64,000 nucleotides of DNA from Shewanella decolorationis S12 (GTDB taxonomy: Bacteria > Pseudomonadota > Gammaproteobacteria > Enterobacterales > Shewanellaceae): the NCBI RefSeq assembly GCF_000485795.1, contig NZ_AXZL01000073.1, positions 1 through 64,000 on the forward strand, written 5' to 3'. Numbering within the stretch: the first letter of the stretch is position 1; every line of letters begins with the position of its first letter. A program made the position numbers and the translations under genes. The notes beneath the pieces were generated by a model. It was given only the letters and a program-made list of their open reading frames with translations. It searched no databases and was not told the DNA's origin. Shown here one piece after another: positions 1-64,000 of the stretch.

Positions 1-1
1 G

Positions 2-76
2 TGTTACATTGACTTAAAAGGGAATAACCATTTCTTCGTCAATGCGCCTTGGATTGAGATGCCTGTGAGGCTCTGA
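2..76 (+). CDS. 3' end of an unidentified CDS (partial)
   Basis: An open frame entering from the left edge encodes 24 residues ending in NAPWIEMPVRL and stops with TGA at 74-76. It is followed within 70 bases by an intrinsic terminator, which fits the end of a real transcription unit. Too little protein is visible to name a family. Confidence 0.5.
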   Translation, partial: CYIDLKGNNHFFVNAPWIEMPVRL

Positions 77-144
77 ACTGATTAGATATTTAATGTGGTT
101 GGTATTATTAAAAGCTCACATTAGCTCGTTCAATTTGACCAATT

Positions 145-178
145 AAAAAAGCGCCCCGAAGTTCGGGGCGCTTTTTTA
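145..178. terminator. Bidirectional intrinsic terminator
   Basis: A GC-rich stem (gcgccccga / tcggggcgc, 151-171) has an A-run before it and a T-run after it. It therefore works as a Rho-independent terminator for both the plus-strand CDS ending at 76 and the minus-strand motility gene ending at 196. Confidence 0.9.
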
Positions 179-195
179 TCAATACAGAGCGAGGA

Positions 196-381
196 TTAGG
201 CCGTGGTGTTGATATTGTGGCCTGTATTTCCAACGGGTTGAGGTACGGCTGCGTTAATTAAATCAACGGCAATTTGACCTTCCGCCTTTTGCTGCTCCTT
301 GGCTAACTGGGCCACTTTTACGCCAACGGCACCGTTTTCTAAGTTTGGCGTGATAGCTTGGGTGTTCAGTGAAATAGACAT
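196..381 (-). CDS. YjfB-like putative motility protein
   Basis: This is a 61-residue protein starting MSISLNTQAITP, a short form typical of the YjfB/putative motility protein family. That family has no defined biochemical role but is usually associated with flagellar regulons. The start at 381 is preferred over an upstream in-frame codon at 420 because TTGAGG lies about 8 bases before it. The longer frame would also begin inside the -10 element of a sigma-28 promoter (411-437). The gene is monocistronic, ending at the bidirectional terminator. Family assignment is from recall of the motif pattern; the flagellar promoter is seen directly and supports it. Confidence 0.7.
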   Translation of the reverse strand: MSISLNTQAITPNLENGAVGVKVAQLAKEQQKAEGQIAVDLINAAVPQPVGNTGHNINTTA

Positions 382-410
382 AACTAACCTCAATTGTAAG
401 CTGAGTCTTT

Positions 411-437
411 GTATCGGCAAGCTCAGGTTTTACTTTA
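411..437 (-). promoter_or_regulatory. Sigma-28 (FliA) promoter of the motility gene
   Basis: Read on the minus strand the region is TAAA, then exactly 15 bases, then GCCGATAC. The FliA consensus is TAAA-N15-GCCGATAA, so only the last base differs. It lies 30 bases upstream of the ATG at 381. Confidence 0.8.
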
Positions 438-479
438 GACCTTTATCCTGAGTTTGCCAATTCGAACCCCTGCTATTGC

Positions 480-1904
480 TTATGCCGCTTTATTCGCTTT
501 TGCCGCGAGTAACTTACGGCTGAGTACTATGATGGCGGTTAAACCTAATGAGCCCAGAATTAATCCCAGTGCTAGCCCAACACTTTGCAGCGCTGTAGGA
601 TCTAACACTAGCGCAACCCCCATACCAAACATCATCACGCCCGACATCAGCTTGAGCGCTTGGCCCTCTTTTTCGGTCAGCTTGCGTTTGCCTAAGGTCG
701 CACTAAACACAATCACAATAATCGCCAGTGGGATCACATAGACGATATTGTATAAAACCAAATACATATAGCGCTCGATGTCCGGCAGGTTATGCATGGA
801 TAGCACGCTGGTATAAATCATCGGGAAGCCCGCAGTGCAGAGTAGCTCGTAGGCGTTGGCTAAAATAGCCAGTACGGTTGAGCCGACAATCAGCGCGCCT
901 AGGCTGCTGGAGTTCGACAGTTTGCCCATGCGTTTGATTAGGCTAGTGCGGTTTTCCGCCGACATTGACAGGGTTACTTCGCCCTTAGTGAAGAAGTAAT
1001 CCTTCACGTTTATCGTACCTGCGATCAAGGCTAAGATCCCCGCGGCTAGAATGATCATCCCGCCATCGCTGCCCGCGCCTAACAGTTGGAAGATGTTTAG
1101 CCAGGCCGTCATAAACAGGAAGTAAATAAAGCCGGAGAAGAACACGAAGATCCCGCCAACCAACAGCATGCGGCTGCGGCTCTTAGCGTTAACCATAATC
1201 GACAGTAAAAACAGCAACACGAAGAAGGCGCAGGGGTTAAAGGCATCGACACCCGCCAGCACTAAGGTTAATAGTGGGAGCGACATAGTCTCGGGCGTGA
1301 CTACACCCACAAGTGGTAATTCAACGGGTTGCACTTCGGCTTGATCGTTACTCGCAAGGCTGGTGGCATCGCAGGTGCCTTCACCTGAGTCGGTTCCACA
1401 GGTGCCAAACAGGGGCTCACTATTGGTCGGCGCTGTAGCCGTTGTCCCTGTGGTTGGCATATCCGCTTCACTCAGCTGGCCGCCAAGGGATAAGTAACAG
1501 TTCTTTAAGCGATTCACTAAAAACTCACCTGTCACCGCCTCGCTGGAATAACCGACAATTGCTTTCTCGCAGCTGGCCATATAAGGCACTGAGCGAGCCT
1601 CTGTCGTGGTTTTGGAGGCGATATTTTGCCAAATATCCTGCACGCCAGGAGCCGAAACCATATGGGATTCGAGTTCTATCCAAGGGTATTTCTGTGGCAG
1701 TGAGTCGATAAACGGATGGGCCTCGGCGCAGTGTGGGCAGGTTTTCGACCAAAAGAAGTAAAGCTTGATCTTCAGCTCACCTTGGGCGTTCACATAATGC
1801 CAAGTTTGGTCCGGGTTATTGGGCGTTTCGGCCCAACTTGATGTGCTCAACATGGCCAATGCTAAAGAACATAGCAGAGCGAATTTGGTTAAGTATTTAG
1901 TCAT
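480..1904 (-). CDS. Fused thioredoxin-fold (CPHC) / DsbD-CcdA-like membrane thiol:disulfide protein
   Basis: This 474-residue envelope protein probably moves reducing equivalents or remakes disulfides in the periplasm. A signal peptide (cleavage after SWA, residue 25) precedes a thioredoxin-like domain with CPHC at residues 56-59. A Cys-containing linker (about 145-200) follows, then about six membrane segments. The membrane half has a Cys in NPC near the first helix and a second in ELLC near the middle, the paired-Cys layout of DsbD-beta/CcdA proteins. Domain order is the reverse of classical DsbD, which has its thioredoxin at the C-terminus. The start is supported by GGAGG 6 bases upstream. 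The gene stands alone on the minus strand. Exact substrate is unknown. Confidence 0.8.
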   Translation of the reverse strand: MTKYLTKFALLCSLALAMLSTSSWAETPNNPDQTWHYVNAQGELKIKLYFFWSKTCPHCAEAHPFIDSLPQKYPWIELESHMVSAPGVQDIWQNIASKTTTEARSVPYMASCEKAIVGYSSEAVTGEFLVNRLKNCYLSLGGQLSEADMPTTGTTATAPTNSEPLFGTCGTDSGEGTCDATSLASNDQAEVQPVELPLVGVVTPETMSLPLLTLVLAGVDAFNPCAFFVLLFLLSIMVNAKSRSRMLLVGGIFVFFSGFIYFLFMTAWLNIFQLLGAGSDGGMIILAAGILALIAGTINVKDYFFTKGEVTLSMSAENRTSLIKRMGKLSNSSSLGALIVGSTVLAILANAYELLCTAGFPMIYTSVLSMHNLPDIERYMYLVLYNIVYVIPLAIIVIVFSATLGKRKLTEKEGQALKLMSGVMMFGMGVALVLDPTALQSVGLALGLILGSLGLTAIIVLSRKLLAAKANKAA

Positions 1905-2076
1905 AGCGCCTCCACAATAGTGGGCATAATCTGTTTAAATGGTTTTCTGACTACTACTCTACTGATTTAGATCCCCTTGATTAAATTGAGCATTAAGAAA
2001 TGTTAGTTAACTCGCGATTAGCTGGTTTTTGGGAAGTGAGGCAGGTTTATGGGAAGGGCGATTCGCGGCAGATAAC

Positions 2077-2102
2077 TAAAAAGCACCCAGAGGTGCTTTT
2101 TA
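2077..2102. terminator. Intrinsic terminator downstream of ohr
   Basis: The arms aaaaagcacc (2078-2087) and ggtgcttttt (2092-2101) form a perfect 10-bp stem with A/T-rich flanks. It lies 28 bases after the stop of the minus-strand ohr gene. Confidence 0.8.
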
Positions 2103-2129
2103 GACGATAGTGACTGTTGTCTTGTGGGC

Positions 2130-2555
2130 TTAGTTTAACACCGCGCCATTAACACTCAGTTTTACATCGATATTATTTCGTGTGGCGTTGGAGTAAGGAC
2201 ACACTTGATGGGCATGACGTACTAAGGCTTCGGCCTCGGCTTGGGGCAGTTCGAGATTGACCTCTAAAGAAACGGTTAAAGCAAAACCACCTGCATCATT
2301 GGCGCCAATGCCAACAACTGCGCTGACTGGTGCTTCAGTAATCGCCACTTTGCCAATTTTGGCGACATGTAAAACCGCATTAGAGAAACAGGCCGCATAA
2401 CCCGCTGCAAACAGTTGCTCTGGGTTGGTTGCCAATCCACTTCCGCCCATTGCTTTGGGGTAGGCGAGCGCAACATCGAGTAAGCCATCATCGGTACTAA
2501 CTTGGCCTTGGCGACCGGCTCTAGCGGTAGCACGGGTTTCATATAATGTTTTCAT
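2130..2555 (-). CDS. ohr: Organic hydroperoxide resistance protein (Ohr/OsmC family)
   Basis: Ohr is a thiol peroxidase that reduces organic and fatty-acid hydroperoxides in the cytoplasm, using lipoylated partners for turnover. The 141-residue length is typical. The two catalytic cysteines are visible: the peroxidatic Cys56 in AACF and Cys119 in VCPYSNATRNN. The conserved N-terminal Arg (R15) is also present. It is divergent from a MarR-type regulator (2684-3181) with palindromic operator sequences between them, the standard ohr/ohrR arrangement, so induction by organic peroxide is inferred. Confidence 0.93.
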   Translation of the reverse strand: MKTLYETRATARAGRQGQVSTDDGLLDVALAYPKAMGGSGLATNPEQLFAAGYAACFSNAVLHVAKIGKVAITEAPVSAVVGIGANDAGGFALTVSLEVNLELPQAEAEALVRHAHQVCPYSNATRNNIDVKLSVNGAVLN

Positions 2556-2590
2556 ATTTCGATCCTCGTAGTGATAAAAAGTAATTTAAG

Positions 2591-2662
2591 TTGTGCACAA
2601 TTTAATTGTGATAAACTATAATTCGATTTTTACCCTGAATGCAAGTATATTGTGCGCAATAT
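2591..2662. promoter_or_regulatory. Candidate OhrR operators between ohr and ohrR
   Basis: A 15-base palindrome CACAATTTAATTGTG (2596-2610), perfect except for its central base, closely resembles the published OhrR operator core ACAATTAAATTGT. It overlaps TTGTGCACAA (2591-2600). A second imperfect palindrome, ATATTGTGCGCAATAT, lies at 2647-2662, 22 bases before ohrR. Two sites could give joint control of ohr and autoregulation. Confidence 0.7.
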
Positions 2663-2683
2663 ATTTAAGTTTTTGGATAAACT

Positions 2684-3181
2684 ATGCCTAACTCAGAGTT
2701 ATCATCATTGGGAAATACCTCGCATACTGCTGAAAATACCCAAGCAGACAATGCCTTATGTTTAGAGAATCAGGTGTGTTTCTCTCTTTACAGCGCCGCC
2801 AATGCCATGGTGCGCGCCTATCGTCCTATGCTCGATAAGTTGGATCTAACCTATCCCCAATACTTGGTCATGCTAGTGTTATGGCAAGAGCAGGGGATCA
2901 GCGTGAAGACTCTAGGGGATAAATTGTTCCTCGATTCTGGCACGTTGACGCCCCTGTTAAAACGTTTAGAGTCGAAGGGATTGGTGAGTCGTGGACGCAG
3001 CGACCAAGATGAAAGGGTTCGGGTATTGTCTCTGACAAGTGCAGGGCAGGCGCTAAAGCTCGAGGCCAGTGAAATCCCGCATCTGATGCGCTGTAAAATC
3101 GGTGCTGAGATAGAAGATCTTAAGGCGCTAAAATCCATGTGTGACAAAGCCTTAAAGCAATTGCACGCCAGCATCGAATAG
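2684..3181 (+). CDS. ohrR: Organic-peroxide-sensing MarR-family repressor OhrR
   Basis: This 165-residue MarR protein has the OhrR signature around its sensing cysteine: LENQVCFSLYSA with Cys32. It also has the winged-helix region SVKTLGDKLFLDSGTLTPLL and the wing GRSDQDERVRVLSLT. A distal Cys137 in MRCKIG is consistent with the 2-Cys class of OhrR, where oxidation forms an intersubunit disulfide. An extra Cys26 sits just before the sensing Cys. The N-terminal extension of about 20 polar residues is longer than in most OhrR. It is divergent from ohr over the shared operator region. Confidence 0.9.
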   Translation: MPNSELSSLGNTSHTAENTQADNALCLENQVCFSLYSAANAMVRAYRPMLDKLDLTYPQYLVMLVLWQEQGISVKTLGDKLFLDSGTLTPLLKRLESKGLVSRGRSDQDERVRVLSLTSAGQALKLEASEIPHLMRCKIGAEIEDLKALKSMCDKALKQLHASIE

Positions 3182-3246
3182 TGTGAAAGCCAATCTCTGA
3201 TAGCAAGGGAGTGGAACATGGATAAACGCACCATTAAAGCGACGGA

Positions 3247-4437
3247 ATGGATATAGACGATATGAGTTCATACGATATTGCGATTATTGGTGGTGGGATC
3301 AGCGGTGTCGGTATCGCCCAATACGCGGCGGCGGCGGGGTATTCGACCCTGCTTATCGAAAAAGGCGAGATTGGCGGCCAAACCTCGGCCAATTCCAGCA
3401 AGTTAATCCACGGTGGTTTGCGTTATCTCGAAAGCGGGCAAGTGAACCTTGTGCGTAAATCCTTGCAGGAGCGTCGCCATCTGCTCGACTTTGCGCCAAG
3501 CTTAGTCAAAGCCGTGCCTTTTTATATTCCCGTCTATCAAGACAGTCATCGTAACCCTTGGACAATTCGGGCGGGCTTGAGTCTGTACGCGCTACTCAGC
3601 GAATTTGATCCGCTTGGCCGCTTTGTATCTATTCCCGCCGTGCATTGGCATCGTTTTAACGGGCTTAAACTCCAAGGTTTGAAGGCCGTGTTCCAGTATT
3701 GGGACGCGCAAACCGATGATAAATTGCTTACCCAAGCGGTGGCTCGAAGTGCCGAGGCATTGGGTGCCCATGTGTATGCCGAGGCGGAGTTTTTACAGCT
3801 TAATCATCTGGGTGAGCAGATTGACCTAAGCTTTCGCCATCGCGGCGAAGTGCAACAGATTGAGGCTAAGCTGGTGATTAATGCCGCTGGTCCTTGGGTG
3901 AATGAGGTGCTGGCAAAGGTGTCACCGCCACTGGCTGGAGTCGAACTTGATTGGGTGCAGGGCGCGCATTTACTGCTGGATTTACCCGCCCCCGACGGCA
4001 TCTTATATTTAGAATCTTGCTTCGATAAGCGGGTGATTTTTGTGATGCCTTGGTATGGTCAACTGCTAATTGGCACCACGGAAACCGAGTTAACATCCAT
4101 AGATACGCCGCCCCAAGTAACTGAGTCTGAAATAAATTATCTATTAGGGATTTATCGACACTACTTTCCACTGTCGGCCTCGATTGATGAACTCAAAACT
4201 AAGATAGTGCAGACGTTTTGCGGCGTGAGGGTATTACCTAAGCAAGCGAGCTCAGCCTTTGAGCGGCCAAGGGATACTTTAATGCAAACCTCAGTTTCTC
4301 ACCCAAGATTACTCAGTCTCTACGGCGGCAAGCTCACGACCTTTAGGAGTACTTCGGCCGAAGTGCTTGAGTGGGTTGAACAAAAACTCGGAAAACGCAC
4401 TCCCATCGCCGATGTAGATAGCCTGAGATTAAGTTAA
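3247..4437 (+). CDS. FAD-dependent glycerol-3-phosphate dehydrogenase-like oxidoreductase (short GlpD-like)
   Basis: This 396-residue DAO-superfamily flavoprotein opens with the FAD-binding dinucleotide fold (DIAIIGGGISGVGIA) and the GlpD-type stretch SSKLIHGGLRYLE. Near the C-terminus are GVRVLPK and SLYGGKLTTFR, as in aerobic glycerol-3-phosphate dehydrogenases. It is about 110-150 residues shorter than GlpD and lacks the C-terminal helical domain, so the exact substrate is uncertain. A second start at 3262 (MSSYD) is possible. A 12-codon ORF (3218-3256) with a good ribosome site overlaps the start. It follows ohrR by 65 bases on the same strand and may be cotranscribed. Confidence 0.75.
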   Translation: MDIDDMSSYDIAIIGGGISGVGIAQYAAAAGYSTLLIEKGEIGGQTSANSSKLIHGGLRYLESGQVNLVRKSLQERRHLLDFAPSLVKAVPFYIPVYQDSHRNPWTIRAGLSLYALLSEFDPLGRFVSIPAVHWHRFNGLKLQGLKAVFQYWDAQTDDKLLTQAVARSAEALGAHVYAEAEFLQLNHLGEQIDLSFRHRGEVQQIEAKLVINAAGPWVNEVLAKVSPPLAGVELDWVQGAHLLLDLPAPDGILYLESCFDKRVIFVMPWYGQLLIGTTETELTSIDTPPQVTESEINYLLGIYRHYFPLSASIDELKTKIVQTFCGVRVLPKQASSAFERPRDTLMQTSVSHPRLLSLYGGKLTTFRSTSAEVLEWVEQKLGKRTPIADVDSLRLS

Positions 4438-4615
4438 TCTGAGCCGGACAATCGGCCAATGCTGCACTTCAAGGTGATTTTTCGGCGCAAAAACGCTAAA
4501 GTGTGGCGCTTTTTGACTGGGGCCTTAATGTGTTTGTTATGCTTCAGTTGTCATCCAAATTTCACTCGCCATCTCAATAGATAAGATAGACGGGCACTGC
4601 TGTGGGTACGATGCT

Positions 4616-5770
4616 GTGAGTACATTAGTACAATGTGGGTATTTTGAACGAGGCCAATGCCAATCCTGTCGCCATATTAAGCTCCCTATGGCGCAGCAAC
4701 TGGCGGCTAAAACCCAAGAATTGCAGCAGTTGTTAGCGCCTTTTGTCGATAACGCCGAACCACAGTTTTTACCTCCAGTTGTGGGTGACAGCAGCGGTTT
4801 TCGTAACAAGGCGAAAATGGTCGCCTTGGGCGCTGCACATGCGCCTGTGTTGGGGATTGTTAGCCCCAGCGGCGAGGCGGTGAGCCTGTGTGACTGTCTA
4901 TTGTATCCTGCTGATATGCAAGCCTTACTCCACCGTTTAGAGCGCTTTGTGCAGCAAGCGGGCATTCCGCCTTACCGTGTCGATAAGGCCAAGGGCGAGC
5001 TTAAATTTATCCTACTGACGCGCAGCCAAGTGCGCGGCGAGTATATGTTGCGGTTTGTGCTGCGCTCGCGGGATGCCATCGCCCGTATCGAGCGAGAATT
5101 GCCTGCGCTGATGGCGGAATATCCGCAGATCAAAGTCATCTCCGTCAATTTGCAACCTGTTCATATGGCTATCTTGGAGGGTGAGGAGGAAATTTTTCTC
5201 ACCGAAAACACTCGCCTCGAAGAGCGCTTTAACGATGTGCCTTTGTTTATTCGTCCCAAGAGCTTTTTTCAAACCAATCCGCAGGTGGCGGCAAAGCTGT
5301 ATCAAACCGCCCGTGAGTGGGTGGCCGACTTCGCGCCAGCTTCCCTTTGGGACTTATTCTGTGGTGTGGGCGGCTTTGGTTTGCACTGTGCTAGCAAAAA
5401 CATCCCACTGATAGGGATTGAAATTGAAGCCGAAGCCATTGCCTGCGCTAAGATGTCGGCGCAGTTGATGGGATTGGATAAAGTAGAGTTTATGGCGCTC
5501 GATTCCACCGACTTTGCCAAGGGCGAGGCGGCGCAAACTAAGCCAGAGTTGATTATTGTCAATCCACCGCGTCGCGGGATTGGTGAGTCCCTGTGTCATT
5601 CCTTAAGTGAGTTTGCGCCTAAGGCGATTTTGTATTCCAGCTGCAATCCTAAAACCTTAGCCAAAGATCTCGGCCATATCCGTGGCTATCGGTTAACTAA
5701 GGTGCAGTTATTCGATCTCTTTCCCCACTCTGATCATTTCGAAGTGTTAGCCTTATTAGTCAAAGACTAA
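4616..5770 (+). CDS. rlmC: 23S rRNA (uracil-C5)-methyltransferase RlmC (RumB)
   Basis: RlmC uses SAM to methylate C5 of a uracil (U747 in E. coli) in 23S rRNA. The protein has 384 residues, the usual length. N-terminal cysteines C7, C15 and C18 ([12 protein letters not shown]) are those of the Fe-S cluster domain. The SAM motif [12 protein letters not shown] and the PPRRGIG motif follow. The nucleophilic Cys is in [14 protein letters not shown]. The start is GTG. It ends 14 bases before a convergent histidine kinase gene. Confidence 0.92.
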
Positions 5771-5784
5771 ACCTCTGCACTCCA

Positions 5785-7011
5785 TTACTCGGTATCAGTT
5801 TCAGTTTTGGCCGTTAAGGCATCGTCCCAGATAATGCTAATTTCAGCGCCGCCTAAGGTCTGTGAGCGGCTTAACTCCAGCGTGCCATAATGCCAAGTGG
5901 CGATTTTCTTGACGATATATAGCCCTAAACCATAGCCACTGGTATCGCTCTGCTGGCTATCCCGCTCGAAGGCTGCCACCAGTTTTTTGGCTTTGCCTTC
6001 AAATCCCGGGCCATCATCCTCGACACTGATCCGATTTATGCCTCCTTCCTGATAGAAGTGGACATGGATGTCATGCTGGGCGAAACGCATGGCATTTTGG
6101 ACAAGGTTTTGAATCGCAATTGTCATCGCAATCGGGTCGAAGTGGGCCTGCCGCGCCTCATTGTGAAACACAATATTGAACTTAGGCAGGTAGATTGCAT
6201 ATTTGTGGGCCAACTTTTCCATAAATATGCTGATGACTTGGGACTCTTGGCTGAGGGGGGCCTCTTTATGCTCTAGGCGAGCAAAAGACAGATAATTCGC
6301 CGCTAGCTGTTCAATATCGTTAATGTCTTCATTTAAACGGTTTGCGTAATTTGTGTCTATTTGCGACCTGATTAGTTCAAGTGTAAAACGCATTCGGGCC
6401 AAAGGAGTACGAACCTCGTGGGAGATAGTGCGGGACAGCTCCTTATGCATTTGTACGAAGTCGACAATTTGGTGGCTGATGCTATTAAACACCTTAGCCA
6501 AGGGAAAAATGGTCGAATGCTTATTCGTTTCTAAGGGACGTTTACGGGGCAATTGCCCAAACTCAATTGCTGACTGTTGCAAATGGTGAAGATCCCGAAA
6601 AATGGGCCAGATCCATCCAAATGCAACTAAGCAAAGTGAAGAATATAATCCTAATAGAACTAAGCTAGTATTTTGTTCTTTAGGGGTTGATGTCTGTATG
6701 GGGCCTAACATTAATATGGCATTAGTTGTTTTATCTAGGCGATAGTAATAGAGATCATTATCACTATGACGCAGTGCGATGGTTGCCCCTTGCTGTAGAG
6801 AGGCATGTAAATCGGCGGGGAGGGAGAGTGAATCGGCGGTTATGCGCATTATTTGAGGAGTTTTTTTGTCGACTCGTAGCAGGTCATCGACATTGATTTG
6901 GTAACTGTATTCATCATCAGCGAAATGTTCGGCAAGCTCTCCAAAGCTCCAAATGACCAATCCACATGAGAGTAATAAAAATATAAATAAACGGTAGAAC
7001 TGAAATTTCAT
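5785..7011 (-). CDS. Sensor histidine kinase (RstB-like)
   Basis: This 408-residue membrane sensor kinase has one helix at residues 5-25, a periplasmic domain of about 85 residues, a second helix at about 117-137 and a HAMP-like linker. The H-box SHEVRTPLARMRF (His about 197) is followed by HATPase motifs NLVQNAMRFA, DDGPGF and GYGLGLYIVKK. It is the last gene of an operon with the response regulator 3 bases upstream, which is its likely partner. The periplasmic sensing domain is not recognised. In RstB-type systems it senses envelope or metal stress; that is analogy only. Confidence 0.88.
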   Translation of the reverse strand: MKFQFYRLFIFLLLSCGLVIWSFGELAEHFADDEYSYQINVDDLLRVDKKTPQIMRITADSLSLPADLHASLQQGATIALRHSDNDLYYYRLDKTTNAILMLGPIQTSTPKEQNTSLVLLGLYSSLCLVAFGWIWPIFRDLHHLQQSAIEFGQLPRKRPLETNKHSTIFPLAKVFNSISHQIVDFVQMHKELSRTISHEVRTPLARMRFTLELIRSQIDTNYANRLNEDINDIEQLAANYLSFARLEHKEAPLSQESQVISIFMEKLAHKYAIYLPKFNIVFHNEARQAHFDPIAMTIAIQNLVQNAMRFAQHDIHVHFYQEGGINRISVEDDGPGFEGKAKKLVAAFERDSQQSDTSGYGLGLYIVKKIATWHYGTLELSRSQTLGGAEISIIWDDALTAKTETDTE

Positions 7012-7014
7012 GGG

Positions 7015-7737
7015 TCAGACTCTGCCTTGGATTGGCAAGTAGTTGAATAAATAACCCTTACCATGAATAGTTGTAATAGCTAATCCTGGCACATATAGCT
7101 CATCTAAGCGTTTACGCAGACGGCTAATTTTCAAGTCGATAGCCCTGTCTAAACCATCATACTCGCGGCCGACAAGTTGCTCGAATAAAAACTCCCGAGA
7201 GAGCACTTTCCCTGCATGTAAGGCGAAGATCCACAGTAAAGAAAATTCCTTAGTAGTGAAGGATAAGACTTCATCTCCTAGACGAACTTGCTGCAGGTTA
7301 GGGTCTAGGGATAAGTCGTGTATTTTGAGCTGACCTCGGCTAAGGGGATTATGCTGTTTCCTTAGAGTTGCTTTGATGCGTGCTAACAGTAGTGGTGGTA
7401 CTACGGGTTTAAGTAAGTAGTCGCAGGCGCCTAGATTCAGGCCACGAATTTGATCGGTATGATTATCGAGCGCTGTCAGGAAGATAATCGGGCAGGGATA
7501 ACTCGCGGCCAATTGTGGGTAAATACTAAAGCCATCTAATCCTGGTAACATGACATCACAAATAATTAAGTCAAAGTTATCGGTATCTCGCCTAGCTAAA
7601 GCATCCTCAGCATTATCAATGTGGATTGTCCTGTACCCTTCTTGAGTTAAATAAGTACAGACTAACTCTGCGAGGGGAATATCGTCTTCTACTAATAAAA
7701 TCTGCGTAAGTGACTCAGGTGTTGGTGTACTTATCAT
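7015..7737 (-). CDS. OmpR/RstA-family response regulator
   Basis: This 240-residue regulator has a receiver domain (acidic pair in LLVEDDIP, phosphorylated Asp61 in DVMLPGLDG, Lys in LLKPV). A winged-helix domain follows, ending with RLRKRLDE and IHGKGYLF. The start at 7737 (ATG) is preferred to the TTG at 7749 because the ATG overlaps the stop of the preceding DUF3019 gene as ATGA, a coupling arrangement. It is the third gene of the mipA-DUF3019-RR-HK operon. Tandem TACA-N6-TAC repeats upstream of mipA resemble RstA boxes and are likely targets. Confidence 0.9.
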   Translation of the reverse strand: MISTPTPESLTQILLVEDDIPLAELVCTYLTQEGYRTIHIDNAEDALARRDTDNFDLIICDVMLPGLDGFSIYPQLAASYPCPIIFLTALDNHTDQIRGLNLGACDYLLKPVVPPLLLARIKATLRKQHNPLSRGQLKIHDLSLDPNLQQVRLGDEVLSFTTKEFSLLWIFALHAGKVLSREFLFEQLVGREYDGLDRAIDLKISRLRKRLDELYVPGLAITTIHGKGYLFNYLPIQGRV

Positions 7738-8153
7738 AATAAGTTCCAATTTAGACCGCGGCGTCTTCTGGTGTTTGCTGGTTCAAATTTTGCGACTTTA
7801 ACTAACGCCGTTGTAACTATCTGATTGTTTTTTAAATCCCTTAATTCAAACAGTGTGTCTTCTGCAATCGTTAGCTGAACCTGATATTTAAAATCGAGGC
7901 TATCGTTGAAACAGGCCAGTGCAGTGGTATGTTTTACTACCCAAAGGCACAGGGATTGTGGGACCTGTGATTGATACTCTATAAGTAGATCTAAGTGGCA
8001 GGTAGGTCTTTCTAAGGTAATTGCACAAGTGTCTGGTGTGATCCTGATCTCGTCGGCTAGTATGGATGAGCTGAGTAAACAGATAAGGGCTAAGCTGCAA
8101 TAGGTACAATATGAGAACCAGAGTGAACCTAAACGATAGGGTTTAGAAGTCAT
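7734..8153 (-). CDS. Exported DUF3019-type protein
   Basis: This 139-residue protein has a signal peptide (hydrophobic residues about 15-33, cleavage near ILADE). The mature part of about 105 residues contains four cysteines (in TCAIT, TCHLD, LCLW and ACFN), suggesting disulfides, and a basic tail with RRRR. The family is known only as DUF3019 and is typically encoded between a MipA/OmpV porin and a two-component system in Shewanella-type genomes. It overlaps mipA by 11 bases upstream and the regulator by 4 bases downstream. A role as periplasmic accessory to the sensor kinase is inference from context. Confidence 0.7.
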   Translation of the reverse strand: MTSKPYRLGSLWFSYCTYCSLALICLLSSSILADEIRITPDTCAITLERPTCHLDLLIEYQSQVPQSLCLWVVKHTTALACFNDSLDFKYQVQLTIAEDTLFELRDLKNNQIVTTALVKVAKFEPANTRRRRGLNWNLL

Positions 8154-8985
8154 AACTAATCCCTACAAACCCGGAGAAATAGCCTGCTTTATCAATTACC
8201 ACACTATCAGTGATTTCTTGTCCCAACCCAGTATATTCGAGGATCCCAACAAAATTCACATTGTCAAAAATGGGCACATTGACAACGGTGCGTGCATGGT
8301 AATTGATGGTGGCCGAGGGGTGATATTTGGTACGCAGTGGACCTTCTTCGGCCTTGGTCAGTTTGTAGTAGTAACTTACGAGGTTTTCACTCTTTCGAAT
8401 TGCCCCAATCTCAAAGCCGAGCGCACCCCAAGAAAACGCCTGACTGCGTTTGAGTCTAAGCTGGATCTCGTTACCTTGGTGAACGCCAGTAATATCGTGG
8501 AAGTAACCTATGCTGATATCGAGATAGGGCGTCACCCAAGTGGCATTGAGTCCACCTAGGTAGGAAAGATTGCGTTCAATTTCCTCGAATTTGACGACTT
8601 TAGGATTGATGGGCTGCTTCACTGGGGTATAACCTAAAATATCACTCAGTAATAGTTTATTCAGTCCATCGAATTCGTAGAAAAAACCATCCTCATTAAA
8701 ACGCGTCTGTAGGTCGACAATAAAGCTCTCTGACTCGTACAGGCTGTAACCTAAGGTGAAGTTTTCGACATAAAAGTTCTCACCGTAGTAATACCAAGTG
8801 GGCAGTATCCAAGTGTTGATATTTTCAACTTTTGCCCTTGGGTTTTCGAGAGCACCATAACCTGCGGCAAGGGAAATCTGCCAGTCTCCGGCGGAAACTG
8901 TTTCAATTTCTTTAGCTTGCAGTGTAGTGCACCAACTCAGTAGTAGTACGAGCGGCAAACATTGTTTTCTGACGTTAACTGTCAC
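8143..8985 (-). CDS. MipA/OmpV family outer-membrane protein
   Basis: This 280-residue protein has a signal peptide ending near LQAKE. Alternating beta-strand-like segments rich in Tyr, Phe and Gly follow (WQISLAAGYGALENP, WYYYGENFYVENFTLGYSL). It ends in Tyr-Asp-Phe, an aromatic terminus expected of an outer-membrane barrel. MipA/OmpV proteins are barrels linked to murein hydrolase scaffolding or metal/drug resistance. The start shown is GTG with a weak ribosome site, so a slightly different start is possible. It heads a four-gene operon with DUF3019, a response regulator and a kinase. Confidence 0.8.
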   Translation of the reverse strand: MTVNVRKQCLPLVLLLSWCTTLQAKEIETVSAGDWQISLAAGYGALENPRAKVENINTWILPTWYYYGENFYVENFTLGYSLYESESFIVDLQTRFNEDGFFYEFDGLNKLLLSDILGYTPVKQPINPKVVKFEEIERNLSYLGGLNATWVTPYLDISIGYFHDITGVHQGNEIQLRLKRSQAFSWGALGFEIGAIRKSENLVSYYYKLTKAEEGPLRTKYHPSATINYHARTVVNVPIFDNVNFVGILEYTGLGQEITDSVVIDKAGYFSGFVGISYDF

Positions 8986-9092
8986 TTCTTAGATAATCCC
9001 CAATGTTGTTTAAATGCATTGCTAAACCGCATTAAGACGAGCCTCAGCCTATCATTTTGTTCACAGAATTTAAGCATAATTATTCATAGTGC

Positions 9093-9181
9093 TACAAAAT
9101 GCTACATCTGTGTCGGTAAGCTTTTACGTAATCAATGTGTTTTTGCGGTGTTGATAAGTTGTACAAAATGCTACGTAAAAG
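9093..9181. promoter_or_regulatory. Direct repeats resembling RstA boxes, mipA/subtilase divergent region
   Basis: The 13-mer TACAAAATGCTAC occurs at 9093-9105 and again at 9162-9174, 69 bases apart. It has the TACA-N6-TACA form of the E. coli RstA box. An inverted pair CTTTTACGTA (9121-9130) / TACGTAAAAG (9172-9181) overlaps the second copy. The sites lie between the mipA operon (minus) and the subtilase gene (plus), so they could serve either or both. Confidence 0.5.
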
Positions 9182-9278
9182 TGTTGCTGTTTTCTCCAGC
9201 TTGAATGCTTAGATGGTTGGCCGCTAGGCAGCTTGTCCGTGATAAACGGCTTGCGATAACAATAATGGAGAAAGCAAA

Positions 9279-12200
9279 GTGAAGCTTAAATTACTAACTT
9301 GTACTATTGCTGCCGCCCTTTATGGTGCTGGTGCTATGCAGGCTGCTGCTAGCATAGGCGATGTACATCAACTTAAAGGTTTGCAGTTAACACCAGAACA
9401 AATTGCAAAGTTAAACGCCCCCCAAGCCGAGATCGATGATTCGGCACAAGGGGTTGGGCTCAACCTTCAAATTACCCCTCAAGCTAACAAATTCGAATAT
9501 GAGGAAGGTTTGACGGGTGAGCAAGTCTACATCGTTCGTTTAAACCAAAAACCACTGGCACAAGTGAGTACGGAACTGTTTGCAAGCAGCAATACCAGTA
9601 AAGCCGTTGCGAAATCGTCAAGCCAAAAATTATTCGTTGCCGGACAACCTGCAAGTAGTGCGGTAAAGAACTACCGTAGCCGCTTACTCGATAGCCAAAG
9701 ACAAGTGATTGCTGACATTCAATCGACCGTCGGTGCGCGTCAGGTACGTCAACAATTTACTAATGCGGTCAACGGTTTCTCGATGGCGATGACTCAGGAA
9801 GAAGCGCAACGTGTGTCTCAATTGGCCAATGTCTCTTCTGTTCGTCGCTCGAAAAACTATGAGCTATTCTCGGATGCGGGCCCTGAGCTTATCCAAGCCG
9901 ATAAGATTTGGTCGGGTGAAGCGACTGAAGCCGTGCCTTACAAAGGTGAGGGGATTATTGTTGGTATCGTCGATACTGGGATTAACTCAGATCACCGCTC
10001 ATTTGCCGCTATCGGTGAAGATGGCTATAAGCACAGCAACCCTTGGGGCGCCGGTAACTACATAGGTGACTGTACCAAGAGCGGTTTCGAAACCATGTGT
10101 AACGACAAGTTAATTGGCGTTCGCTCTTATCCTGTGATTACCGATAACTTTACCAACGGTGCTTATGGAGCAACTCGTCCCGCCGTGGGTGAAGACTATC
10201 AAGGCCACGGTTCACACGTTGCTTCTACCGCAGCGGGTAACGTACTGTTCGATGTCGACTATATTAGCCCCGATGGCGGTAAAGCGGTATCCGATGGTTC
10301 TGTAATTAAACCAAAGTTATTCCCACGCATGAGTGGTGTTGCTCCCCATGCGAACATCGTCGCTTACCAAGTGTGTCATCCGGATAACCAGCTGAATGCA
10401 GGCTGCCCTGGTGAGGCGCTGATTGCGGGTATTGAAGATGCGATTAACGATGGCGTTGATGTCATCAACTTCTCCATCGGTGGCCAAGATTCAAACCCTT
10501 GGGTAGATGATGTGGAATTAGCCTTCTTATCTGCTCGCGAAGCCGGTATTTCTGTCGCGGTGGCGGCGGGTAACTCAGGTCAACCTACTGGTTATAAAGA
10601 ATATTTTGGTGCAATCGACCATGCTTCACCTTGGTTAATGAACGTGGCGGCCAGCACCCATGCCCGTGAAGTGGAGATTGAAACTAAGCTGACGGATCCT
10701 ATGGGCGGCAACGAAGCGCCAAAATGGAGCGAAATAGTGGGTGGTGCGATAAATAACCATTCAGTTACTGGTAGAGTGGTAAGGGCAAGTGACTATGGTG
10801 ATGAATACTGTGCTAAACCTTTCCCGGCGGGCACCTTTGACCTGAAAGATGGCAACGGTAACCCAACGGATGTGATCGTCGTGTGTAAGCGTAACAGCTT
10901 ATCAGACACTGCAGGTATTGCGCGTTCAGTGAAGGCTGACAACATCAAAGCGGGCGGCGCCGATGGCATGATCATGTATAACTATGCAAACGGTGATGCG
11001 TTAGTGCCTACGGCTTCTTACTCTGTTCCAAGTATCCATATTACCAAGGAAGAGTGGGACGGTCGTTACGATAACGGCATGGCGGGTTATGGACTAAGTG
11101 ATTGGTTGGCTAAGGGCAGCAACCATGTACTGACTATTTCTGAAACGCAAATCGACCGTACCATCGACCCTGAGCGTGCCGATTGGTTAGCGGCGTTCTC
11201 CTCTCGTGGCCCAAGCCCTTCAACGCCTGAAGCTTTAATTCCCGCGGTTGCAGCTCCTGGTGTGAACATCTATGCGGCCTTTGCCGATGAACATCCATTT
11301 AGCGATTCGCCTGCATCGGGTGACTTTGCCTTCTTAAGTGGTACCTCAATGGCATCGCCACATGTGGCAGGTTCGATGGCGTTATTACGCCAAGCTCAGC
11401 CAAGTTGGAGTGCAACTGAAATTCAATCGGCATTGGCGATGACGGCTGAAAACAAAGTGCAATACTATCGCTTGGATGACAAGAATGGCGATGTGGCATT
11501 AGCCTCAACCTACCGTGCGGGTACTGGTCGTATCAACGTGGCCAATGCGGTGAATGCGGGCTTCGTAATGGATGAAACCGTCGATAACTTCAAGGCGGCG
11601 GATCCACACAATGGCGGCGCGGTTCATAAGTTGAACATCCCACAATTAGTGAACTTCGAATGTAAGCCTAAGTGCCAATGGATCCGTACCATTAAGGCGA
11701 CCAAAGACGGTACTTGGAGCGTCACTAACGGTGATGTGATCAACTGGAGTGTGGATTCACGTTCACAGTTAGTCCAAAACGGCGTGTCGATTAAGGTGTC
11801 ACCAAGCGAGTTTACCTTAGCGGCGGGCGAGAGCATGGATATCGTGGTTGAAGCATCAATCATGGATACCCAAGATTGGTTTAGTAACGCCGAAGTTGAG
11901 CTGCATTCAAACCTGATCTTCACCGAAGCGAGCGGCAAAGCCTCAGAAGCGCATTGGCCAGTAGTCTTTAAATACGACAAAAACGGCATGCCAGGACGCT
12001 TAAGTGCAGTGGCTCACCGTAACAATGCCAATGCTGTTATCAAAGGTATTGATTTACCAGAGGGTGACAACATCCATGGCCGCATCTTCAGTCCAGTGAA
12101 AGCGGATGTGAAAACAGTGGTGCTGCCAAAGGATGACGATGGCAACTTCCCTTGGGCAAGCAATACCGATTTAACGATCCCGATGGATCAGCGTGTCGAC

Positions 12201-14396
12201 GAAGCGACTCATGTGGAAATGATTGATGTGCCTGCCAATGCGCGCCGTTTAATCGTCGAATCATTCGGTACGACTAAGTCAGCGATTCTCGAGAATTTAG
12301 ACAAAGGTAACCTCATTGTTTATGTCGGTAAGGACTATAACGGTAACGGTAAGGCCGATCCTTTCGAAGAATTACTCTGCGTGTCTAACCACATCCAATA
12401 CAACAACTTCTGTAATATTAACCAACCAGAAGAAGGCCAGTATTGGGCGTTGTTCTACAACCCAAGAAAAGGCACTGCTGCGAACAGCTATTACAACGCG
12501 ATGGAAGAAACCTTCCAATATGCGACGACTATCGTTACCGATGACGTTGCGAGCGATATGAGCGTTGAAGTACCTGCGAGCAATGGTCGCGATCCTGTTG
12601 ATATTAAAGTTAATTGGGATATGCCAGAGATGAAAGAAGGTGACGTGTATTACTCGTTACTGGATTTCGGAACCTCTGAGGTGAACGCGGGGAACATTGG
12701 TAAAGTCGCCTTTAAACTCGAGCGCGGCATCGATGATGTGCACTTAGACGCCACCCAAACGGCGGCAGTAGCGGGTGACCAAATTCCATTTACCTTCGAG
12801 GTACAACCTAACGACTCCGGCGTTGACCGTGCATTTAGCATAGTTGCGAACATTCCGGCTGGATTAAGCCTACGCCCTGAAGATGTACTGACTTCTTCGA
12901 GCGCTATCGTTAAGGATGTGAAACTGGAAAATGGCAAACTCACTATCAGTGGTATTCAACCCGATACCAGCGATCTTGAGCCTCGTTACAACGTCACCAC
13001 TAACATTGATGACGCTATGTGCCGTACGCCAAACTTTGGTAACAAGAAGCCGGGCGGATACGTGAACTTAGAAGAGTTTGCTATCTACCCAATCTTCAGT
13101 GGTTTTGCGCCTGTTGAGTATGGCTCTAACGGTAAAGCTTTGAGCGGTAAGGATAATAACATCCTATATCGCAACGGTATTACCTTACCAATCAGCACTG
13201 TGTTTGGTGGTACTTACGATCGCTTCCACCTGTATAACAACCAAGACCAAATCAACATCTATAAACAAAACTCACTGGATATTCGTGGCCACGGTATCGT
13301 GTCCTTATTCCAAGGACAGCCGTTCTTCTATCCATACCATGACATCTTCCCGTACAACAGCTTCCCATACGCCGCTATCGGTATGCTGTGGCGTGGATTT
13401 GGTCTGGGTGCCGGAGCGACGCAAGCCATCCTAAGTGCGCCATTGATCAATACTTCAGCTGAACGTGCGGGTATCTCTATCGCGAGTACTCAAACGGGTT
13501 GGGGTATCTTGGAATACGATAATGCTCGTTCTTACAAGCCATTAGGATACGATGCAAACCGTGTTTACCAATGGGAAGAGAAGGACGATAGATTCGACTT
13601 CGAGCTTATCTTCAACGTAAACACCCGCTTTGGTGACGGTGAGTACGAGATGATGATGGCCTACGACAATATCAACTTCGGTTCACAAGATGGTCGTGGC
13701 TCTATCGGTCTGCAAGGCTTCCAAGGCGGTCTATATGCCTATGGCCCACTGCAGAAATATCTCGGTGAGCAATACGCCTTCGATAACCTGAAGGACAAAA
13801 TCAGCAATGGTCTTGTGATTTGTTACGACTACGTTGGCCCAGAGTCATCACAATTTGAAGTGACGGCTTGGACGACAGTTAAAAACACTGCTGCAGGCCA
13901 AGTGCTGACGGTTGATGCGGTTAGCCAAGTCGATGGTATGGCTGATATCAATATGAGCCACAGTGTAACTGTGCCATCCAACATCAGCATTGGTGCGATT
14001 GCCGACCAAACGATTGCGGAAAACACGAGTTTAGAAGGCTTGAAAGTCATTTATGCCGACGAGCAAAACAGCGTGAACAAGATCACCGTAACGGGTGAGC
14101 ACATCAGCGCTGTGGTGAATGGCAACACTTCAGGTTCAACTATCACTATTACACCAGAAGCTAACTTCCACGGTGACGTAGAAGTCACAGTAACTGTGAG
14201 TGATGTGGAAAACCCAGCCGATGCAGCGAGCACCAGCTTTATGCTGACCGTTGAATCCGATGGTGTTGAACCACAACCACCTGTAGTAACACCTGAACCT
14301 GAGCCGGAAACAAATAAGGATAGTGGTGGTGCACTCGGTGGGCTCACTATGTTGTTGGCGCTCGGTGCAATGAGCAGAAGGAGAAAACATCACTAG
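9279..14396 (+). CDS. Large secreted S8 subtilisin-like protease with GlyGly-CTERM anchor
   Basis: This 1705-residue exported serine protease has a signal peptide at 1-24 and an I9-type propeptide region at about 75-200. The catalytic triad is visible: Asp about 231 (VDTGINSDH), His about 310 (GHGSHVAST) and Ser about 690 (GTSMASPHVAG). A PA-like insertion lies between His and Ser. The long C-terminal part includes beta-sandwich segments and a cadherin-like region (about 1570-1650). The tail has a Pro/Glu linker, GGALGG, a hydrophobic helix and RRRKHH: a GlyGly-CTERM signal normally cleaved by a rhombosortase and linked to type II secretion. It is preceded by GGAGAAAG and followed by a terminator. 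Confidence 0.93.
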   Translation: MKLKLLTCTIAAALYGAGAMQAAASIGDVHQLKGLQLTPEQIAKLNAPQAEIDDSAQGVGLNLQITPQANKFEYEEGLTGEQVYIVRLNQKPLAQVSTELFASSNTSKAVAKSSSQKLFVAGQPASSAVKNYRSRLLDSQRQVIADIQSTVGARQVRQQFTNAVNGFSMAMTQEEAQRVSQLANVSSVRRSKNYELFSDAGPELIQADKIWSGEATEAVPYKGEGIIVGIVDTGINSDHRSFAAIGEDGYKHSNPWGAGNYIGDCTKSGFETMCNDKLIGVRSYPVITDNFTNGAYGATRPAVGEDYQGHGSHVASTAAGNVLFDVDYISPDGGKAVSDGSVIKPKLFPRMSGVAPHANIVAYQVCHPDNQLNAGCPGEALIAGIEDAINDGVDVINFSIGGQDSNPWVDDVELAFLSAREAGISVAVAAGNSGQPTGYKEYFGAIDHASPWLMNVAASTHAREVEIETKLTDPMGGNEAPKWSEIVGGAINNHSVTGRVVRASDYGDEYCAKPFPAGTFDLKDGNGNPTDVIVVCKRNSLSDTAGIARSVKADNIKAGGADGMIMYNYANGDALVPTASYSVPSIHITKEEWDGRYDNGMAGYGLSDWLAKGSNHVLTISETQIDRTIDPERADWLAAFSSRGPSPSTPEALIPAVAAPGVNIYAAFADEHPFSDSPASGDFAFLSGTSMASPHVAGSMALLRQAQPSWSATEIQSALAMTAENKVQYYRLDDKNGDVALASTYRAGTGRINVANAVNAGFVMDETVDNFKAADPHNGGAVHKLNIPQLVNFECKPKCQWIRTIKATKDGTWSVTNGDVINWSVDSRSQLVQNGVSIKVSPSEFTLAAGESMDIVVEASIMDTQDWFSNAEVELHSNLIFTEASGKASEAHWPVVFKYDKNGMPGRLSAVAHRNNANAVIKGIDLPEGDNIHGRIFSPVKADVKTVVLPKDDDGNFPWASNTDLTIPMDQRVDEATHVEMIDVPANARRLIVESFGTTKSAILENLDKGNLIVYVGKDYNGNGKADPFEELLCVSNHIQYNNFCNINQPEEGQYWALFYNPRKGTAANSYYNAMEETFQYATTIVTDDVASDMSVEVPASNGRDPVDIKVNWDMPEMKEGDVYYSLLDFGTSEVNAGNIGKVAFKLERGIDDVHLDATQTAAVAGDQIPFTFEVQPNDSGVDRAFSIVANIPAGLSLRPEDVLTSSSAIVKDVKLENGKLTISGIQPDTSDLEPRYNVTTNIDDAMCRTPNFGNKKPGGYVNLEEFAIYPIFSGFAPVEYGSNGKALSGKDNNILYRNGITLPISTVFGGTYDRFHLYNNQDQINIYKQNSLDIRGHGIVSLFQGQPFFYPYHDIFPYNSFPYAAIGMLWRGFGLGAGATQAILSAPLINTSAERAGISIASTQTGWGILEYDNARSYKPLGYDANRVYQWEEKDDRFDFELIFNVNTRFGDGEYEMMMAYDNINFGSQDGRGSIGLQGFQGGLYAYGPLQKYLGEQYAFDNLKDKISNGLVICYDYVGPESSQFEVTAWTTVKNTAAGQVLTVDAVSQVDGMADINMSHSVTVPSNISIGAIADQTIAENTSLEGLKVIYADEQNSVNKITVTGEHISAVVNGNTSGSTITITPEANFHGDVEVTVTVSDVENPADAASTSFMLTVESDGVEPQPPVVTPEPEPETNKDSGGALGGLTMLLALGAMSRRRKHH

Positions 14397-14441
14397 ATTG
14401 TTTATTAAAAAATAGTCAATTATTAATCCTGAATTTAGGAT

Positions 14442-14470
14442 GCCGGCAAATGGATTTTGCCGGCTTTTTG
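14442..14470 (+). terminator. Intrinsic terminator of the subtilase gene
   Basis: The stem gccggcaaa / tttgccggc is followed by a T-run (ctttttg), 46 bases after the stop codon. Confidence 0.88.
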
Positions 14471-14565
14471 CTTTATGGGGATGGATAACTGCTGATTTTG
14501 CTTTCATCAAAATGTCTTTTTAATGGCATAATCTTGCTTATTTTATGCATCGAAAGGCAAAGCAT

Positions 14566-15717
14566 ATGCTGCAGATATTCTTACGTTTTTTTACCCTTGG
14601 GCTGATGAGCTTTGGCGGGCCTGCTGCACATATCGGCTATTTTCGACAAACCTTTGTCAACGAACTCGGCTGGCTTGATGATAAACGCTATGCCAGCTTA
14701 GTTGCTTTAAGCCAATTTATGCCGGGTCCAGGCTCGAGTCAGGTGGGATTTGCTATTGGTTATCATCGCGGTGGATTACTTGGGGCCATAGCCGCCTTTG
14801 CCGGATTTACCTTGCCTTCCTTTGTATTGATGTATTTGCTTGCTGTAACCACCGCCGCTTGGTTAGGTAACGATTATATGCAGGGCATAGTTCATGGCTT
14901 AAAGCTGTTGGCTGTGGTCGTGGTTGCAGAAGCTGTGCTGGCGATGTTTAGCCAGTTTTGCCAGCGTAAAACCGCGCGTTTATTGATGCTTGGCTGCGCC
15001 GCGAGCATACTGATTTTCCCGTTCTTGTGGACCCAAATTGCGTTGTTAATCCTTGCCGCGCTTTTAGGCTTATCGTTTTTGAGTGCAACCGAGAGCGAGC
15101 CTCAAAAACCTGAACCCATTCGCTTGAATTACCTTAGCCTAGCTATATTTATCGCCTTGTTTGTGGCGAGCTTTTTTGCCTTAAATCTTGGCGTTGAAGC
15201 GGGGATCTTTGGTGAGTTTTATCGCGCTGGCAGCTTAGTCTTCGGTGGCGGTCATGTGGTGCTACCTCTGCTTGAGACTGCGGTCGGCGATTCTCTGAGT
15301 AGCGATCGCTTCCTCACCGGATACGCCTTTGCCCAGGCTATGCCTGGGCCTATGTTCACCTTTGCCACCTTCCTTGGCGCAGAAATGATGCTAGACAATC
15401 CCTTTGTCGGCGCGGCTATCGCAACGCTTGCTATCTTCTTGCCGGGATTTTTATTGATGCTGGTGGGCTTAAAGAGTTGGCATGCGATTGCGGCCAGGCC
15501 CAAGATTGCCGGCATGCTTGCTGGTGTAAATGCCTGTGTGGTGGGATTGTTAGCGGCGGCACTATATCAACCCGTATTCAGCCAAGGGGTATTGTCTGCT
15601 GTGGATATGGCGTTGGTTTTGCTCGGTTTTGGTGCATTAAAGATCTTCAAACTGTCGATGTTATTATTGGTAGTCGGCTTTAGTGTTTGTGGTATGGCTT
15701 TGATAGTATTGATGTAA
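14566..15717 (+). CDS. chrA: ChrA-type chromate ion transporter (CHR family)
   Basis: This is a long-form CHR protein of 383 residues with two homologous halves and about 10-12 membrane segments. The N-terminal half begins with SFGGPAAHIGYFRQTFV and FMPGPGSSQVGFAIGYHRGG. The C-terminal half has the paired motifs VFGGGHVVLPLLETAV and AFAQAMPGPMFTFATFLG. The family exports chromate from the cytoplasm. The start at 14566 is chosen because AAAGG lies 9 bases upstream; an in-frame ATG at 14545 has no ribosome site. It stands alone, with no ChrB regulator beside it. Confidence 0.88.
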   Translation: MLQIFLRFFTLGLMSFGGPAAHIGYFRQTFVNELGWLDDKRYASLVALSQFMPGPGSSQVGFAIGYHRGGLLGAIAAFAGFTLPSFVLMYLLAVTTAAWLGNDYMQGIVHGLKLLAVVVVAEAVLAMFSQFCQRKTARLLMLGCAASILIFPFLWTQIALLILAALLGLSFLSATESEPQKPEPIRLNYLSLAIFIALFVASFFALNLGVEAGIFGEFYRAGSLVFGGGHVVLPLLETAVGDSLSSDRFLTGYAFAQAMPGPMFTFATFLGAEMMLDNPFVGAAIATLAIFLPGFLLMLVGLKSWHAIAARPKIAGMLAGVNACVVGLLAAALYQPVFSQGVLSAVDMALVLLGFGALKIFKLSMLLLVVGFSVCGMALIVLM

Positions 15718-15846
15718 TGCAAGGCGAAGGTAATTTTTACAAATTAAAGGAAATTTTGTTAACTCTAACTCTGAGTGATTGCACCTTTTTGGCTATACTT
15801 CAACCAGATAAAAAATATAACCCGATTTAATCTGGAGTAAGCAAGC

Positions 15847-17511
15847 ATGTCGAATTTAAGCCTGCGTAACAAATTACTGCTGTTATCTTTATTTCCCCTC
15901 GTATTGACCTTACTCGTGCTCATGGTGGTTTCTTATTATGTTGAGCAGGAGTCCCTCTCGGAAGAAGTTGTGACCTTTAAAACTAAATTGGTCGGTGAAC
16001 GGAAGCAACAAATCAAAGAAGCCACTGAGATTGCCGCTGGAATCGTGCAATACCAATTGTCATTGAAAGATAAAGGGAATGTGAATCAAGCCCTGCGGGA
16101 TATTCGTTTCGGTACTGCTGGCTATTTCTTTATGTACGACTCTCAAGGGAAAAATATTTTCCATGCCCTAATGCCAAATCTTGAGGGGCAGAACAAAATC
16201 GATATGACTGACCCACGGGGTACTAAGATCATTGTCGGTTTGCTGGATGCGGCCAAACGCGGTGACGGTAACTTTTCCTATTACTATCAAAAGCCTAATA
16301 CTAACGAGCAAATCGAGAAGATTAGCTATGTGATGATGGTTCCTGGGACTGACTGGATGTTAGGTACTGGTGCTTATATCGATGATATTGAAGCCGTGGT
16401 GGAGGATTACCGCCAAACTGTTACCGAGCAGATGACAGATAAGTCCTACATGATCCTATTAATTGCCCTCGTGCTGACGGGGATTACCGCCTTTATTATC
16501 ATGGTGGCCGCCCATCGTATGGTGATACCCATTAAAAATATGGCCGTTAATCTTAATGATATTGCCAAGGGGGAAGGGGATTTAACTAAACGCTTAACCG
16601 TGAAGGGCGAGGATGAAATTGCTCAGTTAGGTCAAGCCTTTAACTTGTTTGTCGATAAACTTCAAACCATTATCGGCGATGTGGCAAACGCCACGGCTAA
16701 AGTGAAATCCGCCGCCAATGCGATTCACGATCAAACCAAAGTGATGTCTAGCCAACTGCTTAGCCACAACAACGAGACAGACCAAGTGGTGACGGCCATT
16801 ACCGAGATGTCATCTACCGCGAGTGAAGTGGCGCAAAATACCACCCAAGTTGCCGAGGCGACCCAAGCGGCAACAGGTGATGTGGCTAATGCTCAGCGTT
16901 GTGTTGATGCTTCACTCGAAGAGATTGCTGGACTGATGTCGCAAATCAATAATGCCGCGGGCAGTATTAAGTCTCTAAGCGAGCAATCGCAAAAGATTAA
17001 CAGTGTGCTGTCGGTCATTGGTGGCATTGCCGAGCAAACTAACTTACTAGCATTGAACGCGGCGATTGAAGCGGCACGTGCTGGTGAGCAGGGCCGTGGC
17101 TTTGCCGTGGTGGCCGATGAAGTGCGTAATCTTGCCAGCCGGACTCAGGCAAGTACCTTAGAAATCAACGAAATGCTATCAGAGCTCCATAAGCTGGTGG
17201 CTATAGCGGTAAAAACCATGGACGAGAGTCAACAGAGCTGCGTACGTTCAGTGGATTCTTCCCGCGCTATTTCCGAAAGCTTAGGATCTGTGACATCGGC
17301 GGTCACAGCGATTAACGATATGAGCACACAGATTGCGACGGCGGCGACCGAGCAAAGCTCTGTGACCGAAGAAATTAACCGTAATGTTTATGCTATTCAA
17401 GAAATCGTCAACGAGCTGCTGCATTCCAGTGAAGATGCGGCCAGAGTAAGCCAAACCGTATCGCAGGAAGGCATTAACCTTGGCAAGTTGGTTGGGCAGT
17501 TTAAAATTTAA
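15847..17511 (+). CDS. Methyl-accepting chemotaxis protein with Cache sensor domain
   Basis: This 554-residue chemoreceptor has an N-terminal helix at 9-29 and a periplasmic single-Cache domain (about 35-190, with [13 protein letters not shown] and [15 protein letters not shown]). A second helix lies at about 200-220, with HAMP following. The cytoplasmic signalling hairpin tip is [20 protein letters not shown], followed by [15 protein letters not shown]. Ligands of this Cache class are usually small organic acids, but none can be named here. It is monocistronic with a strong terminator 28 bases downstream. Confidence 0.93.
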
Positions 17512-17538
17512 TACTGATTTATTATTGGGTTATAAAAT

Positions 17539-17567
17539 AAAACGGGAGATAACATCTCCCGTTTTTA
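17539..17567. terminator. Intrinsic terminator between the chemoreceptor and formate dehydrogenase
   Basis: The perfect 12-bp stem aaaacgggagat / atctcccgtttt has a 3-base loop and continues as T-run. It can serve the plus-strand chemoreceptor and, by its A/T symmetry, the convergent minus-strand gene ending at 17614. Confidence 0.9.
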
Positions 17568-17613
17568 ATATTTATCTTTGGGCTTAACCTTGATGTACTG
17601 TCATGCCCAAGCC

Positions 17614-20600
17614 TTAAGCTGTTTCATTAATGTTCGCAGTCACCTTTTCAGCCCTGACTGCACAGACCTTATATTCGGGAATATAAGCCACAGGATCTAA
17701 GGCATTGATTGTGAGTTTATTCGCGGCGGCCTCGACAAAATGGAACGGCAGGAACAGCACGCCCGCTTGCGCGCGTTTAGTCACAAAGGCATCGATTTCA
17801 ATCTCACCGCGGCGGGTGGTGAGGCGAAGTTTATCGCCATTCTTTATCCCGAGTTGCTCTGCATCATAGACAGAAATCATCACTTTAGGTGCACCAAGTA
17901 AGTCCAGCCCGGGCGTTTTGCGCGTTAAGGTGCCCGTGTGGAATTGCTCCAATAAACGCCCCGTCGAGAGCGTCAGTGGATACTCGTTGCAGGGCATTTC
18001 AGCAGGTAGGCGATAACTGACAGGCGTAAATAAGCCTAAGCCTCGAGTGAATTGGCTCTGATGCATAATCGGTGTTCCGGGATGGGTTTCATCTGGACAA
18101 GGCCATTGAATACCTTGAGAAATCTTACCATCTGCATCGACACTTAATCTGTCCCAACGAATGCCGCGATATTGCGGAGTGAGCTCGTTGATCTCGTGCC
18201 AGATGGTTTCCTCGTTGGCATAGTCCCAGCCTGCGCCCATGGCGTTAGCGACGGCTTGCACTATCTGCCAATCGGGTAAGGCTTCACCCGGAGAGGCGAG
18301 TGCTTGTTCGAGTCGCTGTACTCGGCGTTCGGTATTGGTAAAGTGGCCGCGTTTTTCCACAAAAGCAGCGGCGGGTAATACCACATGGGCAAGCTCGGCC
18401 GTCTCGGTTAAAAAGATATCCTGTACCACCAGAAACTCAATTTTGCTCAAGGCATTAAGTACATGGGCTTGGTCGGGATCGCTGAGCACGGGATTCTCCC
18501 CCATCACATATAAGGCCTTAATTTTGCCCTTGGCAATATCGTGCATCATATGAGTGGCGGTGACGCCAATCTCCCCCGATAACGGCGTTTGCCAGTGGTT
18601 TTCGAAACGCATTCTGGCATGAATATCCGTGACCTTTTGGTAACCAGTAAAGTAGTTGGGCAGTGCGCCCATATCGCAGGCGCCTTGAACGTTACTCTGG
18701 CCGCGAAGTGGATTTATACCCGCGCCAGACACACCAATATTGCCGCAAAGTAACTGCAAATTAGAGATGGCGGTGACGTTATCGTGCCCCGTCGTATGCT
18801 GAGTGATACCCATGGCGTAGTAAACCGCGGTCTTTTTGGCTGTGCCTATGGTGCGTGCGAGGCGGGCAATGTCTTCGGCTTTTACGCCCGTGATAAGCGC
18901 CGCGTTTTCGAGGGAATAATCCTGCTTGGCTAACTCTGCATAGAGGGCCTCAATACCTTCGGTGCGCTGGGCTATATAGGCTTTATCCTGCCAATCGTGG
19001 CGAATAATTTCTGCCATGATGGCGTTGAGCAGCATCACGTCCGTGCCCGGTCTGTGAGCGACATACAGCTCGGCTTTTTCGGCAATGCCAACCCGCTTTG
19101 GATCGGCGATCAGTAAACGCGCACCGTGCTGCATCACCGCTTGCTGGATTTTCGAGGCGATAATCGGATGGGCGCAGGTGGTATCCGACCCTAAGACAAA
19201 GATGACGTCCGAGTCCTTGATGCTCGGAATATCATTGGTCATGGCGCCACTACCAATGCTCTGCTGCAAGCCCGTTACCGTCGATGAGTGGCAGAGGCGA
19301 GCGCAGTGATCGATATTGTTGGTGCCAAGGACGCTACGAATAAACTTTTGCAGCACAAAGTTATCTTCGTTGGTGGCCTTGGCAGAGGCGAGACTTGCGA
19401 GGGCATTGCTGCCATCTTTTTGTTTTATCTCACTTAAGCGTTTTGCTACATAGTCGATGGCTTCGGGCCAACTACAAGGTTGTAGCTCGCCGTTTTTACG
19501 GATCAGTGGCGTAGTAAGACGTTTGTCGCTGTGAATAAAATCGAAACCAAAACGTCCTTTAACACATAACATGCCTTGGTTAACGACCGAGTCTTTATTG
19601 CCTTCAATGTGGCGAATGCGATTGGTGCTAGGGTCGATTTTAAGGTCGAGACGACAGCCCACGCCGCAGTAAGTACAAATCGTCGAGGCGGTTTTTAACT
19701 CTGTACAATCCCCTTGGCGTTTATCTCGGGCATCGACCAGTGCGCCTGTCGGACATACTTGCACACAGTTACCACATTGCACACACTGGCTATCGGCCAT
19801 ACTCGCACTAAAGCCGACTCTCGGCGCACGGCGCTCAAGGGTTTGGCTAATTTCTTGCGGCAGCGCCTGGTAGGAATCTTGGCTAAATTGGATGGCGCAG
19901 TGGCCACTCTGCTGCTGACACACATCGACGCATTTACCGCAGCTAATACAGCGGTTGGCATCGAATTGAATAAAGGGTGCGCTCTTATCCACACTGAAAT
20001 GCCGTGCATTTTCAGTGGCTAAGCTTTTGGCCTCGACACCGTAATCCGTGGCGTAATCCCTCAGCTTACAGTCGGTATTGGCCTGACAGGCGCACTCGAG
20101 GCAACGCGCCGCCTCTTGCATGGCGGCATCGGCGGGAAAGCCTAACTCAACTTCACTGTAATTCAGCAGCCGTTGCAGCGCCGTGAGTACAGGCATTTTC
20201 AAGCGGGGCTGGCGCGGGGTATGGGGATAAAGCCTTGACCCTGCTTTTGAGCTTGTTTCGGTTTGCTTAAGGGCGCTTGGAATGAGGGCGTTTGGAATGG
20301 TTTTAACCGAGTTAAACTCATGGGCATGTAAATCGCAGCTAAGGCCAATTTTTAGCATTTTATCAATGGCTTTTGCTGCTTTTCTACCATCACCAATGGC
20401 GGCAACGGCGGTGGCCGGGCCGCGGCGGGCATCGCCCATCACAAACAGTTTTTCGACTCCCGATGACATGGTTTGCTCACAACCCATTAGCGTGTTCCAA
20501 CGGCTCAGCGCCAGTTCACCTTGGCTGAGTTGCCCCATAGGATCCTGCATAAAACTCAGATCCGGCGCTTGAGAGACGGCAGCGATAACGGTATCGAAGG

Positions 20601-21912
20601 CCTCGGTAAAGGTTTCTCCCGTGTCCACAGGCGCGCGTCTGCCCGAGGCATCGGCTTCGCCGAGCGCCATTTTGCTAAAGGTGACCGACTGTACTCGTCC
20701 GTTATCATCACTATGATTTTCAATGGGATTGGTTAAAAAGTGGAATTTCACGCCTTCGACTTCTGCCTCGTGTACTTCGTAGGCTTCTGCGGGCATTTCG
20801 GCGCGGGTACGGCGGTAGATTAAGGTGACATCGCAGCCTTCACGCACCGCGGTGCGGGCGCAGTCGATAGCGGTGTTGCCGCCGCCAATGACGGCGACTT
20901 TCTTACCCAACTTCAATTGTTTGTCGAGGCAATGATCCTTAAGAAAATCCACCCCAAGGTAACAGCCCGCAAGCGTTGAGCCTTTATAGTGCATAGGCAC
21001 CGCCTTTTGGGCACCGATGGCGAGGCACACTGCATCGAAATCGGCGACTAGCTGGGCTAAGTGAATTTCATGGCCGAGGCGAGTATCGGTATGAATGATT
21101 AACCCATTACGGCACAGCAGCTCGATTTCTTTATCGAGAATCGCCTTGGGTAAACGGTATTCGGGGATCCCGTAGCGCAGCCAGCCACCCGCCTGGGGCA
21201 TGGCCTCAAATATCTCAACACTATGACCTTGGTTTGACAGGTAATAACCCGCGCTTAAACCCGCGGGGCCCGCGCCAATAATGGCAATTTTCTTGCCTGT
21301 GTCTGCGAGGCGTGGTGGTTGATAACTGCCGCCTTGTTCATCGTCGGCCAAGTCTAAATCGGCGGCGTGGCGCTTAAGTTGACGAATGGCAATGGGGTCA
21401 TCGACGAGGCCGCGGCGGCATTCGCTTTCGCAAAACGCAGGGCAGACTCGGCCGATCGATAGCGGTAGCGGCAGGGTGTCTTTAATGACTTTAATCGCTT
21501 GGGTGTGGTCACCTTGGGCAATGTGGTAGAGGTAACTTTGCACATCGACGCCCGCAGGGCAGGCCTGTTGGCAGGGAGCCTCACAATCGGCAAAGTGGTC
21601 ACTTAAAATTGTGCTCAGTGCCGCTTGGCGTTGTTTAGTCAAATATGCCGATTGGGTGATGACCTTCATGCCCGCTTCGGCGGGCGTTTCACAGGCTTTA
21701 ACACAGCGTAGGCTGGCATCAGTATTTTCGATTTGCACTAAGCAGAGGTTGCAGTCCTGCTTATTGGCGTTAGGCGCTGCGCCCAATTGCCGTGTCGCAT
21801 CCGTTGGATCGCATAGGCTCGGAATGGCTATGCCGGCCTTACGGGCCGCCTGTAATAGGTTATCGCTCGGCTCGGCCGTGACGCTGTGATTGTCGATGTT
21901 AAGTTCTATCAT
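17614..21912 (-). CDS. Fused formate dehydrogenase: ferredoxin + GltD-like FAD/NAD(P) module + 2x[4Fe-4S] + molybdopterin catalytic subunit
   Basis: This is a single 1432-residue polypeptide. Residues 1-85 form a 2Fe-2S ferredoxin-like domain. A GltD-type module (about 100-530) has the N-terminal Cys cluster CEAPCQQACPAG and two dinucleotide folds (IAIIGAGPAGLSAG, VAVIGGGNTAID). Two [4Fe-4S] motifs follow at about 640-720 (CISCGKCVDVC, CVQCGNCVQVC). The molybdopterin part starts with CTYCGVGC. Its active site DHCARLCHSS (about 871) has Cys where selenocysteine sits in FdhF. The fusion implies formate oxidation coupled directly to NAD(P)+, or the reverse, in the cytoplasm; this is inference. 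It is monocistronic, with no separate beta or gamma subunit adjacent. Confidence 0.85.
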   Translation of the reverse strand: MIELNIDNHSVTAEPSDNLLQAARKAGIAIPSLCDPTDATRQLGAAPNANKQDCNLCLVQIENTDASLRCVKACETPAEAGMKVITQSAYLTKQRQAALSTILSDHFADCEAPCQQACPAGVDVQSYLYHIAQGDHTQAIKVIKDTLPLPLSIGRVCPAFCESECRRGLVDDPIAIRQLKRHAADLDLADDEQGGSYQPPRLADTGKKIAIIGAGPAGLSAGYYLSNQGHSVEIFEAMPQAGGWLRYGIPEYRLPKAILDKEIELLCRNGLIIHTDTRLGHEIHLAQLVADFDAVCLAIGAQKAVPMHYKGSTLAGCYLGVDFLKDHCLDKQLKLGKKVAVIGGGNTAIDCARTAVREGCDVTLIYRRTRAEMPAEAYEVHEAEVEGVKFHFLTNPIENHSDDNGRVQSVTFSKMALGEADASGRRAPVDTGETFTEAFDTVIAAVSQAPDLSFMQDPMGQLSQGELALSRWNTLMGCEQTMSSGVEKLFVMGDARRGPATAVAAIGDGRKAAKAIDKMLKIGLSCDLHAHEFNSVKTIPNALIPSALKQTETSSKAGSRLYPHTPRQPRLKMPVLTALQRLLNYSEVELGFPADAAMQEAARCLECACQANTDCKLRDYATDYGVEAKSLATENARHFSVDKSAPFIQFDANRCISCGKCVDVCQQQSGHCAIQFSQDSYQALPQEISQTLERRAPRVGFSASMADSQCVQCGNCVQVCPTGALVDARDKRQGDCTELKTASTICTYCGVGCRLDLKIDPSTNRIRHIEGNKDSVVNQGMLCVKGRFGFDFIHSDKRLTTPLIRKNGELQPCSWPEAIDYVAKRLSEIKQKDGSNALASLASAKATNEDNFVLQKFIRSVLGTNNIDHCARLCHSSTVTGLQQSIGSGAMTNDIPSIKDSDVIFVLGSDTTCAHPIIASKIQQAVMQHGARLLIADPKRVGIAEKAELYVAHRPGTDVMLLNAIMAEIIRHDWQDKAYIAQRTEGIEALYAELAKQDYSLENAALITGVKAEDIARLARTIGTAKKTAVYYAMGITQHTTGHDNVTAISNLQLLCGNIGVSGAGINPLRGQSNVQGACDMGALPNYFTGYQKVTDIHARMRFENHWQTPLSGEIGVTATHMMHDIAKGKIKALYVMGENPVLSDPDQAHVLNALSKIEFLVVQDIFLTETAELAHVVLPAAAFVEKRGHFTNTERRVQRLEQALASPGEALPDWQIVQAVANAMGAGWDYANEETIWHEINELTPQYRGIRWDRLSVDADGKISQGIQWPCPDETHPGTPIMHQSQFTRGLGLFTPVSYRLPAEMPCNEYPLTLSTGRLLEQFHTGTLTRKTPGLDLLGAPKVMISVYDAEQLGIKNGDKLRLTTRRGEIEIDAFVTKRAQAGVLFLPFHFVEAAANKLTINALDPVAYIPEYKVCAVRAEKVTANINETA

Positions 21913-22428
21913 CCCAAGGCCTTTTGTATTTGTAGGGTGCTTGCTGCTTGGCAGGCTTAAGGTGGATTTGAGTATAACTAGAGCGCTTTAGAAGACGCTT
22001 ATGGGCGGGGGAAGTTTGACGCTAAATTGCTGTTGTTATCACAAACCCGTGTCAGACTGTGCGCTGGAGAGGGTTTGCTGGTGGAAAGTTGTGATTTGTT
22101 TGGTATTTTGTATTGGATTTATCTGTATCTCGTTTAATCCTTTAAGATTTTTAGTGATTATCACTGTTTAGCTTGTTCAATTTTATGCTGAATAGAAGCG
22201 TTAAACGGGTTATTTCATGTAAGATCACAGTCTTAACTCGGCTTTGTCTGTTAATCTGCTGGCGCCAGCGGTGTTTTTTATGGTGATAAAATCGCAGCGA
22301 AACGCCATCACGCCCTAGGTTTACCAGCGTTGTTAGGTTAAAATGCGCGGTTGCAATTACCGTTAAGCGCCGCCTCCTTTGATGGAAACTCCATTGAAAC
22401 GGCAAAAATAAAGCGAAGTTAAAAATCC
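21913..22428. other. Divergent intergenic region, no gene seen
   Basis: These 516 bases separate the minus-strand formate dehydrogenase from plus-strand prfB. Promoters for both must lie here, but no operator, repeat or hairpin stands out. A minus-strand 84-codon frame (22151-22405) has no ribosome site and an atypical composition, and was not called. Confidence 0.5.
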
Positions 22429-23527
22429 ATGTTTGAAGTTAATCCAGTAAAATTCAAAATTAAGGAGCTTGCCGAGCGTACGCAGCTTCTTAGGGGGTAT
22501 CTTTGACTACGATGCTAAGCATGAGCGTCTAGAAGAAGTCAGCCGTGAACTTGAAAGTTCTGAGGTGTGGAACGAGCCAGAACGTGCTCAAGCCCTAGGT
22601 AAAGAGCGCGCCAGCCTCGAAGCCGTTGTCAAAACTATCGATGATATGGACGCAGGTCTAGAAGACGTTGAAGGTTTGCTAGAGCTTGCCATCGAAGAAG
22701 AAGACGAAGACACCTTCAATGAAACCACCAAAGAGCTGGATTATTTAGAGAGCCGTTTGGCCGAACTCGAATTCCGCCGTATGTTCTCTGGTCAACATGA
22801 TGCCTCCGATTGTTACTTAGACATTCAATCGGGCAGTGGCGGTACAGAGGCACAGGACTGGGCCAACATGGTACTGCGTATGTACCTGCGTTGGGGCGAA
22901 GCCCACGGATTCAGCCCTGAGCTGATGGAAGTCACCGACGGTGACGTCGCCGGCATTAAGGGCGCGACCATTAAATTTACCGGTGAGTATGCGTTCGGTT
23001 GGTTACGCACCGAGACGGGGGTGCACCGTTTAGTGCGTAAATCGCCATTCGACTCATCGGGCCGTCGCCATACTTCTTTCTGCTCGGTATTCGTTTACCC
23101 AGAGATTGATGACGATATCACCATTGACATCAATCCTGCTGACTTACGTATCGACGTATACCGCGCCTCGGGTGCGGGTGGTCAGCACGTTAACCGAACA
23201 GAATCAGCGGTACGTATTACCCACTTACCGACCAACACGGTAGTGCAGTGCCAGAACGACCGTTCACAGCACAAGAACAAAGATTCGGCGATGAAGCAGT
23301 TAAAAGCCAAACTGTTCGAATTAGAAATGCATAAGCAAAATGCGGAAAAGCAAGCGGCCGAAGATGCCAAGTCTGACATCGGTTGGGGCAGCCAAATTCG
23401 CTCTTATGTATTGGATGATTCCCGTATTAAAGACTTACGCACTAGCGTGGAGACGCGCAATACCCAAGCGGTACTCGATGGCGATCTGGACAAGTTTATC
23501 GAAGCCAGTTTGAAATCAGGGCTGTAA
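22429..23527 (+). CDS. prfB: Peptide chain release factor RF2, with programmed +1 frameshift
   Basis: RF2 releases peptides at UGA and UAA. Translation starts at ATG 22429. After 25 codons an in-frame TGA (22504-22506) is bypassed by a +1 shift on CTT-T-GAC, giving a 365-residue protein. The shift site has the internal Shine-Dalgarno AGGGGG just before TAT CTT TGA C, as in E. coli, so RF2 autoregulates its own level. The conserved GGQ motif ([17 protein letters not shown]) and the SPF stop-recognition tripeptide ([12 protein letters not shown]) are present. lysS follows 29 bases downstream, the classical prfB-lysS operon. Confidence 0.97.
22490..22507 (+). promoter_or_regulatory. RF2 programmed frameshift signal
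   Basis: An internal Shine-Dalgarno AGGGGG (22492-22497) lies three bases before the slippery CTT (22501-22503), which precedes the in-frame TGA followed by C, a weak termination context. This is the standard RF2 autoregulatory element. Confidence 0.95.
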
Positions 23528-23556
23528 TTAATTCAAAGGTATAGACGAGAAATAAG

Positions 23557-25059
23557 ATGACTGAACAAGTACAAGATGAAAACAAACTGATTGCCGAGCG
23601 TCGTGCCAAGCTAGATAGCATTCGCCCGAACTGCAGCGCTAATGCTCACCCTAATACTTTCCGTCGCACCCACAAAGCGGCTGAGTTGCAGGAAAAATAC
23701 GGTCAAAACACTAAGGAAGAACTCGAAGCCTTAGGTTTTAGAACCAGCATCGCTGGTCGTATCATGGCAAAACGTGGCCCATTCCTGGTGATCCAAGACG
23801 TGTCTGGTCGTATCCAAGCTTATGCTGAAAAGGGCGTTCAAGCGGATCTGAAGGATAAATACCAAGGTCTGGATATCGGTGACATCATCGGCGTAACTGG
23901 TCAGTTGCACTTGTCAGGTAAAGGCGATCTGTACGTGAACATGGAAGAGTACCAACTGCTGACTAAAGCACTGCGTCCTCTGCCAGAAAAATTCCATGGC
24001 TTAACTGACCAAGAAACCCGTTACCGCCAACGTTATGTGGACTTAATCGTTAACGAAGAATCTCGTCAAGCCTTCGTAATGCGTTCAAAAGTGGTTGCAG
24101 CTATCCGTAACTTTATGATCAAAAAAGAGTTCATGGAAGTTGAAACCCCAATGATGCACGTGATCCCAGGCGGCGCTTCTGCCCGTCCATTTATCACTCA
24201 CCACAATGCGCTGGACATGCCAATGTACCTGCGTATCGCGCCAGAGTTATACCTCAAGCGTTTAGTGGTCGGTGGTTTTGAGCGTGTGTTCGAAATCAAC
24301 CGTAACTTCCGTAACGAAGGTCTATCGCCACGCCATAACCCAGAATTCACTATGATGGAATTCTATATGGCCTATGCAGACTACAAAGATCTGATGGACT
24401 TAACCGAAGAACTGTTAAGCTCTATCGCGATTGAACTGTTAGGCAGCGCGCAAATGCCATACGGCGAGCACACTGTTGATTTTGGTGGCCCATACGCGCG
24501 TCTGAGCATGTTAGAAGCGATTCAGAAGTACAATCCTGACAACGCGACTATCCAAGCCATGACCTACGAGCAAGTGAAAGATCTTGAATTTATGCGTGAA
24601 TTGGCAACTAGCCTTGGCATAAAGATCGAGAAGTTCTGGACCTGTGGTCAGCTATTAGAAGAAATCTTCGGTGAAACCGCTGAATGGCAGTTAATGCAAC
24701 CGACTTTCATCACTGGCTACCCAGCGGACATTTCGCCACTGGCACGTCGTAACGATGACAACCACTTCATCACCGACCGTTTTGAATTCTTCATCGGTGG
24801 CCGTGAAGTGGCTAACGGTTTTAGCGAATTAAACGATGCTGAAGACCAAGACAGCCGCTTTAAAGCGCAGGTTGATGCGAAAGACGCGGGTGACGATGAA
24901 GCCATGTTCTACGATGCAGACTACATCACTGCACTGGAACACGGTTTACCACCAACAGCGGGTCAAGGTATCGGTATCGACCGTTTAGTGATGCTATTCA
25001 CTAACACTCACACTATCCGTGACGTGATCCTGTTCCCAGCGATGCGCCCACAGGCCTAA
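23557..25059 (+). CDS. lysS: Lysyl-tRNA synthetase, class II
   Basis: This enzyme charges tRNA-Lys. The protein has 500 residues, the usual length. It has an N-terminal OB-fold anticodon-binding domain (about 60-165) and a class II catalytic core. The core shows motif 2 ([23 protein letters not shown]), a motif 1 region ([18 protein letters not shown]) and motif 3 ([15 protein letters not shown]). It is downstream of prfB and closed by a strong terminator. Confidence 0.97.
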
Positions 25060-25108
25060 GCCTGATTGGGGTTGTTGATTAAACACCAACCCCAGCATTT
25101 TGCGAACA

Positions 25109-25139
25109 ATAAAAAACCAGCCAATTGGCTGGTTTTTTT
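25109..25139. terminator. Bidirectional intrinsic terminator after lysS
   Basis: The stem aaaaaaccagcc / ggctggtttttt with loop aatt lies between lysS (plus) and the convergent VOC gene (minus). It is symmetric, so it serves both. Confidence 0.9.
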
Positions 25140-25165
25140 ATTGGGTCATTATTTAATAGCCTGAC

Positions 25166-25669
25166 TTATTGATAAGCGCCGCTGGCATAATGTAGCTCAT
25201 AGCTATGGCTATAGATTTCGAGGATATTGCCAAAGGGATCTTCCATATAGATCATGCGGTACGGCTTTTCGCCTGGATAGTAATATCTTGGCTCCTTCAT
25301 ACGTTTTTTACCGCCAGCGGCGACAATTTTTTCGGCAAGTTCTTCAAGGTTGGGATCTTGCACGCAGAAATGGAATACGCCAGTTTTCCAATATTCAAAG
25401 TTGTTCTCAGGGTTTACTTGATTCGCGAATTGGAATAGCTCGACGCCAATTCGGTCGCCCGTCGATAAATGAGCAATTTTAAAAGAACCCCAATTAGGAC
25501 CAAATACATCGGTGCACATCTCACCGATAGCCGAGTTGTCTTCAATAATTTCTGTTGGCTGCATGATCAGATACCAGCCAAGTACCTCAGTGTAAAACTT
25601 AACCGCTGCCTCGAGATCGGGGACTGAAATACCAATATGCGAAAAGGTGCGTGGGTAAGGTGTATTCAT
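25166..25669 (-). CDS. VOC-superfamily (glyoxalase/dioxygenase-like) protein
   Basis: This 167-residue protein has the paired beta-alpha-beta3 pattern of the vicinal-oxygen-chelate fold. Likely metal ligands are His in FSHIGISVPDLEAAVKFY, His in VFHFCVQDPN and Glu in MEDPFGNILEIYSHSYE. The substrate is unknown: VOC members include isomerases, ring-cleaving dioxygenases and resistance proteins. A LysR regulator is divergent 160 bases away, so it is probably the regulated gene of that pair. Confidence 0.8.
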   Translation of the reverse strand: MNTPYPRTFSHIGISVPDLEAAVKFYTEVLGWYLIMQPTEIIEDNSAIGEMCTDVFGPNWGSFKIAHLSTGDRIGVELFQFANQVNPENNFEYWKTGVFHFCVQDPNLEELAEKIVAAGGKKRMKEPRYYYPGEKPYRMIYMEDPFGNILEIYSHSYELHYASGAYQ

Positions 25670-25837
25670 ATTAACTCCTAGTGCGAATGTAATGTGCCCA
25701 AAAGCCGAATCATCACAGCTTCAGTAGCGATGGAGTCAGTTTATGGCGTTCTATTAACAATTAAAAATTATCAAATTTTCTTATTTTGATAATTTATGTT
25801 TATGCTTGGTGGATGGAATGATCGATAGAGAGTGCAT

Positions 25838-26764
25838 ATGCTGAATCAACAATGGCTGCAGACCTTCGTGACCTTGATTGAGGTCGGGCACTTTACCCTG
25901 ACGGCTAAAAAGCTGTTTATGACTCAACCTGGCGTTAGCCAACATATTAAAAAGTTGGAAGAACAGGTGGGGGTGTCTCTGATTCAGCGACAGGGCAAGC
26001 GCTTTGAGTTGACAGAAGCGGGCAGCATTCTCTATCAACATGCCTGTGACTATCTACAAGCCGAAACAGAGCTGTTAGCGCGATTGCAAACCGACGATCG
26101 CTATATTGGTGAGTGCCGTTTTGGTTGCTCGGGGGCGATAGCAAGTTTGCTCTATCCGCACTTTCTAGAGAGACAAATTCAGTATCCCGGCTTGAATGTG
26201 ATGTTAGAGGCGGCGCCCAACCAACGTATAGTGTCGGGCATTTTAAATAACCAGCTCGATGTGGGCATAGTCACTAAGCGCACAGATGAAGCTGAACTCA
26301 GTTATCAAGCCATAGGCTATGCGGAGTTAGCTTTAGTGCTGCCAAGTCAGTATCGAAGTATGCCATTAGATAGGGAACGCCTTGAACAAATAGGCTTTAT
26401 TGATCATCCCGATGGACAATACTATTTGCAACAAGTCCTCAGGGCCAATTTCGGCGAAAGTGAAGCTACACTTACTGCCCGTGGGAGTAAGCGACACGCG
26501 AGTGGCATCGTCCAGCAGATCCCACGCAGAGGATATGTTAATCAGCTCAATCAAATCTTACTGCCAGTCGCTAAAGGCATTGGTTTTACTGTGCTTCCTT
26601 TGAGTACGGTCAACGCCTTTATACCTAGGGAGAGTCTATGGGCGGTAGAACTTGAGCAAAAAGTGGAGGAGTCACTGTTTTTAGTGCATAAAAACACTCG
26701 TCCTTTACCTTCTCGCTTTGAGGCATTTATTGACTTAGCGATTCGTCTGATTGCCAACGAATAG
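25838..26764 (+). CDS. LysR-family transcriptional regulator
   Basis: This is a 308-residue regulator. The N-terminal winged helix is clear (FVTLIEVGHFTLTAKKLFMTQPGVSQHIKKLEEQVG). A periplasmic-binding-like effector domain follows from about residue 90. The start at 25838 is chosen because AGAGAG precedes it; an in-frame GTG at 25832 is less likely. Its position, divergent from the VOC gene across a 160-base AT-rich spacer, is the classical LysR-target layout. Confidence 0.88.
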   Translation: MLNQQWLQTFVTLIEVGHFTLTAKKLFMTQPGVSQHIKKLEEQVGVSLIQRQGKRFELTEAGSILYQHACDYLQAETELLARLQTDDRYIGECRFGCSGAIASLLYPHFLERQIQYPGLNVMLEAAPNQRIVSGILNNQLDVGIVTKRTDEAELSYQAIGYAELALVLPSQYRSMPLDRERLEQIGFIDHPDGQYYLQQVLRANFGESEATLTARGSKRHASGIVQQIPRRGYVNQLNQILLPVAKGIGFTVLPLSTVNAFIPRESLWAVELEQKVEESLFLVHKNTRPLPSRFEAFIDLAIRLIANE

Positions 26765-27056
26765 CGGCTAAAAATTCCCTGATGAATGTGATTGTTTGGC
26801 TTGTCATACTAAAAATGACATAGTTTTCAGTATTGATAATTGCAGTTAGAATTTTTATTGGTATTAAGTACTTAATTGATGAGTTTTTTAGCGTATTAAC
26901 AATATAGAAATATTTTGCGAATTAAGGCTAAAAACTGCTGATATTGCTGATAAAAATCGAGTTGTGTTCTATTCCTTTATGCGCAGACCTCTTATACTTA
27001 GCTTCAACCCTGTGCCGTAGCACATTCGACTTATTTAACGACTCAGTGAAATCTAC

Positions 27057-28025
27057 ATGAAGATCCCTTCTCTGCTTGGTAGTTTTATCTTGGTATGCAG
27101 CAGTTTAACTGTTGCCGCGACAGCGCATTCTGCCGATTCGGCCTCTGTCACTACAAAAAGCACCGCCACAAAAGCAACCACTGGTAAAAAAACTACTGCA
27201 AAACAGCAGGAAGTGGCGGCCAATAGTGCAATGGTGGTGGATCTTAAAACTAATGAAATTCTCTATTCCAGTAATCCCGATGCCGTAAGGCCGATTGCCT
27301 CTGTGACTAAGCTGATGACCGCCATGGTGACCTTAGATGCTAAGTTACCCATGGATGAAAAGCTTGCTATCAATATCAACGACACTAAGGAAATGCGCGG
27401 TGTGTACTCTCGAGTGCGTATCGGCAGTGAAATCAGCCGTAAAGATATGTTATTGCTGACATTAATGTCATCTGAAAACCGTGCAGCGGCGAGTCTTGCC
27501 CACCATTATCCCGGTGGGCATAAGGCTTTTATTAAGGCGATGAACGCTAAGGCAAAAGCCCTAGGCATGAAGAATACTCGCTATGTGGAGCCAACAGGGC
27601 TGTCAGAGAAAAACGTTTCGAGTGCCCGCGATCTGGTGGTACTGCTCAAGGCCAGCCAAGGTTATCCCATGTTAGGTCAGTTAAGCTCGACCGAAAAGAA
27701 AACCGTTACCTTTGGTAAGCCTAAGTACAGCCTCGACTTTAGAAACACTAACAGATTGGTTTACAAAGATAATTGGAATATTCATCTCACCAAAACTGGC
27801 TTTACCAATGAGGCCGGCCATTGTTTAGTGATGCGTACTGAAATGGCTAAGCGCCAAGTGGCCTTTGTGGTGCTCGATGCCTATGGTAAATACACCCATA
27901 TGGCGGATGCCAACCGTTTACGTAACTGGTTAGAAACCGGCAAAGTGACTCCGATCCCTGCCGAAGCTAAGCAGTATAAAAAGCAGCGCAGCCAGCAACA
28001 GTTTGCCAAAGTCAGCGAGACCTAA
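27057..28025 (+). CDS. pbpG: D-alanyl-D-alanine endopeptidase (PBP7-like)
   Basis: This 322-residue periplasmic peptidoglycan hydrolase of the low-molecular-weight PBP S11 family has a signal peptide of about 26 residues and a Thr/Lys/Ala-rich spacer. The three active-site motifs follow: SxxK as SVTK near residue 82, SxN as SSEN, and KTG as [11 protein letters not shown]. The absence of a large C-terminal domain fits PbpG rather than DacA/DacC. It is monocistronic with a terminator about 50 bases downstream. Confidence 0.9.
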
Positions 28026-28070
28026 GCTCACTGCAACCAGAGGCAGGCATTAATTGCTTATCCATCGAAT

Positions 28071-28099
28071 AAAAAGGCCAGAATCGTTCTGGCTTTTTT
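28071..28099 (+). terminator. Intrinsic terminator of pbpG
   Basis: The hairpin gccagaa / ttctggc with a 3-base loop is preceded by an A-run and followed by TTTTTT. Confidence 0.88.
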
Positions 28100-28221
28100 G
28101 TTGGTATTTGCCTAGTCCTTTGTTATAGATGAGCGACTAAAAACCAAGCAATCACCCCGCAAAGGGGGCGTTATGTGGCGATACGCCGTATCATTGGCGG
28201 GATTTCTCTCTCAAGGATGAT

Positions 28222-29802
28222 ATGCGTGTGGCGTTAGTCTTAAAAAAACTCCAGCTGATCTATGTGCCCTTTATACTGCTTTGCCTGTCATATGTCTCAG
28301 GTTACAGCTTGCTCCATTGGTTATTGCTTATTAAGTTCCAACTGCTAAGCATCGACGAATCGATTATTAATTTCTGGCTGCCGCTGATATTGCCTTGGAC
28401 CTTGCTGTTTTTCTACTTAAGACCGCGGCTTAAGTTATTCCGCTTTACCAAGAGTAATAGCCGTTTTATCTATTTTGTGATTGCCGTGCTGTTACTGGCC
28501 GTGCCCACTATCGTGGCGCAGGAATACCTTAATAGCGCAACGGGCAAGTTGACTCAACTCGAGTCCATCAATGGGCTATTGCACCAACCTCAGACCAAGT
28601 ATTACCAATTAAATCAGTTTTATATCGATAAAAAACACATAGGTGTGCAGCGTAATATTGAGCCGATAGGCAAGGGCAACAGTGAGCTGCGAATGAGCCT
28701 GTATATTGCGATGCCAATTTTCGCTAAACGCAATGAGAGTTGGCGGGTCGGTGCTAAGGCCTTGGCATGGTATGGCAAAGTCTATGAGAAAACGATCAGT
28801 AATAGACTGGAACCGCAGGAGAAAGAAGCTCTATTTCAAGAATTTATTCATCATAGTCAGCAAGCGTTTAATGCATTTAAGCCCGATGAATTTGTCTATC
28901 TTGACCGTATCGGTCCGTCAACCCGCTACACTCAACTACTCAGTGCTGCCCAAAAAAGCTCAGTCTACTTCGAGGGTTATCAAACCGTCTTGATGCCTGT
29001 GAATCAACCCTTCGAGGCGCGTAATGGTCATAAACTGGCGTGGATTATCGCTTGGTTAAGCTTTGGAGCCATTCTGTGGTTGTTGATGAGTCTGATGCTA
29101 AAGCTAGATGAGACAAAGCTTGCATCGAAGCCTTTGGCTACTCAGCTGAGTATGGCGAAACCAATGGCTGAGCTTTATGGCTTTTTGGCCGAATTTAAGC
29201 CTCGGCCGGGCTTTGTTATCACGCCTATCTTGCTCTATATCAATGCCTTGATATTTATGTTAATGGCCTTTGCCAGCCAGCATTTTATCGCTTTACCAAA
29301 CAGTGTGTTACTCGATTGGGGCGCAAACCTTCGGCAGTTGGTGCTTGAGCAACAAGTTTGGCGTTTAATCAGCAATATGTTTTTGCATGGCGGCCTGATG
29401 CATTTGGTTTTTAACTTATATGGGCTGTTTTTTGCGGGGATGTTTTTGGAGCCTCTGCTGGGCAAATGGCGTTTACTTGGGGTTTATTTGTGCTGTGGCT
29501 TAGTGGCGAGCATGGCCAGCATTGGTTGGTATGAGGCGACGATCAGTATCGGAGCCTCGGGCGCCATCATGGGGCTATTTGGGGTGTTAATGATGTGGAT
29601 ATGGTTGGGCTTATTGCCCTTGGCGGACAATATGCCACTTGCCCTGAATCTCACTCTATTTGTTACTGTAAGTCTTGTAATGGGGCTTTTGGGTGGGGTG
29701 GATAATGCCGCGCACCTTGGCGGTTTGGGCTGTGGATTGTTGCTTGGGAGCTTGTTACGGCCAAATAAGGTGCAACCGCAGGCCAATAAAAAGCCGAGGT
29801 AA
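28222..29802 (+). CDS. Rhomboid-family intramembrane serine protease, large form
   Basis: This 526-residue membrane protein has about three N-terminal hydrophobic helices (10-100) and a soluble domain (about 105-265). A further helix follows, then a C-terminal rhomboid core of about six helices. The catalytic dyad is visible: Ser about 443 in GASGAIMG and His about 497 in AAHLGGLGCG. The conserved HGGLMHLVFNLYGLF and the loop EPLLGKWRLL are also rhomboid features. It is much longer than a rhombosortase, so it is not an obvious partner for the GlyGly-CTERM protease at 9.3 kb. The substrate is unknown. Confidence 0.88.
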   Translation: MRVALVLKKLQLIYVPFILLCLSYVSGYSLLHWLLLIKFQLLSIDESIINFWLPLILPWTLLFFYLRPRLKLFRFTKSNSRFIYFVIAVLLLAVPTIVAQEYLNSATGKLTQLESINGLLHQPQTKYYQLNQFYIDKKHIGVQRNIEPIGKGNSELRMSLYIAMPIFAKRNESWRVGAKALAWYGKVYEKTISNRLEPQEKEALFQEFIHHSQQAFNAFKPDEFVYLDRIGPSTRYTQLLSAAQKSSVYFEGYQTVLMPVNQPFEARNGHKLAWIIAWLSFGAILWLLMSLMLKLDETKLASKPLATQLSMAKPMAELYGFLAEFKPRPGFVITPILLYINALIFMLMAFASQHFIALPNSVLLDWGANLRQLVLEQQVWRLISNMFLHGGLMHLVFNLYGLFFAGMFLEPLLGKWRLLGVYLCCGLVASMASIGWYEATISIGASGAIMGLFGVLMMWIWLGLLPLADNMPLALNLTLFVTVSLVMGLLGGVDNAAHLGGLGCGLLLGSLLRPNKVQPQANKKPR

Positions 29803-29815
29803 ATCCTCGGCTAAT
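29789..29815 (-). terminator. Intrinsic terminator for the ChaA-like gene, overlapping the rhomboid stop
   Basis: The hairpin agccgagg (29792-29799) / cctcggct (29805-29812) carries a T-run on its minus-strand side. It therefore terminates the convergent gene ending at 29844. The rhomboid stop codon (29800-29802) sits in the loop. Confidence 0.75.
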
Positions 29816-29843
29816 GGGTTTTACTATTGAATGTAAAGGGTAT

Positions 29844-30941
29844 TTAGGCGTGCTCAAACATCAGGAAAAGGTACACAATAAACAGCACTATATGCGTCGC
29901 CCCATGGAGTGCATTAGTTCGACCACTGCTAAAACTGACTTTGCAGACCATTAAACTGGTGGCTAAAAGCACCATATCCGCCGCAGAAAGGCCTAAGTGT
30001 ACCTCTTGATTTATCACACTTCCGATAATCAATACTGCCGGCACTGTGAGTGCAATGGTGGCGAGCACTGAACCAAAATAGAGGTTCATCGCCCGCTGCA
30101 GTTGATTGTTGATCGCAGCCTTAAAACCACCCACGGCCTCTGGAGATAAGATTAAACAGGCGACAATAAAGCCGCCCAGTGCTGGCGGCGCACCGAGTGA
30201 TGCCACGCTGTAATTGATTGGCATCGCAAGGGTTTTGGCGAGCAGAATCACCACCAGCAAATAACCAATCAACAGCACTGTGTGGTAGATATTGCTACGC
30301 AGTATGCCGTGATGCTCTTCGTGGTCCTCGTGGTCGGCATCTACAAAGAAGTGGCTATGGCTCTTAGTTTGGATCACCAAAAAGATACCATAGAGCAAAA
30401 TTGAGATGATGATCAGCATCCAAGACATGGGCTTGGACATGCTGCCAATGGTGCCGCCCTCGGTAAAGTTAGGTAGCACTAAACAGAGTAGGGCGAGGGG
30501 AATAATCGCCACTAGATAGGATTTCACCCCATCCAAATTAAAGTGCTGGGTATGATAGCGCCAGCCGCCAAGTAGCAATGTGATACCGACTAAGCCATTG
30601 GTAATAATCATGACTACGGCAAACATAGTATCCCGAGCCATGACGGGGTTGGGTTCGCCCGTTAACATCACTGAAGAAATCATCACCACTTCGAGCGAAA
30701 TCACCGACAGGGTTAAAATCAAGGTGCCGTAAGGGTCTCCGAGCTTGATGGCAAGCGCATCCGAGTGACGCACCACGGAGAAAATAGCCCAAGTCACTAC
30801 GCCTAAGAGGGCGAGTGAAACGGGAATATAGGTTGAGAGTGCCGTGCCATCGGCGAGCAAACTATCACCGCCCGTCTTGAAGAATACTAATGTGAGTATT
30901 CCGAGCAGTAGGGCAAATTCGTCTTTGATAAATGTCTTCAT
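29844..30941 (-). CDS. ChaA-like calcium/sodium:proton antiporter
   Basis: This is a membrane protein of 365 residues with about 11 helices. Two homologous CaCA-type repeats carry acidic motifs: LSVISLEVVMISSVML in the first half and CLILSPEAVGGFKAA in the second. A His/Asp/Glu-rich cytoplasmic loop (HSHFFVDADHEDHEEHHG) lies between the halves, as in ChaA exchangers. It is expected to extrude Ca2+, Na+ or K+ in exchange for protons. The ATG at 30941 is preferred to a TTG at 30956. Confidence 0.85.
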   Translation of the reverse strand: MKTFIKDEFALLLGILTLVFFKTGGDSLLADGTALSTYIPVSLALLGVVTWAIFSVVRHSDALAIKLGDPYGTLILTLSVISLEVVMISSVMLTGEPNPVMARDTMFAVVMIITNGLVGITLLLGGWRYHTQHFNLDGVKSYLVAIIPLALLCLVLPNFTEGGTIGSMSKPMSWMLIIISILLYGIFLVIQTKSHSHFFVDADHEDHEEHHGILRSNIYHTVLLIGYLLVVILLAKTLAMPINYSVASLGAPPALGGFIVACLILSPEAVGGFKAAINNQLQRAMNLYFGSVLATIALTVPAVLIIGSVINQEVHLGLSAADMVLLATSLMVCKVSFSSGRTNALHGATHIVLFIVYLFLMFEHA

Positions 30942-31151
30942 AGGCAGTTGATCCAAAGCGGAAAAAGGCCGTTAGTATAGACATTGGTTATGGCACACTT
31001 TGCATGAATAATCCTTTAGATTTGGGGTTAGGCATAAAATTTTGAGCGAGATCGCTTTTTTATTCAAAACCCCAGTGTTCGGCTAATACCTTTGACTTAG
31101 CTGATGTTGCGCGCAGATTTAGGCAAGTCGCATACAGGCTTAGACCGTGCC

Positions 31152-33464
31152 TTAGCCATGGTGCTCAGTATTAATTAACTTGCCGAGCTGATCGTAATTA
31201 TTCCAATCCCCCGCTTGGCGGTCAGCTATGTAGCTGCCTTCACTGCGTTTTTCGCCATTAGGCCAAAACTGTTGCCATAAACCTTCCCTGCGATCCTTAA
31301 GGTAAGAGCCTTGTTCGGCGAGTTTACCGTTGGCGTGATAATAGCTGGCATTGCCTTCCTTCTGGCCTTTTAACCAAGTTTCGCTCAGTTTGGGTTTGCC
31401 ATTTTGATGGTATTCCCTGCGTTCGCCGTCGAGCTCGCCTTTTGTGTATTGTGCTTCGAGTTTTAGCTGGCCATTGCTGTAATATTCTTTGCTAGTGCCA
31501 TGTTGCTGATTATCTAAAAATTCGCTGCTGGCGGCTAAAATGCCATCCTCATACCAACTTTCCCACAGACCCGTTTGCTGACCTTTATCCATAGTGCCGC
31601 TGAGTTTGAGCTGGCCATTGTTTGGATAATATTCGGCATAGGTGCCTGTTTTATCATTGTTATCATAGGTTTCTAAGCGATAAACCACTTGCTTAAAGCT
31701 GTAGTACTCGCTGGTGCCATTACGTTTATTGTCCTTCCAATGGGTTTTCTGGCTGATATTACCCTCGGGAATTGCGCCATAGGTTGGATCTTTGGCTTCA
31801 TAGCGGTAATCAATCCAGAGACCCGTTTTTTGATTATCCTCGTATTGGCCGGTGACGCGGCGTCGACCTTGGTAATATTCGGCGTAATTGCCATTGAGTT
31901 TACCGTTAACAAAGGTCTGCTCTTTTTGTTTTTGCCCCTGCTGATATTGGATCCACAGCCCCTCTTTAACGCCGTTTTGGTAATCACCTTCCTCATTGAG
32001 ATCGCCATTGTAATACCAGCGACTAAAGTGGCCATCGATGGGATAGCTATTACTGTTATCGGGTTTTGTGCGGGCGTAATGGGCGAGCTCTCTGGGTTTG
32101 CCATTGTCGTAAAAGGATTCGTATTTACCAACCCAAGCGCCTTCGATACGCTCGCCTCGCTCATTGAGTGTGCCATCTTCATAGTAGGATTCGGAGCGGC
32201 CAGTGAGTTTGCCATCCACATAAACATCTAAGCTGCGAAGCTGGCCATTGGTGTGGTAACGGCGAAATTCTCCGTCCCGTTGACCTAGCTTCCATACCTC
32301 TGCGGTTTGCAGTTTACCGCCGTTATAGCGCTCAAAGACTCCATCCTTTAAGCCCATGTTGTAGCTGCTTTTTTCGATAAGATTACCGTCCGCATCGTAG
32401 CGTTCGGAGGGGCCATGCAACGGGTATTGACCATTATCGGCTAATTGCGAGTCCTGATAGGTTCGCAGCTCTTTAAGTTGGCCGTTGGAATGGAAATACT
32501 TTTGCGTGCCAGCGAGCATATCCTGCTTGTAGTTCAAATCGCTGGTCAGTACACCTTCGAGGTTAAAATACTGCTGACGTCCCTCTAACACATCGTTGAG
32601 GTATTGCTCCTCCACTTGGAGTTTACCCAGTTCATTGAATTGCTGACATTTACCATGGCGCAGCCCCGCCTGATAGTGGCACAGGCTTGCCAGTTCGCCA
32701 TTGGGATAAAAGGTGCGTTCTTCACCCTCGAGTTTATCGAGATTAAACTGGCTGGCACTGGCCTTAGTGCCATCGTCGAAAAAGGTTTCCCATAACCCTT
32801 GGCGGCGACCGTCGGCATCAAAACGCCCATTAACCACAATCTGGCCTTCGGAGTTTTGTTCAAGATAGGGGCCGGTGAGTTGGTTGTTGGCGTAGGTTTG
32901 GCTCTGGGATAGGGTGCCGTTTTCATAAAAGCTTTCCCATTTGCCATGGCGTAGGTTATCAAGATAGCTTTCTTGCGCCTGCAATTTACCGCTGGGGAAG
33001 AAGCGCTTAACTTGGGACTTTTGACCATTTTTATAGAGGGTGCTTTGGGTAACGTTGCCTGTGGCACTAAATTCCTTCCATTCGCCAACGGGGACACCCT
33101 TGGCAAATTGTTGCTCCTCGGTTAGGGTGCCATCTAAATCGAACAGTCGCCAGGTGCCATCTTGGTAACCCAGTTGATAGTTACCTTCGACGATTCTACT
33201 GTTATTACTATGAAATACCTGCCATTTCCCATTCGGTATTCCCTGCGAAAATTGCCCTAAGGTATAACCTTGGTTATCGCGGACAATGGCGATATCACCA
33301 TTTAAGGGCATGCCCGTGGCGAGATTGTAATAGCTGGGTATGCCGTCCTGCTGACGGATTTCGACCATCATGGAGGAGAGGTTTTGCGCCGCCTGTGCAT
33401 AGGCACAAACTAGACTGGTTCCGGCAATGCCGAGGCTAATAAAGCGAAATGGCGTGTTGTACAT
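31152..33464 (-). CDS. Exported MORN/YwqK-repeat protein
   Basis: This 770-residue protein has a signal peptide (cleavage near AQAAQ, about residue 26). The rest is almost entirely a tandem array of about 23-25-residue MORN/YwqK-like units of the form YxNGxL...YxxGxxxGxW. The array predicts a long beta-hairpin solenoid in the periplasm or at the surface. AAAGGA precedes the ATG. It is the last gene of a three-gene minus-strand operon with another MORN protein and a lipoprotein. The automatic label 'YwqK antitoxin' would be a family name only; no toxin is seen. Confidence 0.8.
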   Translation of the reverse strand: MYNTPFRFISLGIAGTSLVCAYAQAAQNLSSMMVEIRQQDGIPSYYNLATGMPLNGDIAIVRDNQGYTLGQFSQGIPNGKWQVFHSNNSRIVEGNYQLGYQDGTWRLFDLDGTLTEEQQFAKGVPVGEWKEFSATGNVTQSTLYKNGQKSQVKRFFPSGKLQAQESYLDNLRHGKWESFYENGTLSQSQTYANNQLTGPYLEQNSEGQIVVNGRFDADGRRQGLWETFFDDGTKASASQFNLDKLEGEERTFYPNGELASLCHYQAGLRHGKCQQFNELGKLQVEEQYLNDVLEGRQQYFNLEGVLTSDLNYKQDMLAGTQKYFHSNGQLKELRTYQDSQLADNGQYPLHGPSERYDADGNLIEKSSYNMGLKDGVFERYNGGKLQTAEVWKLGQRDGEFRRYHTNGQLRSLDVYVDGKLTGRSESYYEDGTLNERGERIEGAWVGKYESFYDNGKPRELAHYARTKPDNSNSYPIDGHFSRWYYNGDLNEEGDYQNGVKEGLWIQYQQGQKQKEQTFVNGKLNGNYAEYYQGRRRVTGQYEDNQKTGLWIDYRYEAKDPTYGAIPEGNISQKTHWKDNKRNGTSEYYSFKQVVYRLETYDNNDKTGTYAEYYPNNGQLKLSGTMDKGQQTGLWESWYEDGILAASSEFLDNQQHGTSKEYYSNGQLKLEAQYTKGELDGERREYHQNGKPKLSETWLKGQKEGNASYYHANGKLAEQGSYLKDRREGLWQQFWPNGEKRSEGSYIADRQAGDWNNYDQLGKLINTEHHG

Positions 33465-33620
33465 GCTGATCCTTTGCTCTGGGTCTTAGGGCCGCTTAAT
33501 AGCGGCCAGTATAAGAATCCTAACGTTTACATAATGTTGATGCTGTGCACTTTGGTCGAGTGTACAGCACGTCAGTGTACGCGAATGGCGTTAAGCTAAA
33601 CAGCTTACAGCCACAGGCTA

Positions 33621-35354
33621 TTAATAAAAGGGAAAGACGTTATCTTCAACCGATAAGGCTGGCGGCGGAGTTTCCTGATTTAAAAACTGGCCATGATTGT
33701 AATGATTCATCACCCGTATCCAGCCATGTTCATCAAATTCGTATTGCTTACCGTGTAGCTTACCTTGGTCGTCATAGTTGGCAATTTCGAGCACATAATC
33801 TTCTGGTGAGCGCAGTTCCCAATGGCCGACTTGTTTGCCCTGCTCAAAACGGCCATGCCAAGAGCGTCTTTCAGGATTCGGCCTTGGGCGATATTGGAAT
33901 TCGTTATCGGTAAATATCCAATCACCCTCACGCAGGTCATTACGGTATTCGCCTTTTTCATACACTTGGCCGTTACTGGCGTAACGCTGGACTAATCCAT
34001 CGGGTTTGCCATGTTTAAAGTGCATGGACTCAAGCAACTGACCAGAGTTGGTCTTGTTGAGGTATTCACCGTGGAGCTCACCATTATCATCGTGGCTATA
34101 GGTGAGGGTGGCGTCGTCCTGAAATTTCTTCCAAGTGCCTGCTTGTTTATCTTTGGCATATTGACCTTGCTCTACCAGCTGACTTTTGCCTGTGGCTGGC
34201 TCAATTTTCACCGTCTCATAGGCGCCTTCACGCTTACCCGCCTGATAATATTCGCGGGAGAGGGTGATGACATCGTTGTAGTCGAAGGATTTGATCTGTA
34301 AGCCATTCAATTGCTTATTGAGTCGTTCTTGGCGCTCGATTAACAAACCTTTTTTAAAGGTTTCGGAAAGCGACCAGTTTTTGAGTTTGTCCTCTTCTTG
34401 AGTCTCAATCAGTTGGCCATCACGATAGCGCTGCTGTTTGCGATAAACCCAGCGATTCCCTTGGTATTTGCTGTCGGTGGTGCGTTTAATCTCACCCTTG
34501 TCATCGTATTCGATAGCCTGGATGACATCGCCCTTATCGTTGGTGACTTCCTTTAATTTTATCTGGCCATTTTCAAAATAAGTAAGCTGCTCACCAACCT
34601 TATAATTCTGTTGATATTGAAAGTGTTGCTTTACCTTACCATTGTCAAAATAGGCAAAATAGTCGCCGTGTTTTTTATCCTTAAACCACTCTTGGGTGGA
34701 GATGACTTGCCCATTCAGTCCCCAAGTGGTCTCTGTGCCTTGCAGTAGGCCATCAACCTTATGCTCCTCTCGATTGAGCTTGCCTAGGTTAAAATATTGG
34801 CTCACACAGGTAGGGTCATGGCAGATTTTGGCGGTGACTTCACCTTCTGGTCCAAAATGTTCGCTGATGCCGACTTCTTGGCCATCTTTAAAGGTGGTTT
34901 TGTAGCGGATATTGCCGCCATTCCAATAACCCGTTTCTAGGCCTTGTTTCACACCATTTTCATAGTGTGACTCAGTATATAATTGGCCAGTGGCTATGTA
35001 CTTTTTGATTACGCCATCGAGCTGGCCCTGCCCGTTACGAAAGCCCTGTTCGTAGGGTTTTCCATCGTCGAAGTTACATTGATAAGGCCCGCGAAATTGC
35101 TCGCTGGTAAGTGCCTTACCGATATTTTTATCGGCGATGGCCGTTGAGCAGAAAAGCCTATTCTTTTCTTTGTAGTAAACCTCGACCTTGTAGTAGCCAT
35201 CAGTCAGATCAACGGGTTGCTCAAAATAGTACAGAGCCTGTTTTTCATCCTTGATGACATTCCAGTGGGCATCGAGTAATACCTTTTCCGCATTGGCATG
35301 GGTACTGATAAGTACGAGTGCTCCTAGGAGCAGTTTTACAGTAAATGGACGCAT
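33621..35354 (-). CDS. Exported MORN/YwqK-repeat protein (shorter paralogue)
   Basis: This 577-residue protein has a signal peptide ending in ANA (about residue 22). A non-repeat N-terminal region of about 90 residues contains two cysteines (LFCSTA, PYQCNF). About 18 MORN-type units follow (GQLYTESHYENGVKQGLETGYWNGG and similar, in shorter pieces). A Pro-rich end reads TPPPALSVEDNVFPFY. A strong AAGGAG lies 6-11 bases before the ATG and 9 bases separate it from the upstream lipoprotein gene, so the two are cotranscribed. It is paralogous to the 770-residue protein downstream. Confidence 0.8.
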   Translation of the reverse strand: MRPFTVKLLLGALVLISTHANAEKVLLDAHWNVIKDEKQALYYFEQPVDLTDGYYKVEVYYKEKNRLFCSTAIADKNIGKALTSEQFRGPYQCNFDDGKPYEQGFRNGQGQLDGVIKKYIATGQLYTESHYENGVKQGLETGYWNGGNIRYKTTFKDGQEVGISEHFGPEGEVTAKICHDPTCVSQYFNLGKLNREEHKVDGLLQGTETTWGLNGQVISTQEWFKDKKHGDYFAYFDNGKVKQHFQYQQNYKVGEQLTYFENGQIKLKEVTNDKGDVIQAIEYDDKGEIKRTTDSKYQGNRWVYRKQQRYRDGQLIETQEEDKLKNWSLSETFKKGLLIERQERLNKQLNGLQIKSFDYNDVITLSREYYQAGKREGAYETVKIEPATGKSQLVEQGQYAKDKQAGTWKKFQDDATLTYSHDDNGELHGEYLNKTNSGQLLESMHFKHGKPDGLVQRYASNGQVYEKGEYRNDLREGDWIFTDNEFQYRPRPNPERRSWHGRFEQGKQVGHWELRSPEDYVLEIANYDDQGKLHGKQYEFDEHGWIRVMNHYNHGQFLNQETPPPALSVEDNVFPFY

Positions 35355-35363
35355 AACCGCTCC

Positions 35364-37634
35364 TTAAGGCAAAGGTTTAAAGGTGAATTCATAGGGAATA
35401 TCGACAGCATCTTGGGAGATCGTCATATAACTCACCTTAGCCGCGGCGCCTATAACACTTAAATAGCGGCCGTCGACCAGCACCTCGTTAATTCGCTGCT
35501 CAGTGTTTTCGGGGAGTCGAATGGTTAATGGCTTACCTTGGGCATCTTCGACCTTAAAGTAATTGTTAAGATCGCTACTCGGCTCATTGCCATATCCGGT
35601 TTGCGTAAGCCAAGACTGTAAATCGATTAACCAAGGGCGGTGAGTGGCGGGCAGCACCAGCGGTTGCCAATGGATATCACCTTGGCAGCGGATCTTGCCC
35701 TTGATCTGCTTATCGTAGAAAAACTGCCGTACATGATCCGGAGTCATCAAAATATAGGCGGCACCGTTTGGGCCATTGGGAGCAAACTGCCAAGTGACGG
35801 GATTTTTACCCTCATTAAATCCTTGTTCTATTTCAGGTTTACAGGCGGTTGCCAAAGCAGCTGACATGGGAATATACAGATTATTCCCATTATCAGTCAC
35901 AGGTTTTATCCCTTGGATGGTATTGACCTCATTTTTCGCGCTATCGAGAGCCGGATTGCTGAAGCTGCCTAGGCTAGCGTTACCAAATTCGGTGGGAGGA
36001 TTCGCCAGATTTTTGTTGTACTCGGTAAATTGTACAAAGCGAATCGTCTTGGTTTGAGTCAACTCCGGCTGGGGTTGTTGCTCGATTAACACCACAGTTT
36101 TGGGGATCTCATCGAGCTTAAGTAAAAGCGAGTTGTTGGTGAGGTGATGGCTGTCATCGGCCCCAATCAATTGTTCTAGCAGCTCCTTTTCCGTCGCCGT
36201 TAGCCAAGAGGGATAATTACCTTCACGACGGCCCTCAGCTATCATGCCTTTAAACTGTTGAAAAGGCATATTAATAGTTTGAACCTCACTCTGCCTTGAG
36301 ATGACTTTAAACAGCTTTTCCTCGGCATCGAGCACTTGGATTGTTAGGCTGGCATCGCCAAAGGTGTAGGGTTTTGCTACCAGTTCATCCCACGACTTTT
36401 CGACGATATTATTCGTTTGTGGGATAAGCGTCAGCTTGGCATTAATATGGTCTATCTGCTTGAGTTTATTCGCGGTGTTATCCCAACCTGTAGCAATAAT
36501 ATCGGTTGAAGACTCAATTGAGGGATTGTAATTCCTCGCCCAACCTTTGCCATGCTGCCAGAAGTGAATGTCAATCGCTTTGCCGTTAGCATCATAGGCG
36601 CTTAAGTCTTCATAACGCACATCGGCGGCCACATATTGTGGACTCAAATTGTGCACAAAGTGCAATTGCAAATCTTCAGGGGTATCAGTGCCCCAAGGGC
36701 CAACATTATCTAAAATACCTTGTTGCTCAGGTAATAAGGATTTAATAAATGCCTCGTCATTAGGGCGATATTGCTGCGGTACCTCGCTAATGCGGTACAA
36801 CTCCTTTTGCCTATCATCCCTATCGCGCTCAGCATCAAATCTATCATCGGCATGCCAAAGCGTGCTCATGATATAGGGTCTATCCTTAGGCGCCATCACG
36901 GTACGGTGGGTGAAGGTACTCCCTTGACGCTCTTCCCGTTGAAAAAACGCCATGCTCTCTAACCAACCGGTTTTGCGGTTCACTTCGAACTTGCCGAAGG
37001 CCTTATACTTGCCTTTTTCACCTTGTAATACGGCGACCAACTTATCTTCGCTGACCTGCTCAACCGTCCAAGTTAAGCGCGCATCCATGGGCGCGCTAGT
37101 GCTAAATCCCACGCGAGGCTCAAGCGAGATAGGCAAGGTTGGGGCTTGTTTAAACAAGTTATTAAGATTCTGCCAGCGCTCAAATAACTCCTTGATTTCC
37201 TTTTGATCAATCTTGGCAATGGGGGTTAATTGGCGGACTTCACCATTGTTAAATTCCACCTTAAAGCCATCTTTAACCAACTGAACAATTTCATTGGATT
37301 TGGCTCTAGGGTCGATATTACTCACCGGAATTGGCATACCATAATCGCTAATTTGTAGCAGATTAGGTTGGATAAAAAAGCGGGCGTTATGGGTTAATGG
37401 CGTGGTTAAGCTGGCCGCCTTACCCTCTGCATCCTGCAATTGGTAATCCAGCAGCATTCTTGCCTGTAACACTTTACGGGTTTCGAAACCATCGTTAAGG
37501 CTTATGGTGGAAATAATCTGATACTCGCGCTCAGAGGGGATGCCCGCCGACGAGGAAGAAACGCTATTATCGCAAGCGGTTAACAGCGTGAGCGTGGCAG
37601 TAATGCAAATTATCCTACATATCCCTATAGCCAT
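35364..37634 (-). CDS. Uncharacterised lipoprotein heading the MORN operon
   Basis: This 756-residue protein has a lipoprotein signal (LLTAC, lipidated Cys21). Asp at +2 after the Cys is the inner-membrane retention signal in E. coli, suggesting it stays on the periplasmic face of the inner membrane. The mature region is mixed alpha/beta with no recognised motif. Two Cys pairs are possible (ATACKPE, IRCQGD). GGAG lies 7 bases before the ATG. It is the first gene of the operon with the two MORN proteins, so a shared complex or pathway is plausible. The family is not recognised. Confidence 0.75.
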   Translation of the reverse strand: MAIGICRIICITATLTLLTACDNSVSSSSAGIPSEREYQIISTISLNDGFETRKVLQARMLLDYQLQDAEGKAASLTTPLTHNARFFIQPNLLQISDYGMPIPVSNIDPRAKSNEIVQLVKDGFKVEFNNGEVRQLTPIAKIDQKEIKELFERWQNLNNLFKQAPTLPISLEPRVGFSTSAPMDARLTWTVEQVSEDKLVAVLQGEKGKYKAFGKFEVNRKTGWLESMAFFQREERQGSTFTHRTVMAPKDRPYIMSTLWHADDRFDAERDRDDRQKELYRISEVPQQYRPNDEAFIKSLLPEQQGILDNVGPWGTDTPEDLQLHFVHNLSPQYVAADVRYEDLSAYDANGKAIDIHFWQHGKGWARNYNPSIESSTDIIATGWDNTANKLKQIDHINAKLTLIPQTNNIVEKSWDELVAKPYTFGDASLTIQVLDAEEKLFKVISRQSEVQTINMPFQQFKGMIAEGRREGNYPSWLTATEKELLEQLIGADDSHHLTNNSLLLKLDEIPKTVVLIEQQPQPELTQTKTIRFVQFTEYNKNLANPPTEFGNASLGSFSNPALDSAKNEVNTIQGIKPVTDNGNNLYIPMSAALATACKPEIEQGFNEGKNPVTWQFAPNGPNGAAYILMTPDHVRQFFYDKQIKGKIRCQGDIHWQPLVLPATHRPWLIDLQSWLTQTGYGNEPSSDLNNYFKVEDAQGKPLTIRLPENTEQRINEVLVDGRYLSVIGAAAKVSYMTISQDAVDIPYEFTFKPLP

Positions 37635-37905
37635 CTGAACTCCATTAGTAACTTATGTTATTGAAATGTAAAAGTATTAATCTGTGGTTTGGCGACATTA
37701 TACACAAAAACGCCCCTAGGAAATAAAAAGCACACGCCAATATGGGAGCAAGATCAGTCATAAGTTTGGCTGATGAACTTCAGCCTAAGCTGAGAAAGCC
37801 GATTGCTCTAATCAGGCTTCATCCTTTACTCTTGTGAGCACAGCTAGATAACTCACAAGCTAGGGAAGATAAACCTGTGGTAGCTTGTTCAATGGAGAAA
37901 GAACG

Positions 37906-38868
37906 ATGAGCCCACAACCTAAGTCCGACAATAACGCCCATACTTCTCAGCCTATCCCGCAGGAAGCTTTTGATTGGTATGATGAATATGCCCACGGCAT
38001 CATCGACCGCCGCGAGTTTATGGCTCGCCTCGCAGGTCTTGTGGCACTGGGGTTTACCATGACAACGCTCACTGGCGCACTCATGCCCAACTACGCCTTA
38101 GCAGAACAAGTCTCCTTTAACGATCCCAGCATTCAAGCCAGTTATGTGAAGTTTCCCTCCCCCGAGGGCTATGGCGAAGGTCGCGGTTATTTAGTGATGC
38201 CAGCTTCTATGCTGATCCCCGGCAAAGAGGCGGGCGATCCTAAGACCTTGGACCCCACTAAAAAAGCCCCCGTGGTGTTAGTGGTACACGAAAACCGTGG
38301 CCTGAATCCTTATATCGAAGATGTCGCCCGCCGCTTAGCGGCCAAGGGGTATATCGCCTTTGCCCCCGATGCGCTTTACAGCCTCGGCGGTTATCCCGGC
38401 AATGATGATGCAGGCCGCGCCATGCAGGCCAGCCTCGACAGATCCAAAATCGAGCTGGATTTTATCGCCGCCGCCCGCTTTTTAAAGGCGCATCCCCAGA
38501 GTAATGGCAAACTCGGCGCCGTCGGTTTCTGCTTTGGCGGCTATATAGTCAATATGCTCGCCGCCAGCATTCCCGATGAGTTAGCTGCTGGTGTACCTTT
38601 TTATGGCACGCCAGCGGCTACAGAGCTACGCAGCCGAGTCAAAGGCCCGCTAATGTTGCAATTTGCCGCGTTAGATCAACGGATTAACGACACCTGGGCC
38701 GAGTACGAAACCCAATTAAAGGCTAACAAGGCCGAGTATATTGCCTACCTTTATCCCAATGTGAATCATGGTTTTCATAATGATTCCACCGCCCGTTATG
38801 ATGAGCCAACCGCCGAGCTCGCATGGGCAAGAACCTTAGATTTTTTTGGGAAGCATCTACAAGGTTAG
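37906..38868 (+). CDS. Dienelactone hydrolase family protein, Tat-type leader
   Basis: This 320-residue alpha/beta hydrolase carries an N-terminal twin-arginine motif (DRREFM) before a hydrophobic stretch ending ALAEQ, so Tat export is likely. The DLH triad is visible: Cys in GAVGFCFGGY, Asp in ALDQRIND and His in NVNHGFHND. Dienelactone hydrolases open lactone rings in chloroaromatic breakdown, but many family members have unknown substrates. The start at 37906 follows GGAG by 8 bases; an upstream TTG at 37885 is less likely. It is monocistronic, followed by a repeat region. Confidence 0.87.
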   Translation: MSPQPKSDNNAHTSQPIPQEAFDWYDEYAHGIIDRREFMARLAGLVALGFTMTTLTGALMPNYALAEQVSFNDPSIQASYVKFPSPEGYGEGRGYLVMPASMLIPGKEAGDPKTLDPTKKAPVVLVVHENRGLNPYIEDVARRLAAKGYIAFAPDALYSLGGYPGNDDAGRAMQASLDRSKIELDFIAAARFLKAHPQSNGKLGAVGFCFGGYIVNMLAASIPDELAAGVPFYGTPAATELRSRVKGPLMLQFAALDQRINDTWAEYETQLKANKAEYIAYLYPNVNHGFHNDSTARYDEPTAELAWARTLDFFGKHLQG

Positions 38869-38916
38869 GGGTTGCCGAACGGCAAAAGGGAATTTTGTGA
38901 TACGGGGACACATTTG

Positions 38917-39175
38917 TTGCGGCCTCTCGGCCGAGATAAATCAAAGTCGTGGGGCTTCACCCCACAGCCGATAATAGTGCTAGTTCGCGTGGTTGCTAAT
39001 TAGCAATAGATTACTGCAAAGCAACAGTGCGCCCTATTGCCTGCGTAGGCTTTGCATTCTCTTGTATTAGCCACCCCAGTGACACGCCATGGTATTTGAT
39101 TGAGCAAATAGACTCACGGCAGCATCTACTAAAACCTCCATGTTTTATAAGGTCACTGGTGCAACAGTGCCACTG
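38917..39175 (-). repeat. Dispersed structured intergenic repeat, copy B
   Basis: On the minus strand this copy aligns along its length with copy A at 44231-44440. It has outer arms CCAGTGAC (39076-39083 as printed) and GTCACTGG (39152-39159), and an inner hairpin with arms TAAAAC/GTTTTA. A remnant of the Gly-rich palindrome follows, and the perfect hairpin tggggcttcacccca sits near its left end. The 38869-39349 gap holds nothing else recognisable except the promoter region of the next gene. Confidence 0.75.
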
Positions 39176-39349
39176 CTGGCGTTCCTATTGACGATCGAAT
39201 GTTAGTTTGATGATTGCCTATTCGAATTGAATTAAACATTTAATTTACATTTAGTTAGTTGACCGTGGTCAATAAACCGCAAAATCAGAGTGTTATATTT
39301 ATTCTAACCATCGTGGGAGGATATCTTCGAGCATATACAAAGGTGATAT

Positions 39350-39946
39350 ATGAGCCTGCATCTGAAATTATCATGGTTGCTTTTGGCATTATTAATGATG
39401 CCATCGGCTTTATTTATGACGGGTAACGCCACTGCGAAAGAGGCGTCCAATGCCCAACAACTAGAGGTGCCGTGCAAATGTCTTTGGGATAAAAATCGCA
39501 AATTCAATCCTGATAAAATTAACTATAAAGGCAATATTTGGCGATGCAGTGTGTATTTAGACAACGGAGCTTGCAATAAAGTGGAGCTTATTGGCCCCGC
39601 GGATACCACTAATCCACTTAATCCGAGCCATGTCTATAGCCTAATGACCGCCGTGCGAAAAGGGGAAACACGCATGGCTGATTTGTCAAATGCCGAGCGC
39701 AAAGCAGTGCTGGAAGCACATCTATCTGCGAGTAACTATCCCCATCAAACAGCGAATATGTCTTGCAATGAGGTAAAGTCGCGAGCTGCAAGTGCTAAGG
39801 CAAAGTTACTCGAGATGGTGACGGGATTGAAGACCTGTCTTCAAGGGGAATTGAGACAAGATTGCGGCAATTTTTATCAGGACCAAAGACCACTGTGGGA
39901 GGCCTATACTGCTGAGCGTACAGAGCAGTTTTTCCATTGCGAGTAG
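39350..39946 (+). CDS. Orphan exported cysteine-containing protein
   Basis: This 198-residue protein has a signal peptide of about 30 residues (LLLALLMMPSALFMTGNATAKE). The mature part has eight cysteines (CKCLW, RCSVYLDNGAC, MSCNEV, KTCLQ, DCGNF, FHCE), suggesting four disulfides in the periplasm. No family is recognised. AAGGTGAT 6 bases before the ATG gives a convincing start. It stands alone between two copies of the same dispersed repeat (38917-39175 and 39955-40145). Confidence 0.65.
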   Translation: MSLHLKLSWLLLALLMMPSALFMTGNATAKEASNAQQLEVPCKCLWDKNRKFNPDKINYKGNIWRCSVYLDNGACNKVELIGPADTTNPLNPSHVYSLMTAVRKGETRMADLSNAERKAVLEAHLSASNYPHQTANMSCNEVKSRAASAKAKLLEMVTGLKTCLQGELRQDCGNFYQDQRPLWEAYTAERTEQFFHCE

Positions 39947-39954
39947 TGCGTAAG

Positions 39955-40145
39955 TTTCAACCCACAACCCTATGATGTTGCTGGTTCGCTTTGTGTCGCG
40001 AACTGGCAATTGTGTCGCTGCAAAGTAACTTTGTAACTCATTGCCTGCCGCAGGCTTTTGCATTCTCTTATATTAGTCCCCCCTGTGATACGCCGTGCAA
40101 ATATCCACTTTTAGAAGGTCATAGGTGCAGCAGTGCCACTTCAGG
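39955..40145 (-). repeat. Dispersed structured intergenic repeat, degenerate copy C
   Basis: On the minus strand it retains the GCACTGCTGCACC start, CTTCTAAAA, the GCCTGCGGCAGGC palindrome and the GAACTGGCA / GAACCAGCAACAT segments of copy A. The inner hairpin is shortened and the outer arms have diverged. Confidence 0.7.
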
Positions 40146-40380
40146 CATGCCCATTGAGTTTGCCGTTGTGGGCTTGACATAAAAGCTATTATCCAAATTA
40201 GTCATCACTTAACTATCTAATTTGTAATGTGAAAGTGGTAGACAGATGTTAAACAGAACGTTATCTTAGGTTTTTAACAAGGATGAAACTTAATCGTGAC
40301 CACGGCTAAGTTCACTTGCATCAGGAAGATGTGTCTTTATCTCGCAAGAAACACCTCCTGAACAATATGCGATAAGTCTC

Positions 40381-40422
40381 TAGGTGCTAGGTGCTAGGTG
40401 CTAGATTCTAGATTCTAGATTC
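40381..40422. repeat. Tandem heptamers: TAGGTGC x3 then TAGATTC x3
   Basis: Six perfect 7-base units lie head to tail. The same TAGNNNN units, including TAGGTGC and TAGATTC, recur in reverse orientation at 48401-48449. Confidence 0.9.
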
Positions 40423-40499
40423 TATAAAAGCATTACAGCAGTGCAATCCCTTGGCTAACGGGTGTTGGCCAAGTGCGGTAGCCATGGCAGAGCTTTTGT

Positions 40500-40790
40500 T
40501 TTTGCGGCCTGTTGGCCGAGGTGAATCAAGGTCGTGGGGCTTCACCCCACACCCGACCAAGGAGGACTGCTCGTCCTATCCTCCTTGGATGCTCCAAGAC
40601 GCCCCTAGCGAAGTTACATGCATTGAATACTGGCTTCGTGCTTATTCGAAAATCGCTAACGCTTCCGATGGTACATCCTGTACCCCGAAAGCTAACTCGG
40701 CATCCATGCCTCGCTCACGCGATTCCTTCAACGCCCTTCAGCAACTTCGCAGGGGAGGTGAACTTCTTTGGCAGTGGAGTTTTGGGTCAA
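40500..40790. repeat. Partial repeat copy D and adjoining noncoding sequence
   Basis: 40500-40558 matches the left end of copy B (GCGGCCT.T.GGCCGAG, then the hairpin tggggcttcacccca). The following 230 bases contain overlapping spurious frames and a hairpin of the form ccaaggagga...tcctccttgg, but no gene with a start signal. The wider 39947-41028 gap is otherwise AT-rich leader of the next gene. Confidence 0.55.
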
Positions 40791-41028
40791 TGATGGAGAT
40801 ATTAAATCATATCTGTCCAATTATTTCGTGCGTATAAAGATACGTTGAAATTGTATAAGTTGAAAACCCTATTGGGTAATGCTTTATTGCCAGAACATAT
40901 CCTCAACTATTCAGTAAGTTAGAGTATGTTTAAATTTCTCTAGAAACCATATATCAAGGAATAACTTCTTTTTTTATAGATAGTTATCTAGTATAGTCGT
41001 TAGAAATCTCATTTGCTATTACTGAAAA

Positions 41029-41718
41029 ATGCCAGAATCAACAAATACGAATTACAGTGTTAGTAGGATGATATTCTTGGTGAGTACTGTTATAGGGTTA
41101 GTGTTTTGTATATTAATAATAACTCTACTTGTTTTCTTACCACTTCCTTCATTCTTATCTTACTTTGGTTATGAAAACTCAGTGACATTGGTAAATGCTG
41201 ATAATATCAATGACCCTTATATCTCTTATATTATTGGAGATCTAGTTAAGAGTGGAACATTAATCAGTCTAAAAGATGTATGGTCATTTCAAACTGGTTT
41301 TTATCAAACTATAATTACAATTCTAGTTGCTATAAATGGTTTAATAGCAGCAATATCAGTTATTTATATAAAAAGTACTTCAGAAGAAAAAGCGGAAGAA
41401 ATAACCAAGAAATACATGAGCGGCGACTTATTTAATCACTCACTAAATCAAAAAGTCGAGGCTCAAGCAGCTTTGCAACTTCGTGTAGTGCAAAGTGACT
41501 ACAGTGCTACGGCAGAAACATTTGAAAAATCGGCTCAAATGGTTGATGGTGCTCTTGAACGGTTAGCTTTTTTGGAGGCTGAAAATCAAACTTTACGACA
41601 GCAATTGAAGGTGATAGCGGAACGTGTAGCTAAATTAGATGCAACTGAAGCCGAAGGCAAAGATTATCGACTTGTAAAAAAAGGGATGAGAGATGGCGTT
41701 CGTAAGAAAATCGGATAG
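41029..41718 (+). CDS. Two-helix membrane protein with cytoplasmic coiled coil
   Basis: This 229-residue protein is not assigned to a family. Helices lie at about 13-40 and 92-115 around a 50-residue extracytoplasmic loop. A long charged cytoplasmic tail follows, with predicted coiled coil at about 155-205 (ALERLAFLEAENQTLRQQLKV). It is the first gene of an AT-rich, operon-like set. Its 3' end overlaps the ImmA/IrrE-type gene by 26 bases, which suggests tight coupling. A membrane sensor or effector role would fit a defence cluster but is inference. Confidence 0.65.
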   Translation: MPESTNTNYSVSRMIFLVSTVIGLVFCILIITLLVFLPLPSFLSYFGYENSVTLVNADNINDPYISYIIGDLVKSGTLISLKDVWSFQTGFYQTIITILVAINGLIAAISVIYIKSTSEEKAEEITKKYMSGDLFNHSLNQKVEAQAALQLRVVQSDYSATAETFEKSAQMVDGALERLAFLEAENQTLRQQLKVIAERVAKLDATEAEGKDYRLVKKGMRDGVRKKIG

Positions 41719-42235
41719 AAAAGTTCAAATGGCTACAGAATTTGAAGAATTATCAACTCCTGAACATTTGATAGCACTTGCCAAAAATAAAGGTTTAGAA
41801 ACAAATCCTGTTAATGTATCTGAACTTGCTAGATACCTTGGAATTGCTGTGAGGTACGAACCGATGCAAGATGAAGAATCAGGCTCGCTTAAAAAAGAGA
41901 AAAAAACTGGTAATTGGATTATGACTGTTAATTCATTGCACCATCCTCATAGACAGCGTTTTACAATTGCTCATGAAATTGCCCATCGAATTCGACATGC
42001 TGCAAATAGTGACTCTTTTGAAGACACGACATTCTTCAGAAATGGTGACTCTAATTGGATGGAAGCTGAGGCTAATAATTTTGCTGCTTCACTCTTGATG
42101 CCTAGAGAAGCATTTGAGGCATTTATAGAAAATGTTTCATCAAAAGTAGAGGATGTCGCAATGCACTTCCAAGTATCCTCTAATGCTGTGCGAATTAGAG
42201 CTAAAGTCTTGGGTTATGATGGACATAATCTATGA
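41693..42235 (+). CDS. ImmA/IrrE-type metallo-endopeptidase
   Basis: This 180-residue protein has the zinc motif HEIAH near residues 94-98. The downstream Glu-containing signature EAEANNFAASLLMP supplies the third ligand. Members of this family cleave repressors (ImmA of ICEBs1, IrrE/PprI in Deinococcus) and are common in mobile elements and defence loci. No HTH domain is fused, so a separate target protein is expected. GGGATGAG lies just before the ATG. It overlaps the preceding gene by 26 bases and the next by 4 (ATGA). Confidence 0.85.
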   Translation: MAFVRKSDRKVQMATEFEELSTPEHLIALAKNKGLETNPVNVSELARYLGIAVRYEPMQDEESGSLKKEKKTGNWIMTVNSLHHPHRQRFTIAHEIAHRIRHAANSDSFEDTTFFRNGDSNWMEAEANNFAASLLMPREAFEAFIENVSSKVEDVAMHFQVSSNAVRIRAKVLGYDGHNL

Positions 42236-43305
42236 ATGAATTTATATATTTCCCTATAATTAAAACTAGGGATGGCGAGCTTCGCTGTTTTGAGCATATA
42301 AGTGAAGATGATTTTTCAAAGATTTTGCCTATTTACGAGTTGACTAAATCAAGAAAAACAAAAATGGCGCCAGATGGTGATATATATCGCAGAATGAAAC
42401 AGATTGCTGAGATCCAAAAAGATAGACCATTTATTCTTGACCTAAGTACTGATGAAATGTATAGCAATCCACAAATTGAGCAGCTTTTATCAGAGCAAAG
42501 TGGTTTTAAAGAGTGGCAATATTTTTTATTTGATCTCTTTAGTGATTTAAATATTATTCCGATGGTTCACTTGTATGAGGATGATAATGGTGAGTTTGCT
42601 GATGTTGAGGAGTTTGTTACAATTGCTTCAACAAAATCTGAATTTCTCGCGGTTAGATTACCTTATGATTTAAGCTGTAGTGAAGTTGAGCACTATTTGG
42701 ATCCTATCATTTCAAATTTAAGAGATGGTTGTAAGCTTTATGTTATTTTGGATGCCGAATTTGTTAGGGAAAAACCAATTGATGATGTTGTTGATGCTTT
42801 TCTTGAAGCGTGCGAAGGTACTAAATCTTTTGAGGCTGAAATTGAAGGTGTAGTTATGCTCTGCTCTAGCTTTCCATCAAGCGCAGCTCAAGCCGGGGGA
42901 GATGATGTTTCTGGTAGCTTTCCTATTTATGAAGAGGATATATATCAAGGTGTTAGTGTAGAGTTTCCTATCAGATATGGTGATTATGTATCTATCAATA
43001 CCGAACAAATTGAAATGAAAGGTGGTACATTTGTTCCAAGAATCGACATAGCATCACTTGATGGCAAGTCATTTACGTACAAAAGATATCGTAGAAACAA
43101 TGGGGGCTATGTAAAAGCTGCGCAGCATACTATTGCAGATTCTGAATCGTATCAACCGCTTGGTGTTTGGGCTGATGAAGAAATTAAAGCTGCAGCAGCA
43201 AATAGTCCTTCAGGTATTAGTCCTGCATATTGGATCTCTGTACGTATGAACTATTACATTAAAAGTAGAATCTTATTAAGAGAGTCAGTTGATTCTTTTC
43301 TTTAA
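42232..43305 (+). CDS. Beta-family protein (T4 beta-protein-like, PF14350 type)
   Basis: This 357-residue soluble protein opens with FIYFPIIKTRDGELRCFEH, the characteristic start of beta-family proteins. TIM-barrel-like alternation follows (PFILDLST, FLAVRLPYDL, LYVILDAEFV), and the end is AYWISVRMNYYIKSRILL. The family is named after a phage T4 protein and has no settled function, but it recurs in phages and accessory islands, often near sce7726-type genes. Its start is coupled to the protease gene by a 4-base overlap. Its 3' end overlaps the convergent sce7726-type gene by 21 bases. Assignment rests on recalled motif pattern. Confidence 0.7.
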   Translation: MNEFIYFPIIKTRDGELRCFEHISEDDFSKILPIYELTKSRKTKMAPDGDIYRRMKQIAEIQKDRPFILDLSTDEMYSNPQIEQLLSEQSGFKEWQYFLFDLFSDLNIIPMVHLYEDDNGEFADVEEFVTIASTKSEFLAVRLPYDLSCSEVEHYLDPIISNLRDGCKLYVILDAEFVREKPIDDVVDAFLEACEGTKSFEAEIEGVVMLCSSFPSSAAQAGGDDVSGSFPIYEEDIYQGVSVEFPIRYGDYVSINTEQIEMKGGTFVPRIDIASLDGKSFTYKRYRRNNGGYVKAAQHTIADSESYQPLGVWADEEIKAAAANSPSGISPAYWISVRMNYYIKSRILLRESVDSFL

Positions 43306-43908
43306 TAAAGAGGGTGCTTTTTTTGTAATAGTATATATATCATCTGAAGTTAGATGAAGAGTGGTTTCTTGTTTCATTAGTCTTGATGCCACTCCATATT
43401 TTTCTTTAAAATCATTTCTGGATATTGTTCTTATTAAGTCTAGTGAATTATTTTTGGATATATACTCACAAAGTTCATGCTTAGATCTTAAGTACTTTCC
43501 TTTTGTTAAAGAGTTTAATTTTTGAACGCTGAGAACACTTGTTAACATCATCTTGTCATGCCTTTTGAAATGCTTTGAATGACGGATATGCTTAATGCCA
43601 TCAATGTCAGCAATCAAAATTCCTATTTCTCTAGGAGTAACTTCCCTAACACTAGCTAAATTACTTGGTTCACATACTACGAAACAAAAATCAAAAAACT
43701 TTTTATAACTCTCAATTTGATAACTGAGTCGAGATACTTTATCTCTTGCCCCCTTTATTTCAAAAGCGGTTAAATAGTCTGAATTTAATAAAGCTAAATC
43801 TGCTCGCCTCTCACCAAACTGAAAGGGAAACTCTGAGCTAACCACGAATGTGTCATACTTTTCGAGGAAATATCTCACTAATAAAATTTTTATTTCGAGC
43901 TCTGTCAT
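43285..43908 (-). CDS. sce7726-type protein, putative PD-(D/E)XK nuclease
   Basis: This 207-residue protein resembles the sce7726 family. Its N-terminal half carries a nuclease-like arrangement: Glu26, then Asp37 in GERRADLALL, then Glu50-x-Lys52 in AFEIKG. This is the E...D...ExK pattern of PD-(D/E)XK enzymes. The C-terminal half is Lys-rich and could bind nucleic acid. It is convergent with the beta-family gene and overlaps it by 21 bases. The family is often paired with sce7725/beta-like genes. Nuclease activity is inference from the motif. Confidence 0.7.
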   Translation of the reverse strand: MTELEIKILLVRYFLEKYDTFVVSSEFPFQFGERRADLALLNSDYLTAFEIKGARDKVSRLSYQIESYKKFFDFCFVVCEPSNLASVREVTPREIGILIADIDGIKHIRHSKHFKRHDKMMLTSVLSVQKLNSLTKGKYLRSKHELCEYISKNNSLDLIRTISRNDFKEKYGVASRLMKQETTLHLTSDDIYTITKKAPSLLKKRIN

Positions 43909-44230
43909 TGTAATATTTTACCTGTACATTCGGACAGTATTGTGGCCTATCAATAGCTATTCAACAAGTAAATTTGTCCTTATATTATAAATTTATCGTA
44001 AATTTGGAAATGATAATCATAGAATGCCTTGCTAGTCGTTGTTTAAACAGAAAATTAGGTTCGTAAAGGAGCTCTAAGTGAGGATTTTGCATCACTGCAC
44101 TGTACCGTTGAAAACAGTTTGTATCATGAACAATAGATAGCGGCTTAATAACTATTAAACAATTTATATTGTTGGTTGCTTTTTGAACTGGCATGTGTTC
44201 TCAACACTACGGTTGATGAGTACACCAGAT
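43909..44230. other. AT-rich intergenic segment at the right end of the island
   Basis: These bases hold the upstream region of the sce7726-type gene and grade into the repeat copy at 44231. A 69-codon minus-strand frame (43985-44194) has no ribosome site and was not called. Confidence 0.4.
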
Positions 44231-44440
44231 AGGGCACTGTTGCACCAGTGACCTTCTAAAACATGGATGTTTTAGTAGAGCCTACAGGGATGTATGCACG
44301 GCGTGTCACTGGGGTAACAGTGCTAAAGCCTGCGGCAGGCAATGAGTTGCATCATCACTTTACAGCGATATTGTTGCTAGTTCGCAATGCAAAACGAACC
44401 AGCAACATCGGGTGTGGGGTGAAGCCCCACGACTTTAACA
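44231..44440 (+). repeat. Dispersed structured intergenic repeat, copy A (best preserved)
   Basis: Outer arms CCAGTGAC (44245-44252) and GTCACTGG (44305-44312) enclose a perfect inner hairpin CTAAAACAT (44256-44264) / ATGTTTTAG (44267-44275). They are followed by the palindrome GCCTGCGGCAGGC, an inverted pair TGTTGCTAGTTCG / CGAACCAGCAACA, and the hairpin tggggtgaagcccca. Related copies are at about 38.9, 40.0, 40.5 (partial) and 58.5 kb. Confidence 0.8.
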
Positions 44441-44495
44441 CTTTATTCAAACGAAGTTTGAAAGTTTAAGCCCTGCGGGTGATTGCAGATCCCAA

Positions 44496-47400
44496 TCACT
44501 CGGGATCATAATCCAACACTGGCGCCAGCCACTTCTCCGTCTCGGCGACTGTCATCCCCTTACGCTTAGCGTAATCCTCCACTTGATCGCGACCAATATT
44601 ACTCACGCCAAAGTAGCGGGATTTCGGGTGGGCAAAGTACCAGCCGGATACCGCGGCGGTGGGGAACATGGCGTAGCTTTCGGTAATGTTTAAGCCAATG
44701 GTTTCATTCGGCTTTAACAGTTCCCACAACAGGCCTTTTTCGGTGTGATCCGGGCAGGCGGGGTAACCCGGTGCGGGGCGGATCCCTTTGTATTTCTCAC
44801 GAATTAAGGCTTCGTTATCGAGCTGCTCATCGGCGGCATAACCCCAGAATTCCTTACGTACGCGCTCGTGCATCCGCTCGGCAAAGGCTTCGGCTAAACG
44901 GTCGGCTAAACACTTGAGCATAATGGCGTTGTAGTCATCGTGGTTGGCCTCAAAGCGGGCGATATGCTCGTCGATACCATGGCCAGCGGTCACCGCAAAG
45001 CCACCCATATAGTCGGCAACGCCACTGTCTTTTGGCGCCACAAAGTCGGCCAGACAGAAGTTATCGTTACCTACCCGCTCAAGCTGCATCCGCAGGTGAT
45101 GGGTGGTCATTTCGACTTCGGTGCGAGTCTCGTCGGTATAGAGCTCAATATCATCGAAGCCGACGGTATTGGCGGGGAATAACCCAATCACGCCCTTGGC
45201 GGTGAGCCATTTTTCATCGATGATTTTTGTAAGCATCGCCTGACCATCGGCGAACAGCTTTTGCGCCTCAACGCCCACTACTTTGTCGGTTAAGATCTCG
45301 GGGTAATGACCGTGCAGCTCCCACGCGCGGAAGAAGGGCGTCCAGTCGATACGGTCAACTAAATCGGTTAATGGATAATCATCAAATACTTGGCGACCCA
45401 GCACATTAGGTTTGAACGGGGTGTAGTTTGCCCAGTCGTGCTGGCAGCGGTTTTCGCGGGCAGCCTCCAGCGAGACGATTTCCTTACGCTTGGTTTGCGA
45501 TAAACGCTTAATGCGCATCTCTTCGTATTCGGCGTAGGTCTCATCGATAGTCGCTTGGCGAGTTTCGTTACTCACTAGCTTGCTGACCATAGGCACGGCG
45601 CGTGAGGCGTCGGCAATGTAAATCGCGCCATGGGGATAATGGGGCGCAATCTTCACCGCGGTATGGATTTTCGAGCAGGTGGCGCCGCCGATAATCGCTG
45701 GAATGGTAAGGCCTTCACGGTGGAAGGTTTTCACATTGTGCACCATCTCATCGAGGCTTGGGGTAATCAGCCCAGACATGCCGATAATATCGATATTGTG
45801 CTCTTTCACTGCCTCGAGAATGCGCTCTACCGACACCATCACGCCTAAATCGAACACCTCAAAGCCGTTACAGGCGAGCACCACGCCGACAATATTCTTG
45901 CCGATATCGTGCACATCGCCCTTCACCGTGACCATCAAAATTCTGCCGTTAGATTGGCCTTCGACCTTTTCTTGCTCGATAAAGGGGTTGAGGTAGGCTA
46001 CGGCCTTTTTCATCACCCGCGCCGATTTCACCACCTGTGGCAGGAACATTTTGCCCGAGCCAAACAGGTCGCCGACAATATTCATACCGTCCATCAGCGG
46101 GCCTTCGATCACATCCAAAGGGCGTGAGGCAAGTTGGCGAGCCGCTTCAGTATCTTCGTCGATAAATTCGGTTATGCCTTTGACCAGCGCATGGGCGAGA
46201 CGTTGATTAACCGGCCATGAGCGCCATTCTAAGTCTTCTTTCTTGGCGGCACTTGAGCCATCGCCACGGAATTTTTCAGCAATCTCAAGCAATTGCTCGG
46301 TGTTGTTTGAGTCTTCAACTGGGCAGGGCAGGTTGAGCACCACGTTCTCGACCTTATCCTTAAGCTCGGGGTCGATATCATCGTAAATCGCTAATTGGCC
46401 CGCGTTGACGATACCCATGTCCATGCCGACTTTAATCGCGTGGTACAGGAATACCGCGTGAATCGCCTCACGCACAGGATTGTTACCGCGGAAGGAGAAC
46501 GACACGTTCGACACCCCGCCGGAAATCATCGCGTGGGGCAGGGTGGCCTTAATCTCTTTAATGGCTTCAATAAAATCGACGGCATAGTTATCGTGCTCAT
46601 CGATACCCGTGGCAATGGCAAAGATATTCGGGTCGAAGATAATGTCTTCGGGTGGAAAACCCACCTTATCGACCAGTACGCGGTAGGCGCGGGTACAGAT
46701 CTCGACTTTGCGCGCCTTAGTGTCGGCTTGGCCTTGCTCGTCGAACGCCATAATAATGGCCGCGGCGCCGTAGCGTTTCACTAGGGTTGCCTGCTCGATA
46801 AACTTCTCTTCGCCTTCCTTCAAGGAGATAGAGTTCACAATCCCCTTGCCTTGAATACATTTGAGGCCCGCTTCAATCACCTCCCACTTAGAGGAGTCGA
46901 TCATAATCGGCACGCGGCTGATATCCGGCTCAGAGGCGATAAGATTTAAGAACTTATGCATCACCTCCACGCCATCGAGCATGCCTTCGTCCATGTTGAT
47001 GTCGATGATCTGCGCGCCGCTTTCTACCTGTTCACGGGCGACATCGAGCGCCTGCTCGAACTTACCTTCTTTGATCAGTTTTAAAAACTTGGCCGAGCCA
47101 GTGACGTTGGTACGTTCTCCCACGTTCACAAACAGGGTTTGGGCGTCGATAGTGAGCGGTTCCAAACCCGATAGACGGCAGGCGACGGGGATCTCGGGTA
47201 ACACGCGCGGTGCAAAGGGCTCCACGGCTTCGCGAATGACTTTAATATGCTCGGGCGTGCTACCACAGCAGCCGCCGATAATGTTGAGCATGCCTTCACG
47301 GGCCCATTCTTGGATAACGCTCGCCATATCCTCTGGGGTTTCATCGTAACCGCCAAACTCGTTTGGTAGACCCGCGTTAGGGTGCGCCGAGACATAACAC

Positions 47401-48230
47401 TCGGCGATGCGTGACAGTTCTTCGACGTAGGGGCGCAGCTCTTTTGGCCCAAGGGCGCAGTTAAGGCCGATAGATAAGGGCTTGATATGGCGAAGGGAGT
47501 TATAAAAGGCTTCGGTGGTTTGTCCGGTCAGGGTTCGGCCCGAGGCATCGGTAATGGTGCCTGAGATCATAACCGGCAAACGCGCTGGAGAGTTTGGCCC
47601 AAAGAGTTCATCGAACACGGTTTCGATGGCAAATAAGGCGGCCTTAGCGTTTAAGGTATCGAAAATGGTCTCGACCATAATGATATCGGCGCCGCCCTCA
47701 ATTAAGGCGCGGGTCGATTCGCAGTAAGCGGTCACTAACTCATCGAAATGGATATTGCGATATCCTGGATCGTTAACATCTGGGCTGATAGAGCAAGTGC
47801 GGTTAGTGGGCCCTAACACACCGGCGACATAACGTGGCTTACCCGTGGCTTGCTCGATTTCATCACAGGCCTCACGGGCGAGGCGCGCGCCTTCGCGGTT
47901 AATTTCGGCGGACAGCGACTGCATATCGTAGTCGGCCATGGCGATAGTGGTGGCGTTAAAGGTATTGGTTTCAATAATATCCGCACCGGCTAATAGGTAG
48001 TCGGTGTGAATTTGTTTGATAATATGTGGCTGAGTTAGGACCAACAGGTCGTTATTACCCTTTACATCGGTATGCCAATCCTTGAAGCGCTCGCCACGAT
48101 AATCGGCTTCTTCCAGCTTGTAGCCTTGGATCATCGTGCCCATGGCGCCGTCTAAAATCAGAATGCGCTTTGACAAATGGTTGCGAATGTCTGCCAGTGT
48201 TTGACTGGCTCGATTGGGTGATATCGCCAT
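44496..48230 (-). CDS. metH: Cobalamin-dependent methionine synthase
   Basis: MetH transfers methyl from methyltetrahydrofolate to homocysteine through B12. The 1244-residue length is full. Modules in order are homocysteine-binding (1-340, zinc cysteines in the [11 protein letters not shown] region) and methyltetrahydrofolate-binding (about 355-620). Next is the cap and B12 domain (about 650-900, lower-ligand His in DVHDIGKN). The SAM-dependent reactivation domain (about 920-1244) ends the protein. It is preceded by tandem Met boxes and placed next to the B12 salvage operon, which supplies its cofactor. Confidence 0.98.
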
Positions 48231-48325
48231 AAAATGATTACCTTTACTACAGCTAAGTTGAGTCCAAAAATATGCAATTTTGCGGCAAATTGCATTTTAT
48301 TATTGAATGTCGTTCGTTATGCTTT

Positions 48326-48349
48326 GGACATTTATACGTATAGACGTCC
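48326..48349. promoter_or_regulatory. Tandem MetJ boxes upstream of metH
   Basis: Three contiguous 8-mers, GGACATTT, ATACGTAT and AGACGTCC, match the Met box AGACGTCT at 5, 6 and 7 of 8 positions. They lie about 100 bases upstream of the metH start. MetJ with SAM would repress from here. Confidence 0.65.
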
Positions 48350-48400
48350 ATAATACGCGACATCGGATTGTCAGGGCAAGGTGAAAGTCATTAGGAGCGA

Positions 48401-48449
48401 GAATCTAGAATCTAGGCTTTGGTTCCTAGCACCTAGATTCTAGGCCCTA
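48401..48449. repeat. Seven tandem TAGNNNN heptamers (reverse orientation)
   Basis: Read as printed: GAATCTA twice, GGCTTTG, GTTCCTA, GCACCTA, GATTCTA, GGCCCTA. Six of the seven units end in CTA. On the other strand they are TAGATTC, TAGGTGC and relatives, the same units as at 40381-40422. They sit between the metH promoter and cobC. Confidence 0.85.
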
Positions 48450-48466
48450 AGTTTTTAAAGGCATAT

Positions 48467-49189
48467 ATGAAACAAGTTCGCTTATTACTGTTGCGCCACG
48501 GGGAATGTGAAGGTGGGGCGATTTTGCGGGGCCGAGTCGACGTGCCTTTGAGTGACAAGGGCTGGCGGCAGATGTCGGCGGCGGTGGCGGCGCAGACAGC
48601 TGTGTGCCACGGCATTTATAGCTCGACCTCAAAGCGCTGCGCCGAGTTTGCCAAGGCCTTTGCGGCTGAGCTGCATTCGAGTGCGTCAGTAGGCATAAGT
48701 TTAGATGCGCCCGCGCCTTTGCCGCTCAAGGTCAACCTGCTAGAGGAGTTACAGGAAATAGCCTTTGGCGATTGGGATGGCTGCCTGCTGGATGACTTAT
48801 ATCAACACGATGGCGAGCGGATGGCGGCCTATTGGCAGAATCCCTGGGAGGTGACGCCGCCCAATGGTGAGACTATGGCAAGTTTCGAGGCCCGTATCGA
48901 TGGTGCGATAGAAAGTATTTTAGATAAAGAGTTTGGCCTTCTGGCTATGGATGATGAACAGGCCCATGGGGAGTTTAATGCTAGTGCTCCTGCGGCCAAT
49001 ATTTGGGTGGTGACCCACGGCGGGGTTATTCGCCACTTGATGTCAAGGGCGCTAGGGGCGGTGAAAACCTTAGGTTTTTACAGTCAGCTCGCCTTACCCG
49101 TGGCGGCGGTGGTGACCATCAATATCCTCGAGGATGAACAAGGCAAAAGATACTGGCGTTTAGATTGGCCATCGGGCCACTGTGAGTAG
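48467..49189 (+). CDS. cobC: Histidine phosphatase, probable alpha-ribazole phosphatase
   Basis: This 240-residue protein has the phosphoglycerate-mutase-type catalytic motif LRHGECEGG (catalytic His about 10) and the second His in VTHGGVIRHL. CobC removes phosphate from alpha-ribazole phosphate before the final joining in B12 assembly. The assignment to CobC rather than another histidine phosphatase rests on context: it directly precedes the B12-riboswitch operon with cobT, cobS, cobU and cobQ. It lies upstream of the riboswitch, so it is controlled separately. AAAGG precedes the ATG. Confidence 0.8.
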   Translation: MKQVRLLLLRHGECEGGAILRGRVDVPLSDKGWRQMSAAVAAQTAVCHGIYSSTSKRCAEFAKAFAAELHSSASVGISLDAPAPLPLKVNLLEELQEIAFGDWDGCLLDDLYQHDGERMAAYWQNPWEVTPPNGETMASFEARIDGAIESILDKEFGLLAMDDEQAHGEFNASAPAANIWVVTHGGVIRHLMSRALGAVKTLGFYSQLALPVAAVVTINILEDEQGKRYWRLDWPSGHCE

Positions 49190-49325
49190 CTTGCAAGCAT
49201 CAGTCACCGACATGATGAAAATTTTCTGATTTAAACAGCATTGCCTAATGAGCAAGATATAGGATAATGCTTTTCCCTGACGTTTGAGTTAGATAGCGTG
49301 CTCTGTACGTTTAACTCAAAGGTCG

Positions 49326-49526
49326 CAGAAATAGGTGTTAGGAATTTTGTGCAATTGAGTGCTATTGCTTAAGGGCAACAGTGTTTAAGCGCGCCGGATA
49401 ACCCAAACATAATAGGGAATCGGGGAGCTGCCCGTCAGTAGCCCGAACTGTACCCGCAACTGTGAGTAGTTAAAAGAAGTACCTAGAACCTTCTTTTCTA
49501 CAAGTCAGGATACCTGCCTATTTCTG
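49326..49526 (+). ncRNA. Cobalamin riboswitch
   Basis: A perfect 10-bp closing stem (CAGAAATAGG 49326-49335 / CCTATTTCTG 49517-49526) bounds the element. Core motifs are present: ATAGGGAATCGGG, then GTACCCGCAACTGTGA, then the B12 box AAGTCAGGATACCTGCC (49502-49518). It controls the downstream btu/cob genes, which are expected to be off when adenosylcobalamin is plentiful. Confidence 0.96.
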
Positions 49527-49550
49527 TTTTCGCTGCGTGCAGCCTTAGTT

Positions 49551-49573
49551 CTCGAGCGGGTAACTCGAGGGAG
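49551..49573 (+). promoter_or_regulatory. Hairpin overlapping the first ribosome-binding site after the riboswitch
   Basis: The arms CTCGAG (49551-49556) and CTCGAG (49564-49569) form a 6-bp hairpin. Its 3' arm runs into AGGGAG, the ribosome site of the 28-codon ORF at 49580. It is a plausible translational expression platform. Confidence 0.5.
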
Positions 49574-49579
49574 CAGAAG

Positions 49580-49666
49580 ATGACATTTATCAGTTTTGTC
49601 CTGTTGGCCCAAGTGGCAGCAGGCTTAAATCACACCAATCAATATCCATGTGGGAGCAATCGTTAG
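49580..49666 (+). CDS. Candidate 28-codon leader peptide of the B12 operon
   Basis: ATG at 49580 has a good ribosome site (GAGGGAG, 6-7 bases upstream) and encodes a short hydrophobic peptide (MTFISFVLLAQVAAGL, then polar residues with one Cys). The stop at 49664-49666 lies three bases before the second possible btuD start (49669) and inside the longer btuD frame. This suggests translational coupling: release of the riboswitch would open this ORF, and its translation would lead ribosomes to btuD. It is too short to identify a family; conservation is untested. Confidence 0.4.
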   Translation: MTFISFVLLAQVAAGLNHTNQYPCGSNR

Positions 49667-50559
49667 TGATGCATACCACATCGAGTCTTGCGCCAATAGC
49701 ACCCGCTACTGCTTATGCTAATACGGCACTTAAGGTCAGCCAATTGAGCTGGGCGATTGAGGGAAAAACCATTCTCTCGGAGATTAGCTTTGCCCTGCCG
49801 CAGGGGGAGATGCTCGGGCTGATAGGCCCCAACGGCGCGGGTAAATCCAGTCTGCTGCGCTGTTTATACCGCTTTATTCGCCCTGCTAAAGGTCATATCA
49901 GCTTGTTTTCGCAGGATATCAGCGAGCTGTCGCCCAAGGCGTTTGCCTGTAAAGTGGCTGTGGTACAGCAGGATACACCGCAATATTTCGACATGACCAC
50001 AGAGCAATTGGTTGCCATGGGACTCACGCCACACAAGGGGATGTTCGATACCAATTCCAGCGGCGACGGTGAAAAAATTGCTAAGGCGCTGGAAAAGGTA
50101 GGCCTTAGTCATAAAGTGCATCAACAATACGATCGTTTATCGGGTGGCGAGAAGCAACGCGCCCTGATCGCCCGCGCTATAGTGCAGCAGCCGCAACTGT
50201 TGATTTTAGATGAGCCGACAAACCACCTCGATATCCGCTATCAAATTCAAATCTTAGAGCTAGTGCGCAGCCTTGGGATCAGCGTGATCGCCTCGATTCA
50301 CGATCTTAATTTAGCCAGCGCCCTGTGCGACCACTTATTGCTGCTGGACAAGGGGCAGGTGAGCGCCATGGGCACACCGAGCCAAGTATTAACCGAGGAA
50401 CGTATCGCCGAAGTCTTTGGGGTATGCGCCCAAGTGACGCCCCATCCACAGCATGGTAACCCATTGATTAATTACTTTTATGGTTATCAAAAGCCACAGG
50501 GAGTTGCGGCGGATGAAGTTCATTCCCATACGCATCAGAAGCAAGGGGGTCATCCGTGA
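49648..50559 (+). CDS. btuD: Cobalamin ABC transporter ATP-binding protein
   Basis: This 303-residue ATPase has Walker A GPNGAGKSS, signature LSGGEKQR and Walker B LLILDEPTNHLD, with the switch His in IHDLN. It belongs to the FecE/BtuD class that pairs with FecCD-type permeases. It is first in the riboswitch-controlled operon, so B12 or cobinamide is the likely cargo. Starts at 49648 and 49669 are both possible. The His-rich tail (DEVHSHTHQKQGGHP) is unusual for this family. Confidence 0.88.
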   Translation: MWEQSLVMHTTSSLAPIAPATAYANTALKVSQLSWAIEGKTILSEISFALPQGEMLGLIGPNGAGKSSLLRCLYRFIRPAKGHISLFSQDISELSPKAFACKVAVVQQDTPQYFDMTTEQLVAMGLTPHKGMFDTNSSGDGEKIAKALEKVGLSHKVHQQYDRLSGGEKQRALIARAIVQQPQLLILDEPTNHLDIRYQIQILELVRSLGISVIASIHDLNLASALCDHLLLLDKGQVSAMGTPSQVLTEERIAEVFGVCAQVTPHPQHGNPLINYFYGYQKPQGVAADEVHSHTHQKQGGHP

Positions 50560-50611
50560 CTCATTCCTGCCACAGCGCAAACGCGCAAAATGAGAGCGTA
50601 GAGAATGCGCC

Positions 50612-51760
50612 ATGATAGACACACTTAAACTGGTAACCATGAATTTATTAACCCAAATATTAACGCCGCTTACGCGCCAGCAATGGCTGATTTTAGGCTT
50701 GGTGGGCTTTGCTTTATTGACGCCAATTGCAGCGGCTAGTTTTGGCGCGGCCAATATTGGCTTTTTAGATGTTCTGCACGTGTTTATTAGTAAATTCAAT
50801 TACTTTTTTGCCAGTGATGAGGCAGCCCGCACTAGCAGTATGACTGAGCGAATCGTCATGGAATTAAGGCTGCCACGGATTTTACTCGCCTTTGTGGCGG
50901 GCGCAGGGCTGTCCTTGGCGGGCAGTGTGCTACAAACTGTGACCCGCAACCCCCTTGCCGATCCTTATTTGTTCGGCATTAGCTCTGGTGCCTCTTTTGG
51001 CGCCGTGGTGATGCTGACCCTGTTTACGGGTTCTGGTCTTTTTGATAATGCGGGCGTGATAGCCAATTCGGGGATTTTTAGCGGTTCGGGGACTTTTGCT
51101 GGCTTGTTATGGTTTAGCTTACCCTTCGGTGCCTTTATTGGCGCCAGTCTGTCGGTATTAATTGTGCTGGCATTAGCTGGGTTAGGCCTTAAGAGCCAAG
51201 TGGAGCGCATGTTGCTCTCTGGGGTAGCCACCTCTTTTATGTTTAGCGCCTTAACCAGTTTATTGCTGTACTTTGCCAGCCCGCAGGCTACCGCTTCGGT
51301 ATTGTTTTGGAGCTTAGGCAGTTTTGCTAAGGCCAGTTGGTCATTGCTGGTGTTGCCATCCTTGGTGGTGCTGGTGAGCTTTATGATTATTCTCGGTTGG
51401 AAACGCCAAATCATGGCGTTGCAGGCGGGGGATGAAACGGCCCACACCTTAGGGGTCAATGTGCCTAAGCTGCGCCTCAATATGCTGCTACTCTGCTCGC
51501 TTATCACTGCAATCTTAGTCGCTACTTGTGGCGGTATTGGCTTTGTCGGCTTGATGATCCCACACACTGTGCGTTTGTTGTTCCCCGGTCGGCAGCCTAT
51601 CTTTCTGACGGCGCTGGTGGGCGGTTTGTTTATGGTGTGGATTGATGTACTCGCCCGATGTTTACTTGGTAATCAAGAATTACCCGTAGGGATTATCACT
51701 GCCGCGATTGGTAGCTTCTTCTTTTTGCTGATTTTGCGTCGGCGCAAGTTATCGAGCTAA
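50612..51760 (+). CDS. btuC: Cobalamin ABC transporter permease (FecCD family)
   Basis: This 382-residue membrane protein has about 10 helices and typical FecCD/BtuC signatures: RLPRILLAFVAGAGLSLAGS, then NPLADPYLFGISSGASFGAV, and GGIGFVGLMIPHTVRLL near the end. It imports corrinoids across the inner membrane with the ATPase encoded 52 bases upstream. No BtuF-like binding protein is encoded in this operon. Control by the cobalamin riboswitch supports corrinoid rather than iron-siderophore specificity. Confidence 0.88.
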   Translation: MIDTLKLVTMNLLTQILTPLTRQQWLILGLVGFALLTPIAAASFGAANIGFLDVLHVFISKFNYFFASDEAARTSSMTERIVMELRLPRILLAFVAGAGLSLAGSVLQTVTRNPLADPYLFGISSGASFGAVVMLTLFTGSGLFDNAGVIANSGIFSGSGTFAGLLWFSLPFGAFIGASLSVLIVLALAGLGLKSQVERMLLSGVATSFMFSALTSLLLYFASPQATASVLFWSLGSFAKASWSLLVLPSLVVLVSFMIILGWKRQIMALQAGDETAHTLGVNVPKLRLNMLLLCSLITAILVATCGGIGFVGLMIPHTVRLLFPGRQPIFLTALVGGLFMVWIDVLARCLLGNQELPVGIITAAIGSFFFLLILRRRKLSS

Positions 51761-51896
51761 TTGTTTTATGCAGATCATCAAAATGAGTACTTAGTGCGTA
51801 TAGCAAATCGCTGCCGAATGCGTCGTAGTGGTTATCTTAGAATGTGTTATGAGCAGCGGATCTATCATTGGATCCGAAATTGCCACTGGAGTGTGA

Positions 51897-52949
51897 ATGT
51901 CTCAATCTGTCCCGTTATTTCAAATCGAGCCTGTGAGTAAAGCGCAGGATCAACTCATCCAGCAAAAGATCGATCTTAAAACTAAGCCGCCCGGCGCTCT
52001 GGGGCAGTTAGAGTCCTTGGCACTGCAAATTGCCCGCATTCAAGGGGCCAAACAGTTGCAGATTATAAAACCGACTATGCTGGTATTTGCTGGAGACCAT
52101 GGGATTGCCGCCGAAGGCGTGTCGATTGCCCCGAGTGAAGTTACGCGGCAAATGGTGCAAAACTTTGCCCATGGCGGCGCGGCCATCAATGTGTTTTGCC
52201 GTCAGTTAGGCTTCAATCTCGAAGTGATTGATTGCGGCATTTTAACCCCTGTTGAGGGTGTCGAAGGCATTATCGACCAACGCCTTGGCGCTGGAACTGG
52301 CGCGATTCATTTGGAGCCTGCCATGACGTTAGCCTGTGTGGATAAGGGCTTTGCCATGGCGCAGGCGTTAATCGAACGTCACTATCAAGCGGGCTGTAAT
52401 TTGGTTGCCTTTGGCGAGATGGGCATAGGTAATACTTCGTCAGCGGCGGCGATTATGGCGGCCATTATGCAACTCGATGTAGCCGACTGTGTTGGCCGTG
52501 GTACGGGCATCAATAGCGAAACCCTAGAGCGTAAACAGATGCTTATCGAACTCGCACTGCTATTACATCAGAGTGCGATGACAGGGCCTAAGCAAGTGCT
52601 GGCCTGTTTGGGTGGCTTTGAAATTGTGCAAATGACGGGGGCCATGCTCGCCGCCGCCGAGCGCAAGATGCTGGTCGTGGTGGATGGTTTTATTGCGACC
52701 GCGGCGGCTTTGGTTGCCGTGACGATCAACGCGAATGTGCGGGATTATTTGATTTTTGCCCACCGATCCGAGGAGCAAGGTCATCAGCGCATGTTGGAAC
52801 ATTTAAAAGCTAAGCCCTTGTTATCTTTAGGGTTGAGATTAGGCGAAGGTACGGGCGCCGCCTTGGCATTACCGTTAATTCAAGCCGCAGTAAATTTTTA
52901 CAATCAAATGGCGAGTTTTAGTGATGCGGGGATTGAGGCTGTTGTATGA
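51897..52949 (+). CDS. cobT: Nicotinate-nucleotide:dimethylbenzimidazole phosphoribosyltransferase
   Basis: CobT makes alpha-ribazole phosphate, the lower-ligand nucleotide of B12. The protein has 350 residues, the usual length. Family signatures include [19 protein letters not shown] [12 protein letters not shown], then [28 protein letters not shown] and [15 protein letters not shown]. It lies in the salvage operon ahead of cobS. Confidence 0.96.
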
Positions 52950-53045
52950 TGTGCGCTGCTAAGTGGCTTATTTAAAATAATAACTTTTAGCAGACCTTTT
53001 TAATCTTAAACCTTGCAGCAAGTGTTAATTCACTAAGGATGCTTT

Positions 53046-53834
53046 ATGTCAGAACGCGAAAGCTGGCACAAAGAGATAGATTTGTTTTTAGTGGCCATGG
53101 GCTATTTTACCCGCATTCCTATGCCAAAATGGGTTGAGGTCGATGCCGACAAACTCAATAAAGCCAGCCGTTACTTTGGGTTAGTGGGCCTGCTGGTGGG
53201 GCTGCTCTGTGCCATCGTGTTTTGGCTCACCCAAAACTGGTTGCCCGCCGGCGTGTCCGTACTGTTGTCTATGGTCACTGGTGTGCTGCTAACGGGTGGT
53301 TTTCACGAAGACGGCTTAGCCGATACCTTCGATGGTTTCGGTGGTGGTTGGACGGCGGAAGACAAGCTGCGGATCATGAAAGACTCTCGTCTGGGGAGCT
53401 ACGGCGCCTTGGCTTTGATGCTCGTGCTGATGCTCAAGTGGCAATTATTAGTGGAACTTGCGCTGTATGACCCCGTGGTTGCAGGCTCGGCGATGATAGT
53501 CGCCCATACTGTGAGCCGCGTAGTTGCCGCTAGCCTTATCTTTACCGAGAAATATGTGCGCGACGATGAGTCCAGTAAATCCAAGCCGTTAGCACAGCAT
53601 CAAGGCATTAATGAGCTGTTTATTTTGATCGCCAGCGGCGTGTTAGTGCTGCTAGTGCTTAAGGGCATTGCCGCGTTGTCGCTGCTGTTGGTGATGATAG
53701 GTCTGCGCCGTTTGATTGTAGTGATCTTTAGACGCCAAATCGGCGGCTACACAGGCGATACCTTAGGCGCGGCGCAGCAGATCTGCGAAATCGTCTGTTA
53801 TTTCGTGCTGCTCGTTGTGGGTAGCATACTGTGA
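53046..53834 (+). CDS. cobS: Adenosylcobinamide-GDP ribazoletransferase (cobalamin synthase)
   Basis: CobS joins adenosylcobinamide-GDP to alpha-ribazole (phosphate), the last assembly step, at the inner membrane. The 262-residue protein has several membrane helices and the metal-binding signature GGFHEDGLADTFDGFGGG. It also has MKDSRLGSYGALAL and a C-terminal GGYTGDTLGAAQQ. Its stop overlaps the cobU start by 4 bases. Confidence 0.96.
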   Translation: MSERESWHKEIDLFLVAMGYFTRIPMPKWVEVDADKLNKASRYFGLVGLLVGLLCAIVFWLTQNWLPAGVSVLLSMVTGVLLTGGFHEDGLADTFDGFGGGWTAEDKLRIMKDSRLGSYGALALMLVLMLKWQLLVELALYDPVVAGSAMIVAHTVSRVVAASLIFTEKYVRDDESSKSKPLAQHQGINELFILIASGVLVLLVLKGIAALSLLLVMIGLRRLIVVIFRRQIGGYTGDTLGAAQQICEIVCYFVLLVVGSIL

Positions 53835-54433
53835 TTCATTTAGTGCTAGGCGGCGCGCGTAGCGGCAAGAGCCGTTACGGCGAAGCCTTAGTGCGCCAGT
53901 ATACCGCCCTCGGATTCGATGCCTGCTATCTGGCGACCGCACAGGCGCTTGATGCCGAAATGAGCAGTCGCATTCGTTTACACCAGGATGGACGTGCCAA
54001 GGATGATATCGACTGGCAACTCGTCGAAGAACCCTTGGCATTAACCGCCAAGCTCAAACACTTAGCTAAATCCGGCCGAGTGATTCTGGTGGATTGTTTA
54101 ACGCTCTGGCTCACCAATCAATTACTTGCACAAAGTCCTGATGCCGAGCCCGCTTCAACGGAATCGGACTTTGCATTGGATTTTGCCAGTTCTCGCCATG
54201 AGCCTTTAGAGCACTGGCGGCAGCAACGCGCCGATTTTATCCAGACTTTAAACACCCTTGAGGGCGTGGTGATTTTAATCAGCAATGAGGTCGGCTCTGG
54301 CATTGTGCCCTTGGGTGAATTGAGTCGTCAGTTTGTTGATGAAGCGGGGTGGTTAAATCAGGCGGTTGCCGAGGTGGCGGATCATGTGACCTTAGTGGTG
54401 GCGGGTCTGCCACTGGTGCTTAAATCGAGTTAA
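53831..54433 (+). CDS. cobU: Adenosylcobinamide kinase / guanylyltransferase
   Basis: CobU phosphorylates adenosylcobinamide and transfers GMP to it. The 200-residue protein has the P-loop GGARSGKSRYGE at its N-terminus, the DCLTLWLTN motif and SNEVGSGIVP. The start is GTG, overlapping the cobS stop by 4 bases, so translation is coupled. Confidence 0.96.
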   Translation: MIHLVLGGARSGKSRYGEALVRQYTALGFDACYLATAQALDAEMSSRIRLHQDGRAKDDIDWQLVEEPLALTAKLKHLAKSGRVILVDCLTLWLTNQLLAQSPDAEPASTESDFALDFASSRHEPLEHWRQQRADFIQTLNTLEGVVILISNEVGSGIVPLGELSRQFVDEAGWLNQAVAEVADHVTLVVAGLPLVLKSS

Positions 54434-54505
54434 GACAAAGTATTATCGACGCATTCTTTGTGAGGGGGCGAACCGATTCCCCTTTAGTCTATATTCCTCT
54501 GTTGA

Positions 54506-56137
54506 GTGATGTTCTTGCCCATGAATTCAAATAACGCCTCTAATCCTACTTCAGCCTTGGTGCAAAACCAGTTTCAAGGTGTTGTAAGCCAAAGCGAAGC
54601 TCAGCATTCGGGCGCAAAAGTGCTTATGGTGCAGGGGACCACCTCGGATGCGGGTAAAAGTACGTTAGTGGCAGGGATTTGCCGATTGCTCGCCCGTGAA
54701 GGCGTTAAGGTCGCGCCTTTTAAGCCACAGAATATGGCGCTCAACAGCGCCGTCACCATTGATGGTGGCGAGATTGGCCGCGCTCAGGCGCTGCAAGCCG
54801 CAGCCTGTTTTCTCGCGCCGCACACGGATTTTAACCCAATTCTGCTGAAGCCGAGCTCGGACACGGGCGCGCAGATCATAGTGCACGGCAAAGCCTTAAC
54901 CACCTTAGAGGCCTCGGCCTTTTTCGGAGAAAAATCTAAGGATTATAAAGCCATGGCGCTAAATGCCGTGCTGGAATCCTTTGCGCGTTTAGGGCTGCAA
55001 TACCAAACGATTGTGGTTGAAGGGGCGGGAAGCCCGGCGGAAATCAATCTGCGCGAAGGTGATATCGCCAATATGGGCTTTGCCGAGGCGGTCGACTGCC
55101 CAGTGATCATCATTGCCGATATCGATAAAGGCGGGGTGTTTGCCCATTTGGTGGGCACTTTAGCGCTGCTGTCGCCCTCTGAGCAGGCTAGGGTAAAAGG
55201 CTTTGTGATCAATCGCTTTCGTGGCGATATCAGCCTGCTACAGTCTGGTCTCGATTGGCTCGAGGCACATACGCAAAAGCCCGTTTTGGGCGTGTTGCCC
55301 TATTTGCATGATTTGCATTTAGACGCCGAGGATTCGCTTATCGAATCGCCCACTAAGCAGGCAAAAAGCCGTTTTAAGGTGCGGGTATTAGTGTATCCCC
55401 GCACCAGTAATCATACGGATTTTGATCCGCTTAGACTGCATCCCGATATCGATTTTGATTATGTATCGCTCCTGACTCAGGCCTCAGCTCAGACGCAGGA
55501 TATTGCCGCCGATCTGCTGATTTTGCCCGGCAGTAAGAATGTTCGAGCGGACTTGGCTTTTTTACGCGAGCAAGGTTGGGACAAACAAATTGCCAAGCAT
55601 CTACGCTACGGCGGTAAGCTGCTGGGGATTTGCGGCGGCTATCAAATGCTGGGTGAAAGCATTGCCGATCCCATGGGGATTGAGGACACGCTCGGCGTGA
55701 GCCAAGGGCTGGGATATTTACCCATTAGCACCGAATTTAAAGCTGAAAAACAGTTACGTAGGGTCACAGGCCATTTAGCGCTGCAAGGGCAACAAGTGGA
55801 AGTGAAGGGCTATGAGATCCACTGCGGTGACTCCCAATACCTTAACCTAAGTACCGCGGTAAACTCTGCCCCACTATGGCTGAAAACTGAGAATAGCCAG
55901 CAGGCTAACCCCTTTGCCGATGGCTGTTTAAGTGACGACGGGCAAGTGCTCGGTAGCTATTTACATGGGCTATTCGACAGCCCTGAGGCCTGTCAGCTAG
56001 TCCTTAATTGGGCGGGGTTGGAAAATGCTCAAGCGATTGATATCAATGAAATTCGCGAACAACAGATAGATCGTTTGGCCGATGTATTAGCCGAGCATCT
56101 CGATATACAAAAACTTGCGTCCATTATAAATGCATAA
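54506..56137 (+). CDS. cobQ: Cobyric acid synthase (glutamine-hydrolysing)
   Basis: CobQ amidates four side chains of adenosylcobyrinic acid diamide. The 543-residue protein has an N-terminal dethiobiotin-synthetase-like ATPase ([17 protein letters not shown]). The C-terminal class I-like amidotransferase has Cys in [10 protein letters not shown] and His in YLHGLFDS. The N-terminal extension of about 35 residues is longer than usual, and starts at 54506, 54509 or 54521 are all possible. No other corrin-ring genes are in the window, so here it would act on salvaged or elsewhere-made precursors. Confidence 0.94.
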
Positions 56138-56165
56138 GAATTAGCAGTAGGAAGAACAGAAGATC

Positions 56166-56801
56166 ATGACAACAGAGAACGAAAAACAGCTCGACAATGA
56201 GCAAGTGCAAATCAAGGCCGAACGCCACAAGGCGCGCCAACAAAAACTCAAAGCGGGTGTTGATGCAAAAATTGCCGCCGCTCAGGATGAAAAGGGCATT
56301 TTGTTAGTCCTAACGGGCAATGGCAAAGGTAAGTCGACCTCAGGTTTTGGCACGGTTGCCCGCGCGGTGGGCCATGGCAAAAAAGCGGCGGTAGTGCAAT
56401 TTATCAAGGGCACATGGGAATGCGGTGAACGTAATCTGCTTGAAGGTGCGGGCGTGGCCTTTCATGTAATGGGCACCGGCTTTACCTGGGAAACCCAAGA
56501 CAGAGAAAAGGACACAGCTGCCGCTCTGGTGGCGTGGGAAGCCGCCGAAGCCTTACTGCAAGACGAGAGCATTGATTGCGTGATGCTCGATGAGCTGACC
56601 TATATGGTGAGCTATCACTATCTTGATGTGGAGCGAGTACTGACTGCACTTAAAAATCGTCCACCCATGCAGCATGTGATTATCACTGGCCGCGCTTGCC
56701 ACCGCGCGATTATCGAACTGGCGGATACGGTTAGCGAAGTGCAGCCGATTAAACATGCCTTCGAAGCGGGCATTAAAGCGCAGCCGGGATTCGACTATTA
56801 A
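56166..56801 (+). CDS. cobO: Corrinoid adenosyltransferase (CobA/CobO/BtuR type)
   Basis: This enzyme adds the 5'-deoxyadenosyl group from ATP to reduced corrinoids. The 211-residue protein has an N-terminal polar helix, the P-loop TGNGKGKSTSGFG and FIKGTWECGERNLL. MLDELTYMVSYHYLD and the C-terminal KAQPGFDY are also typical of the BtuR family. It is the last gene of the riboswitch-controlled operon, 28 bases after cobQ. Confidence 0.96.
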   Translation: MTTENEKQLDNEQVQIKAERHKARQQKLKAGVDAKIAAAQDEKGILLVLTGNGKGKSTSGFGTVARAVGHGKKAAVVQFIKGTWECGERNLLEGAGVAFHVMGTGFTWETQDREKDTAAALVAWEAAEALLQDESIDCVMLDELTYMVSYHYLDVERVLTALKNRPPMQHVIITGRACHRAIIELADTVSEVQPIKHAFEAGIKAQPGFDY

Positions 56802-57345
56802 GCAGAGCGTGTGTCGCTATAACCATAAAGCGACATTTCCTATACCCATATGGGGCAGAGATAAAATGGCGGCCATGCCGCCAACGGTCACTGTTGCAAC
56901 AATGCCATCTTAACGACTATTGAACTGTTCATTAGGCTAAGAGCTCATGCCCCATTCCGTGTTTCGGCTCGTTAGCTCAACCGAAAATTCCCACACCTGC
57001 TGCGATACATATTCTTATCTATTTGCCTATGTTTGGCCTTACCAGAAATCGGCTAAGAATGTATGAGTATACAGTCGTATTAAAATTTAGGTGTTTTGGT
57101 ATGATTTTTAGACAAAATCAGTGCGCACAAATTCCATCCGCAATAAATAAAACTCTATAAAATCAGGTGAATATAGTAACTGAATTTTAGTTAATAGGTT
57201 TGGAAAACTCGCATGCGCGTTTTCCTGATGGTGTATTTAGCAGAAAGCTGATAAGTTCTTTGCATACAGATAGTTAACTGTGCGCGTTTTCACTGGTCTA
57301 ACGAGGTAAACGCGCATGCGCACGAATAAAATGTTATGAGTAAGT
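56802..57345. other. Intergenic region between cobO and the first gene cassette
   Basis: No gene is seen. A near-perfect 24-base palindrome lies at 57202-57225 (ggaaaact / gcgttttcc arms around cgcatgcg). An inverted pair GCGCGTTT (57282-57289) / AAACGCGC (57308-57315) follows. Neither matches the attC layout, so the left boundary of the cassette at 57346 is not resolved and no attI site can be claimed. Confidence 0.5.
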
Positions 57346-57642
57346 ATGGGCATCAAGCTACCGCCAGACCAATTAGCCCTATATAAGAGAATTGATGAGA
57401 TTCTCTACCACGATTGGGATCCTATAGGAGTGTCTGGTCTTGGAGGGCCTGCCGATGAGTATTATGGATATCTCCCGCAGGTATTTAAGCGTGCTCTTTA
57501 CGCTGATGATCCGCAAGAGATAGCGGAGTATCTTACATGGGTGACAGTTGAACGAATGGGTGTGAGCCCTGCAAAGGAACATGATTTGAAGATCGCCAGC
57601 CAAATCCTTGCTAGCAAAAGAGAACTAATCCATGGCAAATGA
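57346..57642 (+). CDS. Integron-cassette-type small protein of unknown function
   Basis: This 98-residue acidic soluble protein contains DPIGVSGLGGPADEYYGYLP and ends before a short attC site (57655-57703). Proteins of this pattern (DEI...WDPIGV...DEY..YLP..F..L) are recurrent small hypotheticals in cassette arrays and other accessory loci; the function is unknown. The ribosome site is weak (GAGTAAG). Cassette location is shown by the attC immediately downstream. Confidence 0.6.
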   Translation: MGIKLPPDQLALYKRIDEILYHDWDPIGVSGLGGPADEYYGYLPQVFKRALYADDPQEIAEYLTWVTVERMGVSPAKEHDLKIASQILASKRELIHGK

Positions 57643-57654
57643 GCACCTTTCTCA

Positions 57655-57703
57655 TAACAAGTCAAACAACTACGCGCCTGCGGCGCCGGTTTTTGAGGCG
57701 TTA
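57655..57703 (+). repeat. attC site 1 (integron cassette recombination site)
   Basis: The layout is TAAC-AAG-TCAAA ... TTTGA-GGC-GTTA, with complementary outer boxes (TAAC/GTTA) and inner boxes (TCAAA/TTTGA) and the usual 3-base spacers. A central GCGCC/GGCGC hairpin fills the middle. At 49 bases it is a short attC. Confidence 0.85.
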
Positions 57704-57711
57704 AGGCTCCA

Positions 57712-58329
57712 ATGATCATCGAGCAAAGAATCAAAGAAATATTTGGTGAAAGGGCTTTTGAAAGGCCAATTTTTTACACCAATCCGGGCGGTCTAAGATT
57801 TGAACTATCTGAAGGTGGGGATTGGCTTGAACAGTTCGAGCTCGCTTATAAAAAGGCGCTAGAGATATGCTCAACTATCTTTGATGATGAAATTGTTGTG
57901 TGCATTCGTATCTTTGGTAAAGAATCATTGATGTCCGTTTTGTCTGTTTTAAAAGAATTGAGGCATATCGGCTTATATCCTTCTATGAAGAAGGAGCACT
58001 GGAAAGAGAAAAACGAGGATGATCCAGAGTGGGCGACAGATGGAGATGAATATTGGCACACTGTCGCTTTCGCTCTGCCATATAATGCCTTGAATAAATT
58101 GTTGTGGTGTAGCTTGGCTTGCGACCAGGGAATAAAGCCCTGCCCGCCGGCTGAGTATTACTTGTTCGATCTTAAGAAATCTATTGAGGTATGGCCGTAT
58201 GATGATCGGGGCATGGATGTAGTTGGTCCCAATCACAGCCTTCTAACTGAGCTTTACAACAAGTTTTCTAACTATCTACTTGATTACGATCGGGAGGCAA
58301 TGGATGCTAGTTTCCAGAAAATGCCTTAA
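57712..58329 (+). CDS. Cassette-borne protein of unknown function (possibly DUF3885-like)
   Basis: This 205-residue soluble protein begins 9 bases after attC site 1, and its stop codon is part of the first box of attC site 2. That fit is typical of cassette genes. The middle contains DDEIVVCIRIFGKESLMS and a Trp/Glu-rich stretch. A resemblance to DUF3885 proteins is a weak impression only. No signal peptide or membrane segment is seen. The function is unknown. Confidence 0.65.
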   Translation: MIIEQRIKEIFGERAFERPIFYTNPGGLRFELSEGGDWLEQFELAYKKALEICSTIFDDEIVVCIRIFGKESLMSVLSVLKELRHIGLYPSMKKEHWKEKNEDDPEWATDGDEYWHTVAFALPYNALNKLLWCSLACDQGIKPCPPAEYYLFDLKKSIEVWPYDDRGMDVVGPNHSLLTELYNKFSNYLLDYDREAMDASFQKMP

Positions 58330-58405
58330 CAAAGTGGTCAAGTTCACTTCGGCCCTGCGCGGGACACCCAAAGCTTCGCTTTGTGTGCCCCTTACCACGG
58401 CGTTA
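58327..58405 (+). repeat. attC site 2 (integron cassette recombination site)
   Basis: TAAC-AAA-GTGGT-CAAG ... ACCAC-GGC-GTTA over 79 bases follows the attC plan exactly. Its TAACAAA...CAAG and GGCGTTA ends are like Vibrio-type repeats. The interior forms a long imperfect hairpin around ttc. The stop codon of the preceding gene is the TAA of its first box. Confidence 0.88.
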
Positions 58406-58510
58406 ACCCATAGATATTTTTATCCGAAGCCGATGCGTTAGAGTTAAGACTTTAACTCGAATTTGTCCATTTGCTTTTAACGTACATATCGCAAATGGGT
58501 AGTTAAAATT

Positions 58511-58610
58511 GGCATTGGGGCACCAGTGACCGTTGGCGACATGGATGTCGCCGTCGAGCCTATAGGGATATATTCACGGCGAGTCACTGGGGAAACAATG
58601 ACAATAAACT
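58511..58610 (+). repeat. Dispersed structured intergenic repeat, copy E (5' part)
   Basis: It aligns with the first 90 bases of copy A. The outer arms CCAGTGAC (58524-58531) / GTCACTGG (58584-58591) are identical. The inner hairpin has different bases in both arms, GGCGACAT (58536-58543) / ATGTCGCC (58546-58553), keeping perfect pairing. The 3' half of the element is absent. Confidence 0.75.
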
Positions 58611-58640
58611 CCATAAATAGATACAAAGATTAATCGCTTT

Positions 58641-58714
58641 TGTCCCAAAGCATGCTTCGTATTTTTTTAAAACTTAAAGACTACGCTAATGCTAAACAAG
58701 TGAGCCATGGTGAT
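58641..58714 (+). repeat. Direct repeat, left copy (about 74 bases)
   Basis: It begins TGTCCCAAAGCATGCTT and ends GTGAGCCATGG plus a few bases. It is nearly identical to 59000-59073. The pair encloses 285 bases with no convincing gene but with an inverted sequence (gaccgtccgcccc / ggggcggtc). Confidence 0.8.
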
Positions 58715-58999
58715 TAGCGAGACGACCGTCCGCCCCATGGCCGCTCTTTGGCATCCATGCCACCGCGGCATTCGTGAATCCATTCACATCAGACGGGGCG
58801 GTCGAGCATCCAAGGAAGGACTTGAACAACATCCCTGTTTAACGGCCTGTTCGCCATCCATGGCTCTCGTTCATAAGCTTAGAAATCCTAGATTTCTATT
58901 CACCGTGTCGTTGAGCAAATACCATGGTTCGCCCTTAAATATGGTCTGTATTCAATAACCATGCAATGATATTCGTCTTCCAATATTTAACGCTCTTCT

Positions 59000-59073
59000 T
59001 GTCCCAAAGCATGCTTTGTATTTCTTTAAAACTTACAGACTACGCTAATGTCAAACAGGTGAGCCATGGTAAT
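59000..59073 (+). repeat. Direct repeat, right copy (about 74 bases)
   Basis: This is the second copy of the 58641-58714 repeat, same orientation, 359 bases downstream, with a handful of substitutions. Together with the attC, copy E and the spacer this accounts for the 58330-59181 gap. Confidence 0.8.
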
Positions 59074-59130
59074 TTCAAGAGTATAAAAGGACTATTTCAA
59101 TGAGCTAGCTCGCGCCCTTATTGCCATAAA

Positions 59131-59154
59131 AAACGCCACCTTTCGGTGGCGTTT
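59131..59154 (-). terminator. Intrinsic terminator of the S9 peptidase gene
   Basis: The 10-bp stem aaacgccacc / ggtggcgttt has a 4-base loop. Its minus-strand side continues into a T-run, 28 bases after the stop of the minus-strand gene. Confidence 0.88.
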
Positions 59155-59181
59155 GCTTATAGATAAACCTAAAACAGAGGA

Positions 59182-61998
59182 TTACTCATCATCGGCTTTA
59201 TATTCGACATAGGCTTCGCCTTGGCTTAACCAGGCTGGCGCGGGTTTACCTTTAAGATAATGGTCGAAGTATTCCATCATGCGAATGCTGTAATCGAGCT
59301 TATTAGGGTATTTCTTCAGATGATGGGGTTCATCTTCATATTGTAAAAACACCACATCTTTACCCGCACGGCGCATCGCCAAGTACATTTCAACACCCTG
59401 CTCCCAAGGCACCGCATCGTCTTTATCGCCAAACATGATCATCAGCGGCGTTTGAATGCGATCGGCATAGAAGACTGGCGAGTTCTCAATATACTTTTGC
59501 GGCGCAGCAAAGAGGCTTTCACCTATACGACTCTGACCGGTTTCGTATTGAAATTGGCGCGCAAGCCCAGTGCCATGGCGAATACCGCTGTAAGCACTGG
59601 TCATGTTGGCCACTGGGGCACCCGCCACTGCGGCTTTAAACATCTTGGTTTGAGTGATGGCAAACGCCGTTTGATAACCGCTCCAAGAATGCCCTTGTAA
59701 GCCAATGGCGTTAGCATCGGCAACACCCATCTCGATAAGCTTTTGCACACCCGAGGTCAGTGCTTGAACCGAACTGGCACCGGGGTAACCGATATCGAAA
59801 CGAATATCCGGCAAGAATACCGCATAACCGTTATTCACATACCAAGCAAAGTTTGGTCTGTGGTTGACCTTCATTTGCGGGAAGGCATGTAGCCTGTCAG
59901 TCATAAAGCGATAGTAATAAACCAGCACAGGATAACGCTCGCCCGCTTGATAGTTAGTCGGTTTAATCAACACACCATCGAGCGGCTTGCCATCGCCATT
60001 GGTCCAATGCACTAATTCGGCTTGGCTCCAATTAAAGGCTTGGCGCTGCTTATCTAAATCGGTTTGCTTCACGGCATTTTGCGGGGCCTGATAGCTTGCG
60101 GTATACAAGTCAGGGAACAGATCGAAGCGCTCCTTAGAGAACACTAAGGTATCCGCATCTTTACTGCGTCCAAGCACTGTTAATTTATACTCGCCTTCCA
60201 TCAAAGTCTTAACGCCCGCTTCGCCTAAGGTCGCTTGATAAAAACCATCGGCTTTAGTCTTGTCGCTGTAACCATGCAGCAGCACAGTGGCGTTGTAGGC
60301 CAGTGTGGTTGGCTCATCGGGATTATCAACTAAGCCTTCAACACGATATTGAATTTTTTGAGCGCGTCCCTGCCCTGCGGTTAAGGCAAATCCACTTTTC
60401 GATGCGGTATTAAACTGCCATACATCGTATTTGTCGTAGACGAGGAAACCTGCATCGTCCTTAAGCCAAGGGCCAAAACCATAACCCGGCGCATTGGAAG
60501 GATAATCATGGTCTTCATCGGCAAAACTCACCTTTAAAGACTTAGTCAGATTGGTGCGACGACCTTCGGCAATATCGTATAAATACACATTACCTTGCTG
60601 ATAATAGGCAACATATTTGCCGTCGCCCGATAAGCTCGGCTCAGCATCACTTGGTTGTTGGGTTAACAGCGGCAACTTGCGCCCGGTGTTGATATCCACC
60701 AAGTAATAGTCTTGATAAAAACCCGCCCAAGTGATCATCTTGCGATAGGGCAAGTCTGAGCTTGCCAACATATAACGCTTGTGCTGTGACAGGGTCACAT
60801 CTGGCACCGTTTTATCGCCAAGCTGCACCACATTGTTTGATCCTAAATGCAGCACGGCTAAGTAAGTGCGCTTTTGCTCTTTATCATATTGCTTGATTTC
60901 ATGGGGTTTAATCCGCGGATCGTCCCCATGCCAGACCTTAAGCCCACGTAGGCCTGTGACTATCTCTTTGTCGTAAAGATCTTTTTCTTCTGTAATTTTC
61001 TTCAGGCTGAGCTGCTGGCTCACCTCGGGCACACGGCCAAAGAAGAGTCGCTCACTGTCTAATGAAAAGTTTAAACTGGCGTAACGATTTAACGTCCACT
61101 CTTTGGTGTTTGGCACGGGGCGAATTTTGCCCGAAGCGATATCAACTAGGCTTAACTGATAACTGCGGCCATAGGGTAATTCACTCGCATCACCTTGAGT
61201 AAAGGCCAGCCAGTGACCATTTTTTGAAAGTGCTAGCGCGCCAATTTGTTGGGTTTGAGATTCAAATGCCGTTGATTTTTTGTAGTCTTTCAAATCAATC
61301 AGTTGCAGTTGGTGCTGTTTCGCCTCGATATCATTGACCGCAACAGCCAAGCGGCGACTGTCTTTATCAAACTGATAGGCGGTCACATGCTCCAGATCCA
61401 CCCGTTGCGAAGGCGAAGAGAGATTCACTAAGCTAAAACGACGGCCTTGGTCGAACTTATCGACTTTCACCTTCTCGGCTTTGGGCTTATCATCGGCACC
61501 TTCGGTTTTCTCTTTGGCGTCTTTCTTGGCCTCTTCGTCGGCTTCATACCAAATGGCTAAATGCGCGCCATCGTCGCTAAAGACAAATTCCTTTACCCGT
61601 TCAAATTTGGTTTGCGAGCCCGTTTCAGTGTCGAGCAGCACCATATCAGCCTTAAGTTTTTTCTTGGCTTTAGCATCACTGGTTTCAACTTTAAGCAAGC
61701 TAGGCTTAACGGCCATAGCCACATAACGGCCAGTATGACTCACGATAGGGTCTGAGCCGCCTTCAATCTGAAAGTCTTTTCCTGATTGCAGGTTTTTAAT
61801 TAAACCATGACTATCGCCACGATCCGGCGCCACCTCTACCGCTAGCACTTGACCATTGTCAGCGATAACGGGCTTTTCAAGGGACTCAAACTTCATTATG
61901 TCGGTCAGGGTAAGGGGTTTAGTGCTAGTTTCAGCATGGGCATGCGGCAATATTCCGAGGGATAACAGCACTAGCGATGTGATAGGTAATAACTTCAA
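59182..61998 (-). CDS. Exported S9-family (prolyl oligopeptidase-type) peptidase
   Basis: This 938-residue serine peptidase has a signal peptide (cleavage after AHA, about residue 22). A long beta-propeller-like region (about 30-680) includes an Asp/Glu/Lys-rich insertion. The C-terminal alpha/beta-hydrolase has nucleophile Ser in GHSWSGYQ, Asp in FGDKDDAVPW and His in EDEPHHLKKYP. The order and spacing match dipeptidyl/acylaminoacyl-peptidase-like S9 enzymes. It probably degrades peptides in the periplasm or outside the cell. It is monocistronic. Confidence 0.88.
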   Translation of the reverse strand: MKLLPITSLVLLSLGILPHAHAETSTKPLTLTDIMKFESLEKPVIADNGQVLAVEVAPDRGDSHGLIKNLQSGKDFQIEGGSDPIVSHTGRYVAMAVKPSLLKVETSDAKAKKKLKADMVLLDTETGSQTKFERVKEFVFSDDGAHLAIWYEADEEAKKDAKEKTEGADDKPKAEKVKVDKFDQGRRFSLVNLSSPSQRVDLEHVTAYQFDKDSRRLAVAVNDIEAKQHQLQLIDLKDYKKSTAFESQTQQIGALALSKNGHWLAFTQGDASELPYGRSYQLSLVDIASGKIRPVPNTKEWTLNRYASLNFSLDSERLFFGRVPEVSQQLSLKKITEEKDLYDKEIVTGLRGLKVWHGDDPRIKPHEIKQYDKEQKRTYLAVLHLGSNNVVQLGDKTVPDVTLSQHKRYMLASSDLPYRKMITWAGFYQDYYLVDINTGRKLPLLTQQPSDAEPSLSGDGKYVAYYQQGNVYLYDIAEGRRTNLTKSLKVSFADEDHDYPSNAPGYGFGPWLKDDAGFLVYDKYDVWQFNTASKSGFALTAGQGRAQKIQYRVEGLVDNPDEPTTLAYNATVLLHGYSDKTKADGFYQATLGEAGVKTLMEGEYKLTVLGRSKDADTLVFSKERFDLFPDLYTASYQAPQNAVKQTDLDKQRQAFNWSQAELVHWTNGDGKPLDGVLIKPTNYQAGERYPVLVYYYRFMTDRLHAFPQMKVNHRPNFAWYVNNGYAVFLPDIRFDIGYPGASSVQALTSGVQKLIEMGVADANAIGLQGHSWSGYQTAFAITQTKMFKAAVAGAPVANMTSAYSGIRHGTGLARQFQYETGQSRIGESLFAAPQKYIENSPVFYADRIQTPLMIMFGDKDDAVPWEQGVEMYLAMRRAGKDVVFLQYEDEPHHLKKYPNKLDYSIRMMEYFDHYLKGKPAPAWLSQGEAYVEYKADDE

Positions 61999-62252
61999 TG
62001 TCTTCCTCTTTTATGTAGTTGTTAGACTAAAGTAGACTTTTTTAACCATTGGCTCTCCATCATCGTTATAACCCAGTATTTTTACAAGTTTTACCCAATA
62101 AAAAATCGTGATATTGCTCACTATTTCCTGTGAAGTTTGACCAAAGACGGTTAAAATAATAGTGAGAAAAAACACCAAATTCATAGTCATGTTACCCGGC
62201 TAATACCGGGTCTGACGATTGCAGTAACGACGAACCGTGGAAGGACTTCTCC

Positions 62253-63263
62253 ATGTCAAAAAGAACGATAACCGTAATTCCAGGTGATGGAATTGGCCCA
62301 AGTATTATTGATTCAGCCTTAAAAATTCTCGATAAAGCAGGTTGTGATTTTGAATATGAATTTGCCGATGCCGGCTTAACTGCTCTCGAGAAGCAAGGCG
62401 AACTACTTCCGCAGCGTACTTTAGAACTGATCGAAAAAAACCGCATCACCCTGAAAGGCCCGCTAACTACACCAGTAGGCGAAGGTTTTACCTCTATCAA
62501 CGTGACATTACGTAAGAAATTCGGCCTGTACGCGAACGTACGTCCAGTGTTGTCTTTTAAAGGCACTCAAGCCCGTTATGAAAACATTGATATCATCACA
62601 GTGCGTGAAAACACCGAAGGCATGTACTCAGGCCACGGTCAAAAAGTGTCTGAAGACGGCACCACTGCTGAAGCGACCAGTATCGTCACTCGCCAAGGCG
62701 CAGAACAAATCGCGACATTCGCCTACGAACTGGCCCGCAAAGAAAACCGTAAGAAAGTCACTATCGTGCACAAAGCAAACATCATGAAGTCAACTTCAGG
62801 TCTGTTCCTGAAAGTGGCCCGTGAAGTGAGTCAACGCTACCCAGACATCAAAACCGAAGAAATGATTGTCGATGCGACTTGCATGAAGCTAGTGATGAAC
62901 CCAGAAAACTTCGACGTTATCGTGACCACCAACCTGTTCGGTGACATTCTGTCGGATCTGTGTGCTGGTTTAGTCGGTGGTTTAGGTATGGCACCCGGCG
63001 CCAACATTGGCCGTGATGCAGCGATTTTCGAAGCGGTTCACGGCAGCGCGCCAGATATCGCAGGTAAAAACCTCGCGAACCCAACCTCAGTGATCTTAGC
63101 CTCTATCCAAATGCTGGAATACTTAGGCATGGCCGATAAAGCCGATTTGATCCGTAAAGCCGTATCGGCAGTGATTGAAGAAGGCGACCGTACGACTCGC
63201 GATTTAGGCGGCACCCACGGTACGACTGACTTCACTCAAGCGGTGCTTGACCGTCTGTCATAA
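62253..63263 (+). CDS. icd: NAD-dependent isocitrate dehydrogenase
   Basis: This 336-residue TCA-cycle enzyme oxidatively decarboxylates isocitrate. It has VIPGDGIGPSI at the N-terminus, TVRENTEGMYSG for substrate binding and the metal-site region NLFGDILSDL. The coenzyme loop HGSAPDIAGKNLANPTS has Asp-Ile where the NADP enzyme of E. coli has Lys-Tyr, so NAD is the expected coenzyme. GGAAGG precedes the ATG. Confidence 0.92.
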   Translation: MSKRTITVIPGDGIGPSIIDSALKILDKAGCDFEYEFADAGLTALEKQGELLPQRTLELIEKNRITLKGPLTTPVGEGFTSINVTLRKKFGLYANVRPVLSFKGTQARYENIDIITVRENTEGMYSGHGQKVSEDGTTAEATSIVTRQGAEQIATFAYELARKENRKKVTIVHKANIMKSTSGLFLKVAREVSQRYPDIKTEEMIVDATCMKLVMNPENFDVIVTTNLFGDILSDLCAGLVGGLGMAPGANIGRDAAIFEAVHGSAPDIAGKNLANPTSVILASIQMLEYLGMADKADLIRKAVSAVIEEGDRTTRDLGGTHGTTDFTQAVLDRLS

Positions 63264-63280
63264 TCGCTTTTGCGCGAAAC

Positions 63281-63309
63281 AAAAAACGCACCTTGGGGTG
63301 CGTTTTTTT
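63281..63309 (+). terminator. Intrinsic terminator of icd
   Basis: The stem aaaaaacgcacc / ggtgcgtttttt has loop ttgg, 17 bases after the stop codon. Confidence 0.92.
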
Positions 63310-63337
63310 ATGGCCGCTATTTAGCGGGACAGCCAAA

Positions 63338-63366
63338 TAAAAAGCCCCAAGCATGACTTGGGGCTT
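63338..63366 (-). terminator. Intrinsic terminator of rlmM
   Basis: The 10-bp stem aagccccaag / cttggggctt carries its T-run on the minus-strand side, 35 bases after the rlmM stop. icd and rlmM converge on two back-to-back terminators. Confidence 0.88.
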
Positions 63367-63400
63367 CTTCACTCACTAACAGAACGCTAAAAACCGCTGA

Positions 63401-64000
63401 TTAGTTCCAAGCCTGGCTCGGTCTAATCCACAGGTGCACAGTCACTTCATCACGGTCATGGTATAAATGCTTACACTGTAACTGGAATTCGTTGATGCCG
63501 TTTTCCTTGAGGATTTCCTGCATGGTATTCAAAATCGCCATCACTTCTTTATAACGGCTCTTCATCGGCAGCTTGAGATTGAAAATCGCTTCTTTAAACC
63601 AGCCATTGATGGCCCAAGCTTCAATCAGCTCAGCCACGCGCGCAGGTTTTTCAACCATGTCGCACACTAACCAATAAATGTTTTTACGCTGTGGCTCGAA
63701 GCGGAAACCATCCTCGCGGAAATGTTTCACTTGTCCGGTTTCCATCAGCTTTTCATTCATTGGGCCATTATCGACCGCGGAGACCATCATGCCACGACGC
63801 ACCAATTGATAGGTCCAGCCGCCAGGGCAAGCACCTAGGTCCACCGCATTCATGCCACTGCGAACCCGCACTTCTTGCTCTTCTTTAGGTACAAACTGCG
63901 CGAAGGCTTCATCGAGTTTCAAGCTTGAGCGGCTCGGCGCATCGGCAGCCATTTTCAGGCGCGGGATCCCCATAAAATAGGGCGAGCTGTTGTTGCTGAA
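63401..64000 (-). CDS. rlmM: 23S rRNA 2'-O-ribose methyltransferase RlmM (partial, 5' end outside window)
   Basis: The C-terminal 199 residues are visible. The frame is open to the window edge (FSNNSSPYF precedes [19 protein letters not shown]), so the start lies beyond 64000. RlmM methylates the ribose of a cytidine (C2498 in E. coli) in 23S rRNA using SAM. The SAM motif [23 protein letters not shown] and the catalytic Lys region [10 protein letters not shown] fit the family. Confidence 0.93.

Follow-up and report, generated by a model that had tools for sequence, protein, structure and literature searches.

Introduction

Two anti-phage systems come closest to the locus described here. The gop-beta-cII system of phage satellite P4 confers defence against lambda and P1; when beta is absent, Gop is toxic (PMC9122126). 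PD-lambda-2 contains an M78 protein and a beta-like protein, the latter being required for defence. On its own, PD-lambda-2B, which consists of a helix-turn-helix (HTH) domain and a peptidase, is toxic; the preceding gene neutralises it, and the beta-like component C is dispensable for this neutralisation (PMC9519451). In the parts of these reports available to us, no biochemical activity is named for beta (PMC9122126, PMC9519451).

The window, i.e., the whole 64-kb stretch of DNA that was analysed, contains four genes that resemble both systems:

41029..41718, plus strand: gene 1, an open reading frame (ORF) of 229 aa; two-TM membrane protein with a coiled-coil-like C-terminal tail, candidate Gop-like effector
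41693..42235, plus strand: gene 2, an ORF of 180 aa matching PF06114 and PADLOC capP; lone M78 (ImmA/IrrE) metalloprotease
42232..43305, plus strand: gene 3, an ORF of 357 aa matching PF14350; Beta protein homologous to that of P4, with weaker similarity to PD-lambda-2 C
43285..43908, minus strand: gene 4, an ORF of 207 aa matching NF033832 and convergent with gene 3; sce7726/cII family, PD-(D/E)XK-like putative nuclease

In P4 (NC_001609) the layout is gop(+), beta(+), cII(-), the same convergent beta/cII order as in genes 3 and 4. P4 and the module each have a beta homologue, a cII homologue and an upstream membrane protein gene. With PD-lambda-2, the module has in common a beta-like protein encoded after an M78 protease.

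Module architecture and base composition

The ORF coordinates bear out the layout given in the first-pass annotation: genes 1 to 3 are chained on the plus strand by overlaps of 26 and 4 bases, and gene 4 converges on gene 3 with a 21-base overlap. The AT-rich block noted there is also real. Module GC is 34.9% versus a window average of 47.5%; equal-length windows (n = 612 across the 64 kb) have a mean of 0.475, an sd of 0.035 and a minimum of 0.344, and the module lies at 0.349. GC3 is 0.24-0.26 in the module and 0.47-0.63 in three genes nearby. We found no terminator at the module, and promoter-like sites are at the shuffle level (13 versus 13.4). There is no Rfam match within 38500-45000 and no tRNA in the window.

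Protein families and conserved residues

Gene 2 matches PF06114 Peptidase_M78 at 2.3e-23 and PADLOC capP at 4.3e-30. Its residues H94, E95, H98 and E124 are invariant in 57 aligned homologues, so that the HExxH motif and downstream Glu of M78 proteases are present in 57/57. The earlier assignment to the ImmA/IrrE-type proteases is confirmed. Conservation is highest for gene 2 in 9/9 comparisons of the four proteins. No HTH family matched its 180 aa. By sequence, the nearest solved structures are the M78 proteases CapP (from CBASS) and IrrE. The targets of CapP and IrrE are HTH repressors, whereas no HTH gene is found among the four genes of the module.

The beta-family identity of gene 3, also proposed earlier, holds with a PF14350 Beta_protein match of 9.8e-37. 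Further matches are to PADLOC beta (3.8e-47), PD-Lambda-2_C (PDLC03984, 1.2e-12) and P4 beta itself (27% identity, E 3.4e-33). The beta alignment has strand-like stretches ending in the conserved charged residues D70, D174, D251, R270 and D272; judged by eye, this suggests a barrel enzyme. For gene 4, the sce7726-type assignment is upheld by NCBIfam NF033832 (1.6e-35), and there are matches to PADLOC cll (4.8e-21) and P4 cII (32% identity over 101 aa, E 4e-12). E26, D37, E50 and K52, which had been pointed out before, are invariant in 61/61 homologues, as are D56 and Q64. The acidic residues and ExK order of PD-(D/E)XK nucleases are found in all 61, and we take this order to fit that superfamily. 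A weak MmcB-like match (19.9 bits) falls below the Pfam cut-off of 22. For beta and gene 4, a sequence-based search among solved structures returned no convincing relative (best E 0.061 and 0.14). The P4 matches identify gene 3 as a homologue of phage P4 beta and gene 4 as a homologue of P4 cII. The P4 relationship is absent from the earlier sequence-only interpretation.

Gene 1 has two hydrophobic peaks, at residues 21-39 and 94-112. Its sequence, together with coiled-coil matches that all fall short of the cut-offs, suggests a coiled coil. Tyr92, ahead of TM2, is invariant in 40/40 relatives. Among the four proteins, gene 1 has the lowest conservation in 6/9 comparisons; it ties with gene 4 in 1/9 and exceeds it in 2/9. 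It has no BLAST match to P4 Gop, nothing past the phmmer filters and no match to HigB models. Direct homology to Gop is not supported, as hhalign profile comparison gave a probability of 8% and the two have topology alone in common.

Conservation of the gene order across beta loci

The arrangement of gene 1, M78 protease and beta was found in 57/93 beta loci. All 57 have the membrane protein, a gene 1 relative upstream of the M78 gene, and all 57 have HExxH; cII is present in 50 and absent from 7. Where present, cII is convergent in 48/50, with overlapping 3' ends in 47/48. The remaining 36/93 beta loci have neither this protease nor the gene 1 membrane family, and cII has a median length of 269 aa in loci without M78 versus 207 aa in those with it. 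A profile search found 58 M78 ORFs in 94 stretches, 57 of them directly or closely 5' of beta; the 58th (L051) is 5' of a beta gene that is itself truncated by the contig end.

On the beta tree, the M78-type and the other arrangement are largely separate. The four-gene rows need 2 changes versus 26.5 in shuffles, and members of seven phyla fall in the main four-gene clade. Thus, the four families co-occur in order across unrelated genomes, which answers a question raised in the first-pass annotation, and their homologues lie in a conserved neighborhood in this survey rather than scattered. A third arrangement resembles PD-lambda-2. Four loci, scattered on the tree, have beta and cII alone and may be decayed.

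The four-gene type is on 13/41 viral contigs having a beta match. Beta matches are found in 2/72,556 plasmid records and in 4/50,697 named phage records, three of which are P4. DNA of the Enterobacter copy has no match in named phages; it is matched in 72/5426 E. coli genomes, none of which covers >80% of the copy. Among the 30 of these 72 that were listed, the matches fall on genes annotated beta, ImmA/IrrE and sce7726. In three of the four regions examined, a single island lies next to type I restriction-modification genes; in the fourth, an integrase and a methyltransferase-helicase pair are nearby. The 118 proteins scanned in the flanks of 39 genome loci give no sign of a common defence neighborhood. 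No family among the best 25 of 156 in Pfam exceeds 4/118 (phage integrase 4, UvrD helicase 3, Eco57I methylase 2), and none among the best 25 of 128 in PADLOC exceeds 3/118; these counts are by family and not per protein, and are compatible with scattered defence genes.

Genomic site and flanking repeats

Three further features define the surroundings of the module:

40959..44014, no strand assigned: module extent common to Shewanella morhuae (87.7% identity, 3059 aligned bases)
38914..40781, plus strand: left flank, three interspersed-repeat copies (38914-39192, 39956-40160, 40451-40781), heads outward
44214..44440, minus strand: right flank, inverted copy of the left-flank repeat family, head outward

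The S. morhuae copy is at a different chromosomal site; other matches in that species are to flanking-repeat copies alone and are not collinear. Nor is the module at the same place in all relatives, since it is missing from the DLH-metH interval in the three close relatives examined, each of which has other genes there. Foreign composition and absence from this interval support horizontal acquisition.

The repeat family is present in 56/60 Shewanella genomes. Its head-out pairs enclose small, mostly AT-rich modules, some with defence genes, and the modules enclosed at one site vary between relatives. The genome of the window has 13 repeat sites, of which 4 are not clear inverted pairs; among the nine counted as inverted, L168, L170 and L173 rest on a short or weak copy at one side. 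Neighboring repeat pairs are direct in 2/20 cases, and closer pairs (<600 bases) in 4/4. By eye, no target-site duplications were seen in the outer flanks of the repeat-bounded cassettes, and no mobility gene was found among the scanned cargo proteins.

We consider the chances about even that these are genus-wide Shewanella cassettes: mostly AT-rich modules of ~1-4.5 kb, many with defence-family matches, lying between head-out inverted copies of one structured ~270-base repeat and exchanged at fixed intergenic slots, with the four-gene module as one cargo. If so, the cassette set would be a dispersed counterpart of the defence island, moved via repeats. As real elements, the slots would explain the spread, away from islands and prophages, of single small defence modules in Shewanella; the repeats would provide a sequence handle to find further defence modules. 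The repeat-bounded slots may be a more novel result than the four-gene module.

Discussion

We favor the reading that the four genes together form an anti-phage module, probably a protease-bearing arrangement of the gop-beta-cII family and, further off, of PD-lambda-2, in which gene 1 would be an abortive-infection effector. This is because of the beta/cII homology, the convergent layout, the strict linkage of gene 1, M78 and beta in the surveyed loci, the conserved catalytic residues, and the foreign composition and absence from the corresponding interval of close relatives. The first-pass annotation had proposed a defence system with a membrane-linked sensor, a protease that would cleave or activate a partner, and a nuclease effector. 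What stands is a conserved unit, acquired horizontally, whose products include a membrane protein, an M78 protease and a PD-(D/E)XK-like protein and whose function is most likely defence; for gene 1, an effector role is more likely than a sensor role, by analogy with Gop. We found no experiment on the four-gene arrangement in the literature.

In the mechanism we propose, gene 1 would be a membrane effector kept harmless by beta, perhaps together with the protease. Infection would upset the gene 1-beta complex, and the protease would then cleave gene 1 or beta. The resulting membrane damage would halt the infected cell before phage release. The cII-like protein could work in parallel, as a nuclease or a DNA-detecting part.

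Some observations run against this scheme. The toxic part of PD-lambda-2 is the M78 protein (PMC9519451). Seven of the 57 loci lack cII, and gene 1 is the fastest-changing protein in only 6/9 comparisons.

A different division of roles, as in PD-lambda-2, would make the M78 protease the toxic effector, which gene 1 would tether to the membrane or inhibit, and beta the phage sensor. The toxicity of PD-lambda-2B, its rescue by the preceding gene and the need for C in defence and not in neutralisation fit this (PMC9519451), as does the conservation of gene 2, which ranks first in every comparison. We nevertheless think it unlikely, given that P4 lacks M78 and has the small membrane protein Gop as its toxic part (PMC9122126), and that no DNA-binding fusion was found in gene 2 and no HigB match in gene 1. 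More doubtful still is a toxin-antitoxin (addiction) module retaining mobile DNA, with phage defence as a side effect or absent. The presence of the four-gene type on viral contigs and in an integrase-bearing island would suit such a module, but the 3-kb unit common to S. morhuae has no integrase or plasmid gene, the P4 and PD-lambda-2 relatives defend (PMC9122126, PMC9519451), and addiction would not require the cII gene of the convergent arrangement, present in 50/57 loci. Chance grouping of unrelated accessory genes would suit the variable DLH-metH interval, but is ruled out by the conserved gene order, which recurs in seven phyla and at the other S. morhuae site.

Our favored reading, an anti-phage module, places the locus between two known systems. 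The beta gene (PF14350) and convergent cII (sce7726) of gop-beta-cII are both found here. However, the M78 gene, which P4 gop-beta-cII lacks, occupies the position directly 5' of beta where a gop homologue would be expected. Because M78 precedes beta and gene 1 is Gop-like in topology only, the 133-aa membrane protein Gop of P4 not being detectably related to it, the module is a relative and not a member of gop-beta-cII. The cII protein is also longer in loci without M78 than in those with it. PD-lambda-2 starts with a HigB-like gene and no membrane protein, and its peptidase carries a fused Xre HTH (PMC9519451), whereas the module starts with gene 1, has no HigB-like first gene and has no HTH found in gene 2. 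The beta-like third gene is present in both (PDLC03984, 1.2e-12). On the beta tree, from which PD-lambda-2 itself was left out, betas beside M78 proteins of PD-lambda-2 size lie on another side. Thus, P4 gop-beta-cII and PD-lambda-2, outwardly dissimilar, are connected by the four-gene arrangement: beta is the common part, often with convergent cII, and the upstream toxin/protease part is swapped. Since beta is common to all arrangements, it is the part to study, and the four-gene arrangement provides a widespread system for doing so.

The four-gene module

The four open reading frames of the module (41029-43908) lie exactly where the first-pass annotation had placed them, with overlaps of 26, 4 and 21 bases. 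The block is AT-rich, as had also been described, with 34.9% GC versus a window mean of 47.5% and a GC3 near 0.25. The family assignments hold as well, with gene 2 belonging to Peptidase_M78, gene 3 to Beta_protein and gene 4 to sce7726. Gene 1, the two-TM membrane protein, has no match above the curated cut-off in scans of Pfam and NCBIfam-type families. The PADLOC model 'beta' matches gene 3 (3.8e-47) and the model 'cll' matches gene 4 (4.8e-21).

Conservation of the arrangement

Beta loci were surveyed with a profile made from an alignment of 19 beta proteins. The 94 stretches consist of 50 loci from genome_contigs, 41 from viral_contigs, phage satellite P4, Pasteurella phage Pmp11 and the window, and the profile found a beta ORF in 93 of them. 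It had been proposed to check whether the four families co-occur in this order elsewhere, and they do. Gene 1, M78 and beta follow one another in 57 of the 93 loci, a fraction which is not a prevalence because the search alignment favoured the window's relatives and held only two P4-type proteins. Two of these 57, L056 and L059, yielded a partial beta ORF and have a gap of more than 300 bases. The M78 ORF is absent upstream of beta in the remaining 36, of which L072 ends at a contig edge just where M78 would be, L060 and L061 carry only a partial beta, and L099 shows neither partner. A gene 1 relative precedes M78 in all 57 loci and is present in none of the 36. Within 2.5 kb there is a cII gene in 50 loci of the M78 group and in 34 of the other 36. 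The M78 loci that lack it number seven, five on alphaproteobacterial contigs and two on viral ones. Where M78 is present, cII is convergent in 48 of 50 loci and the 3' ends overlap beta in 47 of these 48; where it is absent, the counts are 33 of 34 and 21 of 33. Of the 36 loci without M78, 25 have a short ORF (111-161 aa, one or more hydrophobic peaks) whose end lies no more than 60 bases from beta; L003 and L094 also have such an ORF, with a longer overlap.

In a less biased sample, PF14350 was detected in 8 of 369 genomes sampled at class level and in 13 of 398 at phylum level, three genomes being common to both. Nineteen loci were counted, including the window, after fragments or overlapping loci (L146, L147, L158, L160) were dropped. 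Seven have a lone short M78 after a membrane protein (cII in five), and seven have an M78 protein of 403-472 aa, classed with the PD-lambda-2 fusion by size (cII in three). One has a 294-aa M78 and cII, and four have only beta and cII. Thus, M78 is found in 15 of the 19 loci and cII in 13. The first ORF of L140, L143 and L149 is 85-87 aa and HigB-like by eye. We also observed that L140, L141 and L148 combine a PD-lambda-2-sized M78 and beta with a convergent cII, a gene unmentioned for PD-lambda-2 in the available portion of PMC9519451. One genome (G166, contig C224, L145-L147) has at least two M78-beta units in tandem.

A maximum-likelihood tree was built from 85 beta proteins with near-copies dropped, so that the S. 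morhuae protein (L012, 88% identical) represents the window; its rooting serves display only, and the branches of five rows are long. One branch (support 99/93) has on one side all eight PD-lambda-2-like rows, so labelled by M78 size, together with three of the four beta-plus-cII rows, and on the other the P4 and four-gene rows. A single group (95/90) takes in 48 of the 52 four-gene rows and spans Pseudomonadota, Elusimicrobiota, Planctomycetota, Omnitrophota, Bacillota, Bacteroidota and Melainabacteria, while four divergent rows sit with the P4 type. The arrangement labels change six times in all on the tree, compared with 30.2 in shuffles.

Conserved residues

The motifs first read from the window alone are conserved in the aligned homologues. 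The M78 proteins keep HExxH in all 57 loci, with H94, E95, H98 and E124 of gene 2 invariant (n=57). E26, D37, E50 and K52 of gene 4 are kept in 61 of 61 proteins, as are D56 and Q64. Beta has nine invariant residues, Y6, E16, W95, P110, P215, D251, R270, D272 and W313 (n=69), and gene 1 has only one, Tyr92, where the second membrane helix begins (n=40). Gene 2 is the most conserved protein each time in nine comparisons against the window. Gene 1 ranks last in six of them, is level with gene 4 in L037 and surpasses it in L017 and L043. Three loci, L018 (Billgrantia), L019 (Vreelandella) and L156, carry gene 1 as two separate ORFs beside otherwise intact genes; L156 and L019 have identical beta proteins. 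Such splitting might be what is expected of a costly part, or might be assembly error.

Genomic setting

S. morhuae has a 3.06-kb unit of the module, 87.7% identical, at another site, and beta was matched in 2 of the 60 relatives searched, counting the window's own genome. The suggested comparison with close relatives found three that keep the flanks of the DLH-metH interval, where the module resides, with other genes in between. In G024 the DLH flank is 81% identical and the metH flank 91%. In the close relative G063 (L134) the interval holds, at 8432-10366, an AriA/OLD-like AAA ATPase (PADLOC AriA, 3e-23) between copies of the repeats that flank the module in the window.

The Enterobacter copy of the module was matched in 72 of 5426 E. 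coli genomes, in none over 80% of its length. Beta, ImmA/IrrE and sce7726 are annotated beneath the match in the 30 records listed, and a hypothetical gene precedes ImmA/IrrE in each of the four regions inspected. Three of these are one island adjoining type I restriction genes; the fourth is near tRNA-Leu, an integrase and a methyltransferase-helicase pair. Among 118 of the 126 proteins within 3 kb of 39 loci (the longest and those past the residue limit being dropped), no family common to many loci was listed.

On both sides the module is flanked by copies of one interspersed repeat of about 270 bases, hairpin-rich, whose single-strand folding is better than that of shuffles (z -4.2) and which has 34 matches in its own genome.

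Repeat copies in the window and its genome
38914-40781: repeat copies on the left of the module
44214-44440: repeat copy on the right, inverted across the module
C47, C51, C54, C63, C68, C70, C76: contigs with further sites (L163-L174)

Twelve further sites were fetched; two clusters in which every match was short were excluded. Nine of the 13 sites, including the window, are inverted pairs with heads pointing away from the enclosed cargo (head-out) around ORFs mostly of low GC; L168, L170 and L173 each have, on one side, a copy that is short or weak. Besides the module, the cargo includes a DNA methylase (L165), a dGTPase (L173), the reverse transcriptase of a type VI retron, accompanied by an HTH gene (L169), and a NACHT protein with zero PADLOC matches (L170). 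The scanned proteins of the remaining sites are orphans or belong to the DUF2750 and SUKH families. A 198-aa gene without a Pfam match lies between two repeat copies in the window (39350-39946); it was matched in 4 of 97 genus genomes, its own included and the other three weakly, and is possibly a further cargo gene.

The repeat is present in 56 of 60 Shewanella genomes, for many of which scoring was limited to 12 candidates each. The 150 matches listed come from 23 genomes; of the 20 pairs of neighbouring copies among them that lie 600-8000 bases apart, 18 are head-out inverted, two are direct and none is head-in. Four closer pairs are all direct. The binomial value for head-out pairs, 1.6e-9, is an overstatement because relatives share slots. 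The retron cargo, beside a purC-like gene (named by eye), was found by blastn in none of eight relatives, five of which keep repeat copies, with none seen in three. Cargo differs between relatives at both slots compared, the DLH-metH interval and the purC-like slot.

The interiors of 16 inverted pairs from other genomes average 36% GC (range 30-47%). Cargo was scanned with Pfam for 15 of them (the 16th, L134, separately) and with PADLOC for ten and L134. It includes KAP NTPases of candidate family PDC-S20 (L217, L219), an HSDR_N protein (L214), NERD proteins (L223, L228), the start of a Dsr2-like SIR2 protein (L213), PDC-S42 (L227) and AAA/OLD-type ATPases (L226, L134). L216, L220 and L221 have DUF matches only, and L215, L218 and L222 had no matches in the scans run. 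No transposase or integrase families are among the cargo proteins scanned; an ORF at the L228 edge, outside this set, is IS110 transposase-like by eye. Our impression is that the cargo may be enriched for defence. Nothing on a repeat-bracketed cassette system was found in the literature searched; a Shewanella mobile-element paper is cited in the accessible part of the review PMC10969869.

Proposed mechanism and relation to known systems

We favor abortive infection as the function of the module and consider this reading somewhat probable; the steps that go past homology and conservation are inferred. Gene 1 would be the agent, beta would restrain it, the protease would act as the switch, and the cII-like protein may be a nuclease-type partner. 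In the available text of PMC9122126, gop-beta-cII blocks lambda and P1 in E. coli, and Gop without beta is toxic, a result credited there to Ghisotti 1990. The main alternative, which we regard as unlikely, is that the M78 protease is itself toxic, as in PD-lambda-2. That system, according to the portion of PMC9519451 available, comprises three proteins: one is HigB-like, one is an HTH-peptidase fusion that is toxic alone, and the third, related to a P4 antitoxin, is required for defence.

No paper on the four-gene arrangement was found in the open-access literature searched (preprints lay outside it). Within the parts available, PMC11291487 names gop beta cll in a list and nothing more, and PMC13414232 has an sce7726 protein as a table entry among strain-specific loci. 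The abortive infection reading draws on P4, whose beta was recovered by tblastn of annotated phage records (complete genome; 27.0% identity, 98% coverage, E 4e-26). The P4 record runs gop (133 aa), beta and then a convergent cII on the opposite strand. P4 gop-beta-cII and the window share this layout, the window having an extra M78 gene, placed after the membrane protein gene and before beta.
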